This document shows positions 1-64,000 of a stretch of DNA of 64,000 bases, in pieces. The number at the start of each line of letters is the position of its first letter. Within the stretch, counting starts at the first letter, position 1. The stretch is from Nothopassalora personata (lineage: Eukaryota; Ascomycota; Dothideomycetes; Mycosphaerellales; Mycosphaerellaceae). The stretch covers positions 744,001-808,000 of the forward strand of contig CM066290.1 in assembly GCA_033816765.1 (NCBI GenBank). The letters run 5' to 3'. The notes below the pieces were generated by a model. The model was not told the DNA's origin, searched no databases, and worked only from the letters and a program-made list of their open reading frames with translations. A program made the position numbers and the translations under genes.

Positions 1-905
1 CAACGCGGAGTAGCTATGCTCACGGCAAGTTGTACATTGCATTAGTCGTTCTAGCTGCACAGTCTGTCGAGAGAACCGCAGCTTCCCGTGGAGAGCAAGC
101 CGAAGTGCAGACGAGCCCGACCTTGGAGAGGCATTGAACTTGACTACAGTATTGCGGATCTGGCCGTTCGTGTGGCAGCCCAGCCGGACGCACTGCACGG
201 TAGCGACGTGCAGCGTTACGGGGCATAAACCAGACACGGCGCATGACATAGTGGCTTCTGTTGCTGCAGGTTTGCCTGGCGATACCATACCGGAGAACAA
301 TTGTCAGCCCTACCAAACGACAGCACAACACTTCCATCTAACACACCGGTCCACCCCGTCAGCAATAAGTACCTTTGACCGTTGACACGATCCGCCCACA
401 AGAGAAGCAAAGCCACGACCACGACGTTCTCGAGCAAGCGACGTGTAGCGTCCTTAACTTCGACGCCCTGTGACTGTTTCGACGCCCAAGGGCCCGCTGT
501 TGGCTCTTAATGTGAGCGAAGGGTTCCCGGTCGTCTTAGCAGCCATCAGGCATCAAACACCATATTTCCTAGCACAAAACGGATAAAGCGTCTTGGACTC
601 AGGTAAGAACCCCACTCTATGTGGTTGAAGCAGCGAGAGCCCTGTCGCTATGGCTGCAAGACGTGGTGGACAGCCCGCTATTTTCGCAAGCACCACCCAA
701 TTCGCCAGCACTCCCCGATCATGGCCAAGTAGGATGTCCTACGGGTGAATTGTCCCGCCTGCGAGCGAGCGATCATCATTGCTGCCCTGCACCACACCCG
801 CTGCACCTCTGCCAGACAGAGCCCATCAATCGCCACACTGGCCTCGTTACACAGCACCGGGCATCAAGCGGCCGCCAAGAGGGAAAACAATCGCTGACAG
901 CCGCT
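1..905. other. 5' flanking region and probable leader of the DUF8035 gene
   Basis: I see no convincing coding sequence before the first gene. A donor-like CAG|GTAAGA at 603 and an acceptor-like CTGACAG ending at 900 could bound an intron in the 5' untranslated region, placing the ATG at 906 five bases into the next exon. The frame is open upstream of 906 back to a GTG at 621, but that segment reads like low-quality leader rather than protein. The intron is inferred from splice signals only. Confidence 0.4.
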
Positions 906-3900
906 ATGGAACAGTCACACTCGAACTTGAAGCGCCCGCGACCAGTCTCGCTCTCCATCCACGTCCCGCGAGTCAAGCCCGTCGCTGAGATCACGCTCCC
1001 GCGAGCCATGTCATACAACCACCGCCCGCTTTCGCCGGGCGGACGCCGCGTGCACAACGCTGGCCGCATGTCCGACCAGGCACTCAACAACCCATACTAC
1101 GACCAGCGCCACAACTCATATGCTTCGCCGCGGAGCAGCGGAACAACCTTCAGCGGCGGCACCAGCGGGGTCATACCCATCTCGACACAGACATTCGTCA
1201 ATGTTCCACCACCAAGTCAGGCCCGCCTGGAACAGCGATATGACTCCTACTCAGGCCGACCACTCGACTCTTCGGGCAGGCCACGCAAGTCGTCGTTGGT
1301 GGACGTGAACCGAGCGAGCAGCTCGACTACACAGCTGCCAAGCCGAAGCCGACCGACCGTCATCCAGCAGGAATACACTCGTCCGGCCTCGCCCAAGAAA
1401 CCCGTACGAGAGACTACCTCCACCACCAGCGACTACTACATCACACCCGCCTCCTCGATATCACACAACATCCACAACACCTCCACCGCGACACACAAGA
1501 AGCTCTACAGCGTAGACGATGGCACCGCCAAGCTGGTAGCTGACGTCAACATGCCTGTCCCTGTCCAGGCTGGTGGAGAGAGGCACCACAGGAGAAGAGA
1601 GAGTGTTGAGCGTGGATACGCAAAGCCGGGCGCTGAACGAGAGCGCGGCAGGAAATACTACTTCGCGAACGGCACCTCTGCTCGGCCAAGAGATAAGAGT
1701 ATCGACGATGAAGGTGCATACGAGTACACTGATCCTGCCGCTATGTACAGGGATACGGAGCCGCGATGGCGACCTGAAGCCCGACAACGAAGAGGCAGCA
1801 TGGACCGCGGAGGTGCCGTCAGCCGTGAGCGTCCAGTGAGTGTACTCGACCCAACATTTGGCACGCGAACGAGCACCAAGGAAGTCGGCCCGCCGCCAAG
1901 CACTCGAGGATGGGACAAGATCAATGACAACCTTGGCCGCACCTCTAGCGTCAGAGACCTTCCACGAGTTGCGCAATCGCCCACGAGAGGTAGGACTCAT
2001 CATGATTCCACGTATGCCGACCCTCGCGACCAGTATTACGTGCCGCCAAGGACAAACTCCATCGACCGAAGGCAAACGATCCACAACTACGACAACGCTT
2101 ACGACTACGACGACCTCCGAGAGCCAAGGCGGGAGCGCAGGCAGAGTATCACGCGCGAAGGAGGTCGGGCTGGCGATAGAAGTCTCGAGCGCCGAGGCTT
2201 TGGCATCAATCCAGCGCTCTATCGGCAGGAAAGCCAAACCAGGTATGGGGGGCGAGATACGAGAGGTAGCGATGAGAGCATCGACTACTCACGGCAACAT
2301 CGGGACGCTGGGTTCGTGGCTCCGGCATATGTGGCACCGGTAGAGCCACATCGGCGCGAGACTGCTTCAGCATATCCCAGTCACGACACTGCACGTTTGG
2401 AGCAGGAAAAGAGAGAACGAGAGACTTCATTCCTGCAGCCCGAGGGTCACAGGAGGACCCGAGAGCGTGGAAGCTCTGACGTTCGCGAATACTCCAAGAT
2501 CCGTGATCGTGATGTCTCCAGAGAGCCGCGACGTCGCGACGAGACAGCATATACCGATGATTACGATCGTCCGCGTGACCGAGACTATGAGCGTGATCGG
2601 GAACGTGAGAGGGAACGAGCCCGTCAAATGGATCTCCCCTCTAATCGTGAACACGAACGCCATCACGAGCGCAGGGGAACCGCAGATCGTCGAGAGCAAG
2701 ATCGCGACCGCGACCGCGAATACGGCCGAAAGGAGATCTCTCGAAAGGAAGACAGCCCACGGCAAAGCACGGATGCCGGTGTTTCGAAGCCTGGTCTTGC
2801 ACAAGCCGCTACTGGTGGTCTCGCCGGAGCTGCTGCTGCGTTTGGACTCAAGGGCCTGCTTAACAAGGTATCCGAAAAGCGTGACAAGGACAAAGATGAC
2901 GACCGCGACCAAGATAGGGATGATCGCAAGGATCGAAGTGATCGAAAAGAACGTGACGAGCGCAGAGATCGGGATGAGCGGAGGGACCGCGAAGAACGAA
3001 GAGAACGTGATGAGCGGAAGGAACGGGATGATCGTCGCAGTGGCGAAGACCGCGACTCCGACACACGGACACGGGAGAGGCGACTCGCCAAAACTGCCAG
3101 TGATGAAGGCCGGAATCCAGAACCTGACCGCCAACGAGACAATGATCGAGGTCTTGGCTTCGCTTTCGAAGCTCCTCCAGAGCCACCTCGCAGCGCTCCT
3201 CCGAACGCGACTGAGTGGAACATAAGTCAGGAACGTCGAGCTGATCGCCTACCCGGAGAATACCCCACGCAGGAGCGCCCGCCCTCCAACAATGATCGCG
3301 TGAATGACAACAGGCAGACTTCAGATCGCGAACAAGATCGCGTTGGGTCGAGAGACTACGCCGATAATGCTGGCGCCAAAGTACAGATGCCGAGCGCACC
3401 ACTCGACCCAGCCGAGGAGGATTACCGTCGACGCATGGAACAAGTCCAACGGGAGCTAGGTCGCGCCACTTTGGAAGATCAGCGTGGCAGTGACTCTGAT
3501 CCTGACCGTGAACGCCGCAGAAGAGAAAGAGAGCAACGGCAGCGCGAGCGCGAGGCACGTAACGGTGGACCAGGAGCCAGCTTCTCCAGTGGTATCACCG
3601 AGATGCCTCCTTGCCCTTCGGCCCAGAGAAGCTACGAACATGACGAACAATCGACCATGACTGGCATGACAGGCACAAATACCGCGTCATCTTTGGGAGG
3701 CGATTTGAGGAGAAAGCCAAGCATTCTCGATCAGCCCATGACGGATGAGCCAGCGAAAATGGCACAGATTATCGACAACACCCAAAGTGATCGGCGTGAG
3801 AATCGTGTCCGCATCGTCGACCCTCCTACCGATGAAGAAGAGAGGAACAACAAGCCAAAGGGTATTCTCAAGAAGCCAACCCAGAAGTTTCCAGAAGACC

Positions 3901-4767
3901 CGAACGCTGTCCGAGAAGGTGTTGCACCACTCAAGGACGTAAGTCATGTCCTCCATGTTGCAGACCAAGATCGTGCTGACCACAGTTTCAATGTAGGCCA
4001 CGAAGAAGGGCATACCTCCTGGCGCTCGATGGACCAAGATCGATCGTCGTCTTGTGAACCCTGAGGCGCTGGAAGCTGCCCATGAGCGTTTCGAGGAGCG
4101 CCTTGACTGCGTCATTGTACTCCGTGTCTTGACCAAGGAGGAAATTCAGAAACTCGCGGACCGCACACGCGAGATTAGAGGTAATTATCGCCACCCGTCT
4201 TACTCTCCCACCCATCACTTTATAGAGGACCTACAGTACAGCACGGAGGGAACACGACCTGATGATTTGCATCAGAACAGAAGCAGAAGCGGATCGCCGA
4301 GCTTCAGCAGGCCCCTGCCCTCGCCTCTGCAACGTAACGACTCTGGTACTGCAGCTTTTACGGCGCAAGAGGAGCGTGCGGATCAGGGGCGAAGGAAAGG
4401 ACTGGGCAAGCGTCGTGCATGGACATATCATGTTGGACAAGGTCTGCGCGATGTTCTTATTCATTCACTAACACAACTTGAAGACAAGCGATACGAGGAA
4501 GACAAGTATGAGCGGAAGTCTTCACGCCGACCTGACCGAAACCGCGAGCGAAGAGAACGAGGCGAGTACGAGTACAGCGACAGTGAAGACGAATTCAAGG
4601 AGAAGCCACCGAAGATGCTCGAGGCACCTTCGGCGGTTGGATCTTCGAGCAACGCCGACTTCATCCGTGACAACCGCGATCGAAGACATGAGCGTGATCG
4701 AGAAACGGAGCCAGCTTACATGAGCGGCGGCAATGGAAGGAGAGACGAATCACAAAGTCGCTACTAA
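906..4767 (+). CDS. DUF8035-domain protein, large Arg/Asp/Glu-rich
   Basis: Exon 1 runs 906-3938 (1011 codons). A 58 bp intron (3939-3996, GTAAGT...TAG) joins it in phase to the exon with the conserved block KKGIPPGARWTKIDRRLV, followed by EEIQKLADRTREIR. I recognise this as the fungal domain of unknown function DUF8035. The long N-terminal part is low complexity, rich in RDRE/RERE dipeptide runs (about residues 590-750), SP and tyrosine, and is probably disordered. The last part carries PPKMLEAPS and ends at 4767. ATG 906 has a good context; in-frame ATGs at 1008 and 1068 are alternatives. The structure between 4180 and 4483 is unsure. A 45 bp intron (4181-4225) keeps the frame. A longer one ending at 4275 gives a more natural coiled segment but then needs a further intron. 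Function is unknown. Confidence 0.75.
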
Positions 4768-5255
4768 TGAGGCGGTACAAGGGTGTTGATCGACTGGGTG
4801 GGAACAGGCATCGGCATAGCAACGGTGCGGCGTTACCGTGACGTCTTCTAGCTAGCATACGAAGCGAACACGGTAAGAGAGCACCGGTCAAGTGGTCAGG
4901 CGTTCCAATTCTGCCACGCAGCGCAAATACCCATTTGATGACTTTACGACTATGTCAGTTCTATGAAAAGCACAAGGAGACGGAAGAAGGAAGAACAAGC
5001 TCACCATATAGACTTCGAAACTGGTTCGGTCTCGGTCTAATTGACAAAGCGCGGAATCAAGACGCGCGGGGTTTTGTTGCAGTGCTGCCACCGCGCGAGC
5101 AATTATATACTAGTATACACACCATGCCGGACCATACTTCAGATCACTACAAAAAGAAGAGGAACGACGTCCTCATTGGCGAGTTCTTCACTTCCCAGCT
5201 TGCAGACTTGCAAAACTTCACGTCCAATTCACCTCGGCCTCACGCCACAGCTGAC
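4768..5255. promoter_or_regulatory. Intergenic region with a TATA-like box
   Basis: An AT-rich TATATA motif lies at about 5104-5109, in front of the glutathione transferase gene. An in-frame ATG at 5124 lies only about 20 bases behind it, probably too close to be in the mRNA, which is why I prefer the ATG at 5256. Nothing else is recognisable. Confidence 0.35.
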
Positions 5256-6394
5256 ATGTCGAAACAACTTGACGGCGAGCCTAAGCCCACCAATGGCTCT
5301 GTTCCTATACATGCCCATGCCGATAAAGACGGCCACTTCAGAAGGAAAGATTCTGCTTTCCGCGACCGAATTTCAAGGGATCCAAACTCCAAATTCCCAG
5401 CTGAGAAGGGTCGCTATGCCATCTACATGAACTACGGCTGCCCGTGGGCACACCGCGCTGTTCTCGTCCGTGCTCTCAAAGGCCTGGGTGAATCCGCCAC
5501 CAGCCCAAACGGCATCATCCAAATGATCGCCACAGACTTCGATCTCACAGAGAATGGATGGCTTTTCACTGGAAAGAATGGCAGTGCGGAGAAGGATCCG
5601 CTGTATGGATTCAAGGGGTTGAGGGAGCTGTATCTGAAAGCCGATCCGGAGTATGTGGGCAGGTATACTGTGCCGTGTCTTTTTGATAAGAAGACGGAGA
5701 GGATTGTGAACAATGAGAGCAGTGAGATTATTAGAATGTTGTATGAGGAGTTTGATGAGTTGCTGCCGGAGGAGTTGAGGGAGGTACACAGGGAGGGTGG
5801 AGGGTTTTATCCGGGGGGCTTGAGGAAGGAGATTGATGAGATGAATGAATGGGGTGAGTTGATACGAAATGAACTGACAATGTTGGTGACGTAGATGAAC
5901 TGACGTGATGAACAGTCTACAACACCGTCAACAACGGCGTTTACAAATGCGGCTTCGCCACAACCCAAGCCGCCTACGACCACAACATCTACCCCCTCTT
6001 CGCCTCCCTTGACCGACTGGAATCCCACCTCTCCTCCCCGGACCATCAACCTTTCCTCTTTGGAAAGCACATCACCGAAGCTGACATTCGCCTCTACACC
6101 ACTTTGATCCGCTTCGACACAGCCTACCACACAGTTTTCCAGTGCAATCTCAAGTCTATCCGACATGACTACCCGAACTTGCATCTGTGGTTGAGACGTT
6201 TGTATTGGGATGATACGGCAAGGACGAAGGGTGCATTCAGGGAGACGAGTTACTTGGAGGCGTATCGGTATGGGTATGCCAGAGCAAGGGGGATGATGTT
6301 GAAGGGTGGGAAGGATGATGGGAGGGAGATTGTGATGCCTAGAGGCCCGGTGGTGGGGATTGAGGAGTTGAGAGAGGAGGACAGGTTGAAGTGA
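5256..6394 (+). CDS. Glutathione S-transferase, Xi/omega-like (ECM4/GTO type)
   Basis: Two exons, 5256-5853 and 5916-6394, joined across a 62 bp intron (GTGAGT...CAG), give about 358 aa, the usual size of the ECM4/GTO family. The motif NYGCPWAHR carries the catalytic cysteine (about residue 62) of glutathionyl-hydroquinone reductases. NNESSEIIR is the glutathione-site motif of the thioredoxin fold, and the spliced junction gives VYNTVNNGVYKCGFA, a hallmark of this class. The C-terminal all-helical half contains ITEADIRLYTTLIRFD. The family reduces glutathionyl-hydroquinones and acts in thiol-dependent detoxification. The frame is open further upstream (ATG 5124), which would add about 44 residues and could be a longer isoform. 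Residues and splice sites are seen directly; the activity is by family. Confidence 0.9.
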
Positions 6395-6432
6395 GGATTG
6401 AAGAGTTAAGAGAGGAGGACAGGTTGAAGTGA
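6357..6432 (+). repeat. 38 bp tandem duplication across the GST stop codon
   Basis: Copy 1 (6357-6394) contains the last codons and the stop. Copy 2 (6395-6432) repeats it with two G-to-A differences. Because 38 is not a multiple of three, the second copy lies outside the reading frame, in the 3' untranslated region. Confidence 0.8.
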
Positions 6433-8012
6433 GGAGATGATGTATTAGCTGGGTAGCGAGAAGAATGTTCATATGAACAAATGCTATTTCAGCTGGATAG
6501 CGAGGAGCCATTCTTGATTGCTTCCTTCAGCTCTGAGCATTGTCGATAGAGACTAGGAGGTTGCTCTTCCGGCAGAGAATGGCGGCGAGATCCCGAATCC
6601 TGACGTATGGAGATAGTCTCGACTTTTATACTATTGACTCCGTAACCGATCATGCAGGCACAATTATATCCGGCATGATGAGTCTGGTGAAGTGGTTTGT
6701 ATTCGACAGTAGACGAACGACATAGATTTCGGCTCTCTGAACGATTACCATGCGATCCAAGCAGTTGACAGTCTAGCAAAGCGATGTAAATCTTTCTTGA
6801 GATCTGGTTTAGTGGCAGAGTAATCTGAAGTCCGTTGTTGGTCATCGAATACAAGCAGCAAGGTCGTCTGCTAGCGATCCCGAATGTCGTATGCCACTAG
6901 CAACAGTTTGTTCGATCGACTGGTCCAATAGAAGATGGATCGATCGTTAGACTGCTCCAGAATCGGCCTGCTGGAGTCTGCGGAATGCTTTTCGCCCTTG
7001 GCCATATAGTAATGTCATATAGACATCATGAACCCCGGATAGAATATATGCTACGTCTTCTCCCCGAGTCGTGACTCTGACGGCAACCCAACCCATTCGT
7101 GTTGCGATGCTTTGCTCGTCGATAGCAGTAGGCCCAGCAATAATCACTCCCCTTTGCGATACCTGAAGCTCTAGCGATCTCGGCCACGAGGATCTGTCGA
7201 TCATCACTATTGCTTGTCGTAATGGAGAAGCATGCGTGATTCCGAGATGATGCGAAAAACTGGAGTCTTTGTGGAGCTAAAGGCTCCTGCAGAGTTCATC
7301 CTCGCGGAAACCATCTGCTATCGTAGAACTGCTCACGGAGTATGTCGTAGCCCAGATCGGCTGAAATTTCGACGTCCTCGAGATTCACATAGCATTTCTA
7401 CGCTGTCTGGTTTCAAGTATACACAGAGTTGATGGCTGCGTGTAGCTCGACGCTGCTTGACTAGTCGATACGGCAGGTGTTGAGCCAAACATGGTCCAAC
7501 CCGTGTGACTGAGCTTCAGACGCTCTGAGGAGGATTTTGCGGAGGCCGGCTCTGGTATAGGGGGTGCCAGACACAACGTCGCTGTATAAGACTTCGTGAT
7601 GACCCCAAGTGTGAGACAAGATGGCATAGCTCGGAATGAGAGCTCCGATGAAGTCTTCGAGCTCTAGATAGCCAGAGTCCAGCGATGAGGCAACTCTGAG
7701 AAGCCTCGTGGCTCAGCGCTGCCGCACGGCCTTGAAACAGCTGGCAGGCTGTTTTGATCCAGTATTAAACGGACTTCGTTATATAAAGTAATGTGCTCCG
7801 GACGCTGCTTGGAATGGCTTCATAACCCGCACTAGCTAGCAGGTACACTCATAGTACAGCCTGCATTGCGCTCAGCTGTGCGTTGCACTGGATCACTTCT
7901 CAACCTGCCCTATGATTGGCTTGTCAGCTCAACCGAGTCTTCCTCGCATATTGTTTACCACCTGGCGGCAAGGAAAGGGAGCAGGTGGCACAGGATATGA
8001 CCGAGTCAGTGC
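6433..8012. other. Intergenic region, no gene seen
   Basis: About 1.6 kb with only short open frames on both strands and no recognisable protein motif, RNA gene or repeat. It lies between the convergent ends of the GST gene and the DUF1769 gene. Confidence 0.6.
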
Positions 8013-9317
8013 TTAGTCAACATCACCGAAGAAAAGGCCGCTACGTTGTTGAGATGTCGAGGTGTTCCGTAGAAGCTGGTCTATCTCGTCGATTGCAGCA
8101 TTGGCCGATACATCAGACGCCGCGGCAGTATGATCTCCTGGATGAAGCTGCATGATGGCCGGCGCAGGATGCGATTTCACTGGAATCTCTTCCTTTGCAG
8201 CTGATTCTGTATAATGAGACTCGTCGGAGTCAGGCTCAGTAGTGTGCAATTCACTGGCGTCCTTCGAAGGAGCCTTTGCTTCTGCTCCGGCAGTCGCTTG
8301 CGTCGGCTCGAGCTGCCCGTCTTCCTGAGCCCTACGCAGCTGCTCGCCCCACAGAAGTGTGAAGTTGACGTTGAAGTAGATGTCCCCAGTCTCTCTGTTC
8401 TTAAAGACGTAGCGCAAGCAATGAGTCTTCTCTCCAATGTACTTGATGACCTTGAGGCTGAAGCCCGGAAGCTTCAACGCGAAGTTGGCGAAGTCCAAAT
8501 ATGGGTTGTAAAAGTCTCCTTGATACAGCCTTCCCTTCTCAAAGACAAGTTCCTGGCGATTTCTGGCTTCGAGAAAGAACTTCCTTCGCTTCTCATTGTT
8601 GCTTGGAATATCAAGCTTCTCACGAACTCCCTCCCCAGATCCATCGGAGCCGTCACTCATCACACCAGGAGCCGGAAAGTTTTGACCTTCCTCGTACAAA
8701 TCGCCAATGCGGAAAGCAAACCAACAACTCAGACTCGGTCCATAGAGCCAAGGCTCGTCCGCGTAAACATCACAACTCAGACCAGGATCAATGAACTCCT
8801 TCACGATTCGAAAAGCAGTGTTGAAGCCCGGTGGTATGCGGTCCCGGATTGGGTGATCTAGATCATTGCCCCAGACCGTATTGACCGACGGAAGGTCTCG
8901 CTTCGGGACGAAGCTGAAGCCCAGAGAGTATTGATCCTTTGGATGCATAGGATCGTCAAAGTAGGCTGCTGTCGGTGGGCTCGTATCGGGAAGACCACGA
9001 AATCCTCGTACACGAACATTGATTTTCGCAGTGAGGAACTCATTTTCGATCACCGTGGGAGTTTCGGTGTTGACGTGGATGATCTTGTGTTCCTTCAGGT
9101 CGTATGATGGTCCGGCTGTAACCAAGAGTCGATATTGCTCTACTTCATCTGAGTTCACTGACTCGGATCGAGCGCGGCCAGCTGCTCGAGCTATCTTCGC
9201 CTTAACGGAAGTCATGACTCGAATTGTCTTGCGGATGACCGTTAAGGCGATTCCGACAATGATCACATATTGTCTGGGTCTACGGTCTACCCAACGCAGC
9301 TCAAAATGCACTAGCAT
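8013..9317 (-). CDS. DUF1769 (UPF0590) family protein
   Basis: A single exon of 434 codons. The conserved core includes YGPSLSCWFAFRIGD, then FYNPYLDFANFALKLPGFSL, then KVIKYIGEKTHCLRYVFKNR, and an FTLLWGEQL segment. I recognise this as the fungal DUF1769/UPF0590 family; its biochemical role is not known. The tail (about residues 345-434) is acidic and low complexity. Two starts are possible. ATG 9317 gives an N-terminus with a hydrophobic stretch (YVIIVGIALTVI). ATG 9215 (MTSVKAKIARAAGR) gives a soluble N-terminus that looks closer to the usual family start. No intron is needed. Confidence 0.85.
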   Translation of the reverse strand: MLVHFELRWVDRRPRQYVIIVGIALTVIRKTIRVMTSVKAKIARAAGRARSESVNSDEVEQYRLLVTAGPSYDLKEHKIIHVNTETPTVIENEFLTAKINVRVRGFRGLPDTSPPTAAYFDDPMHPKDQYSLGFSFVPKRDLPSVNTVWGNDLDHPIRDRIPPGFNTAFRIVKEFIDPGLSCDVYADEPWLYGPSLSCWFAFRIGDLYEEGQNFPAPGVMSDGSDGSGEGVREKLDIPSNNEKRRKFFLEARNRQELVFEKGRLYQGDFYNPYLDFANFALKLPGFSLKVIKYIGEKTHCLRYVFKNRETGDIYFNVNFTLLWGEQLRRAQEDGQLEPTQATAGAEAKAPSKDASELHTTEPDSDESHYTESAAKEEIPVKSHPAPAIMQLHPGDHTAAASDVSANAAIDEIDQLLRNTSTSQQRSGLFFGDVD

Positions 9318-10813
9318 TAGCGCTGGTGACGTAGTCGTCTACTCAGTGCATATGATGGGCTGCAGTAACGAGACTCAACGCAGTACCTAGGGTTCGGGCC
9401 GTCTCTGAGCTTGCTCGCCTCAGTATGAATGAGGTGGAGGACAAAGCGGACAGCTGCTCCAAGGGGCCTGGTCAGCATGGTCTGATTAGTACACTCACCG
9501 GGCACAGCTTACTAGACGACACATGCCATATCGCCATGAGATGAACGGCCATAAAGTATTGAGGTCTCACCGCTCGAGCTGTCTTCGCGCGTTTAGTTCG
9601 AGCAGGAGTATTAGCCTTCGTGTAAAGTGAACGCATCGCAGTGGGGGTGCACTCATGGGAGCCTCAAAGAGAAGTGTGTCCGGAGCTTGAGGTGGCAATG
9701 CGGGAAGTACGGTCTGGCCTGGGTAGTCCCATTTTGCCGATGCGCTGTCATCTGTGACTTGCTGGGGAGGAGCTTGTACGTTCCGGATGGTGGGGTGCGA
9801 TCTGTCTGATCTCGACAAGCAGAGCCTGCATAGATATGGTAGACAGATGGCGGCACTGGCTCCCCGCGGACGGTTGCCCAGAAGCAGCTTGTGCATTTTT
9901 CGATAAGCGAAGGAGCCTCATGCCTGTAGAGCATCTACAACCTAATGGTTGACATGTCCACCATCTTGGCGCGGCCCTGCTGGCTTTCTACGATATGTGC
10001 CAGGATTGACTGACCCGGATTGTCCGCGACGACGACCTGCCGCTCATGAACCCCTTTGATTTGCGTACACGTACATGACAGCTACGCCTAGACGACGATT
10101 CCAGGCGTGGGTGCAACCTTTTGTCTCGAGTTTGGGGTCGAAGCCTCAGAAGCAAAGGACACTTCCAAGCGCGGCAGTGATCAGCGTAGCAGAAAGACTT
10201 ACGAGTCGCTATGTGGGCTTGCCCATGTCTTGCACAATTCTGGGTGTCTGGATGTCTGTATGATGCACGAGGCCTATTCTAGGATCAGGCCCCTGGTGAA
10301 ACGTCGGCGATCCCGGAGGGGGCTTGGCGCTCTTAAGGAGAGCACACTTTCGGCTGGCAACAACTTCCTGGTCAACACCGTCAGACCAACCCTGTCGCAC
10401 TTGTCAACGACCTCTCATCACGTCTGTAGAAGCGACAACTCACTAGAACAACCAGAGCGTCTTCCAACCCGGCCACTATGCAGTACGACGATAAGAGAAC
10501 AGAGGATACATTCACTGCCGCGCTGCTAAAAGTGGAGCGGCTACGTCTTCCTTCAGCGCGGCGATTACGAGTACACGAGGCAGGCTCAGCACTCCCTAGT
10601 GTGCGTGAGAGCAAGTGAACAAACAACTCTGCTGTCGAGGTAAGAGCTGACGACTGTCCTGATTCTACTTTCCTGTTTTGCATCTTCAAGCATAGCGAAT
10701 TCACTTCTTTCCTGTTAATATCATAGAGCTTTCATTCCATCACTGCAGGTGTCGTTTGGAGCAACAGAGCACAGACCGAAGACAGCAAACAAGCCATACC
10801 CAGCTTGGCAATA
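9318..10813. other. Intergenic region between divergent genes
   Basis: The DUF1769 gene leaves to the left and the phosphodiesterase gene to the right, so this 1.5 kb probably holds both promoters. I see no coding exon or RNA gene. Confidence 0.5.
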
Positions 10814-11935
10814 ATGTTCCCAAGATCTTTCAACGGCCTTTTCCTCCTAGCAGCTGGACTGCAGAGGGTGTTAGCGCAAAGCTCTTCGACAGCATGCAAC
10901 AATTCTCCTGACCTTTGCAGCCGACAGTACAACAATGTCTCATATCTTGGCGCGCATAATAGTCCCTTCCTCAGAGATGACACAACCGACTTCTCGACCT
11001 CGGGAAATCAGGTATGTACATAACAGCAACTCGCCTGACCATGGCTGACGCCATCGTAGTTCTACAACACGACCAGGCAGCTCGCCTCTGGCGTCCGTCT
11101 CGTAACCGCTCAAGTACAATATCCGAATGGTACTACCGACCTGCACGTCTGCCATACAAGTTGCGAGCTATTGGATGCCGGCACTCTTAGTGACTGGCTG
11201 TCCGAAATCAAGACCTGGATGGATAGCAACCCAAACGAGGTGGTGACGATTCTGCTGGTAAACGGAGCTGGAGCGTCTGCCAGTGATCTGTCATCCGCAT
11301 ATACGAGCTCAGGCCTGGCGGACTTGGTGTATACGCCAGCAACCTCAGCAGCTACAACGACTTGGCCAACTCTGCAGTCTCTCATCAGCAATGGCACTAG
11401 AGCCATGAACTTCGTTGCAAGTCTGGCCGATACCGCTGGCGCCACTTACCTGATGAACGAATTCGACTACATATTCGAGAATGATTACGACAATACCGAG
11501 CCCAGCGACTTCTCCTGTGATGTTAATCGACCTTCAAATCTGGCAAACGAGACCTCCACAGCTATATCGTCTGGGTATATGCCCCTGATGAACCACTTCC
11601 TATACGAGAATCAGCTGTTTGGCATTCAATCACCAAATGAGTCGTACGCAAACGTGACGAATGGAGCCAGAGGAACGGGCAACCTTGCTTCAGCTGCTGC
11701 GACGTGTACTTCGACGTACGGCAAAGCGCCAAACTTTCTGCTTGTGGACTTCACCAACATGGGTCCCGCGATAGATACCGTCGATAGTCTTAATGGCATC
11801 TCAAACCCGACGGGAAGGACGACACTTCCAACAGAGGCTTTGAGTGAGACTTCCGCGGCCTCAAACTTGCTTTCCAGACCATCGTCACTCTGGCTGGGCC
11901 TGGGTGCGGGCTTGCTTGTCGTGTTGTCGCTGTGA
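10814..11935 (+). CDS. Secreted PLC-like phosphodiesterase, probably GPI-anchored
   Basis: Exons 10814-11011 and 11060-11935, with a 48 bp intron (GTATGT...TAG), encode about 357 aa. Residues 1-21 form a signal peptide ending LQRVLAQ. The block [10 protein letters not shown] (His48) and a second histidine in LHVCH (about residue 98) match the catalytic-histidine layout of PI-PLC X-like TIM-barrel phosphodiesterases. [16 protein letters not shown] is the typical beta strand following them. Several N-glycosylation sequons are present. The C-terminus (about 335-357) is hydrophobic after a small-residue stretch, which fits a GPI-attachment signal. The substrate is unknown. Fungal members of this superfamily are usually annotated only as PLC-like. 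The ATG at 10814 directly precedes the signal peptide. Confidence 0.85.
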
Positions 11936-14900
11936 AACGATGCGTTTCGTAGGGAGTCGGTCTGATGGTACGATGCTCATGAAGAATGATTGGTTTCGAT
12001 GCAGTGCGGGTCGTAGACTACAATAGTCGGTCAGTAAGAAGACATCATTCAAATAGACCTAGACAACACAAGTGCATTATAAAAGCACTCAACCTTGTAC
12101 CATACGGAAGCGATTGGCTGTAAGCCCAGGCTTGAGACCGGCACTATGGTTTGATGTTGCCTCGTGAATCCCGCCCGCGCGCCCTTGCGACACCATAACG
12201 TAACATTGCCTTATGCTCATCGCCAGGCATCGCAGGAATGACAAGGCACTACGTGAGACGACATTGAAGCGACCGGTTACACAGGCGAAGGACCGGTGCC
12301 GCGCTCGTGGGATTCGGCGAACAGGGCCAGTCGGAACACGACTATGGTCCTGGTTCCCGGTAATTTTGTGATCTGGTGACAATGACAACCTGGAGAGGTT
12401 CCTCCGAACCAAGATGGATATCTCACGGTGCGATGCGAACCACGCCGAGATGCATGTCACTTGGGTGCTGCCAGACATGAATAGATTAAATCCATTTTCG
12501 TGGCACATAATCGCGCAATCAATCTTGGGCGAAAGTAGAATGTGCACCATTCCTGTTGAGTCCTGTTGAAGATGGCGCTTGCGGAGCAGGTGTTTGAGCT
12601 CCCTGTTCGCCAGTGCTGCTACCAATATGTCGCAACAGCGGTGCGCGGTATGGCAATATGATCGCACATGACGTCCAATTTTCACCTGCGCGAATAAATT
12701 GCCCGGCAGCGAAGCAATTGTCGCGAATTCAGCCACTTTCAGCACAGCATAGTGAAGCTGTAGCATTCTCGTGCCCAGCGAAGTGGAGAGCTAGATATGC
12801 ATCCCGCATATCGCAGAAGCTCGGTCGAGCGACTGTTGGTTGAGCTGGTTGCGGAATGCAACTTGTTGGATGGAAGGCAGTGTGCAAGCTCTGGCCTCGT
12901 GACTGTCAGTTTACATGGCCAAGCATCTCACACGCCTTACCAAACGCCCTTGCCACGTTTACATCGTGGGTGGGCCCAGCAAAGGGAAGGCGCAAGCAGC
13001 CATGGCTGGCGGCTACCGTCGTGGTGAGTCCCGATGCAGAGCCCCAGCCGTCCGAAAGATGGAGTCGACCACAGGACCGGGAGCGCAACGACACATCAAT
13101 CCTGGCGCCAATCATGGAGTGTGCGATCGATGGCAGGCTAGGGTCACACATGGCGACACAGAGGCATCCAAGATTGCCACCGACAGGGCGCTCCCGCAAT
13201 GTGCACTCGGTGTGAAAGAATGTGGCACAAGGATCCAATCACTTCGAGCGACGAGCACTCACGATGCCACTCCGAGCTGTCAGGCACGCGCTGTGTCCTG
13301 TCAACAGCATTGGTGCCGGTCCCGTGGTCTGCGAGGCGTCAGCCAGAGGGCGGCAGCTGCGTGAGATCGATGAGCAGCATCCTCCACGGCCATGGTCGCT
13401 ATGCGCATGCGTGCGTGCTATGCTTTATGTGTCGGGAGCCGCATCCCGGACGAGGGAGCAAGTCATTGCTGCGCGGCGATGATCCCAGCAGACCCCCGTC
13501 GCTGCCGTCGCAACGTGTCGGACCGCTCAGAACGGGGCATTCCGCTGACGCATTTCCTGGAGAGCCTCGAGAGCTTGCAAGGATGCAACTCGTCGCGCGC
13601 CCCACTCGAGCCGAGCACCCGGTCTTGTGAGCAGGGATGCAGCGGGCCTCAACACACGGCAGCCGGTCTGCGGAGGACGAGTGGACGACTTCACACGATT
13701 GGGCCTGCATCAATCATCAATCTGCAACGCAACTCGCGATTGGCAAGTTCCTTTGTGTCGTGCAGACGCGGCGGGCCATCAACAAGCTTAAATGGCATTT
13801 GCAAGGCGGGTCCTCACCGCCGACTGCATCATGCACAATGCACGCACGAATCATTGCGGGCCGCGCCATCTGGCCGCAGCGAGGCGGTAGAGAACCAATC
13901 GGTTTAACCGTCTCCTCTGACGTCTGGCGCTACTGGCACGAGTCGCCATCAGGCCAGAATGACGGTGATTGAGGTTGTCTTCAGAGCACGCGACTGTGCC
14001 CTCGCTCAAGCTCCCCGCCCGCAAGTCACCGCGCGGCGGCCTTCTGAAAGAGGTCGGAGACTTGTCAGCGGTTAAGGCTGGTGTCAGGACCTCTGCTGGG
14101 CACTTCCTGGGAGCCTGCATATCCCATCAGACGTACATGCTGGCACTGCTAACACGCCCCTCTCGGGTCGTGCACCTTCTACTGGCACAGCAGTCGTTTC
14201 TCTTTACTGTACTGGGGCACTTCGACCATGCCAGGGATGCTAAAGGACTCGCATCAATGGTGCGCTGCGCTGATTTTGCCATTTGGCATTACCCCTAACG
14301 GGCGTCGAGCCATTGCCACGGGTCAGCAAAGCATGGACGCCCGTGTCAAAAAGCTCACCATGCTGGATGCGGTTATGGTGTATATGGCGGTCGGCGCTGC
14401 ATGGTACAAGCGTTGTACGGGCCGTTGGGGCTGGAAGCTGGCTCTGTTCTCTGGCATCTGGGCACGCACGGGATCGCTGAGGGGGCTCTATCTCGAGCAT
14501 CCTTGAAAGTCTGCACCCTTGCCTGTATCATTGCGCGGTGTTTCGATGTTGCATAAGTGCAACGAGGTATATCCGTCAAACAGTATCTGATCACCTGCAT
14601 GACCCGCTTTATGTGAAGCCCATGCAGGACTTTTGACGCCAACATCTCGGGTCTTGGTTCATGCTCAATGGATCTGATTGTCAAGGCTTGCCCCATTGTG
14701 TACTCCCAGTCGAGCTATCCTGCACGAGGATCAATCGCTAGTCGCTTGAACCGCTACTCTTGCTGCAGCTGTCGAGCGTCAGAATCTTTCTGTTCATAAC
14801 AATAACGTCTGCCAATCTGACAACGACCAGAGCAATCCTAAGGCTGAAAGGATCTGAAGCTAGTGCGCATCGGCCGTCACTCATAAAGCTATCATTCTCC

Positions 14901-15059
14901 TTGCATGCTTAGCCTGCGGGACTAAGGACTCTATCACTCTCGACTCTGGGCCGTCTTTCCTTATCACAGCTCTGTCGTGTCTGGCAACAATCTTGACTCT
15001 TCCAAAGTACAACACCGACTGCAGACACCACATTCGCTTGATCCCACTGCAACATTCTC
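11936..15059. other. Long intergenic region upstream of the homeobox gene
   Basis: This 3.1 kb has many overlapping open frames between about 12.6 and 14.5 kb on both strands, a by-product of higher GC, and none shows a domain. The last 100 bases before 15060 are pyrimidine-rich like a fungal leader. It is probably regulatory sequence of the transcription factor gene, possibly with unannotated non-coding transcripts. Confidence 0.4.
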
Positions 15060-16547
15060 ATGATGGAGAGCTTGACCTTGGACGACCGCCAGCCATATAT
15101 ACGACGCTCAGACTACTATCGGCTGAAGGACCATCGATATTGCTCTTCACGTTTGCCTACTCCTGAGGACTCGCAAAGCAGCAACGAAGGACTAAACGGA
15201 CGGAGCCCTCCAGAGACAGAACCGCCGAGCCGCGATCTTCTAATGCGATCGATTCCCGTCGAACGGAATGCTGCGTATTCAGTGCCCAGCAGTGTCGGCC
15301 ATGACCGACGAGACAGTCGCAATACTGGGGCACCACAATCTCCTCCGTACCGGTCTTCAGAGTCACAAAAGCCGTCCTTGCCTCCGTTGAAGACGGTTAG
15401 TCCCTTATGATGCAGTACTTGGCTTATTCTAACGAAATATAGGTTCTTGGAACCAACATCTCCAGTCCTCCCCGTACGCCCAGCCCTCATGACATGTCCA
15501 TGCAGCTATGTGCACGAGAGCCAACTTACACTGCGTCGACGTACAAACCGCCCTCACTATACCCCAATAAGAAGCAAAGGACAGAACCATTTCAGCCATC
15601 ACAGTATGCCAGGCCCGACACTGCTCGCCCTGCCTTCGCGCCTTCTGCTGTACTCGAACCGAGAACGAATGGAGCATCCATGCGTCCTGGCCTACAGTTT
15701 CCTGCCCTGTCTGCACCCATCGATAGTCTCGATGCGCGGCGTAACTCTATGATAGCTAGTCCGCCATGGGGCTCGCACCAGCTACCCAAGCACAGCACAA
15801 GATCCACCAACGACGACCCAGCAAGGCACTACCAGACTCCTGAGCAAACACCTACCTCTGCCATGCTCGAGCCATCGTTTCCGAGGACGAACGGATTCCC
15901 AAGCTCTGCATCGGATCCTTTCGCACGAAAGGTGCGTGATAGCTTTGGACAAGCAGACGAACGTGGCTATCATCGGAGACCTTCAATGGGAGGATATGCA
16001 ACATACCCTGGTCGACCTCATGAACACGATGAGCCTCGCCTTGCTCCTTTTGCACGAGACCCGCGCTATGCAGGATCCGTCAGGGAACCATATGGCGAGC
16101 ATCGGGATTATGTCAGATCCTCACGAGCAGAATGTGCCTATGGCCAGCAACCATACCCTGGGCAGGGACCTGCGTTCTTTATGCCCAGCCATTACGAATA
16201 TCAGCATGGAAAGGCGCGCAAAAGAAGTAATTTGCCAAAACAATCGACAGAAATAATGAAGACATGGTTTGATCAGGTACGTACTTCTTCTACCGAGCTC
16301 CAAGCGCTTTCAATACTAACACTGTCACAGAATATTACGAATCCTTATCCCAGTGAAGAGCAAAAAGCAGTATTTTCGAACGTAAGTAATCCCCATTGCT
16401 TCCACGGTGCTTCCCCCAGCGCTGACCATCATACAGGCGACGGGCATCAGTATGACCCAAGTCAGCAATTGGTTCATCAACCACCGAAGACGCTGCCCAG
16501 AGCTCCGCGACAGACGTGAGCGTGGGCGTGGCGGCAGCGAAGCATAA
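15060..16547 (+). CDS. KN-type (TALE) homeobox transcription factor
   Basis: Four exons: 15060-15395, 15443-16276, 16331-16381 and 16437-16547, with introns of 47, 54 and 55 bp, all GT...AG and with CTAAC- or CTGAC-like branch points. They give about 443 aa. The spliced C-terminus forms a homeodomain: KARKRSNLPKQSTEIMKTWF, then NITNPYPSEEQKAVF, then SNWFINHRRRCPEL. The helix-3 signature WFINHRR is at about residues 419-425, and the NPYPS insertion marks the three-residue loop extension (Homeobox_KN). Two introns lie inside the homeodomain. The first 360 residues are low complexity, rich in Ser, Pro and Arg, and probably disordered. It is expected to bind DNA in the nucleus; targets cannot be read from the sequence. 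Either of two adjacent ATGs may be the start. Confidence 0.92.
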
Positions 16548-19500
16548 GACCTTGCGACACAGCTTCATCTTGTTCTGTACAACATTTCACTCCAAAAAAG
16601 TTGGGCGCGTAGATCAGGGACAGAGCACACGCAACGACGGCAACGATAGATGGGATTTCTTGCGCCTGCTGCACAGCACACAGCAAGGCGATGGCATGCT
16701 ACACGATGTAATTTTGAGACGCCTGCGATTCCGTCGGTACGACGCGAGAACCCTTCTCACGACGTGATGCTGTCGACTGAGAGACAATCATCACACTCTG
16801 CTTGCACTTCTCTCGGCATTGCAAACGCACCGCCATGATGAAGGGACCACGTCCAGGAACATCCAAGAATGACTGCCTCTTTTCGTACATGAATGGCCAA
16901 AGGCGGCAGTAGCGCCGAGTAGCTTTGGTCTGACAGTCGACGGGCGTTTCATCTTCATTGATTGAGATGTCGCAGTCCACACCTGCCACCGCTATCATAT
17001 AACGGCTTGTATACAGTAATAAGCGGCGCGTGAGTCGACGTCGAGTCGGCGGCGCAAGGTTAAAACACGTAAAAGGCTCGCCAAACGGCTGCCAGGTTTC
17101 GATCGTGGACGACCAGGTTTGTGGGGCGGGTGGACACGGGACGGCAGGCTCGCCATGTGGCTTGCTGTCTTTTGACGGCAAGCTGCTCCAGTCGAAAGCC
17201 ACAGTCAACCTAAAAAAAAAGTAGCGCAATCGAGCTGTGCCGAGTTGACAGGTCACAAAATCATCTCGGCACAGTGTAGATCCTTCTGCGTGAAAGCTTT
17301 AATAGGAGTACTGAGCTCCTAAACACGAGTTGCTTCATCTGCCTGAGCCTTCAGCACCCGTAAATAATGGAAGCACTCGCAGGCTACGGACCAAGGAATG
17401 GCGGTCTAGAAATCAGGTACAGATCCTCGCGGGCGACGTATCCCGCGCATCTTTGGCTCTTTGCCATGCGAGTCAGGGCTTCGCCGAGTCACCGGTCGAA
17501 GAAGTCGATGTCTGGTCACCGCAAGAACATAGCATGGAGTCCTTGAACAGGCCTGAACTGACATGCATTAAGGACGCCGCGCGCATGGGTCAAACTCTGA
17601 GATGGCGCGAAGATCCCTGTCAAGGGTGGAAAGAGAAAGGCTGCAAGTCACCTTCGCTTTTGAATTTGTCCTTCGGGCCCTAGAAGTCGAGCTCCAGCTA
17701 AGAAGCCATGCTATAGAGTGACGGCCTGTGCTTCTTAGTGAACATGCTAAGAAGAGGGAGACTATCACGAGAAGAGGAGAACCGCATTGATATCATTCTA
17801 AGTCTTACGGGCTGTTATGTTCACGAGCAAGGAATCAAACAAGCCTGAATCGGGAGTTTCAAGCGAGCCGTCAGGATGTCACGCTAAGCATTCCTTGGAT
17901 GTGTGCGCGCTTTGCCATTTCTGGCGGAACAGAGTGCACTTTGAACACGTCGACAAAGTGTCGAGGAGGTGTCGACGAGTGAGACATCAGCATGGCAGGA
18001 ACATGCTGGAGGCATTGCTTTCAGAAGGCAGTGAGGGAGGGCGATCTTGCAAGTTCCAGCGCAGGCTGAGCCAAGAAAGTTTGCCGGTGCTGTAGCTTTC
18101 CGGCGAGTTTGCATAAATGCCCGTCTTCTAGCATCATCCGCAGTGTCCATGTGGTTTCAAGTCTTAGATGACCCGGACACGTCTTTTGTACCACTGCGCT
18201 GCAGAGGCGAATCTTCCTGTACAATTCTCAAACTCCTGCCACCTCGGATATTATGAAAGCTGGTGATCAACTTTTCATCATCAAGCATGCGGACCAGTTG
18301 GCTGTCCATAGCCGACGTTGCGGGCGGTGTGAGCGCCACGGAGAACCAATTTAAAGGTACTCCTGAAACACAACGTGCGACTATATCAAGGTTCTATTCG
18401 GCTTCAGCCCTCTCGCTCGCGACAAGTACGATGCCGCTACAATGGTCACCGTCCGCAGGTCAACGAGGTTAATCAAATATGCTCGGCCGAGGGCGTTCTT
18501 AGCATCACAAACGGCCATCATTCGCTAGGCGGAAATGCCAAATGCGAGGGGGCGTACTGTGAGTTGGTCACTGGTCTCGTTCACGCTTGACCAGCCTGCT
18601 CCATTGCGGGCGCAAAGAGGAGCGAGCATTCGCAGCTGACCTCACTATGTTGAAGAAGCTGGCAACTTGACGTTCGACGGATCGCGCAGGAATTATCCAT
18701 TGTCGACCACAGTTCTCGACCGTCCATCTTGCTCACTTCGAGATAACCGGTAGGTCCGTGGTACAGCCATCGACTGAGGGATCCATCGTCCTCAAAACCT
18801 GGCGTCATTGTTGCTCGGTATCCTCCGATGGTCTTTGGCATGACTACAGGCCTGAAGTCATGAACGATCCTCCCGCCAGATGGAGCCAATGGAAGATAAG
18901 CAACGAGAAATAGCAGTCCGCCATAGTTCATGACCACTGGGAGATGTGCCGTCCGGCAAATGTGTTCAAGCTCGTCAGGCACAATATCACTCTCACAGCG
19001 AGCCTTCCTTCAGCAATCATCCTGCAAGTTGGATGCCGATGCTTCGAACACGGTGTCGAAAACGATTTCCGTACGTGCTGAACCACTGCTACGGGAGGTT
19101 TTAGCATCATGGAACTCACGTTCACGTCCAGCAGTGACAGCGTGCGACTGTGAATACACCCACGAATTCCGTATATTGGCGACCTGCAGCTCTTGAGAGA
19201 AATGTGCAAGGAACCCCCCTGAGTTTGTGGGCTGCGGCATGCTGTAAGCACTCCGTCAATAGGAATATATCAGGTCATGCTCATGTTCGAATTAAACGCC
19301 TCACAGAACGTGAAATAATAGACGCGGCATCTCATCTCGTCACTGGTCCAGCCATGCCAATCCATAGGAGATGTTGTAATCGCACTGTCGGCACTATGAA
19401 AGAACATAGAGGACACCTATGGAGCAGACTGTCGACATATTGTCAAAAGCACATCTCTGCCACATTGAAAGAATATGAGATCTTCACCAAAGCCAGACGC

Positions 19501-20284
19501 GATCATGAGGAGCTTCGTGATAAGCAAGGTCTGGCCCAGAACAATCTTGTCTGTGTGGTTAAAGTGTCGCTCCTACCAGACTGATTCAGCGCAAGTGTGA
19601 GCTATTCTGCACCGTCGGAATTTACGATGTTGCTCAAGAAATGTTTTGTCAGACGTCGCAGGCACAAAAACTGCTTGCGGTGCTCCGTGATAGCACAATA
19701 GGCGAGTATCGGCAACCGCTAGCAGCAAAAGCCAGTACGAGCATCCAAGAATTGGGCGAGAGATCGAAGGTCGCCCAGTGAACGAACGGCACGCGAGCAT
19801 AGACGCTCGAAGTGTAGGTGCACATACACATCCAAGACATCTAGAGGAAACGTATCCGCGGCAAGGTCCGAAGATATCGGGAACGCCGCTTTTTCCGTCA
19901 ATGAGTCCAGTGTTGTGGAATGTGGCCACAGGGATCCATGGAACGTGCCGAAACCGCTCCGCTGCCATGACTTCCTCCTCCGTCAGTGGTGAGAGCGGCA
20001 ATGGCGGCACGCGATCGTGAGCGTGAAAGTTGAATAGATTCACAGCTGTCTCTTCGGCATAGGGCAAGTCGAAGCACATGTGTCCAGCATGTCCGGGTAG
20101 GTGGTCACAAAGTTTCAGTCCAGCAGGCCGCCGCCAAAGAAGGTATCATCCCCAGAAGATGCGGTTGCAGTGGGCCCTAGGCCTTGTAGGCTGCGCGATG
20201 AAGGGGGCAGTACCGCCTCCGCCACCACTGCCAACAGCATCGCTAGCATCACCTTCTGCGGATGACATGGCGGCTAGAGGAGAT
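16548..20284. other. Intergenic region, no confident gene
   Basis: I see no intact gene. On the minus strand, open frames at 18581-18982 and 19573-20079 read somewhat like protein. They lie downstream of the zinc-finger relic at 20.3-20.5 kb in its direction of reading. They may be decayed remains of the same gene, but I recognise no domain in them. Confidence 0.4.
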
Positions 20285-20520
20285 GCTCAGGCAGTGCTGA
20301 CGGTGCCGCGGCCACACTCGATGTTCAGACGGCCACAGCGCGCACACGGCGAGTCTCTCGGATTGTCGTCTCGCCTTTTGGCAAGCAGGGTACGCACAAA
20401 TTCTGGAACCTGCCGATGGGAGTGCTTGCGCCGCTTGCTCGCCATGAGTCTTTGCGTGGCGCTGAAGGGTATCCCGCCGCGCGAACGTGCTCTGACACAA
20501 GCGACAGCGGTGCGAAAGGA
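20285..20520 (-). pseudogene. C2H2-Zn2Cys6 transcription factor relic
   Basis: The minus strand encodes a C2H2 finger (CRLCQSTFARRDTLQRHAKT, completed by H and then GEQ). Within 40 codons it encodes pieces of a fungal zinc binuclear cluster: CVPCLPK in a second frame and SPCARCGRLNIECGRG in a third. The order finger, short linker, Zn2Cys6 is typical of a known class of fungal regulators. Having three frames over about 200 bases shows at least two frameshifts, so the gene is broken here. The usual fungal transcription-factor middle domain was not found. Splicing could in theory join some frames, but no good splice sites are evident. Confidence 0.65.
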
Positions 20521-21002
20521 GTCCTCTGATGCTGTGTGCGCAAGTGCCGCTGCTGATGGTTCCGCCAGCGGGAATGCTGATGACTCTGTTGGCGGACGTA
20601 TTCCAGATCCATTGCGCATTGCGTATTTTCTGGCCTCACACGGCAGCGCCGCACCCTCACTGCAGCATATTCCATCCTGTGTAGGCGCCGCTGGCGGTGC
20701 AATACCGGAATGCGGGTGCTCCGCCCCCGCAGACACTCGCCACAGCGAAGCGTTGCTTGTCACGCTTGTGTATTGGGACCTGCATAAGAGTCCTTTGCAG
20801 TGGCGTAGCCCCTTGGGTCGCCTTGTCGGCGATGCGCTCAGCGGGTCGGTAGGGCCTGTGATGCGTCCTTCCCTTGCTAGCGGCGGATCTATCCCGACGA
20901 CCCCTGCGCGTCTCGATGACGCTCCGCTCGATCGGCGAAGCTCGAAGAGAGCTCCAGATCTTGACAAACGGCACTTCCCTGAGGTATGTACAGTACATAC
21001 AG

Positions 21003-21135
21003 ACAATGTGAGTAGATTGATGTATTAAGAGAGATCTACGAAGTCGCGAGAAAGCAAGATAAGCTAAGAAAAGTGGGTGCCTCAGGCAGCTAGGGCCTTG
21101 GCATCCAAGAAGTGCTTGGGACAAGCATCAAGTCA
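21003..21135 (-). repeat. Copia 3' LTR (133 bp)
   Basis: Identical to 24831-24963. The preceding TACAG is the target-site duplication. The repeat starts ACAATG and ends AAGTCA rather than showing a perfect TG...CA. Confidence 0.85.
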
Positions 21136-21400
21136 CCCCCATGACGAGGCTCTAGATGCTGCCGTGGGTGTATCACACACCAAAAGATGCATGCGCTCGC
21201 TCACCAACACCATGCCATCCTCCTCGGTAGTTGCCGCGTGGTGGTGCAGGCGTAGCTGCTGCTGCTGAAGTTGATAGGTGTTTCGCGCGTTCTTATTGGA
21301 TAGCGCTAACACCGCAGTACAACGGTTATTATCTGCTGAGATAAGACGATTGGCGCACTCAATAGTGTCGTCCAATCAGAGCCCTGATAACTGCTGTCAA

Positions 21401-22048
21401 TCAGACTCGGTGTTGTTGTGGTGTCGCCATTGCGGCCTTATGACTCTTCGGTATGATGACAGTCGCTGGATCTGGCCAGTCGGTCGCTGGCATGAAAGCA
21501 GTCACGGTCGCATGTGGCATGTCAGCAAGCTGCTTACGGTCTTGCTTGCTAAGCGAGTGATACAGTGCCCTACGCTGCTTCCGGTTGGCCTCAAACTGAT
21601 AGCTATTCTTCGGATCGCGCACATCAGCCGGAGGGCGCCTATTGCGCTGAGGCCGACCTGATGGTGTAGGTGGTACTGGTGCAGGCTGCTGAACAGGCTC
21701 TGCTGGAGGTGTCGTGAAGTCGTCTTGATCCTCATCGTCCTCAACTGTTAGCTTGGGAGGTGTTGTTGGCTGCACCTCCGGAAATTCGTCTGGAGTGTCC
21801 TCTTGATAGGCATCCACGACTTCCTGTGCTGGGTCCTTATCAGACTGCTCGAGTGAAGTGTCGGCAGGCTTGTTGATGACCGTGATGTTCTTAGGTAGTG
21901 TTGCCACACCCCCAGAATCACCACCCCCAGGAGTCACACCTCGCTCAGCACCCACACGGCGTGGGCCTGGCTTGGTGTTGCGCTCCACCGGAAAGATGTC
22001 TTCAAACGAGATGAGTTGATCTTCATTAGTTTTAGGCTCATTAGCCAT
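21401..22048 (-). CDS. Copia pol remnant, integrase-RT spacer (open)
   Basis: 215 open codons in the same frame as the gag-integrase remnant upstream. The content is acidic and proline-rich (PTPSGRPQRNRRPPADVRDP), which is typical of the hydrophilic spacer between integrase and reverse transcriptase in Copia polyproteins. No catalytic domain remains. Unlike the part to its right it has no in-frame stop, so it escaped most mutation. Confidence 0.6.
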   Translation of the reverse strand: MANEPKTNEDQLISFEDIFPVERNTKPGPRRVGAERGVTPGGGDSGGVATLPKNITVINKPADTSLEQSDKDPAQEVVDAYQEDTPDEFPEVQPTTPPKLTVEDDEDQDDFTTPPAEPVQQPAPVPPTPSGRPQRNRRPPADVRDPKNSYQFEANRKQRRALYHSLSKQDRKQLADMPHATVTAFMPATDWPDPATVIIPKSHKAAMATPQQHRV

Positions 22049-24622
22049 TACTGTGATAGGGTCATCGCCTTCAATGAACTAGACATCCTTGGTTCGAAAT
22101 ACCTTGTGTGCTGATGGCACGTACACACGGTAGATAGTGCGGCTTTCATAGCTAACTAGCTTGCCTTGTAGTGAGCGTGAGTTGAACTTCTTACCTCGAC
22201 CTATATTGTGGTTATAGACGAAGGCATGACAGCCATAGGCCTTGAGGTGTGACAGGCTTGGCTTCTTAGGCTTGCCTTGCTACGAGTTGATAACCTCCTA
22301 AGGTAACAGTCCCTTGATGGCTGCGCTCGGTGTGAGGTTGAGAAGATAGACTGAAGCCGTGACTACTTCTAGCTATAGGCCGACTGGTAGGCCAGCATCT
22401 AATAACAGCTTTCGAGCTATTGTACAAACAATGTGGTTGCTTACCTCCGCTTCGCCGTTTTGTTCGGATGAGTAAGGTGTTGTAATCTGTAAACTGAAGC
22501 CTTTATCTTGTGAATACTAGATGAGTGCATTGCCGCTATATTCACCACCCCCATCTATGCGGAAGATAGCAATACCTGTGTTGTATTGTGTCTTCACCTA
22601 GCGGTGTACGATGCGGATATGCTAAGTAGCGCCATCCTTCTAAGCTAAGTAGAAGATAGTACGCTTTAGGCTAGCTAGGCAGGTAAATAGGGTGAAGTAC
22701 TGTTCCTTGCTAAGCCCAAGGTTACGCACTATAACCACATCTACTGCTATAATGTAGTATAGGGTTGTTGGCCTTACTATAGGTATACGGTTGTAGACCT
22801 TGTGGCCTATAGCCTTGCGGTAGGGGATGCACTCTCGTGGGTGCTTGCTAAGGTTACCGTTGCCGACAATGATAATGCGCTTGTCGTTATGCAGCTGCAC
22901 TAGCTTGCGGCTGTGAATGTGTCTAAGGCGGCGATGCTATAGGTCTCCTGTAGCAGCTGTCGATAGCTCGACCTTAGAAGAAGTGAGGGCTGTCGGTAAG
23001 TCCTTTAACTTTAAGAATGGCAGTCTAAGATGGCTGTAGCAATGGGCCACCGTACGCTCACTATCCTTCTTTGTGAAGAGGATTTAGTCGTCGTTACGGT
23101 AATACACACCCTTACGGCGAAGCGCCTCTGTTGAGATTAGATTGGCTACTAGGCCTGGCACGTACAGCACCTATGAGAAATAGGTAATGCCGAACTCGAA
23201 CAGGTCCAGTTAGATAATACCGTATGCAGTAGTAGTAATAATCCCCTTGCCTGTCTTAATAGGGACATTGTAGGGTCTGTAACTGACTATGTTGCTAAGC
23301 GTGTTTGTTATGTAAGAAGTGCAGCCGGAGTCTATAACCTAATCGGTGCGGTCCTTCGCTGCAAGCATTGCTAAGGTATCTTGAATGTGCTCCTTGAATA
23401 TAGCCGCCGTGAACATATAATAGTTGCCGTTGTGAGGAGTCATTAGATCCTCGAGACTACCGTAGGCCGCAAATTGAGCGGTCTCCTTCGGCTGCCTCTA
23501 TAGGTTGTTAGTGGTGTTATTCACCTGCTAACGCTACTGCTAGTTATCTAGAGTCTTAGGCTTAAATCCAGCTAGTGCAAGCTTAGGGTAGAGGTTCTAG
23601 CATGCTGTCTTAATATAACCTACAATACTATAGCTATCGTATGTTAGCTTCTACTACTAGTTGTTGTTATTGCTATTCTAACTGCCTCCGCGACCACCGT
23701 TGTTCTGATTGCCGCGGCCTCTACGACCTCGTCCGCGTGTAGCACCACGGGGTGTACCGCCGCTACGAGTGTTGTTGCTATTACCCTGTTGTTAAGGGTT
23801 AGGGGTGTTCTGCTTTACTGCGAGATTGGCGGTCTTAGACTATTGAGCAGTCGCCTCATTAAGCAGGTCGCTTATTACCTTGTCGAGTATGATAGTCGTG
23901 CTGTCCTCGATCTTGCTAGTAAGCTGCCTTAACTGTTCACGTTTTGCCGACGCGAATGTAGGGAAGAATAGTAAGATCTGGTATAGGAAGCGGAACAGGG
24001 CCTAGGCCTTTAATATGGCTAATTTAGTGCCGTTTAGATTGGTAAGCTTTGCTTAATATTATTAGCAAAACTTGTCTAGGTTAGAGCCGCTATAGGTGTG
24101 TAACTCGAACTCTAGATATAGCGAGTACTCCTTAGATTTTCTAGTTTAACCGTATGTCGACTTGAGATGGTCCTATAGGGCGTCCGGTTGCTAATAGGCT
24201 TTGCAGTTGTCGGCAATAGACTGACTGCAATTGGCGATAATGAGTGCGCGGGCCTAATACTTCTTGGCCTTATACGCCTTAATGCGCTCTTCGAGCTCCT
24301 AGTCTTCCTCCTTAGGGCGCTTCGTAGGCGTCGTCTTAGTGTTGTCGATAAGTCCCTAAAGCGATTCGCCACGCAACACGGACTCGAGCATGTCGGCCCA
24401 TCTCGTATAGTCGTCCTTGCCTTGGAGCTTGCTTACGCCTAGCGTGGTGTTACCACGTCTAGAGACTATGTTGAAAGTGAAGCCGCGAGTTGATGCGGGC
24501 TTCTTGGTCTTTCGAGGAGCAGCAGCCGACTCGGTCTACTGTTAGCTCTAATCCCCGGCGACAGTCTACTACGCTAGTAGTATCTCGAGTCTAGTGATGT
24601 TACCGTTAGTATTAGTATCCAT
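22049..24622 (-). pseudogene. Copia gag-protease-integrase remnant
   Basis: From an ATG at 24622 one frame runs through the whole interior, interrupted by stops but apparently no frameshift. Recognisable are a UBN2-like gag, the retropepsin motif VIDSGCTSYITN, and a pre-integrase block. Integrase pieces include FRIDGGGEYSG and ITTPYSSEQNGEAE (two of the DDE residues), followed by the C-terminal GYRVYVPSAHKVF-like region. The stops are TAG where Gln or Trp is expected, consistent with RIP. It is not functional. Confidence 0.8.
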
Positions 24623-24830
24623 CCACTACTGTAGTGCACCAACTCGGTGTCGCTGCGAATACTCGTCGCGTTGCCGACTAGGTCGCGACTTGATATGTTT
24701 GCTACTAAAGTCGCGTTGAGTCGTATCCACTAACGAGGTGTCGCGAACACGCGCGATCAGCAGGATACAATCAACAGTGTCTATCGGAAGGTATGCGCGC
24801 AGTTGTATAGCGCGAGGGCGTCATAACCAG

Positions 24831-24963
24831 ACAATGTGAGTAGATTGATGTATTAAGAGAGATCTACGAAGTCGCGAGAAAGCAAGATAAGCTAAGAAAA
24901 GTGGGTGCCTCAGGCAGCTAGGGCCTTGGCATCCAAGAAGTGCTTGGGACAAGCATCAAGTCA
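24831..24963 (-). repeat. Copia 5' LTR (133 bp)
   Basis: Identical partner of 21003-21135, followed by the second TACAG copy. Its outer edge lies 150 bases upstream of the COQ11-like start codon. Confidence 0.85.
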
Positions 24964-25113
24964 TACAGATCCCATAGCCTGCTAGTCAAGGCGTGATCTC
25001 CTCATGCCTTTTATTTATCGGCATTCGAGGTTACAAAACTGCTGAGCTTCTCCAAAACTGACCTCTCACAACAACAGACAAGCAACGAGACATTGGACAT
25101 AAGAAACCAAGAT

Positions 25114-26058
25114 ATGGCTGCATCGGGAGCTGGAGCGGCAGCTAAGAAGAAGCTTATAGTGTGCGGTGGTAATGGCTTTCTCGGAAGCAGAATATGCAAA
25201 GCTGCTGTAGCAAGAGACTGGGATGTCGTTTCCATCAGGTAAGACATTCACATCCTCACACCTTCCAATGCAGTACTGACTGTCACTAGTCGCTCCGGCG
25301 AACCAAACTGGCCCTCAGTGTCCTCACATCAAACGGCACCGCCCTGGTCAAAGTCCGTAACATGGCGATCCGCCAACATCCTCCACCCCGAGACCTACAA
25401 AGCCGACCTCGAGGGCGCCAACGCAGTAGTTCACTCCATGGGCATCCTTCTAGAAGCAGACTACAAAAGTGTCTTGACAGGCAAAGAGTCACCCATATCA
25501 GGCTTACGGCGAGCATTCTCAGCGACGAAACAGGGTGGGAGTACAAATCCAATGGACAGACAGCCGGGGGAAAAGATCGAGCCAGGAGAGAAAGATGGAC
25601 AGCTTACGTATGAGCTCATGAACCGTGACTCTGCGATTGCTCTGGCGAAGGAGGCGAACAACGCTGGTGTGCAGAGCTTTGCGTATGTCTCGGCGGCGGC
25701 AGGAGCGCCTATCTTGCCGGGAAGATATATCAGCACGAAGCGGGAGGCGGAAAGTACGATTGCGAGTGCGTTTCCCAAGATGAGGAATCTGTTCATCCGA
25801 CCGGGTTTCTTGTATGATTCGTCGAGGACGTTCACGATCCCAATGGCTGCTGTGACTTATGGAGGGTTTATCGCAAATTCGCTCACTGGCGGAAATTTGA
25901 CGTGGTTGATGGGTGCTGGTGGAGCTAAGCCATTGAAGGCGGATTTGGTTGCAGAGGCGGTCGTGGAAGGTCTGTCAGACGATGCCGTGAAAGGGCCTGT
26001 GGAAGTGAAGGAGATTGAGGAGCTAGCGAATAGAGCTTGGAGGAGAAATATGCTATAG
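25114..26058 (+). CDS. COQ11: COQ11-like NAD(P)-binding protein of ubiquinone synthesis
   Basis: Exons 25114-25238 and 25290-26058 across a 51 bp intron (GTAAGA...TAG) encode about 297 aa. The N-terminus has the Rossmann motif GGNGFLG (residues 18-24). The spliced junction gives VVSISRSG, which is characteristic of the atypical short-chain dehydrogenases related to yeast Coq11 (YLR290C). Further matches to that family are VVHSMGILLE, YELMNRDSAI, SFAYVSA, YISTKREAE and IRPGFLYD. The yeast protein is part of the mitochondrial coenzyme Q synthome. Residues 1-12 are Ala/Gly/Lys-rich and might help import, but a clear presequence is not visible. The Copia LTR ends 150 bases before the start codon. 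Confidence 0.88.
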
Positions 26059-27024
26059 AAGGCTGTTTTGTCCACCTCTTGAAAGCGTTCGAGCGCGATA
26101 CTCCGGCTTGAACGGCCGCGTGAACAATGACGACTTTCCTTTTGAACGCTCCGCAAGCCGTGTGAGTGTATGTGCTCGTAACAGGTCGCGCAGCGTATCT
26201 GGTCACCGCCAACTGTAGGGCGCACGCACGCAACGCAAGCGGCCTTCCAAGTGCCTTAGCCGTCGAAAGCTCCACGCAGGTACACTGCGCAGTCCTAAAG
26301 CATCAGACGCATTGACACCAGTCCCGCTCGCTCACGCCTGGTACTGCCAGTCATGGGCGTGGAAGTGAGTGCTGTACGTTGGTGGAAGCTTATTATACGC
26401 AAGTCATCATGTCTTTCGTTCGTGCAACTACGCCCACATCACCAGCAGCATAGCGACACAAGGAGGCAAAGCTGCCAAGCGCCGGCATGACCTGGAATCA
26501 GCTTGCCAATGATGGCTTTCGGAGATAGAAAGTATGACAAAGGGAGACGTTCGGTGCCGGTACTGCACCTTTCCCAAGCGTTGGAAGTGCTGTTCAGGAC
26601 GAGTCGTTGGAATCTTCCAAAGCTTGTGTTGGACCGCACCGCAAGGTTCAGCGCTTCAGCTCCCTTGAGCATGCAGTATAACAAGTCAGCTTATTTTCCC
26701 CAGGAATGTAGTGGCTGTGTGGATGTTGACTTCCGAAAGGCCGAGCAAATTGAACGTGAATGGTGAGGTCCATCTGGTTTATACAATAGGAAAAGTATAC
26801 GCCCACCAACATCTTGGCCACAGATGGACTATGCTGTAGTAGCTGGGCCATGAAGTATTGATGGACAACCTTATCAATTTCCGCCGAAGCTCTCGACCAC
26901 CACCTAAGCGCCTAGCCGGGATTCCGCTCCAACATTGAAGCGATGTCGCTCATGCTACAAGTATCCCCGCTCTCAAGGCTCTATACGAACGTGAGGGCCC
27001 CGAGGACTGGGAACGATAGTGATA
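26059..27024. other. Intergenic region, no gene seen
   Basis: Almost 1 kb between two genes in the same direction. Only short frames without motifs are present. It probably holds the 3' end of the COQ11-like gene and the promoter of the dehydrogenase. Confidence 0.5.
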
Positions 27025-27878
27025 ATGGCATTGGCGTCCAGATTGGCGATCTTAGTTGGTGGCATAGGTTTGTTTAATTCGATCGCTTACTTATCCATCT
27101 CTCCTCATATGGTCTCGCAGGTGGACTCGGCTCAGTGACGGGCAAGGTCCTTCATTCACAAGGCGCCAAACTCGCTCTTCTCTACGCTCCCTTCGAGAGG
27201 CAAAGAGTCGAGCCGACACTCCAAGAAGTCTATGGCCAAGATGGCTCATCACGAGAAATTAGCACTTATGAATGCGACATAACCTCAGCAGACTCAGTCG
27301 ATGCTGCTTTCGCTTCCATCTCCAAGGACAAGCATGCCTTCCCTAGCATTCTGGTCAATACAGCTGGCTATGTGAATTTACAACCACTGGAGTCCTTCGC
27401 TGTAGATGACATCCTTCGTCATTACATGGTCAACCTCCATGGACCTACTTTGACCAGCCAAGCTTTCGCAAAGCTATACTTTGCAGCGTCCGAGTCCGCT
27501 TCTCAGCCAGACAATCCAGTACCTGGCGGCCGCATTGTGAATATCGCCTCTCAAGCCGCCCACATCGCCCTCCATCATCACGGACCTTACTGCGCTAGTA
27601 AAGCCGGTCTGATCGGTCTTACAAAGTGCATGGCTTCTGAGTGGGGACCAAGAGGTATTACTGCAAATTCGATCTCTCCAGGACCGGTGATGACGGAATT
27701 GGGAAAGAAAGCTTGGGGTGATGAGAAAGTTGCAGCCGATTACCTTGCTGCTGTGCCGACCGGACGATTCGCTGAGCCTCACGAGGTGGCGAGAATCGTG
27801 GAGTTTCTGGTGAAGGATGAGGCAAGGAATATCAATGGTGCTGACGTCCGGTTGGATGGAGGGTTCACCGTGAAGTAG
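27025..27878 (+). CDS. Short-chain dehydrogenase/reductase (FabG/CBR4-like)
   Basis: Exons 27025-27067 and 27121-27878 across a 53 bp intron (GTTTGT...CAG) give about 266 aa, the usual classical SDR size. Splicing completes the cofactor loop GGIGGLGS (residues 12-19). NTAGYV is the NAG-like motif. The catalytic serine is in NIASQ (about 158), and Tyr and Lys are in YCASK (about 171 and 175). SPGPVMTE and the ending NGADVRLDGG match the 3-oxoacyl-ACP-reductase-like group. It is an NAD(P)-dependent oxidoreductase; the substrate cannot be told from sequence. The intron splits the nucleotide-binding loop, so an unspliced message could not make the full fold. Confidence 0.9.
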
Positions 27879-28044
27879 AGCAGTCGGTCGCAATCGTAAG
27901 TGCTCACGACTCTACGCATTTGACTATCACCTATCAATGCGATTTTGAAATTACTGACAGATCTCCAAGCTTACGTGCCTTTCAAGTTGTCCTTATCAAC
28001 CTGGTTTCACTCTGAAATGTCTGATCTACGGCAGGGGATCCCAC

Positions 28045-29190
28045 TCATATGACTCCGATGAGAGCAAATCCGCCCTCAACGTCCTGCTTCCCGTACCGAT
28101 GCGCACGATTCCACGGCTCAGCTGCCGAAAATCGTGGATTCTGCTCGGCGCAATACTTCTTGACAGTTGACCGTTCGAGCTTGCGGGTAGCTTCTCTCGA
28201 CTTAATGCGCGCTTTCGCTCGGCATCGTGCAACGACACTTGTACTATCCTTCGTAGCCACTGCGGAGCCGGTACTCCAATAGTCAACTTGCGGAACCTCG
28301 ACCTTCCACTCGCACTGCGCATCGATGGCATCAAGGAAGCCCCGGGACGAGCGATTGGGGTCGGTCATCTCTAGCAATGTCTGCAGCCGGAGAACCACGT
28401 TGAGATCGTTGTCGGGACCTACAGGCGGGTGTTGTGCCTGCCCGGCTGGATCGCCAAAGCCTGACGTCTGATCCGAGGTTGCGATATCAACAGCCTAGGC
28501 CATTGCGATGTTCTTGGCCTCTCGGAAGCGCTCTTCGGCCTTGGTACCTTCCTGCATCAATCGCATGCTTTCTTGTAGGTCGGCGAGGTCTGCGTCCATA
28601 GTGTCCCGTTTTACAGCCCTAGCAGATCGTCCATGAGCATAATACGCAGCATTCATCGGGTCTTGTCTTCGGTCGTCGAAGCCCTTTCGTTCTTGGACAG
28701 GGCCCAGCGGCTGCTCCTCGATACTGTGAGGGTTCGAATTATTCTTCGATGGATCTGTAACAGCATATCGTTCCACGAAGCTGGCTTCAGGTTTGGACTG
28801 AGATTGGACGTCTTCATCGACTTCCAGTAGACCTGCATTCTCGAGGACACCATGGAGTAGCATATTCAGCTTCAATTGCTCCAGGCTGGTTCTCTGCTGC
28901 GCACTATGTGGACTGCGCTTGACCTCGGCGAGTTCTCACTAGACCGTGCGTAGCTTGCGTTTGAGCACCTTCGATTGAAGCTCTATCGACTGCATATCAG
29001 CAACGACATCAAGCGTTTGGAAAAATGCCTGCCATTTGTCTGGGATTTGTTCGACTTCTTGCTGCGTCCAATCTCGGAAGTTGTCAAGTAGCTTCTGCTT
29101 GGCCTTCGCGGTCTGCGCCTCAAGCAAACACGCTCGACTGTCTTCCACAGACAACTTCATAGCTCTCAGCAGGTCTTCTGTCGTCAACAT
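28045..29190 (-). pseudogene. Coiled-coil hypothetical protein, broken by in-frame stops
   Basis: One frame starts at ATG 29190 (MLTTEDLLRAMKLSVEDSR) and continues to 28045 with a protein-like composition. It is cut by adjacent TAG TGA codons at 28936-28941 and a TAG at 28495-28497, and no frameshift is needed. It is helical and charged, with likely coiled coils. I recognise no family. Sequence upstream of 29190 up to about 29600 also reads like protein in the same frame, again with stops, so the original gene may be longer. Introns covering the stops cannot be excluded, but splice signals are poor. At least one stop fits a CAG-to-TAG change. Confidence 0.5.
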
Positions 29191-30003
29191 GGCGAGTTGG
29201 AAAGCACCTTAGTGTATTGCAGCAACGATCATGGATGCAGGCCCACCACCTTGCCATCGAATTCTGCATACATTCGTAAGGTCGCTGAGGTCTGCTCCCA
29301 GTAGCGGTCTCGCCTCTCTTGGATTCCTGCGAGCGATGATCGACGCTCATCCTGAGCTTGGCACGGTCATCTTCGACGCGCCCTGTCTGCTGGAGACGTC
29401 CTTGGAGGTCTCGTGGGCGAAGATGGTATCTTGCTGCAATATTGCACACACATCCTGTCCTTGCTTCGCACGTTTTGTCTCGGGCTCTTCTGTCCCTCAA
29501 CCGAGGACTGCATTATACCCGCACTTCACCGCTTTCGACACCTTCTCCATGGTCTTCAGGTCTCCGATTGCTGTCTTGGAGGTTCAAGATGTTTTCTGGG
29601 GCATATGTGTGAACGACAGATGCAGCAGACGTAAGAAATGAGACAAGAAACACAATGGCCAGTGGATCTTTACCCCTTTTAGACGGGGGCAACGCGCTAT
29701 GTGTCGTGTTTGTTCGTTCTTCACTGCTCCGGCCAGGGAGGTCATGCAATACCGAGGTGTCATTGACCAAGCGGAACGAATACGCAAACGCCTCTTACAC
29801 CCCAATTCCATACACTAAATATTCACATCTCATTCGGCAGACTGGTCTTCACTCGCAACCGCTGCTGTCAACACACGACAGTGCGTCTTGTAAGGAGAAT
29901 GTCCTGCCACTTGCGTCTCTTCTCTTCGTCTCTCCACTACGAGACGGGAACAACCGGACAGAGTGCCGCTGGCGGCGCCGGTCTATCCCGGCAATTCGGA
30001 CAC
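29191..30003. other. Left flank of the transposon nest
   Basis: It includes possible upstream remains of the coiled-coil pseudogene (to about 29600, minus strand). From there to the TA at 30004 I see nothing recognisable. Base composition is normal, not RIP-like. Confidence 0.4.
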
Positions 30004-30005
30004 TA

Positions 30006-30066
30006 GAACGCTAGCCCATTTACCTAACCCAGGTCCGGATATCGGTCCGTCCGACGCGCTCTCACC
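30006..30066 (+). repeat. Left terminal inverted repeat (61 bp)
   Basis: Starts GAACGCTAGCCC directly after a TA dinucleotide and pairs with 52552-52612. Confidence 0.88.
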
Positions 30067-30329
30067 TTAGCTCTTAGCAACTTGATCTTTCTTAGCGATA
30101 TAGTCCCTATAGCTCTTGAATATTATCTTGCAGTGAATACTGTGTTATTCGCACGTGCTATAGGTACTAACACTAGCCGTAGGTTGCTAGACGACACGTT
30201 GTTTAGGCTCTAGAGCGCCTTCGAATACACTAACTAGTCTAACAGCCTTATTGCGAAGAAGCACAAGGTAGACCGCAAAGCAGTCGGTCGAATACGACTT
30301 AACCTTAAGTTATTCGGTTAGCCGTATCT
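30067..30329 (-). pseudogene. C-terminal piece of the TIR-element protein
   Basis: Minus-strand reading gives TDCFAVYLVLLRNKAVRLVS and ends near YRDYIAKKDQVAKS, interrupted by stops that fit CAG/TGG-to-TAG changes. It directly abuts the left inverted repeat, as expected for the end of a transposase gene. No known catalytic motif was recognised. Confidence 0.45.
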
Positions 30330-30334
30330 ACCGG

Positions 30335-30531
30335 TGTTAAGGGGATGTCGCAATGTATAGCACGCCCACGACCTGCCAGTCGTAGATGAACTAATTCTTG
30401 CCTTTTGTTCAAGACGCATCGCGCGTCGCAAGGTGTACTCATGCGTGTCACGTGCGGCTTGGCAGCCGGTCGCGACCGCATGTCACATGCAAGGCCACAT
30501 GTAGGGGTTAGCCACTGGGCTGCCCCTTACA
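30335..30531 (-). repeat. B' 3' LTR (197 bp)
   Basis: Identical to 36963-37159. On its inner side is the polypurine tract (minus-strand GGGAGGGGAGGCAA). Confidence 0.93.
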
Positions 30532-30704
30532 ATTGCCTCCCCTCCCGTGCGAGCTGTCCTCAGCTCGCTAGTTGCTACGTAGAGGCTCCTATGTACTTCC
30601 AGAACCATAGTTGCTATGCGGCCCACATGCGGGTTGCGTGCGTGTCGTCATGTAGGTGTAGGTGAGTGAGGCTTGGTTGCCATGCCGACGCAGCTGGTTA
30701 GGGG

Positions 30705-30712
30705 CATAAAAC
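30705..30712 (+). promoter_or_regulatory. TATA-like box of the antisense gene
   Basis: CATAAAAC lies about 120 bases before the ATG at 30833 and just inside the 3' LTR of B'. It is a plausible core promoter for transcription against pol. Confidence 0.35.
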
Positions 30713-30832
30713 TCCAGCCCAACCCAGCCCTTTCTCAGCACGCTCCCCAGCTCATCACCTTCGCCACACCACCACCACGCACCCGCACCGCACCATCATC
30801 GCAAGCGCCTCGCCAGCATCATCATCATCATC

Positions 30833-31603
30833 ATGTCGGCCGTGCCCTCCTCGCCGCCATTCTCTGGCCGCTCCGCCTCCTCCAGCAGCACCAGCAGCGA
30901 CAGCACCACCAGCGCCGCAGAAGACGAGCGCCGCCAGGCGGCTCTGGTGCGCGACGCACCCAGAACGCCTGGTGGTCGCAAGCGACCAGCATCACCCTCG
31001 CAGCCACCAACGCCCTCGCCAGCCACCAAGCTCTCGCAGAGAATCAACATGTGCATGCGGTGCCTCCCGTACTTCGTCAGGGGTAAGTCTCCACGCGCGT
31101 CGCCTGCGATTCGCATGCTAACCACTTGCTAGACGAGGCCGATGACTGTGATAGTGTCACCACCGGCGAGCTCCTGAAGAAGTGTGGCCGCTGCAGGCGC
31201 AGCAAACACAGCTGCGTGCCCAACACCAGCCACGCCATCGCCTCGCTGGTGAGCCGCCTGCGCGCCGCGCGGTCCCAGCGCGACTTCCTCACGGCCATGA
31301 TGGGCCAGGCGCCCACAGAACTCCAGCAGCAGGAGCTGGTGGAGCAGATCCGCCTGTGTGCCCAGCTGGGCAACGACATCAAGGAGGTAAGTCGCTGCTT
31401 CGCTCGTGCGAGTCGACTGCTACTCGCGGGGGAGGGCTCTAGTGCGTCCCCTGTGCTTCGGCTGACCCTTCCTATAGGCCATCAGGCAGTTCAATGCCTA
31501 CAAGCACAAGCGTGCCGGGGAGACCCGCATGCGTGCCTCCGCCGCCGCCGCCACCACTGCCGACCAGGCATTCTTGCCTGAGTCACTGCGTGACGACAAC
31601 TGA
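30833..31603 (+). CDS. Antisense Cys-cluster/coiled-coil protein inside chromovirus B'
   Basis: Three exons, 30833-31082, 31133-31386 and 31478-31603, with introns of 50 and 91 bp (both GTAAGT...TAG), give about 209 aa. The gene is read against gag-pol and lies between the chromodomain end (31738) and the 3' LTR. Residues 1-70 are Ser/Pro-rich. Then come six cysteines: CMRC, a single Cys about 12 residues on, then KKCGRCRRSKHSC. This CX2C...C...CX2CX6C layout resembles a Zn2Cys6 cluster with longer loops. A helical, Leu/Gln-rich, probably coiled-coil region follows (ELQQQELVEQIRLCAQL). The same gene exists, mutated, in copy B (44141-45078), and a similar one in the different element A. It may be a DNA- or nucleic-acid-binding regulator of the element, but that is inference. 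No known family was recognised. Confidence 0.75.
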
Positions 31604-31737
31604 GGCGCTCGCCTCACACGCTGCTCGCGGGCTCCTCGCCTGCTACCACTCTGCGTGGCCCCTGGTGGGCGCGCCACTCTTCAGCTTTTGTTTTGTTTAT
31701 AGTTGAGAAAGGTTTTGTTTGTGCTCCAGTGCCAGTC

Positions 31738-34700
31738 TCATTTGCTTCTCCTTGACGCCTCATAGCCGGCTACCATGCGATCCGCATTCGCGAGGCCCTC
31801 CGCCGGTTCCCAGCTGTTGTACTCCTCTGGCCAGTCCTTCCACTGGACTAGATACTGCAGCTTGCCCTTGCGCTTACGCCTATCCAGCACTGCCTCTACC
31901 TCATACTCTCCGTCCTCATTAGCTAGAGGGGGTACGGGTCCATCCTCATCGCTACCGATATACGGCTCGAGGAGAGAGACATGGAAGACGTTGTGGAGCC
32001 TTGAGTCGGCTGGTAGCGCTAGGCGGTACGCCTGCGAACCGACAGCGTCCGTAATGCGGTATGGGCCGATGAACTTCGGACCCATCTTCTTCTTTGGCAC
32101 TGCCAACTTGAGGTTCTTCGTTGACAACAGGACTAAGTCACCTACGCGGTAGGTCTTGGCTTGGTGGGTCTTGTTGTAGTAGCGAGCCTGGCTTTCTGCT
32201 GCAGCCTTCCATCGCTCCTCGAGTGTAGCGCGTAGTTTTCGCATGCGACTCGCAGCTGTTACCGCTGCTGGTACTTCCCCCCCCCTGGGTCTCGTCTCGA
32301 GATCCAGTTGGTGCAGGGGCAATCTCAGGTCGCCAACCGTGCGCTATTTCGAACGGACTCATCCGCAGTGTTGGGTGGATGCTGTTATTAGCTGCGAATT
32401 CAGCAACTGCAAGCCACTCAGCCCACTCAGTTTGATTGTCACTGCAGTAACAACGAAGGTATTGTTCGAGGGTTTGGTTTGCCCTCTCAGTTTGGCCGTC
32501 AGTCTGAGGGTGAAAGGCCGTGGATAGCTTGCGCTTCACACGCGCCTCGAAGCAGAAGTCACTCCAAAACTGACTAGTGAAGACCGGACCTCGGTCGCTC
32601 ACTATGCCTGACGGGACACCATAGTGTCGCACGACTTCGTCTCGCAGGAGCCTCGCAAGCTCCACGGCTGTGCAAGTCTTCGTCGTCGGGATGTACAAGC
32701 TCATTTTTGAGTAGCGATCGACTATCACTAGGATCGCATCATACACGCAACCGGCTCGCGTGCTTGGAGGTAGGTCCGTAATGAAATCCATGGTGATTTC
32801 CTGCCACGGTCGCTCCGGTCTAGGAAGCGGTTGCAGCTCGCCGTAGGGTCGATGGCGCCTCGCCTTCGAACCCTGGCAGGTTCTGCAGGCTTGGACGTAT
32901 TGTTTCACGTCCGTGCTAAGTGAGTCCCACCAATAATTACGTCGCAACAGCTCTTCAGTCTTGGTCCTTCCAAAGTGACCCGCGAGGACGTCGTCGTGGT
33001 GCATGCGAATCAGATGCGACCTGATTGCGTGATCCCTGGGTACCACGATCGCGTCTCCGCAGTACACAAGGTCATCCTTCACATGCCATCCCTTGGCGTC
33101 CCTCGCGCTTGGCGCCTGCGCCAAGCATGCGACACACTGGTCGTCTTGCTGCTGCGCGATCTTCATCAAGAGTGGGATCAACTCACCCGTCGAGCTGTAA
33201 GCTTGACCCTGTATCACTGCAGCGCACACTGCTGCTGGTAAAGACGGCTTGTCTTGATGGGGAAGGTCACCTCTCCGCATTGCCATCGCCGCGCCTATGT
33301 CGCCCTGCATCGCCTCGCAGGTGGCAAGCACGCGCTTCACCGTCGGCTCGCTTGTCCCTTCCAGAGACTCCTTCCAGAAAGACAGCTTACTTTGCAAGGT
33401 AGGCAGCAAGTTCGAAGTTTGTTGCGTTATGGCTGCGTAGTCACTGCGTCTCGAAGGCGCGTCGGCTGGGTTAGTCTTACCCGGCCGATGCTCCACTACA
33501 AAATCAAAAGACTGCAGGAACGTAGCCCATCGAGCTTGCCGCCCATTCAGCTGCTTTACTGTCATGAAGCCCTGTAGGTTAGCGTGGTCGACTAGCACTC
33601 GCACCGCATGCGTAGCGCCCTCCAAGTATGGCCTCCAATGCTTGAAAGCCTCAACCACTGCAAGTAGCTCCTGATCGTGCGTCTCGTAGTTGCACTCAGC
33701 TGGTATCATCTTGCGTGAATAGAACGCGATGGGATGCCACTCAGCACCAAACAATTGGGATATGATACCTGCGATCGCGAAACCTGAGGCATCCGTCTCG
33801 ACTCGCGTGCGCAGCGCAGGATCGAAGTGCCTAAGTATTGGTGCACCTAAGAATCCGGCCTTAAGCTGTCGAAACGCCTGCTCTTCGCTTAAGGTCCACG
33901 TGAGAGGGCCGTGCTTCTTGCCGTCCTTGGATCCCTTTAGCAGGTCCGTTAGGGGCTTGCAGACCCTTGAGTATCCTTCTATAAAACGCCGGTAGAAGTT
34001 GCAAAACCCAAGGAAGGACTGGACCTCATGAAAGGTCGTAGGTGTAGGCCATTCCTCGATAGCGGCTACCCTGCTCCTGTCCATCGACACGCCTGCGGCG
34101 CTCACGACAAACCCAAGGAACTCTGCACTCTCCTGGAAGAAGTGACACTTCTTAGGGTTTGCGAACAGGGCAAACTTTCGTAGCCTCTCCAGCACCGCGC
34201 GTACGGCTCGCACGTGTGCCTCACGCGTCTCGCTGTAGATGAGGATATCATCTAGGTAGACCACGCAAATGTCATCAACTAAGCCGGTCAGCGCCTTGTT
34301 GATATACCCTTGAAAGGTTGCCGGTGCGTTGGTTAACCCGAACGGCATCACCAGGTACTCGTAGTGTCCGTATCGCGTGCGAAACGCAGTCTTCCACTCA
34401 TCGCCTCGCTTAATAGGGATACGATGGTAGGCGTCCTTCAAATCGATTGTAGTGAAGAACCTGGAACCTGATAGCCTATCTAGCGTCTCGCTGATTAGGG
34501 GCAGGGGGTATCGGTTCTTCACTGTAATCTCATTCAGGCCTCTGTAATCAACACAGAGCCTAAGAGTGCCATTCTTCTTTGGCACGAACAGGATAGGCGC
34601 ACCCGCCTCGCTTGCGGACCGCCTAATCCACCCCTTCTCCATTGCTTGCGCAAGGTACTCCTTCAAGGCCTCCAACTCAGTCAAGGACTGGTGGTACAGC

Positions 34701-35794
34701 GGCTTGAAAGGGGGTTTCTTTCCTTCAACGAGATCAATCGCATGCTCAACCCCGTCGGGCATCTTGCGCTTCGCCTGCTCATTAGGTGCGTATACATCTC
34801 GGAAGTCTGCAAATTCTTCAGGCCACGAGGGGCCCTCTCCTTCAGGTACTGCTGCAGCAATAGCCCGAACACTCATCGCATAAACCTGCTTTGAGCTCTC
34901 GAGATCCTCAAGGAACTCGCGTGCGTCACGCTGCTGAACCGCAGGCGTCTCTGCACCGTAGTACCACTGGTCATCCTTATCGGCCTTCACTATCCGATTA
35001 CGATGCCGCCAGGGTCTACCCAAAATCACTGATGGCCTACCCATAGGCACCGCGTAGCAGATGGCGTCACTCACGCGCTCTACTCCCGCGTCATCAGCGA
35101 GTCGCAGCCGAACCGCAAAGGCGCCGTAGCAATACCCTGGGTCATGCGCATACGACTCTAACTTCGGCAGCCTTGCCCCATCAATGGGTTGCATTTGATG
35201 TCGGAGTACATACTCATACGACACTAGGCTGAGATCCGCACAGTCATCCAGGAGAAACGTGGCCTCGCGAAAGCCCTCACGAGTCTCGACTGCGCCTCGC
35301 AAGTGACGCGCTGGACACGCATCCACTCGCCTCAAGGGGTCGACTTCAGGAAAACTCGGACTCAGGAGCGACCCACTTATGGTCCTCTGCCTTTTCCCTG
35401 GTCGCTGCGATGGACACACATCCACTCGCCTCAAGGGGTCGACTTCAGGAAAACTCGGACTCAGGAGCGACCCACTTCTGGTCCTCTGCCTTTTCCCTGG
35501 TCGCTGCGATGGACACACATCCACTCGCCTCAAGGGGTCGACTTCAGGAAAACTCGGACTCAGGAGCGACCCACTTCTGGTCCTCTGCCTTTTCCCTGGT
35601 CGCTGCGATGGACACACATCCACTCGCCTCAAGGGGTCGACTTCAGGAAAACTCGGACTCAGGAGCGACCCACTTCTGGTCCTCTGCCTTTTCCCTGGTC
35701 GCTGCGATGGACACACATCCACTCGCCTCAAGGGGTCGACTTCAGGAAAACTCGGACTCAGGAGCGACCCACTTCTGGTCCTCTGCCTTTTCCC
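31738..35794 (-). CDS. pol: B' pol: protease, RT, RNase H, integrase, chromodomain (one frameshift)
   Basis: About 1330 codons from the -1 site at 35794 to 31738. In order: a 33-residue repeat array, and a retropepsin-like segment with unusual FLLDDCADLSLVS. Then come reverse transcriptase with VVYLDDILIY and RNase H with ETDASGFAIAG and the YETHDQELLAVV block. Integrase has an HHCC zinc site (MHHDDVLAGHFG ... CRTCQGSK) and DDE residues in MDFITDLP, SDRGPVF and QTDGQTERANQ. The chromodomain is at the end (YEVEAVLDRR, LQYLVQWKDWP, EYNSWEPAEGL). The frame breaks in a run of nine C on the plus strand (32277-32285). Copy B has eight, and eight restores the frame into 31738-32322. A chromodomain at the integrase end defines chromoviruses, which target heterochromatin. 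Confidence 0.9.
32277..32285 (-). other. Homopolymer C9, site of the pol frameshift
   Basis: Nine C here against eight G in the matching position of copy B near 43460. The ninth base shifts pol out of frame before the chromodomain. It could be a real mutation or a read error. Confidence 0.75.
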
Positions 35795-35806
35795 TGGTCG
35801 CTGCCC
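35312..35806 (-). repeat. 99 bp minisatellite at the gag-pol junction, 5 copies
   Basis: Units begin at 35312, 35411, 35510, 35609 and 35708. 99 bases is 33 codons, so the array is translated in frame in pol (unit core RRVDVCPSQRPGKRQR). The unit at 35312 differs at a few bases. The first unit met by ribosomes also carries the gag stop. Copy B has only two units (about 40245-40440). Confidence 0.95.
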
Positions 35807-36925
35807 TTCTCAGTCAGAGCCTTCGCAGCGTCTACCCTGCGAACCGCTTGCGCGCCACGGTCCTTCCACAGGTGCCTGTTCGGGCAATCCGTCTTAATGT
35901 GACCCTTCTTATGGCATCCATAGCACTCCGCTTTGGTCCTATCAAAGGTCACAGACGATCCGCCGGCGTCCCGCTGGTAACTCGCACCCGGGTCGCGCGA
36001 CGCCTGACTATGCTTCTGCTGCTTCGAGCCACGATCGCTTCGCCCTTGGTCGCCCTCAGTCTCTCGCCTGCGGCGACCATGCTGCCCGCGGTCGTGCCCT
36101 CCGCTGCCACGCTCCGTGCTTTCAATGCGCGAAGCCAGGATCACCAGTTCCTCTCTGGTTGTTGGGATGTCATGAAACTTGACGATTGCGGACCGCAGGC
36201 CAGGCGCAAGCTTAGCGAGCATATGTCGCACGCGTTGCGCCTCCGTATAGTCCCCCAACTGATCCTCCATGACATCCAGCTTCAGTCGCAAACTGACGCA
36301 CTGTCTGGTTGTCCTTCTGTTTCACCGCCTCATACTCCAACATCACGTTGAGCACGCGGTTCACAGGATCACCGCATGCGTCTCGACAGAACTCCTCAAA
36401 GTCCTGGTATGTATACCCTTTAAGGTCAAGGACGCTATGGTTGGCGTGCCATCGCTCACTTGCCTCTCCGCTTAGGTACATAACCCCATACAGGACCTTT
36501 GACTCGTTCGTCACATACGTGCCGCCTGAGAGGGCAAAGACAAGAGAGAGCTCCCTTAGGAATACCCGTGCTTTCTTGATCGAGTCCCCTCTAAAAGGCG
36601 TAGGTTCTTTGAGACGCAAACGTGTCGCATGCGATGCGACCGCGCCTCGAGCTGCGATATCATCGTCAGTTACTACAGATGGAGGAGGGGGAGGGGGAGT
36701 AGGGGATAGTTCTCCGCCGGATTCGCCCTGAGGGTCCGCCGGCGGCACGCTTGCGTCCCGCAAGATCTCCAACTGTTCAATCTCCCTCTGTATCTCCTTC
36801 TCCTCAACCTCTGCCCGAAGGGCATCCCTCCTTGCGACTAAGGCTGCACGCCTCGCTTGTTGCTGGGCCCTAGGGCTCAGGGGAGCCGCAAGCGTAGCGC
36901 TGCTGTCGTCGCGTTCGGACTCCAT
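35758..36925 (-). CDS. gag: B' gag with zinc knuckle (one frameshift)
   Basis: Starts at ATG 36925 (MESERDDSSATLAAPLSP); an N-terminal coiled coil is followed by the capsid-like retrotransposon gag region (FLRELSLVFAL, VLNVMLEYEAVKQKDNQTVR). It ends with a CCHC knuckle CYGCHKKGHIKTDC. An extra base at about 36283 breaks the frame after VRQFAT. The second half continues in another frame from about 36282 to the stop at 35758. Copy B lacks the extra base and is continuous here, so the original gag was about 390 aa. Gag forms the virus-like particle. Confidence 0.85.
35788..35794 (-). promoter_or_regulatory. -1 ribosomal frameshift heptamer GGGAAAA
   Basis: In the gag frame the bases read G GGA AAA, the X XXY YYZ form of a slippery site, and the gag stop (35758-35760) follows 28 bases later. 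Slipping back one base enters exactly the open pol frame. The heptamer is retained in the RIP-mutated copy B. A downstream pseudoknot could not be checked. Confidence 0.6.
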
Positions 36926-36962
36926 GGCGTGTATGGATTGCAACGAAGAGAAGAATTAGAAC

Positions 36963-37159
36963 TGTTAAGGGGATGTCGCAATGTATAGCACGCCCACGAC
37001 CTGCCAGTCGTAGATGAACTAATTCTTGCCTTTTGTTCAAGACGCATCGCGCGTCGCAAGGTGTACTCATGCGTGTCACGTGCGGCTTGGCAGCCGGTCG
37101 CGACCGCATGTCACATGCAAGGCCACATGTAGGGGTTAGCCACTGGGCTGCCCCTTACA
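36963..37159 (-). repeat. B' 5' LTR (197 bp)
   Basis: Identical partner of 30335-30531. The leader after it starts GTTCTAATTC on the minus strand. I could not match a tRNA primer site. Confidence 0.93.
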
Positions 37160-37164
37160 ACCGG

Positions 37165-37360
37165 ACTCTATTAAGAAGGGTAAGTTATCGATCCTATCGT
37201 ATTACTAGCAGTTGTAGCTACTCGAATATGTCTAGCTTATACCCGACGCGTACCTCGATAAGATAGCCTAGTAGGTATTTAATAACCTTAGAGAGGTGGT
37301 GTTAGATCGCACGATATCTAAGTACCTTTATAAGCACGGTTAGAGTCGCAAGTAGGCGCG
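37165..37360 (-). pseudogene. Middle piece of the TIR-element protein
   Basis: These 196 bases are stranded between the B' copy and chromovirus A. One minus-strand frame (VLIKVLRYRAI, HHLSKVIKYLLGYLIEVRVG) is protein-like with RIP-type stops. By position it continues the pieces at 50976-52440 and 30067-30329. Confidence 0.4.
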
Positions 37361-37769
37361 TGTTACGGTTCTGATCTAGGGCTGAAGGAAGCTAACTAAT
37401 TAGACCTCTACAATTGGTGGGCGCTTCCGCCCGAGAAGTGCTCTCTTACCCGTAGGAATAAAACTAAGGAACCGAGAGAGCAACTGAAGTAATCTCCTTA
37501 ATCTCGTTAATCTCGGTAATCTCGAGAGAGCATAGAGAGCATAGAGAGTACGGAGAGCAAACGCTCTATCTCCTTTGTATTTAGGAACGCTAGAAACCCT
37601 TATGGTTCTAATGCGTTTAACTTATGTTACTATCTCACTAATTGGAATATAACTCTTATTCCTATTATTCATCTTCGCTTAGCTTGCTTTAGCCTCTCTG
37701 AAGAATAATACCGCTACGTGACTTGACTTATCTCTCTTTTAAGACTAGCCCTAGAACGAGATAATAACA
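37361..37769 (+). repeat. Chromovirus A 5' LTR (409 bp)
   Basis: Begins TGTTACGG and ends AATAACA. Bases 37573-37769 match 50779-50975 at equal length with about eight differences. All are C/T or G/A in CpA/TpG context. The first 200 bases do not match the other LTR. Confidence 0.7.
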
Positions 37770-37859
37770 CTTTAAACGCCCTTAGGATAAGCGCTACTTA
37801 AGCAGCTAGTAGGGGAACACCCGCCCCTAGCGAAGTAGGAAGTATCCGCCGTGCGCCAC

Positions 37860-38870
37860 TATAATAGACTACTACGAAGGACGATGAGTCTAATGACAAT
37901 AACGAGCCTACTCTAAGGAGGAACGACGTTAAGGCTACTAAGCTAGACCTCTTCTATAGAGATAGGGCTAAGTTCGACGACTAGATCAATTAGATAGATA
38001 TGTACCTTATGTTCAACCTAGTCGATACCGATAAAAGAACTATCTTCGCTATTACGTAGCTTCGTAGAAGCGCGCAGAACTGGATCAAACCTTACCTTAA
38101 GGAATACCTTAAAGGTATAGGACGATTAGACCCCACTAGAATGTTTAGGAGCTACACCCTTTTTAAAGAGAAGATAAAATTAATCTTTAGAACCTCGAAC
38201 GAAGTCTAATAGGCTATACGAATTATTCAACACCTAAAGTAGAAGACGTCTACTTTAGAGTATACCGCCAAATTCGAAGAATACGGACAAATTACTAGAT
38301 AGGACTAGACGGCGTTAATAACTATGTTCCGACGTAGACTTAAGGACTCCGTTAAGGACGAGTTAATAAGACACGGAGGACAGATCACTAACCTCGAAGA
38401 GCTAATAAAGGCGTCGATTAACATCGATGACTAGCTCTAGGAACGACACTAGGAGAAGAAATACGACTCTAAAGTAGGAGGAATAGTAGGATACGCTCCG
38501 GACCGTAGACCCTTAGGAGGATACGTTACGAAGGGAGAATTCTCACGACAAAGCTAGCCCTACTATAGACTATAGCTAATAGAACTAGACGTTACCTAAC
38601 GAGGACGGAAGATCGATAAGAGTAGGGGCTACGGAAAGCCCTTTAAAGGAAAAGGAAAACTCACATGTTATGCCTATAGTAAGGAAGGCTATATAGCGCG
38701 GGATTGCCGCGGTAAGAATATAGTGCGCCGCGAGCAGTTTAATATAATGTAACCCCGAACTAGTAAATCTAAGAGTAGCGTTAGATCTTGAGGAGATACC
38801 GACTATACTCGGAGAGTAGAGGAGAGAGCTAGTAACAGAAGCACGACGCCTCTCCTAGACCCCTTAGAAG
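37860..38870 (+). pseudogene. Chromovirus A gag remnant
   Basis: Frame with many RIP stops; recognisable gag stretches (KLDLFYRDRAKFDD, SAQNWIKPYLKEYL, TAKFEEYGQI). A zinc knuckle lies at about 38666-38707, with one of its positions altered to Tyr. It is cut from pol by element B. Confidence 0.75.
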
Positions 38871-38884
38871 GACGAGGAGAATAC

Positions 38885-39081
38885 TATAAGGGGCAGCCTA
38901 GTAGCTAACCCCTACATGTAGCCTTACATATAACATGCGGTCGCGACCGGCTACTAAGCCGCACGTCACACGCATAAGTACACCTTACGACGCGCGATAC
39001 GTCTTAAACAAAAGGTAAGAATTAGTTCATCTACGACTAGTAGGTCGTAGGCGTGCTATATATTGCGACATCCCCTTAACA
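38885..39081 (+). repeat. B 5' LTR (197 bp)
   Basis: Begins TATAAGG where B' has TGTAAGG, a RIP-type change, and ends CTTAACA. Confidence 0.88.
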
Positions 39082-39116
39082 GTTCTAATTCTTCTCTTCG
39101 TTACAATCTATATACG

Positions 39117-40284
39117 CTATAGAGTCCGAACGCGACGACAGTAGCGCTACGCCTACGGCTCCCCTAAGCCCTAGGGCCTAGTAATAAGCGAGGCGTGCAG
39201 CCTTAGTCGTAAGGAGGGATACCCTTCGGGTAGAGGTTAAGGAGAAGGAGATATAGAGGGAGATTAAACAGTTAGAGATCTTACGGGACGCAAGCGTACC
39301 GCCGGCGGACCCTTAGGGCGAATCCGGCGGAGAACTATCCCCTACTCCCCCTCCCCCTCCTCTATCTATAGTAACTAACGATAATATCGTAGCTCGAGGC
39401 GCGGTCGTATCGTATGCGACACGTTTACGTCTTAAAGAACCTACGCCTTTTAGAGGGGACTCGATTAAGAAAGCACGGGTATTCCTAAGGGAGCTCTCTC
39501 TTATCTTTACCCTCTTAGGCGGCACGTATACGACGAACGAGTTAAAGGTCCTATATAGGGTTATGTACCTAAGCGGAGAGGCAAGTAAGCGATAGTACGC
39601 TAACTATAGCGTCCTTACCTTAAAGGGTATATATACTAGGACTTTAAGGAGTTCTATCGAGACGTATACGGTAATCCTATAAACCGCGTACTTAACGTAA
39701 TGTTAGAGTATAAGGCGGTAAAACAGAAGGATAACTAGACAGTACGTTAGTTTACGACTAAGCTAGATGTTATAGAGGATTAGTTAGGGGACTATACGGA
39801 GGCGCAACGCGTACGATATATACTCGCTAAGCTTACGCCTAGCCTACGGTCCGCAATCGTTAAGTTTTATAACATCCTAACAACTAGAGAGGAACTAGTA
39901 ATCCTAGCTTCGCGTATTAAAAGCACGGAGCGTAGTAGCGGAGGGCACGACTGCGGGCAGTATAGTCGCCGTAGGCGAGAGACTAAGGGCGACTAAGGGC
40001 GAAGCGATCGTAGCTCGAAGCAGTAGAAGCATAGTTAGGCGTCGCGCGACCCGGGTGCGAGTTACTAGCGGGACGCCGGCGGATCGTCTATAACCTTCGA
40101 TAGGACTAAAGCGGAGTACTATAGATGCTATAAGAAGGGTTATATTAAGACGGATTGCCCGAATAGGCACCTATAGAAGGACCGTAACGCGTAAGCGGTT
40201 CGTAGGGTAGACGCTACGAAGGCTCTAACTAAGAAGGGTAGCGACTAGGGAAAAGGTAGAGGACTAGAAGTAGGTCGCTCCTAA
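39117..40284 (+). pseudogene. B gag remnant
   Basis: Aligns to B' gag through the zinc knuckle region (about 40121-40160). The frame is continuous where B' has an extra base, but it is interrupted by many TAG/TAA codons. GGGAAAA, the frameshift heptamer, is kept near its end. Confidence 0.8.
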
Positions 40285-40440
40285 GTCCGAGTTTTCCTAA
40301 AGTCGACCCCTTAAGGCGAGTAGATGTGTATCCATCGTAGCGACTAGGGAAAAGGTAGAGGACTATAAGTGGGTCGCTCCTAAGTCCGAGTTTTCCTAAA
40401 GTTGACCCCTTAAGGCGAGTAGATGCGTATCTAGCGCGTT
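40250..40440 (+). repeat. 99 bp minisatellite, 2 copies, in element B
   Basis: Two RIP-mutated units homologous to the five-copy array at 35312-35806. Confidence 0.8.
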
Positions 40441-43400
40441 ACTTACGAGGCGTAGTCGAGACTCGTAAGGGCTTTTGCGAGGCTACGTTTCTCCTAGATA
40501 ACTATACGGATCTTAGCCTAGTGTCGTATAAGTATATACTCCGACATTAAATGCAACCTATTAATAGGGCAAGGCTACCGAAGTTAGAGTCGTATACACA
40601 TAACCTAGGGTATTGCTACAGCGCCTTTACGGTTCGGCTACGACTCGCTAATAACGCGGGAGTAGAGCGCGTGAGTAACGCTATCTACTACGCGGTACCT
40701 ATAGGTAGGCTATTAGTAATTTTAGGTAGACCCTAGCGGTATCGTAATCGGATAGTGAAGGCCGATAAGGATAACTAGTAGTACTACGGTGTAGAGACGC
40801 CTACGGTTTAGTAGCGTAACGCACGCGAGTTCCTTAAGGATCTCGAGAGCTTAAAGTAGGTTTATACGATAAGTGTTCGGGCTATTACTATAGTAGTACC
40901 TAAAGGAGAGGGCCCCTCGTAGCCTAAAGAATTTGTAGACTTCCGAGATGTATACGTACCTAATAAGTAGGCGAAGCGTAAGATGCCCGACGGGGTTGAG
41001 CATACGATTAATCTCGTTAAAGGAAAGAAACCCCCTTTTAAGCCGCTATACTACTAGTTCTTAACTAAGTTAGAGGCCTTGAAGGAGTACCTTGCGCAAG
41101 CAATGGAGAAGGGGTGGATTAGGCGGTCCGCAAGCGAGGCGGGTGCGCCTATCCTGTTCGTGCTAAAGAAGAATAGTACTCTTAGGCTCTGTGTTAATTA
41201 TAGAGGCCTAAATAAGATTATAGTAAAGAACCGATACCCCCTACCCCTAATTAGCGAGACGCTAGATAGGCTGTTAGGTTCTAGGTTCTTCACTATAATC
41301 GATTTGAAGGACGCCTACTATCGTATCCCTATTAAGCGAGGCGATAAGTAGAAGACTACGTTTCGTACGCGATACGGATACTACGAGTACCTAGTAATGC
41401 CGTTTAGGTTAACTAACGCACCGGTAACCTTTTAAGGGTATATTAACAAGGCGCTAACCGGCTTAGTTAATAACATTTGCGTAGTCTACCTAGATAATAT
41501 CCTCATCTATAGCGAGACGCGTAAGGCACACGTACGAGCCGTACGCGCGGTACTAGAGAGGCTACGAAAGTTTGCCCTATTCGTAAACCCTAAGAAGTGT
41601 TACTTCTTCTAGGAGAGTGTAGAGTTCCTTAGATTTATCGTAAGCGCCGTAGGCGTATCGATAGATAGGAGTAGGGTAGCCGCTATCGAGGAATAGCCTA
41701 CACCTACGACCTTTTATAAGGTCTAGTCCTTCCTTAGGTTTTGTAACTTCTACCGGCGTTTTATAGAAGGATACTTAAGGGTCTATAAGCCCCTAACGGA
41801 CCTACTAAAGGGATCTAAGGACGGTAAGAAGCACGGCCCTCTTACGTGGACCTTAAGCGAAGAGTAGGCGTTTCGATAGCTTAAGGCCGGATTCTTAGGT
41901 ATACTAATACTTAGGCACTTCGATCCTACGCTACGCACGCGAGTCGAGACGGATGCCTTAGGTTTCGCGATCGTAGGTATTATATCCTAATTGTTTAGTA
42001 CTAAGTAGCATCCAATTGCCTTCTATTTACGTAAGATAATACTAGCCGAGTATAACTACGAGACGCACGATTAGGAGCTACTTATAGTAGTTAAGGCTTT
42101 TAAGCATTAGAGGCTATACTTAGAGGGCGCTACGCATGCGGTACGAGTGCTAGTCGACTACGCTAACCTATAGGGCTTTATAACAGTAAAGTAGCTAAAT
42201 AGGCGGTAAGCTCGATAGGCTACGTTCCTATAGTCTTTTAATTTTATAGTAGAGCATCGGCCGGGTAAGACTAACCTAGCCGACGCGCCTTCGAGACGTA
42301 GTAACTACGTAGCTATAACGTAATAAACTTCGAACTTGCTACCTACCTTATAAAGTAAGCTATCTTTCTAGAAGGAGTCTCTAGAAGGGATAAGCGAGCC
42401 GACGGTGAAGCGCGTGCTTACTACCTACGAGGCGATGTAGGGCAACATAGGCGCGGCAATAGTAGTGCGGAGAGGTGACCTTCCCTATTAAGATAAGCCG
42501 TCTTTACTAGTAGCAGTATGCGCTACAGTAATATAGGGTTAAGCTTATAGCTCGACGGGTAAGTTAATCCTACTCTTAATAAAGATCGCGTAGTAGTAAG
42601 ACGACTAGTGTATCGTATACTTAGCGTAGGCGCTAAGCGCGAGGGATGCTAAGGGATAGTATATAAAGAATGACCTTATGTACTGCGGAGACGCGATCGT
42701 AGTACCTAGGGATTACGCAATTAGGTCGCATCTAATTCGTATACACTACGACGACGTCCTCGCGGGTTACTTTAGAAGGACTAAGACTAAAGAGCTGTTA
42801 CGACGTAATTATTAGTAGGACTCACTTAGTACGGACGTAAAACAATACGTCTAAGCCTATAGAATCTACTAGGGTTCGAAGGCGAGGCGCCATCGACCCT
42901 ACGGCGAGCTATAACCGCTTCCTAGACCGGAGCGACCGTAGTAGGAAATTACTATGGATTTTATTACGGACCTACCTCTAAGCACGCGAGCCGGTTGCGT
43001 GTATAATACGATCCTAGTAATAGTCGATCGCTACTTAAAAATAAGCTTATACATCCCGACGACGAAGACTTACATAGCCATAGAGCTTACGAGGCTCCTA
43101 CGAGACGAAGTCGTGCGATACTATAGTGTCCCGTTAGGTATAGTAAGCGACCGAGGTCCGGTCTTTACTAGTTAGTTTTAGAGTAACTTCTACTTCGAAG
43201 CGCATATAAAGCGTAAGCTATCTACGGCCTTTTACCCTTAGACTAACGGCTAAACTAAGAGGGTAAACTAAACCCTCGAACAATACCTTCGTTATTACTA
43301 TAGTAATAATTAAACTAAGTGGGCTAAGTAGCTTATAGTTGCTAAATTCGTAGCTAATAACAGCATCTACCTAACACTACGGATGAGTCCGTTCGAAATA

Positions 43401-44006
43401 GCGTACGGTTAGCGACCTAAGATTGCCCCTACACTAACTAGATCTTGAGACGAGACCTAGGGGGGGGAAGTACTAGTAGCGGTAACAGCTACGAGTCGCA
43501 TACAAAAACTACGCGCTACACTCGAGAAGCGATAGAAGGCTACAGTAGAAAGCTAGGCTCGCTACTATAATAAGACCTACTAAGCTAAGACCTACCGCGT
43601 AGGTAACTTAGTCCTATTATTAACGAAGAACCTTAAGTTAGTAGTGCTAAAGAAGAAGATAGGTCCGAAGTTTATCGGCCTATACCGCATTACGGACGCT
43701 ATCGGTTCGTAGGCGTACCGCCTAGCGCTACTAGCCGACTTAAGGCTCTATAACGTCTTCTATGTCTCTCTCCTCGAGCCGTATATCGGTAGCGATAAGG
43801 ATGGACCCGTACCCCCTCTAGCTAATAAGGACGGAGAGTATAAGGTAGAGGTAGTACTAGATAGGCGTAAGCGTAAGGGTAAGCTATAGTATCTAGTCTA
43901 GTAGAAGGACTAGCTAGAGGAGTACAATAACTAGGAACCGGCGGAGGGCCTCGCGAATGCGGATCGCATAGTAGCCGACTATAAGGCGTTAAGGAGAAGT
44001 AAATAA
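40285..44006 (+). pseudogene. B pol remnant
   Basis: Collinear with B' pol. Short open pieces survive over protease (40551-40736), reverse transcriptase (41079-41351, with LRLCVNYRGLN) and integrase (42954-43175, with MDFITDLPLSTRAG). The end ALRRSK and the chromodomain match B'. It has eight G near 43460, where B' has nine C on the complementary strand, so pol and chromodomain are in one frame. It is dead because of numerous stops. Confidence 0.85.
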
Positions 44007-44140
44007 GACTAGTACTAGAGCATAAATAAAACTTTTCTTAACTATAAATAAAATAAAAGCTAAAGAGTAGCGCGCCTACTAGGGGCCACTTAGAGTAGTA
44101 GTAGGCGAGGAGCCCGCGAGTAGCGTGTAAGGCGAGCGCC

Positions 44141-45078
44141 TCAGTTATCGTTACGTAGTAACTTAGGTAAGAATGCCTAGTCGGCGGCGGTAGTGTCGAT
44201 GTTCTACGCCTATAGGAACTAGGACTACGGTTAGTAGGGTATACGTAGGCGAGGAATATGCGACTTACGGCGCGGCCGAGTTCGAATAGCCTATTAAGGG
44301 CGCGGTTCTACTCCTACTAGAGCGCGAGGGCTTCGGCGGCGGGGGCGGCGGTAGTAGTAGCGGCGGCGGCGGAGGCACGTATACGGGTCTCCCCGGCACG
44401 CTTATGCTTATAGGCATTAAACTGCCTAATAGCCTATAGGAAGGGTTAGCCGAAGCATAGGGGACGCACTAGAGCCCTCCCCCGCGAGTAGTAGTCGACT
44501 CGCACGAGCGAAGTAGCGACTTACCTCCTTAATGTCGTTACCTAGCTAGGCACATAGGCGGATCTACTCTACTAGCTCCTACTACTAGAGGTCTATAGGC
44601 GCCTAGCCTATTATAGCCGTAAGGAAGTCGCGCTAGGACCGCGCGGCGCGTAGGCGGCTTACTAGCGAGGCGATAGCGTAGCTAGTGTTAGGTACGTAGC
44701 TATGTTTACTACGCCTATAGCGGCTACACTTCTTTAGGAGCTCGCCGGTAGTAACACTATTACAGTTATTGGCCTCGTCTAGTAAGTAGTTAGCATACGA
44801 ATCGTAGGCGACACGCGTAGAGACTTACCCCTAACGAAGTACGGGAGGCACCGTATATACATGTTAATTCTCTACGAGAGCTTAGTAGCTAGCGAGGGCG
44901 TTAGTAGCTACGAGGGTAATACTAGTCGCTTACGACTACTAGGCGTTCTAGGGGCGTCGCGTACTAGAGCCGCCTAGCGGCGCTCGTCTTCTACGGCGCT
45001 AGTAGTACTATCGCTACTAGTACTACTAGAGGAGGCGGAGCGGCTAGAGAATAGCGGCGAGGAGGGCATAGTAGACAT
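44141..45078 (-). pseudogene. Antisense Cys-cluster gene of element B (RIP-degraded)
   Basis: ATG at 45078 and a TGA at 44141-44143 correspond to the start and stop of the B' antisense gene. The N-terminus (MSTMPSSPLFSSRSAS) differs from B' mostly by RIP-type changes. Exon-intron layout appears collinear. Confidence 0.75.
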
Positions 45079-45379
45079 AATAATAATAATGATACTAGCG
45101 AGGCGCTTACGATAATAGTACGGTACGGGTGCGTAGTAGTAGTGTAGCGAAGGTAATAAGCTAGGGAGCGTGCTAAGAAAGGGCTAGGTTAGGCTAGAGT
45201 TTTATGCCCCTAACTAGCTATGTCGGTATAGTAACTAAGCCTTACTTACCTATACCTACATAACGACACGTACGTAACCCGTATATAGGCCGTATAGTAA
45301 CTATAGTTCTAGAAGTTCGTAGGAGTCTCTACGTAGTAACTAGCGAGCTAAGGACAGCTCGCACGGGAGGGGAGGCAAT

Positions 45380-45576
45380 TGTAAGGGGTAGCCTAGTAGC
45401 TAACCCCTACATGTAGCCTTACATGTAATATACGGTTGCGACCGGCTACTAAGCCGTACGTAACACGTATAAGTACACCTTACGACGCGCGATGCGTCTT
45501 AAACAAAAGGCAAGAATTAGTTCATCTACGACTAGTAGGTCGTAGGCGTGCTCTACATTACGACATCCCCTTAACA
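45380..45576 (+). repeat. B 3' LTR (197 bp)
   Basis: Begins TGTAAGG and ends CTTAACA. The purine tract GGGAGGGGAGGCAA before it is conserved with B'. Confidence 0.88.
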
Positions 45577-48500
45577 CTAGGAGCGACGTATAGGTAAGAC
45601 GCTACGCTCCGAGAAGTAGACATCGATAAATCCTACTTTAACGAAGATAGAAGCAATAAAGAAAATTAGGACCTAGGATAGAACGGATTATGGTTACTAG
45701 AACTATAGGAAGAAAGTTAAGAAACTACCGGGCTAGATACCATCGAGGAAGAATAGGATCCGGAAGAATTAAGCGAAGAAGATTCCTCCGAAGGAGAAGA
45801 GAGCGACACTAACGACGACAACGAACAACTTACCTTCACGGTAGATGCACCTAAAAAACTGTACGATATAATTATCTACCTATAAAGAAGGCACGAGGAA
45901 TTCCTACCTAAGATAGGTGGACGAAGGAGGCTACATTCCATTAAGTTTAATAAGACACTCGACACCCTACGAGGCATAGCCTAAGGATACCTACTTATAG
46001 AAACAACCGAGAATCTAGTAACTACCGTTATAGAACGACTACCGATAGGAAGCCAAATAATAGAAACCGGATATCTTATACCGTTAGGAATATTTATATC
46101 GAATGAATTACGTAACATAGTGCAGTACGCACGCGTACTCTACTTAGAAACGTAGAAGATCTAGGAACGCAATAGACTACAAGTGTAGACATAGGGCAAC
46201 GAGCTATAGGTTCTAGCCGAAGCCTCTAGGCACGAAGTATAGCGAACTATATACCATTCGGGAAAAGGATTAGCTCCCTAGGAATAAGCGACTGAAGGGA
46301 GTTATGCAATACTTAGGCTTACGCATCGACATTAAACACAGTTTTCTAGACATAAGCAATCGTTAACGGACATAAGACTAGTGTTATGATCGACTTAGGA
46401 GTAGCGGGGAATTTTATCTCCGAGTCTTTTATAAGAAGAAACGGGTTAGCTACCCTAAAGAAGAAATAGGGTTACGAGTTAATCGCGGTAAACGGATTAT
46501 CGTTACCTAGCGTAGAATAGGAGACGATACTATTGCTACTAGCTATCTAACAGCACTACGAGAATATTACCTTAGATGTTACTAATATAGCTAGTTATAA
46601 CATAGTATTAGGTATGCCTTAGTTAAGAAAGCATAATCTAGTAATCGACTAGAGAAGAGGAGTACTTACATTTAGGGAATGCGATTGCGTTATCGACATT
46701 TAGCCTACGTAGTAGTAGCGTTCACTAGTAGATAAGATAAGGAAACAGCTAAACGAGATATAGCTTACGCCGACTAGAAGGATAGAAGAACTACCTTCGA
46801 CCGGGATAGACACTAGCGTAGGGCCGCCGGGTTACGAAGTTACTAGAAGTAATAGAAGTAACGCACTATCAAAGAATACTAACATCTTAGAGTTGAGTAT
46901 TCCTAAGGAGTACCGTAAGTAGTCGCGACTCTTTAAAGAGGAAAGAGGCAAAACCGCCTTACCTAAGTACCGCCTATGGGATTATAAGATTAACATTTAG
47001 CTAGGGAAAGAGCCTCTATAGGGACCCCTATATCAAATGTCTAAGAAAGAGCTATAGACCCTACGAGAATAGCTAAAGGAGAAGCTAGCTAAAGGATAGA
47101 TAAGAAGATCTACCTTAAGTGTAGGAACTCTATACATGTTCGTTCTAAAAGTAAACGGGAAGTTACGACTCGTACAAGAATATAGGAAGTTAAACGAGAT
47201 TACGATTAAGAACCGATACCCGCTACCTAACATCGAAGAAGCATAAGATAGATTAACCGGATTAGACTAGTATACGAAGATTAACCTACGAGATGCCTTC
47301 TATACTATACGAATAGTAGAAGGAGAAGAATGGAAAACCGCTTTTAGAACAAGATACGGACTTTACGAATTCTTAGTTATGCTAATGGGATTAACTAACG
47401 CACCCGCATCCTATTAGGACCTTATTAACGAGACACTTAGAGACCTACTCGACGTATGCGTCATCGTATATATAGACGATATACTAGTCTACACGAAAGG
47501 ATCCCTATAGAAACACATAAAACAAGTCTAGGACGTCTTCGAACAACTTACGCAATTAGGATTTAAGACGGCACCCGAGAAATGCGAATTCCATAAGAAA
47601 GAAGTTAAATTCCTAGGCTTTATTATCAGCACTATAGGGATAACGATCGACCCTACGAAGACATAGTTAATTAGAGAATAGCTAGAACCGAAAACAGTTA
47701 AGGACGTACAATCATTCCTTAGACTAGCGAACTATAACCGGAAATTCATTAAGGACTACGCGAAAATAGCAGTACTAATAACGATGCTTATAAGAAAGGA
47801 CGTTACTTAGAAATAGGGAAAAGAACAGATTGAAGCATTTAAGAAACTTAAGGAACAATGCGCTTTAGCCCCTACGCTTCGACTATTCGATAGTAGTAAG
47901 GAAGTCCACATCGAGACCAATACGTCTAATATAGCAATAGGCGCGTGTTTAACATAGACACACGATAGGTAGAGACACCTAGTAGCCTATTACTCCCGGA
48001 AAATGACTACAGCGGAACAGAACTACGACATCTATAATAAAGAGCTTCTAGCTATTATTGCTACTATGTAACATTAGAGAGTATATATCGAGGGCCTACC
48101 AAAGTTAACGATTCTTTCTAACTATAAGAATCTTACGTACTTCACGACGACGAAAGAACTTACCCGAAGGCAAGCCCGCTAGTCGGAGCTACTAGGACAG
48201 TATAAGTTCGAAATTAAATATACTCTAGGACGAGAGAATGGCCGCGCCGACGCGCTGAGCTAAAGAAGCGACTATATAGAAGAAAAAGAACTAGTGTAAC
48301 ACAAAATATTAAAGACGAACCCCGACGGAAGTCTTAGTACTAACATAAGAGAATTTAATAACATCGTACGGATACTAGGCGATAAGGACGAACAGTTCCC
48401 TATATCGTAAGGGAAATACTAAGTACCTAAGGATCGAGAAGAAGAATGCATACGACAACATCACGACGGACTAACTTATAGACACCCTAGAACTTTAAAA

Positions 48501-49707
48501 ACAATAGACCTAATATAGCGTAGCTTCTCATTCCTATAAATGAGACTTAAGGTGTTACGCTATATTCAACAATGCGTACACTACTAACGAAACAAGGCTG
48601 CGAGACATGCAAAATATGGTTACCTACAGTTTAGGACACTACCGACGAAACTATAGGACGAAGTTATAATAGACTTTATTACGAAACTCCTACCGTTAAG
48701 AGATTAAGTTACGAAACAACTATACGACATAATACTAGTTATAGTTAATAGACTTACGAAATACGCACACTTTATTCCTACATCGGAAACGTACAATGTA
48801 GAGCAGCTCGGATACCTCGTACTAGATAGACTTATCCGATACTATAGATTCCCTTAAGCGTTTATAACGGATAGAGACAAGTTATTTACATTAAACTACT
48901 AGAAGACGCTTATGGGAACGATCGGAATTAAACATAAGCTATTAATAGCATATTATCCGGAAATAGACGGATAGACCGAAAGGATGAATTAAACGCTAGA
49001 ACAATACCTACGACACTACATTAATTATGCACAAGACAACTGGGTCTTATTACTGCTAATAGCGTAGATTGCACTAAATAACTACAAATTAGAGACAACT
49101 TTAACGACGCTATTTTATGCAAACTTTAGTAAAGATCCTAACCTATTCGGAACACCTAGATCCTATCTATAAGCCGAAAGAGTAATCGTGACGACGGATA
49201 CTCTTAAGGAAGTACATAAAGAAACACGTAAGGCGATCGAAGATGCATAACGAAAACTGTCTTAATAACGGTAGGACACGAGAAAAATGGCACCTCTACT
49301 AAAAGAGGGGGATAAGGTCTATCTCCTTATAAAAAACTTGAGAACAAGAAGATAGACTAAGAAACTGGATTACGTTAAGGTCGGACCATTTTTTATCGAC
49401 AAAGTTATAGGACTAGTTAACTACCGCCTACGACTACCACCCGACGCTAAAATCTACCTAGTCTTCCATATCTCTAAGTTAGAACTAGCAGACGCCGAGA
49501 CACCTTGCTAGGAGAGCTTCCATTTCGAGCCGGAAGCAGAAAACGAATTCGAAGTCGAAAAAATCCTAGATAAGAAAGGTTAGCGATACCTTATTAAATA
49601 GAAAGGATACGACGAATTAGAAAATACCTAGGAACTAAAAGAAAATCTACACAACTGTTAGCAAAAAATCCAGGAATACTACAAGACTAAAAAACGGCCA
49701 GCCTACT
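45577..49707 (+). pseudogene. Chromovirus A pol remnant with chromodomain
   Basis: Continues gag behind element B. Reverse transcriptase is clear ([19 protein letters not shown], then YIDDILVYTKGS at about 47468). RNase H ([12 protein letters not shown]), integrase (FITKLLP, FITDRDKLF, EIDG) and a chromodomain (about 49545-49700, EFEVEKILDKKG) follow. Dozens of TAG/TAA codons replace Gln and Trp. Sequence differs strongly from B, so it is another family. Confidence 0.85.
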
Positions 49708-49739
49708 AAGTTACCGATTAGCGACTAGTCGGCCGGGAC

Positions 49740-49813
49740 TAGCTAGAGTAGGAATCGAACCTACGACCTTAAGAGTGTAGACAGCTTGCGCTCTACCACT
49801 AAGCTACATAACT
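49740..49813 (-). other. tRNA-like sequence inside chromovirus A
   Basis: The minus strand shows a B box GGTTCGATTCC in a perfect 5 bp TPsiC stem (GTAGG/CCTAC). It has an A-box-like TAGCTTAGTGG, and 5' and 3' ends that pair in six of seven acceptor positions, with two G-T wobbles, followed by an A discriminator. The anticodon arm does not fold cleanly (25 bases instead of about 23). Isotype is uncertain; several deviations are of RIP type. It may be a decayed tRNA gene or the head of a SINE. Confidence 0.55.
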
Positions 49814-49829
49814 AGGTTTAATAAGGGAA

Positions 49830-50460
49830 AGGAGAACTTACATAAACATATCTCCTATAAGAAACCAACACCTATCTACTAGAGGGGCCAGCGCTCGAAG
49901 AAGCTGCTACGGCTTCCTTAAGGGCCGGATATAACTAGAGGGCATTATCCGGAATCATCGAAAGGTCCTCCTAGGAAGGAATCGACATCTAGAAAACCCC
50001 CTCTAGCTCTTCGGGGCTACCTTTAGGAACGAGAAGATAGGACGAAGGCGCGGAAAGGGCATCGACACCTACGCTCGGTAAACTACGAAGATCCTCGAAA
50101 TCCTTCGCTATCGCCTTTTCCTCCTTATCCTTAGTAACGCGCAGCTATTTCCTAAGACGATGTACCTTTAACATCGCCTCTATTACCTTCTCTTTAGCCT
50201 TATTAAGCTCTCGCTTTAGCTTTCGACGCTAGTTGCGAAGCCGCTCCCACTTAGTCTACGTAATAGTTACGTTACACTTAACACCCTTACGAACGTACTC
50301 CGAACAACACCTAAAGCGTATATCTACTACATAACGAGGACTCTTCTTTCCTTTAGGCACTCTAGCCTTTCGGTAACTAGAACATAGAGATAGTATCTCG
50401 CGGCCCTCGGCTTCGATGCCTAGTGCTTAACGTTCGCGGCGCTCCTAACGTGTTAGCTAC
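49830..50460 (-). pseudogene. Antisense Cys-cluster/coiled-coil gene of chromovirus A (RIP-degraded)
   Basis: Reading against pol, between pol and the 3' LTR, one frame gives CSSYRKARVPKGKKS, then RFRCCSEYVRKGVKC. A long charged helix (KWERLRN, LNKAKEKVIEAML, VHRLRKQLRVTKDKEEKA) and an acidic Ser-rich tail follow. The two tyrosines stand where Cys would complete CX2C...CX2CX6C, and TAC from TGC is a RIP change. The layout equals that of the B' antisense gene although the sequences differ. Stops are TAG/TAA only. No functional product is expected now. Confidence 0.6.
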
Positions 50461-50525
50461 TCGCCGCTTATAGTAAAAGATAGGAACTTATAGGAGAAGA
50501 AAGAAAACTCGAGGACGAGTTTTAG

Positions 50526-50539
50526 TAGGAAGGGGGATA
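50526..50539 (+). other. Polypurine tract of chromovirus A
   Basis: TAGGAAGGGGGATA directly before the 3' LTR, the expected primer site for plus-strand DNA synthesis. Confidence 0.55.
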
Positions 50540-50540
50540 G

Positions 50541-50975
50541 TGTTACGGTTCGGATAAAGGACGGTATAGAACGTAGCATAGGGAGGAAGAATTAGAAGAC
50601 ACGAACTAATCGCTAGGAAGAGAAAGGGACCCTACGCCCGGGTCACGTGTACGACCGCGCGCTTAGTGCATAGTCAAACACGACCGTAGAAGTAGCGTAT
50701 AGACGTACACGACTACACGACTAGGCGACCGGTCGAGTGGATAGACGGACGCCTAACACCGGATGATATACGAGCCTTCTTTGTATTTAGGAACGCTAGA
50801 AACCCTTATAGTTCTAATGCGTTCAACTTATGTTACTATCTTACTAATTGGAATACAACTCTTATTTCTATTATTCATCTTCGCTTAGCTTGCTTCAGCC
50901 TCTCTAAAGAATAATACCGCTACGTGACTTAACTTATCTCTCTTTTAAGACTAGCCCTAGAACGAGATAATAACA
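50541..50975 (+). repeat. Chromovirus A 3' LTR (435 bp)
   Basis: Begins TGTTACGG behind a purine tract (GGAAGGGGGATA) and ends AATAACA. Its upstream half (U3) is unrelated to the 5' LTR, while the R-U5 part is shared. Confidence 0.7.
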
Positions 50976-52440
50976 CTAAGGCCGGTAGATAGGCAGGTGA
51001 TTCTTCTTATCGTTAGAGCCGTCGAGATAGTAAGAGCCCTTCGTATATTGCTTACACCTTAGGTTACTACATAGCTAGTAATCGACGATATCTATTGTCT
51101 TATCCCTATGTAACTTGAAGCCCTTAATATTGCTCTATAATGTAGCAGCTTAGACAGTCGTAGCTAACTTCCTTATAGGCTACTGTAACGCTACAATAGG
51201 GGCCTTAACTTCTACCTAAATAAGTAGATGTAGGCCCTTCTTATTATAGTTATTCCAGTACTCTAACTTCTTCATAATCTTAGCCTAGTCGTCCTTATTC
51301 GATAGCAGTGGAAAAGAGCATGTATCCGGTCTACACTTCTCGTACTTAGCCGTAATATTAGTTCGAGTAGACACGAGCTTTTTGCGCTAGAGAGTCGTTA
51401 TAATCTAGCTATTCACTCGTACTAATAGAGAGCCTTCGATCTTACTAGTATTAAAGGTCTAGGTGTTGTTATTAAGAGCCTTATTCTTTAACATTATCGC
51501 GAGCCAAATATCGAAGTCGAAGAACCTATAAACATTGTCTACCTTATCGAACACCTTACGAAGTAACGATATTATCGAACCACCTCTCTTCGGCGTCTTT
51601 AGATCGCGTAAAGGCGTCTCTTTAGCAACACCCTTTCGCTTCGCCGAGCGTAGTATAGACGACTTAATAGTAGGTGTAACTATCGTGTTACGCTTCTTCG
51701 GCGGTAGCTACTTGCGAGGTCTCTTCGGCGTAGGTCTAGGTAATATACCTTACTTGCCCTTTACGGCCTTATTAACAATCTTCTTAGCTATTGCTTCGTT
51801 GCCGATATTCACCTTTAGCTTATAAAGAGCCGCTGCATCGCGTTTAGCCTTCTCCTTCGCCTTATTAACAACACGCGCGTGTCGAGAGTACTTCTTACGA
51901 GCAGTAGCTTCTTTAGTAGCTACCTTACGTTTACGGCGAGCGACCGCTTTACGAGCCTTATGTTCATCCGCCTCTTTAATAACATCGTCTAAGTTCGAGG
52001 GTAAGGTAGGCAGTTCGGAGCGTAGAGCTAGATCGCTAACACCTTTATTAATAGTAGTGAACTTCATAGGACTGCCGCCGTCGTTATTACTAAGCTTATC
52101 CTCTAAGAGGTCGTCAAAATAGTCTTTATCTACCTCCTCAATAACACTAAGGTGTAGATTAGCCCTAGGTTCCTTTACTGCCGACATAAACAATCTACCG
52201 GCCTCTTAACTATTACTACTACCTCTACTTCCTCCGCTCGGCGGCATCGTCTTACGCGCTAACCGCGCCGTGTTCTAGAGATCTAGTAGCCCTTTAGCTG
52301 CTACTACTACATCGCGCTTTCGAGGGGATCGACGGGTAGGACTAAGAGAAGGAACGCGACTTAGATATTGAGGTAGTAAGCTCGGCGGAGGGCTCGATTA
52401 GATAGCTAGCGGAACACTGCTGCTTCGTAAGGCCGGCGGC
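50976..52440 (-). pseudogene. N-terminal and central part of the TIR-element protein
   Basis: Minus-strand open segments, the longest 51750-52193, show a basic, helical region (KARKAVARRKRKVATKEA). Then come FFDFDIWLAIMLKNK and a cysteine-bearing stretch CSNLRCKQYTKG. The start could be near 52440 (MPPALRSSS) or at an internal ATG. Several TAG/TAA codons fit RIP. It is probably the transposase, but neither a DDE triad nor a CENP-B-type helix-turn-helix could be confirmed. Confidence 0.5.
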
Positions 52441-52551
52441 ATAGCTAAACAACACCTAGGACTGGCTATACAGCTGCAATAGCGACGACGAGGTGTATAA
52501 GGCCTATAATGGCTGTATATCTACGAAAAAGATATTGCTACTGCTAATCTT

Positions 52552-52612
52552 GGTGAGAGCGCGTCGGACGGACCGATATCCGGACCTGGGTCAGGTAAAT
52601 GGGCTAGCGTTC
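52552..52612 (-). repeat. Right terminal inverted repeat (61 bp)
   Basis: Ends GGGCTAGCGTTC before a TA dinucleotide. It is 60 of 61 identical to the complement of the left repeat. Confidence 0.88.
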
Positions 52613-52614
52613 TA

Positions 52615-55600
52615 TGGTGAGCTGCCGACATCGGTGATGGTCTGCATGAGCTAGAAGGCTACTCGTGTTGCTATTGGCACTACGGCGGTGAAAGGCGATA
52701 GTGGCTTAGTGTCAAAGACACCACGAGTATCCTTGAACGTCTTCCCCTGCTGTTCGAGATACACAGCCAACGGTCGACTGGTCATATGCAAGTGGTCACC
52801 AAGCAGACCACCTTACCACTGGCGTCGCCAATCCATGTCTTTTGCATCATATTTAGTGCACTCAGAAGATCAATCCTCCGCTCGCCACTGCCGGGGAAGC
52901 GTGGCCGGGCTATCATATGGCTTGAACGACTCATGCAAGACCGCTTTGCTGGGACAGCGGCGGCAGCAACGATAACAATTTCGTCGGACAATTCCTCCTA
53001 TTGTCGTGATGGGTGATATCATCTACCCTTTCACCGCTCAGTGTGGCTTTTTTACGCCAACCCGGAACGATGGGCCGGGAAGGAAGTGCACGAAGACCGT
53101 GCGAGAGACTTTGTGGCGTCGCGCAACGGTCATAAACTTCTTAAGGCTCATCAACCCAAGTTTGCATCCTGTGAGGCTTATTGAGGCCATCGCCATTATG
53201 CTGAGCAGGCAGTCGAAGTCGAAGTTGGACAAGCGTGCTGGTTGCAAGTCAGAATGATGATTGTGTAGATGCTTGACATCGTGAGACTGATCTGGTAGTC
53301 AGTACTGCAGCTCGAGAGTCAATCAACCAGGCGGCGCGCTAGAAGCACGTCCAGGTCTTCGATCTACTCGGAGAGCTCGTTCTTCGTTTCCCGAGCCTTG
53401 GTCTTGAGCCAACGCGACCCGCCCGGCAGACGATCCCAGCAGCCGGACTCATCCATATGGCTGCACAAGGCACCGCATGTTGAATGGCTGACAAATTTAT
53501 AAATACTCAAAGTAGCTTCATAACCATAAGCCGTCTCGATCATCATCGTTTACCAGCAATCACCTCTGCTTTGTCGCGCTTGACGCATGGCCTGGGGACT
53601 GCATGTCTTTCGGACAGGTCAGTTTGCCTTATGCAAAAGCAGCAGGCCGCGCGACGGCGAGCGAATCGAGGGCTACTTCGCGGTTTCTGCACTCTCATTC
53701 GTGGGCACTACTGTAATCAATCCTAGAAAGTAGCCATCACTTTGCACTCGTCAAGGGCCGTACCCCACTCCACCCTCTACGCAATGTCGACTTGCGTTGT
53801 GACAACCATTCGATGCTCTCTGCAGCTCATCGAGCTCATGGGACGGTTCTTGGTCGCACAAGTGTGGTCTTTGTGAAGACTGTGTCAGCTAGCGCCGCGG
53901 CCGTCGACTTGTTCCACTGGCCCCATCGAGGAGTGCCGACTGGGCAGGATGCACACACCCGGAAGACAATCGTACTACTCAGTTTGCTAAGTGCATGGCA
54001 TATTTCTACTACGACTTCACGAGTACCGGACCACATCACAGCACGCCTTTTCGAGAACGAATCGATCATCGACCTTTCCGTACTCCACCAGGCTCAACGA
54101 TCCATATTGAAACCCATACCAAGCATTGAAACCCCGTCAGCTTATCGATATGTGCGAGTACACCAAGGTCGAGTACGCCTGTGGTCATTTGCGTTATACC
54201 GTACGCGCGTGGTGTTAGTCTTCACATTGTTGTAATTGGAGGAACAGTTCGTTGACCAATGACAGGCATCAAGTATCAAGAATCACATCGGCGCTGTCCA
54301 GCGAACGTTGTCGCGGTCGAATATCGACTGGATGAGAAATGCGGTGAGTACACCACGCCCTCCCAATTGCGTCATTAACTTACGATTGAACGCAGGCGAC
54401 TGCCGGGAGGCTCCCAAGCCTATGTACTCTCTACCGACCCTTAGGAAGAAGGCTTCAACACTGCCGAGCAGGAAGGACAACAAGCCATCGAATGCTTCAT
54501 CGAGTTCTTCGTCGACTTTCTCGAGATAGCTGTGTCAAAGGGTTCACTTTTATTATCGGTTGTCCAATCACGGGGGCAGGATTGAGTCCGCTACGCAGAG
54601 GATACAAGCATCATGCAGTCTCCGTCATATGCCGGCCTTGACAGTTGTGATCGATTCGGCTTCACCCGATCAGAAAGGCGCAGATTTTCTCTGAGCAGTA
54701 ATACAAGACTGGATGGTGGTCTCGAATCTCGAGACGGACAGTGCAACGCCGCACAGCACCGAGTCACGTGACATATCACGATGTGGTACAACGGGTTGGC
54801 ACCCCTCGGCATGGCGACCTGCAGATGGAGATGCGGTACAGAAATATGAATTCATGGAGTCCTGGAGCTGAAGGATGATTGCTGGACTGTACCCGTAGTA
54901 ATAAAGTGGCCTTCCCGGGTGCTGCCATGGTGGAGCTTGTCGGATCGCAAAGGATGTTTGCTACTGCGAGCAGGTGCTCCAAATCCGTCAGGAATAGACA
55001 CGCGACGATTCTGCTGCCGTTTCAGATCCATCCATCCTACGCTATATCAGGCTGAGCTCGGTGCTAAAGGTCCTGATCAGTCAGTGACAGTCACCATGCC
55101 ATCATGGCTGGAAGACGGGCATATGTTGCGAGGCATGTGAGAAGGATCGCGGCAGATATATGGATGGCTACAGATCATACATTTGTACACCCATCATTGC
55201 TTTCAACTGTGATTGCTGTAGCACGAGGTTACCAAGGCGAGGCCGCGCGAATGGGCTGCACCTTCACGTGGTGCGCGGTGTGAGTACCTCGCTGTCGCTC
55301 TGCGACCGGCGGGCGAAACCAAGACAGCCTAGCAGCAACAACCAAACCCGCAATATCGCTACCGTCGACGTATACTATCGCCGCCCCGGAATAGGATTTT
55401 CGAAATAGAGGCGTACGTAGCATACAACACAAGGAGTCACTTTTATTCGCCAAGCCTAGAATTCTAGATCGCACAAACAAGCCTAACGAAAACAAACAAA
55501 CGAACCGAATAATACGACGACGACTATAATACGCCTTTACGTAGGGAGAGACAGAGAATTATCTATTTAACAAGATACGACATTTTTAATACGATTACGA

Positions 55601-57393
55601 CTAAGTACGATTTCTAAACGTCGCCGCGATATTTTTGCCCCGGTACCGACATCCTAAGCAACCACATACCCTCGCACCAGATCGCTACCTGCTAAACAGT
55701 CCGACCTCGGATAGGCCAGGGGTATAGAGGACCATAGGCTTGAAACGGAGTGACGTCCGGCTATGGACACTGTCAAAGGGCTGAAATACTGTTCTCGTGT
55801 ATCAAATACCTCTGGTGTTCATGCCGCCGATGAGGAGTAGCAGAGCCCCTGACCATTCTTTCAGTTCGAGGCACCAATACATTGAGAAAGCTTTAGGGAT
55901 CTACAAACAACCCATGTGTTACGTGGACCTCTACACAAAGAGACTCTTCGTCCACCACGCAGTTCCGAGCATCCTGGACAGACTACAGTCCTCGACGCAC
56001 CGGCGCATGGATATGCTATGTGATTGCATCGCTCTCGACGCTTGCGCAACAGCTAGCTCAGCAGTGTGACGCGTTCCAGACACAAATGCATCGGAGGCAT
56101 TATTTTCAACAGAGCTCTGCCATTGCCCAGAAAGGGGTAGTCCGCCGCGTACGCGCACCTACTGTCAGCTCTTTGCCCGATATGTACAGCAAATGACACA
56201 TACGATGCTGTGGACTGACCAACGGGACAGTATTTGTGCCGCAAGAGAAGTTTTGCACTTCGATAATCACCCAACACATCCACATGATTCGCGGCAATGA
56301 GCTCACGTCTCTCCGCCGGGGTACCACGCAGGCCATGGTGTTATCATACCGCCAGCCATCATCAACGATGGTGCTTTGCTCATCTCGATGACACTATATC
56401 ACATCATGGTAAATACAATAGAGTGCCGAGGGGTATATCATGCACACAGGGGCCCTGGCGATTGCTGCATGCTGTTGTATGCTGTATGTGGACATCCATA
56501 AGACGACACTGCCTTTCGTCTAAAGATCCTGGGAATATGGTCATGCACACCTGAAGCTTTCCTTGCACGCGGTGTGGCGAGAAGGGGTTTGGCAGCACTC
56601 TCGGGGGTCTCGACGCTCCCACGGCTCGAACTGATGAGTCGCCTCGCACTGAAACTTCTGAGTAGAGGTGCGGGCGCCCTCCTGATGGGTGAGAGCTGAT
56701 CATGCATCAGGCTCAGGTCCATTTGCGCTCCGAATGCCTCCAGATCATGCGTTGACCAACAGCAGGGCATAACCTCGTCTGAGTAGGACCGAACAGCATA
56801 GCAAACCTCCTGTCTCCTGCGCGGGAGATTTGATGTTATGGTGAAAAGGAATTCGCCAACATAAGGTCGTCCCGACAATGTCTCCGTCGCAAGCAATCAA
56901 AGGAAGGCTTTCCGACCGCGAAAGTACTTGTCGCGGAAGCTGCGTGGTCAGACGCCCCCACTTCTGAGTGCTGAATCTGAACGAGGAGGAGGTGCAAGCT
57001 CGACATGCTGACGGCAGTTCTGTTGCCAGACCGCTTACAACAACGCTCATACCTGACCTCCAGAGCTAACAAGCTGGCGATGCGACCGATACTGATTCGA
57101 CCAACATGTGTCGTGCAGCGACATCTCACTTCCAATCCTGGCCGAAAGAAGACACCGACTGCGGCTCGAGCCTTCCTGCATATTCATTTCTGCAGCTGCC
57201 CGCGTTTGCAATGGCGACTCACATTCAACACGCATCATGACTGCGAACACTTCCAAACAATGACAGATCACCCGCGAGACTTCCAAGAGGCACGCGACTA
57301 GGTTCCAGCAGCACCTGACCAATTCATCGCGCACATAAGACCGCACTAAACAGTTCTCTCTGCAACACTCCACGACCACCACAACATCAAGCT
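52615..57393. other. Right flank of the transposon nest, no confident gene
   Basis: About 4.8 kb with only short frames on both strands. A possible small split gene at about 54245-54530 (donor GTGAGT at 54342, acceptor ending near 54396) lacks any recognisable domain. The stretch 55395-55660 differs from the rest in being RIP-like. The last 300 bases before 57394 look like a pyrimidine-rich leader. Confidence 0.4.
55395..55660. repeat. Small AT-rich RIP-like relic
   Basis: This stretch is rich in TA, TTTAT and ACGA words and poor in TpG, in contrast to both sides, as in the RIP-mutated elements. I cannot name the source element. Confidence 0.35.
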
Positions 57394-59397
57394 ATGGCCG
57401 ACACGACTGCGCTCCAGAAGCGCCTTCTGCAAGACATACGCGAGATCCAAGAAAAGCCATATCCAGGCATCGCTGTCCACCTCCAAGACGACCAACTCAC
57501 CAAGGCTTGCCTTATTCTCCAGGTCGAGAATGAGAGGCCACTCCACCTTACCATCCACTTCACGGCCTCATATCCGCTCGACCCGCCACGCATCAAGATC
57601 GAGAGTGCTGTCCGACACCCTAATGTGTTCAACGACTACATCTGCATCAACGTTCTCAATCACGATGAAGCATATACACCGGCGTACTCACTGAAAGGCA
57701 TCTGCATACAGATGCTGAGCTTTTTTGCAAGCGACCATGTGGAGCAGATGTATGGCGAAAATGGCGGTATCGTGGACCGGAAGCAATGGCAGGCTGACGG
57801 CTGGAAGAGCGATCCCTATGGGCGGAGAGGTGCGAGTGAGGACAACTTCAAGTGCGATAAGTGTGGCTTCGATGCTCACGCAACATCTGACGCTACAGCA
57901 CAACGAGTGACATCGATTGACTCTACTACAGAAGACACTATCATGAGTGGAGTGAAGCCGGAAGTCGTGACGGAGGGACCCGAGGAGAAGAAAGAGCAGA
58001 AGCTCTTCTTGAAGGACTTGCCACAGGAGATCATCCTTACCTTCTGCGACTACCTCGATGAAGAGTGTCTACTTCTCGCAGCTCGAGCCTGGAACGGGTT
58101 TGGACGAGTCATGCGCCACTACAACGTCTTGCGCACCCGAGAGCTGCAATGCTTCACCTTCAAGCGCGGCTTCAAGGAGCTCGAACTGGGCATCGGCGTT
58201 ACCATCGACCACGCCCAACAAGGCCGCAATATCGCTTCCGAGTTCGACCTCCTCTCACGCCTGGCCTTCGACCGCTACAATGTGCGGCAGTCCATACAAG
58301 GTCTTCGTTTCCACTACTGGCTGCCGCTCGCTCTGTCACATAACCACTGGATACGAGTCCGTGGCGATGTCGACAATAGACTGGACAGGATAGCGAAGAC
58401 GAATAACATCAATGGTACTGTCGACAATGTCGTCTACGCTTTCATGAACGACATCGTCGTGCGTCTTTCGCGTAGCGCAGAGGAGATCGAACAGCGCCGA
58501 CCTCACGTCTTTAGTGAAGAAGAGCCGAAGTCTACCTTGACTCATGCATCGGAGAAAGCCATCGAGAGCTACTTCCACCTCTTCCACCTCTTGGTTTGCT
58601 TGGTTACCGACCGGCCAATCATGGCCAAGCGCGCCAACGACGCCATCAAGAACTTCTTCCACGGCCATCGCAGCAAGCAGGACTGCCCAAACCTGGGTCA
58701 CCTCCTGATCATGAGCCTCATCAGCGATGCCGAGAACTTGGAGGATCTCAACAAGGCCATCATCGAAGAAGCCGTCACCCGCAACGTGGTCTGGATGCTC
58801 GAGCCGGAACCACGTGGTCGAGGCATGATCGAGTTGAGCTACATGGAGCCCTCCGCCATCTCCTTATACCGACTTGCAACCACCTTCCAGGCCAGCAAGA
58901 CCAGTTACCGCATCATCATGTTCATGAACCTGATGCGGAAGGTCGTAAACTCAGTCCGCCACGTCAAGCACCAGGGAGATGGCACCATCGAGAAGCTCCC
59001 CCTTGATAAGCTTCGCAACGCCCTCTTCAACCGCCATGGCGCCCCGCCCAACGGTGCGGCCGCGATCCTTGCCAAGAAAGTTCAAGAGATTCAGAAGGTG
59101 AACGACTTTCCAAACTTCTTGACGAACATGGGAGTCAAGCCTGGGCCCGCCTCGGTATTCACCTCCTTCTTGCGCGGTTCAGTCAAGGCGAGTATGGACA
59201 AGGGGTACAGCAGGCCGGCGCTCACACAGGAGGAGGCGCTATACTACCGCCTGGCGAAGGAGCCTGAGGTGGAGCGTCCAGCGGGAATGGAGCCGAAGAG
59301 ATATGTGGGTGCTCGCCCGAGCTTCTTTCCTGGTCGTGGTGGCGCACAGGGTGGCGGCAGGGGCGGACGCGGTCGCGAACGCGGTGGTAGATACTAG
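57394..59397 (+). CDS. UBC-fold/F-box fusion protein with RGG tail
   Basis: An uninterrupted 667-codon frame. Residues 1-125 form a ubiquitin-conjugating (UBCc) fold with YPLDPPRIKI, the HPN motif (75-77) and a cysteine in YICINVL (Cys84) at the E2 active-site position. A lone CX2C pair follows (FKCDKCGFDA, Cys154 and Cys157). An F-box sits at about 206-245 (LKDLPQEIILTFCDYLDEEC). A long conserved helical part comes next, and the C-terminus is Gly/Arg-rich (RGGRGRERGG). The combination suggests a protein linking ubiquitin transfer to an SCF-type complex. Whether it is an active E2 is unknown, because the region after the cysteine departs from the usual WSP consensus. The ATG sits in a clean context with no in-frame upstream ATG nearby. 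Confidence 0.85.
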   Translation: MADTTALQKRLLQDIREIQEKPYPGIAVHLQDDQLTKACLILQVENERPLHLTIHFTASYPLDPPRIKIESAVRHPNVFNDYICINVLNHDEAYTPAYSLKGICIQMLSFFASDHVEQMYGENGGIVDRKQWQADGWKSDPYGRRGASEDNFKCDKCGFDAHATSDATAQRVTSIDSTTEDTIMSGVKPEVVTEGPEEKKEQKLFLKDLPQEIILTFCDYLDEECLLLAARAWNGFGRVMRHYNVLRTRELQCFTFKRGFKELELGIGVTIDHAQQGRNIASEFDLLSRLAFDRYNVRQSIQGLRFHYWLPLALSHNHWIRVRGDVDNRLDRIAKTNNINGTVDNVVYAFMNDIVVRLSRSAEEIEQRRPHVFSEEEPKSTLTHASEKAIESYFHLFHLLVCLVTDRPIMAKRANDAIKNFFHGHRSKQDCPNLGHLLIMSLISDAENLEDLNKAIIEEAVTRNVVWMLEPEPRGRGMIELSYMEPSAISLYRLATTFQASKTSYRIIMFMNLMRKVVNSVRHVKHQGDGTIEKLPLDKLRNALFNRHGAPPNGAAAILAKKVQEIQKVNDFPNFLTNMGVKPGPASVFTSFLRGSVKASMDKGYSRPALTQEEALYYRLAKEPEVERPAGMEPKRYVGARPSFFPGRGGAQGGGRGGRGRERGGRY

Positions 59398-59998
59398 GTG
59401 GACGTGCATTGCGCCGAGAGTGCGACGAGTGCAGAAGGTGCTGAAGCACATGCAGGTCTGCATCAGGGTATCAAATTGATAGAAGTCACCGAGCGGCGCT
59501 CAGCAGGATACAGATGTGTGTAGTGCAGCTTGAGCCTTGCTATCCAGAATGGAAGCATTGCACTCATGTAAATACAGTGGTCCTCCTGAGTTGAGCTTAG
59601 CACCAGGATACAGAATAACACCCCCCCCCCCCACCCCTGGCGAAGCTTGTCACTTCCTTGTACGTCCTCTTCTTCCGCTCACTGATCCGGAAAGTGCGCC
59701 GTCTCGTGGACTGCGATTACTAATTGATTCATCGAGATGCCTGGCAGTTCCTGGGTTGTGCACATCTCGGTAACAACCCCATTAACGAGACTGAAGAAGT
59801 GAATACACGAAAGAGAGCACTTTCACTAAGTTCCCATTAGTTGCAGCAGACAAAGTCATTACTAGCTACCGTCACGTCGTGTCCGTCCATGAGATCACCG
59901 TCCATGGTAATCGCTGTCAACAGGACAATGATTTCCAGCTTATGCGGCCCGCCGCCCGCTGTTTCCCGTCCTTCCGAGCTCATTATTAACCCGCGCGC
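59398..59998. other. Intergenic region between convergent genes
   Basis: Contains the 3' ends of the UBC/F-box gene and the LPMO gene and a run of 12 C at 59621-59632. No gene is seen. Confidence 0.5.
59621..59632 (+). repeat. Poly-C run (12)
   Basis: Simple homopolymer followed by ACCCCTGG. Its length may not be reliable. Confidence 0.8.
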
Positions 59999-61098
59999 CT
60001 AGTAGGCTGCAGTCCGATCTCCCTTGAAAGCCTGCTTCGCCAGCATTTGGCCCTGGCCGCACTGTCCGGTCGGCAGCTCCAAAGGGTATGCTCCGTCTCC
60101 GAGGACCACGTCTGGACCTGGCTCTGGGTATCGGAGCTCGGCCGTGGCACGTGGTGTGAAGCAGTCGTTGCCGTCATCAGCCACGAACATGAGTGGGCGC
60201 TCACTGAAGGCCATGGACTTGGAGTCGTTGCGAGCATTGTTGCGGTAGGTTGGCGGTGCGACTTCAGTGGTGATGACAGGAAGAACAGCGGTCTGGGTGG
60301 TAATAATCGTGAGAGTGGTGATAGAGCCTTTTGTCGGGAAAGGCGTGTCTTGCTGAGCCAAGGAGCGGACGATCTCGACGGCGGCACAATTCATGTTCAG
60401 TTCTTGTTCCTGCGCGACTTGTAAGCTAAACTTCGCCACATGCCCGGTATTGTCTCGAACTCACGCGATTGTACCAGATCCAGGAGAACAGGTGAACGCC
60501 CGGCTCGATGTCGCCAGGCACGGTGATCTCGAAGTTCTGGCCATCAGGACCGTTTCCGTTGTCGCGATGCGGGCAATTTCCCATGTAGGAAGTAGCGACG
60601 TGAAAGTTCTTGCCGCCGTCGGTCGAGAAGCCCACTTGGCAGGAGCCACCGAAGTGATTGCCTACGCCGCTGATGTTAAAATTCTGCTTGGTGCCGGCCT
60701 CCCAGGTAGCAGTTGGAGCGCCATCCGGAGTGCCTGTCACAGTGTCAGCATGTGCAGCGCCCGAGTCGAAAGGTCAACTCACCCAGCAGCTTCTCGTAGC
60801 CGCGACACGGATACAGCCAGCGAGCGTTCGGACCCGCCTTGTCGTACGGATACTCCAAGTACGGATCGGCAGCTGTCTTTCGATGGGGGTTGTGGGTCGC
60901 GTTGAAGGGAGCTGGGTAGTCGAGCATCACTACAGGCCAATCTGCTTAGTATTGGAACTCCATTCGAAATAATGCCATGAGCTGGCCAGAAGTGACATCG
61001 GCGTCACGCTGTGGAGGCCGTCTCTTGAAGGAAAACTTACTGTGCGCGCTACAGGTCACGAGGGAAAGAACGCCAGCCAGGGCGCGGATGAGGAGCAT
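59999..61098 (-). CDS. AA11-like lytic polysaccharide monooxygenase (secreted)
   Basis: Four exons on the minus strand (61098-61041, 60929-60783, 60733-60465, 60409-59999) with introns of 111, 49 and 55 bp give about 294 aa. Signal peptide residues 1-18 (MLLIRALAGVLSLVTCSA) are followed by His19, which becomes the N-terminal copper-binding histidine. Splicing gives HMMLDYPAPFN, the usual AA11 start. The second histidine is in GNHFGGSCQVGF, and WIWYNREQELNMNCAAVEI matches the AA11 core end. AA11 enzymes oxidatively cleave chitin. The C-terminal 110 residues are Thr/Pro-rich and then a small extra region without a known binding module. The first intron has a TACTAAG branch point. It is divergent from the PP2C gene. 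Confidence 0.88.
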
Positions 61099-62038
61099 TT
61101 TGAAGTATCTGTTGAAAGAGTGCAGGTCGAAGAAGAAAACGAGTGTCTGGTGTTGAAGGAGTGGATGTCTACTAGCAAAGAAGTAGTACTGTGAACGAGT
61201 GTGTTGCGTGTTTTTGCGCCAGCCGTGAAGAAAGTTCCGGTAGTTCTGTTTGAGGAAGGAAAGCTCTCGGTCACTTGCGCGTCGAGCACATGCAAGGCCG
61301 TTAGATAAGGATGGAAATATACAAACGCTCTCAAGACAGCCTTCACCGTGGGAAACGTGGTGTGAACATTGCTCAGTCACATACCGTATGCTGCCGCCGT
61401 CGCGTAGTAAGAATCGAGTCTCACGTCCAAGGGTTTCGAGGATGAAGCTGAACCACTCGATCGATACAGATATCTCAGAGGTTGCAGTCGCACAAGGGAA
61501 CCCCTGTTCCAATCATCCGCAGGGTCTTGTTCCTGCAGCTGGTTGTCTGACAGGAAGGATTGGCTACCCAGCGGCAATACCATCTCGCACTGTCAATCTT
61601 CACAAAAGCTGCTACAGCTGAGCCACAGACATGCCACTTGAAATTGTTCATTGTTGACGCGTGTCGTGTAGTAGCCATCGCGTGGTGGTGCTTAGATTTC
61701 TCCGAGTTGTGCTCATCATAAGGTGCAGGATGGCAGATGAATATCAAGGTCATTTGTAGGATGCATAGGGAGACCAAGGTCTTGGGTGGGTCGGGTCCAC
61801 TTTTCCCCGCCACGTGCTTGCAGCTTGCAACTACATCATCCCGATCCCGAGTGTTCGGCTCCAGGATGTCCTCCACTTCTTCCACAGAATGAGTGCTTCC
61901 TGGTACATGTATACATTATGGTTCCGTCACGGCGTTCCTAAGCTGATCTCCACGCCGTGATCATGCTGTAGATATAAACGGCCGCGTCGACCGCATTGCG
62001 ACAACGACATCCGTTGACTTGGACCCCAACTCAGCGCG
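61099..62038. promoter_or_regulatory. Divergent intergenic region (LPMO / PP2C)
   Basis: 940 bases between two start codons pointing away from each other, so it holds both promoters. Small open frames inside have no domain. No specific operator could be identified. Confidence 0.5.
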
Positions 62039-63712
62039 ATGCCACACAATGGCGCACCCTACAACGTCCAACTTGCCCTGCGAACGGTATTTCGCGAACT
62101 GCACCCCGGCCCACCAGTCTTGCCTGGTATCGCGCAACGGCGCCACTTCCACGAATACTTCGTAACGCACCTGCCATCATCATCGCTCTCGCCCGACAAG
62201 ACACATCCCTCACATCATAAACTGCCACGATCCGATTCGAAACCTCACCAAGGCTCGTCAGAACGAAGCAGCAGACCTCCGGCGGCCAGTCGCGACACCA
62301 CTGTCGTGAGGATACCTCTCAAAAGTGCGAAACATCATTTCGGCGCGGCCGTCAGTCGGGGCAGCAGACCTTACAATGAGGATGCATACCAAGCCGGCAC
62401 GGTTGAGATTCCGGCATTCGCGAAGAAACAGCCCATGAGCATCAGTCGGAGGCCAAGCAGTGATCAGACCCAAGGCTCTACCCGTGGGACTGGTGATCCG
62501 CAGGTCTTCTACTTTGGCGTGTTCGACGGGCACGGTGGAAGTGAATGCTCTGAGTTCCTGCGAGACAGGCTACATGGCTACATCGAAGAGGCAGCGCTCT
62601 TGTTTGGCATGCAAAGCACTCTGAAGCGACCAGGTAATGCTTCCGAAGATGACGATTCCCCGGGCGGCATCATGGGCGAACAAGATCCCGAAGATCTGCA
62701 AAAGTCACTCGTAAGCTCGTGGAAAGAGACAGTTGGAGGCTACTTCAAACGCTTCAGACCCGAGCACTTCCCAGCAGTGACGAGCACCGACGAATCATCA
62801 ACACAGAACAACAACTCGATTGAGACTGTGCTCGCATATGCCTTCTTGAAGGCTGATCTCGACTTCACAACAGCGCAAGCTGCGAAGCAAAGCGAGAATG
62901 CTGCTGGAAAGCAGGAGCAGACGCTACAGAGCGATTCAGTCATTGACGACAAGCCACTTAACGAGGACGATATGTTGTTCCATCCAGATCGACCAGCTTC
63001 GCAGAACTTGAGCAAACGACCTCCCGCAAAGGGCTCTTCGCCAGATCTGGATAAGCCGATCGGTGGCAATTCGCGCTTCAAAGGTGGATCGACAGCATCC
63101 ATTGCATTGGTTTCGACGCCTACACCGACACCATTCTGGCATCCCGCCAGCCCTAGTACACTCATCGTGGCACATGTTGGCGATACAAGGATCTTACTAT
63201 GCAGGACTTCAGATGGCGCATCAGTCCCACTCACGATCAACCACCATCCATCCGCACCCACCGAGGCGCAACGGCTACGACGATATGCAGCTTCTTTCGT
63301 GACAGATAGCTTCGGCGAGGAGCGTGTTCTCGGACTGGCCAACACCCGCGCTTTTGGAGACATTGGCAGCAAACGGATCGGGGTGTCGGCGGAGCCACAA
63401 CTTGCGACGATCCAGCTACCACCAGCTGGCTACGCCTTTATGGTGCTAATATCGGATGGTGTTTCAGGACATCTGGAGGATCAGGAGATCGTGGACATTG
63501 TCAAGGAGGCTAGGACGCCTGATCAAGCCGCGAAGGACTTGGTATCGTTCGCGGTGGAGACTGCGGGTGAAGCAGATAACGCCACAGCACTGGTCGTGAG
63601 GCTGGGAGGATGGGAGAGAAGAAGCGAAGGTGGCGGTGGCAGCTTGGGTACGAAAGAGCGGCGTGACTTCAGGAGACGAGAAGCAGACGATCCTAGATCA
63701 AGACGGCAATGA
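62039..63712 (+). CDS. PP2C-type protein phosphatase, PTC6-like
   Basis: A 557-codon frame without introns. PP2C metal-binding motifs are in order: RPYNEDAYQ (Asp115), FGVFDGHGGS (163-167), VAHVGDTRILL, GLANTRAFGD, LISDGVSG and EADNATALVVRLG. The long insertion (about 180-340), acidic and Ser-rich, and the overall layout resemble yeast Ptc6, a mitochondrial phosphatase. The N-terminus (VQLALRTVFRELH) is basic and helical and could be a mitochondrial presequence. Family knowledge: Mn/Mg-dependent Ser/Thr phosphatase; in yeast Ptc6 acts on pyruvate dehydrogenase and in mitophagy. The mitochondrial role here is inference. The tail is Arg/Gly-rich. Confidence 0.87.
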   Translation: MPHNGAPYNVQLALRTVFRELHPGPPVLPGIAQRRHFHEYFVTHLPSSSLSPDKTHPSHHKLPRSDSKPHQGSSERSSRPPAASRDTTVVRIPLKSAKHHFGAAVSRGSRPYNEDAYQAGTVEIPAFAKKQPMSISRRPSSDQTQGSTRGTGDPQVFYFGVFDGHGGSECSEFLRDRLHGYIEEAALLFGMQSTLKRPGNASEDDDSPGGIMGEQDPEDLQKSLVSSWKETVGGYFKRFRPEHFPAVTSTDESSTQNNNSIETVLAYAFLKADLDFTTAQAAKQSENAAGKQEQTLQSDSVIDDKPLNEDDMLFHPDRPASQNLSKRPPAKGSSPDLDKPIGGNSRFKGGSTASIALVSTPTPTPFWHPASPSTLIVAHVGDTRILLCRTSDGASVPLTINHHPSAPTEAQRLRRYAASFVTDSFGEERVLGLANTRAFGDIGSKRIGVSAEPQLATIQLPPAGYAFMVLISDGVSGHLEDQEIVDIVKEARTPDQAAKDLVSFAVETAGEADNATALVVRLGGWERRSEGGGGSLGTKERRDFRRREADDPRSRRQ

Positions 63713-64000
63713 GCTGCGTATCAGTCCACAGACGGTACTAGCCTCTATCTCCATACCGAAGTTTCGTCGCCCTGTGTTGATGCGTCCCTGCAATTCATTC
63801 GCCTAATTCTGCGAGCTCGAGGACTGCATACACCCTAGCCAAGCGCAGGATCAGTAGGTTCCGCAGACGAATCCCCAGCGTGCTCTGCAGCCTCAGGTTC
63901 TACACGACGCTGCTTACCTCTTGCAGGACTTGCACTGAACGGAAGCCCCTCGTGCAACGAAGCCACACTCGCCACACATCAGTCTTTACTGCCCTCCCAG
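63713..64000. other. 3' flank, nothing recognised
   Basis: Short remainder behind the phosphatase gene with no feature I can support. Confidence 0.5.

Follow-up and report, generated by a model that had tools for sequence, protein, structure and literature searches.

Antisense Cys-cluster genes and neighbouring U3 repeat arrays as a candidate exchangeable module of fungal chromoviruses

Why should an LTR retrotransposon, which passes through RNA, carry an intron-bearing gene on the strand opposite to pol, and what might such a gene do for the element? The question is raised by an element, B′, in a 64,000-nt stretch of Nothopassalora personata DNA (the window; assembly GCA_033816765.1, contig CM066290.1, positions 744,001 to 808,000). 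Its parts, in window coordinates, are as follows:

30335–30532, minus strand: 3′ LTR of B′
30833–31082, plus strand: exon 1 of the antisense gene, with a Ser/Pro-rich N-terminus and the first CX2C
31083–31132, plus strand: intron 1, GTAAGT...GCTAAC...TAG
31133–31386, plus strand: exon 2, with the third Cys, CX2CX6C and a helical segment
31387–31477, plus strand: intron 2, GTAAGT...GCTGAC...TAG
31478–31603, plus strand: exon 3 with the stop codon, 36 amino acids shorter in frame than copy C13 (L037), assuming a third intron there
31738–35809, minus strand: pol region, with RT, RNase H, integrase and chromodomain ORFs
36963–37160, minus strand: 5′ LTR of B′, identical to the 3′ LTR over 198 nt

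The three exons join into one frame of 209 amino acids with six cysteines, and both introns have a GTAAGT start, a CTAAC or CTGAC box and a TAG end. On the minus strand, Pfam identifies RT, RNase H and integrase in the ORF at 32138–35809, and an SH3_Tf2-1 domain and a chromodomain in the ORF at 31738–32343. Because the element lies on the minus strand and the gene on the plus strand, the gene is antisense and sits between pol and the 3′ LTR. The first-pass annotation had described an antisense, intron-bearing Cys gene at this place, and frame, introns and LTRs all confirm it as real. With a Ty3-type RT, integrase and chromodomain between LTRs, B′ is a fungal chromovirus, as are the elements of types T1–T7 described below; the assignment is based on Pfam and LTRs for B′ and on chromodomain, pol similarity and LTRs for the T types. 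The six-Cys pattern is found in none of 231 stop-to-stop ORFs of at least 80 amino acids in the window and in none of 20,000 shuffles of the B′ protein, both of which are mild controls. A bacterial promoter scan upstream of the gene gave no match. A 99-nt (33-codon) tandem repeat occupies 35209–35903, near the start of the RT-bearing ORF. The ORF lengths of B′-type copies step by 33 amino acids (1257, 1290, 1323 and 1356), so the repeat number probably varies between them.

A search of the genome (54.5 Mb, 40 contigs) returned 25 near-identical copies of the B′ gene among 40 scored matches: 23 are full-length at 99–100%, the window copy included, and two have a longer 3′ part. The 23 copies matching over all 771 nt keep both introns, and antisense orientation would fit as the reason for their survival. 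Two of the 25 young copies are damaged, one by a frame shift (C6:4422756) and one by a single stop in exon 1 (C6:2870693). In older copies TAG stops abound, presumably what RIP would leave. The longer, un-mutated copy C13 would encode 245 amino acids on the assumption of a third, 59-nt intron, and B′ has lost this extra stretch with no change of frame. The window holds one further copy:

44141–45078 (first-pass coordinates), minus strand: B copy of the antisense gene, with RIP-type mutations

Its similarity to the B′ gene spans 44349–45068; apart from a longer 3′ part in B, the two differ mostly by C-to-T or G-to-A changes, in keeping with the earlier claim that they represent the same antisense locus.

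A gene of similar layout had also been reported in a second element of the window, A. To place it, we scored 150 chromodomain matches out of 1,231 candidates in the genome and took 20 loci, chosen to cover the ORF-length classes. Sixteen of them carry an antisense ORF with CX2C..C..CX2C..C between the chromodomain and the 3′ LTR. These are aORF-3R genes: antisense, located between pol and the 3′ LTR and kept in most copies. The remaining four loci comprise a B′-type copy with a deletion inside the gene (L036), a B′-type pol whose similarity to B′ stops just past the chromodomain (L021), a locus that reads like a host chromatin remodeller (L035) and a member of a family with a 1557-aa chromodomain ORF, in which an LTR-like start follows about 400 nt past the chromodomain with no such ORF before it (L033). 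That family makes up 10 of the 150 listed matches and, judging from this one locus, seems to be without an antisense gene.

The 16 ORFs fall into seven types, T1–T7, with family A as T3. Next to the A gene, the window shows two U3s of unlike type:

37361–37568, plus strand: U3 of the A 5′ LTR, type T4 (93%)
49850–50460, minus strand: antisense gene of A (type T3), with stops and three Cys changed to Tyr by RIP-type mutation
50541–50775, plus strand: U3 of the A 3′ LTR, type T3 (91%)

Of the 65 differences between the A gene and an intact relative, 57 are C-to-T or G-to-A, and the frame contains stops. The RIP-type damage to an antisense Cys gene had thus been recognised correctly, but three of the six cluster cysteines read Tyr rather than the two that had been counted. 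The flanks of A differ (GCGCG and CTAAG), and A, if taken as one element across the nested B, would be a chimera with unlike U3s at its ends. A and B′ had been called unrelated chromoviruses, a description at odds with their approximately 47% amino acid identity over RT and RNase H.

All seven types encode six cysteines in Zn(II)2Cys6-like spacing, followed in six of seven by a heptad-periodic segment. The only invariant columns across the seven are M1, the six Cys, L79, R106 and L107. The proteins of T2, T3, T4 and T7 are 30–38% alike; T1 is the most distant (20–26% amino acid identity to the other types), and its membership, based on alignment and Cys spacing, is the least sure case of homology. 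With a profile of the seven types, 8,000 database candidates were scored, of which 69 are relatives at E ≤ 0.01. Five relatives (P0002, P0009, P0012, P0013 and P0023) lie on contigs of 6.7–7.4 kb, about the length of one element. The relatives with a named organism come from Sporormia, Acidomyces, Rostrohypoxylon and Lithohypha, which we take to be ascomycetes, and the Lithohypha protein is labelled Zn(2)-C6 by UniRef. Across the resulting 76 aligned members, 68 show the six-Cys pattern and each of the six Cys is kept at ≥90%. The spacing rule of Zn(II)2Cys6 clusters is CX2CX6CX5-12CX2CX6-8C; 59 of the 76 follow it strictly, among them T1, T2, T4, T5 and T6, while T3, T7 and B′ break it. GAL4-type proteins carry a coiled-coil dimerisation segment after the zinc cluster. 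In the corresponding segment, 56 of 68 testable members have a 3.5-residue (heptad) period at p ≤ 0.05, a period in sequence only; T7 lacks it (p 0.75), as does B′. A search for A-type relatives in viral contigs gave eight pattern stretches, none of which was confirmed.

Among Pfam families, Zn_clus (PF00172) has the largest number of matching members, but the matches are weak (24 of 76 at E ≤ 1, with 0.0071 the best value); T1 scores 11.4 against a cut-off of 21, and the other six types are not listed at E ≤ 1. DUF5651 (20 members, best 5.6e-5) and CENP-H (13 members, best 2.2e-4) both reach better E-values than Zn_clus, and 192 Pfam families match some of the 76 members at E ≤ 1. Against PDB, the seven-member profile found LEU3 (E 0.17) and LAC9 (E 0.52), ranked below unrelated coiled coils, and both are absent from the matches of the 76-member profile. 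Selection at the protein level is suggested by pN<pS in 21 of 21 type pairs, with dS saturated.

Does B′ belong to the same family? Its protein aligns to the A-type profile with an hhalign probability of 3%, without the strict spacing and without the heptad period, which speaks against the single domain family previously suggested for A and B′. Searches with the B′ protein gave no relatives beyond its own family: there were none at E ≤ 1 in two protein searches, Pfam offered only weak matches below cut-off, and NCBIfam and PDB yielded none. Position, strand and the number of Cys are what A and B′ have in common; homology between the two genes is not detectable. The idea of a recurrent accessory gene, likely regulatory, is nonetheless strengthened by seven homologous types plus B′ at the same place and on the same strand, although its corollary of one shared domain family is not supported.

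The DNA that varies between the T types forms one block. It runs from the chromodomain end through the gene and the polypurine tract into 177–235 nt of U3 (221 nt in T6). The LTR begins TGTTACGG, preceded by AGGGGGATGG or similar, and in all seven types the first Met of the gene lies inside the LTR edge, 64–94 nt from it. Between T2 (L019), T3 (L024), T4 (L026 and L028) and T7 (L034), the last 1.5 kb of pol is 96–97% identical and the final 200 nt of the LTR (R-U5) 97–100%. In contrast, DNA identity falls to 57–62% in the antisense genes and 57–68% in the U3s. With 50 shuffles per pair, the best shuffle is exceeded by a few points in four of the six gene pairs and in two of the six U3 pairs; the remaining pairs do not exceed it. 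Between these cassettes, blastn found short patches only, chiefly a tRNA-like stretch and 20–100 nt at the polypurine tract. Since the proteins are still 30–38% alike, the cassettes are anciently related, and the backbone that they have in common is young.

The U3s themselves are rich in short repeats. At k=6, the repeat count exceeds the dinucleotide shuffle mean in seven of seven types (p ≤ 0.010, T1 weakest), and in each type it is higher than the maximum of 33–41 pol windows of the same length. The repeated words are:

T1: GCGCGAC
T2: ACTGATCA
T3: ACGACC
T4: GAGATCA and GAGAGCA
T5: GCGACG
T6: CAGATCA
T7: CTGATCA and AGTCTGA

These motifs are not wholly private: CTGATCA occurs seven times in T2 and five times in T7, and GCGAC three times in T1 and eight times in T5. 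When the types are grouped by a GATC or a CGAC core, the groups agree only weakly with the similarity of the proteins (rank 2 of 35). In one element (L031), the first 79 nt of the 3′ LTR U3 are tandemly duplicated; its sister L032 is without the duplication. The B′ LTR has no significant array (repeat count 17 versus a shuffle mean of 11.1, p 0.092). The 292 nt between this LTR and the start codon are repetitive, with a count of 67 versus maxima of 62 in shuffles and 46 in pol windows, the B′ shuffles being plain rather than dinucleotide ones. Its commonest words are ATGATG, CAGCTC and CACGCA, and we do not count this stretch as an operator array.

Gene and U3 appear to travel together. In all 13 elements typed, the U3 at the 3′ end is of the same type as the gene, and six of these elements are independent of the U3 references. 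Among the best 40 matches to each of the T2, T3, T4 and T7 cassettes, the gene is joined with all or most of the U3, in lists that favour whole cassettes and could miss split ones; near-identical young copies among these best 40 number 5, 25, 24 and 16, respectively. At the 5′ end, eight of the 13 elements carry the matching U3 together with a 5-nt target duplication, identified by eye in the flanks; in two more (L027 and L032) the U3 also matches, with the target duplication not read, and one has no 5′ data (L025). The remaining two, L028 and L019, have a 5′ U3 that differs from the 3′ U3, and the target duplication is absent: L028 combines a T7-variant 5′ U3 (90% over the whole U3) with a T4 3′ U3, and L019 a T4 5′ U3 with a T2 3′ U3.

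Sliding identity, with positions given relative to the chromodomain end, shows mosaic element bodies. Between about −4300 and −2500, L019 is 99.7–100% identical to L026 (type T4); between about −2200 and +1200, it is 99.2–100% identical to L020 (type T2). L028 (from −4000 to −2800) and L029 (to −2500) are 99.7–100% like T7 (L034); from −1300 to −400 both are 99.7–100% like T4 (L026), and they are 98.9–100% like it in the cassette, with a poor match to T7 and T4 alike near −400 to +180. In L029, the U3s of the 5′ and the 3′ LTR are both of type T4, and a target duplication is present. Its mosaic body, like U3s and target duplication make it look like a swap completed by transposition. Genome-wide positions are consistent with these types: four T2 U3 pairs occur at element spacing, and a T4 U3 lies at the far end of L019. 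At the same spacing, four T7 U3 pairs have ends that differ in how well they match the T7 U3. The chimeras without a target duplication could be assembly joins; L029 and the four types on one backbone are independent of them and would stand even then. L018 (T1) and L029 (T4) are inserted in the same sequence, AATAAAGCCTAAGAAT, perhaps a shared target inside another repeat.

Taken together, we consider it probable that the products of the T1–T7 antisense genes are small zinc-cluster proteins which bind DNA as dimers and recognise the adjacent U3 array, regulator and operator being exchanged as a module. The distance of the first Met from the LTR edge suggests an antisense promoter in or beside the U3. 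The U3 would then be a two-way promoter with the operator array in its middle, and binding of the protein to the short repeats of the neighbouring U3 would autoregulate the antisense gene and activate or repress gag-pol. Reverse transcription copies the 3′ U3 to both LTRs, so a regulator that sits next to this U3, on its pol side, would stay linked to its promoter. The model thereby supplies a reason for the position of the gene. One crossover in gag-pol, followed by one round of transposition, would carry regulator and operator onto a new backbone; crossover and LTR copying would thus give retroelements a route to change their regulation with the replication proteins unchanged. An extension to B′ is weakly suggested: the model fits its position, but the gene is a separate one.

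Some of the data also suit a protein of another kind. The antisense product may be an accessory replication factor, such as an RNA chaperone or a factor for nuclear import or integration targeting, beside which the U3 hitchhikes as an adjacent, fast-changing promoter. A Cys cluster and basic residues would serve RNA binding as well, U3 modularity is known in Tnt1 (PMC1838419), the correlation between motifs and proteins is weak, and several types have motifs in common. However, the U3 has an ordered repeat array in seven of seven types, and a general factor of this kind would have no need of joint exchange with the U3 on pol backbones that are 96–97% alike; we regard it as unlikely. We find it harder still to see the antisense RNA, rather than the protein, as what matters. 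Pairing of such RNA with element RNA to tune silencing has been proposed for antisense transcription (PMC7264820), and the frame is interrupted in three of the four T4 copies read (L026, L027 and L029). Nevertheless, pN<pS in every type pair, the six Cys kept at ≥90% across the 76 proteins and the open spliced frame of B′ all point to a translated product, making an RNA-only role improbable. The T4 interruptions also count against a strict need for the protein in the regulator model, as L026 and L029 jumped, judging from their target duplications, despite the broken frame; supply in trans by other copies would explain this.

It is very improbable that the cassettes are host genes picked up as passengers that do nothing for the element. 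The introns of B′ are of the ordinary fungal kind expected of a host gene, yet passengers would hardly account for seven types at one place and on one strand, for a protein under constraint or for the young copies of T2, T3, T4 and T7. Returning to the regulator and its operator array, an analogy with phages raises the further possibility, which we put forward tentatively, that every family possesses a transcription factor of its own, encoded antisense, and a U3 operator array likewise its own, the two forming one swappable module that keeps regulation separate on the same replication machinery. If so, there should be little cross-activation or cross-repression between families, as between phage immunity groups; the motifs common to several types lower the odds. 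With seven gene types beside arrays in one genome, four of them on nearly the same backbone, matched and mismatched protein–U3 pairs can be tested.

Parts of this arrangement have counterparts elsewhere. Zhao et al. (2011, Virology) reportedly described Boty-like retrotransposons of Botrytis cinerea with an antisense gene, brtn. Lambdoid phages exchange their immunity regions, regulator and operators, as a block on a common backbone; unlike there, where phage DNA recombines, LTR copying would do half the work in the T modules. In the retrovirus HTLV-1, HBZ is an antisense, spliced, nuclear dimerising bZIP factor that acts on its own LTR. Tnt1, Retrolyc1 and Retrosol are copia elements. The proposed T-type regulator would work like HBZ, to which we claim no homology and whose antisense promoter lies in the 3′ LTR (PMC7264820). 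Boty resembles the T types in being fungal, in carrying an additional antisense gene that follows pol and precedes the 3′ LTR (PMC7264820) and in having a chromodomain in gag-pol (PMC4227169); brtn is also mentioned in PMC8365987, PMC4227169 and PMC5987419. The likeness is by description only, and the available text of these sources describes no exchange of a regulator with its U3. Plant antisense ORFs between pol and the 3′ LTR (Grande gene23, RIRE2 and Retand TRP28) are likewise suspected nuclear or DNA-binding regulators (PMC7264820, PMC11963269), and in Retand elements the antisense TRP28 genes are nearly always present, with a suspected DNA-binding role (PMC11963269). They differ from the T types in their domains (TRP28 and SMC), and swapping with the U3 is not described in the excerpts of these papers. 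Tnt1, Retrolyc1 and Retrosol share one backbone with divergent U3s, termed modular evolution, and the accessible part of that report mentions no U3-linked regulator gene (PMC1838419). Reviews describe what antisense genes in this position do as unknown (PMC7264820, PMC11963269). Antisense accessory genes and divergent U3s are thus known separately; we found no account of an antisense regulator coupled to its U3 in the open-licence literature searched, as far as its text was available.

A tRNA-like element (Rfam tRNA, 43–52 bits) accompanies the cassettes of T3, T4 and T7, where it closely follows the antisense gene in the same orientation:

49740–49813, minus strand: tRNA-like cloverleaf between the A chromodomain and antisense gene
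L024:4619–4692, L026:4398–4471 and L034:4629–4702: tRNA-like cloverleaf in other elements

Its acceptor stem shows two double compensatory changes among the four sequences, a number that 42 of 500 shuffles reach. The anticodon arm has four standard pairs and an 11-nt loop, in which ARAGORN reads a CUA anticodon. We rejected a role as amber suppressor in view of this arm and because gag and pol are in different, overlapping frames. A role as primer was also dismissed, as the site after the 5′ LTR, CTTTGAACGCC, by our reading pairs with GCGTTCAA in the element's own R-U5, which we take to be the arrangement of self-priming Tf1-like elements. Instead, the tRNA-like element might serve to cleave or terminate antisense transcripts before they extend into pol.
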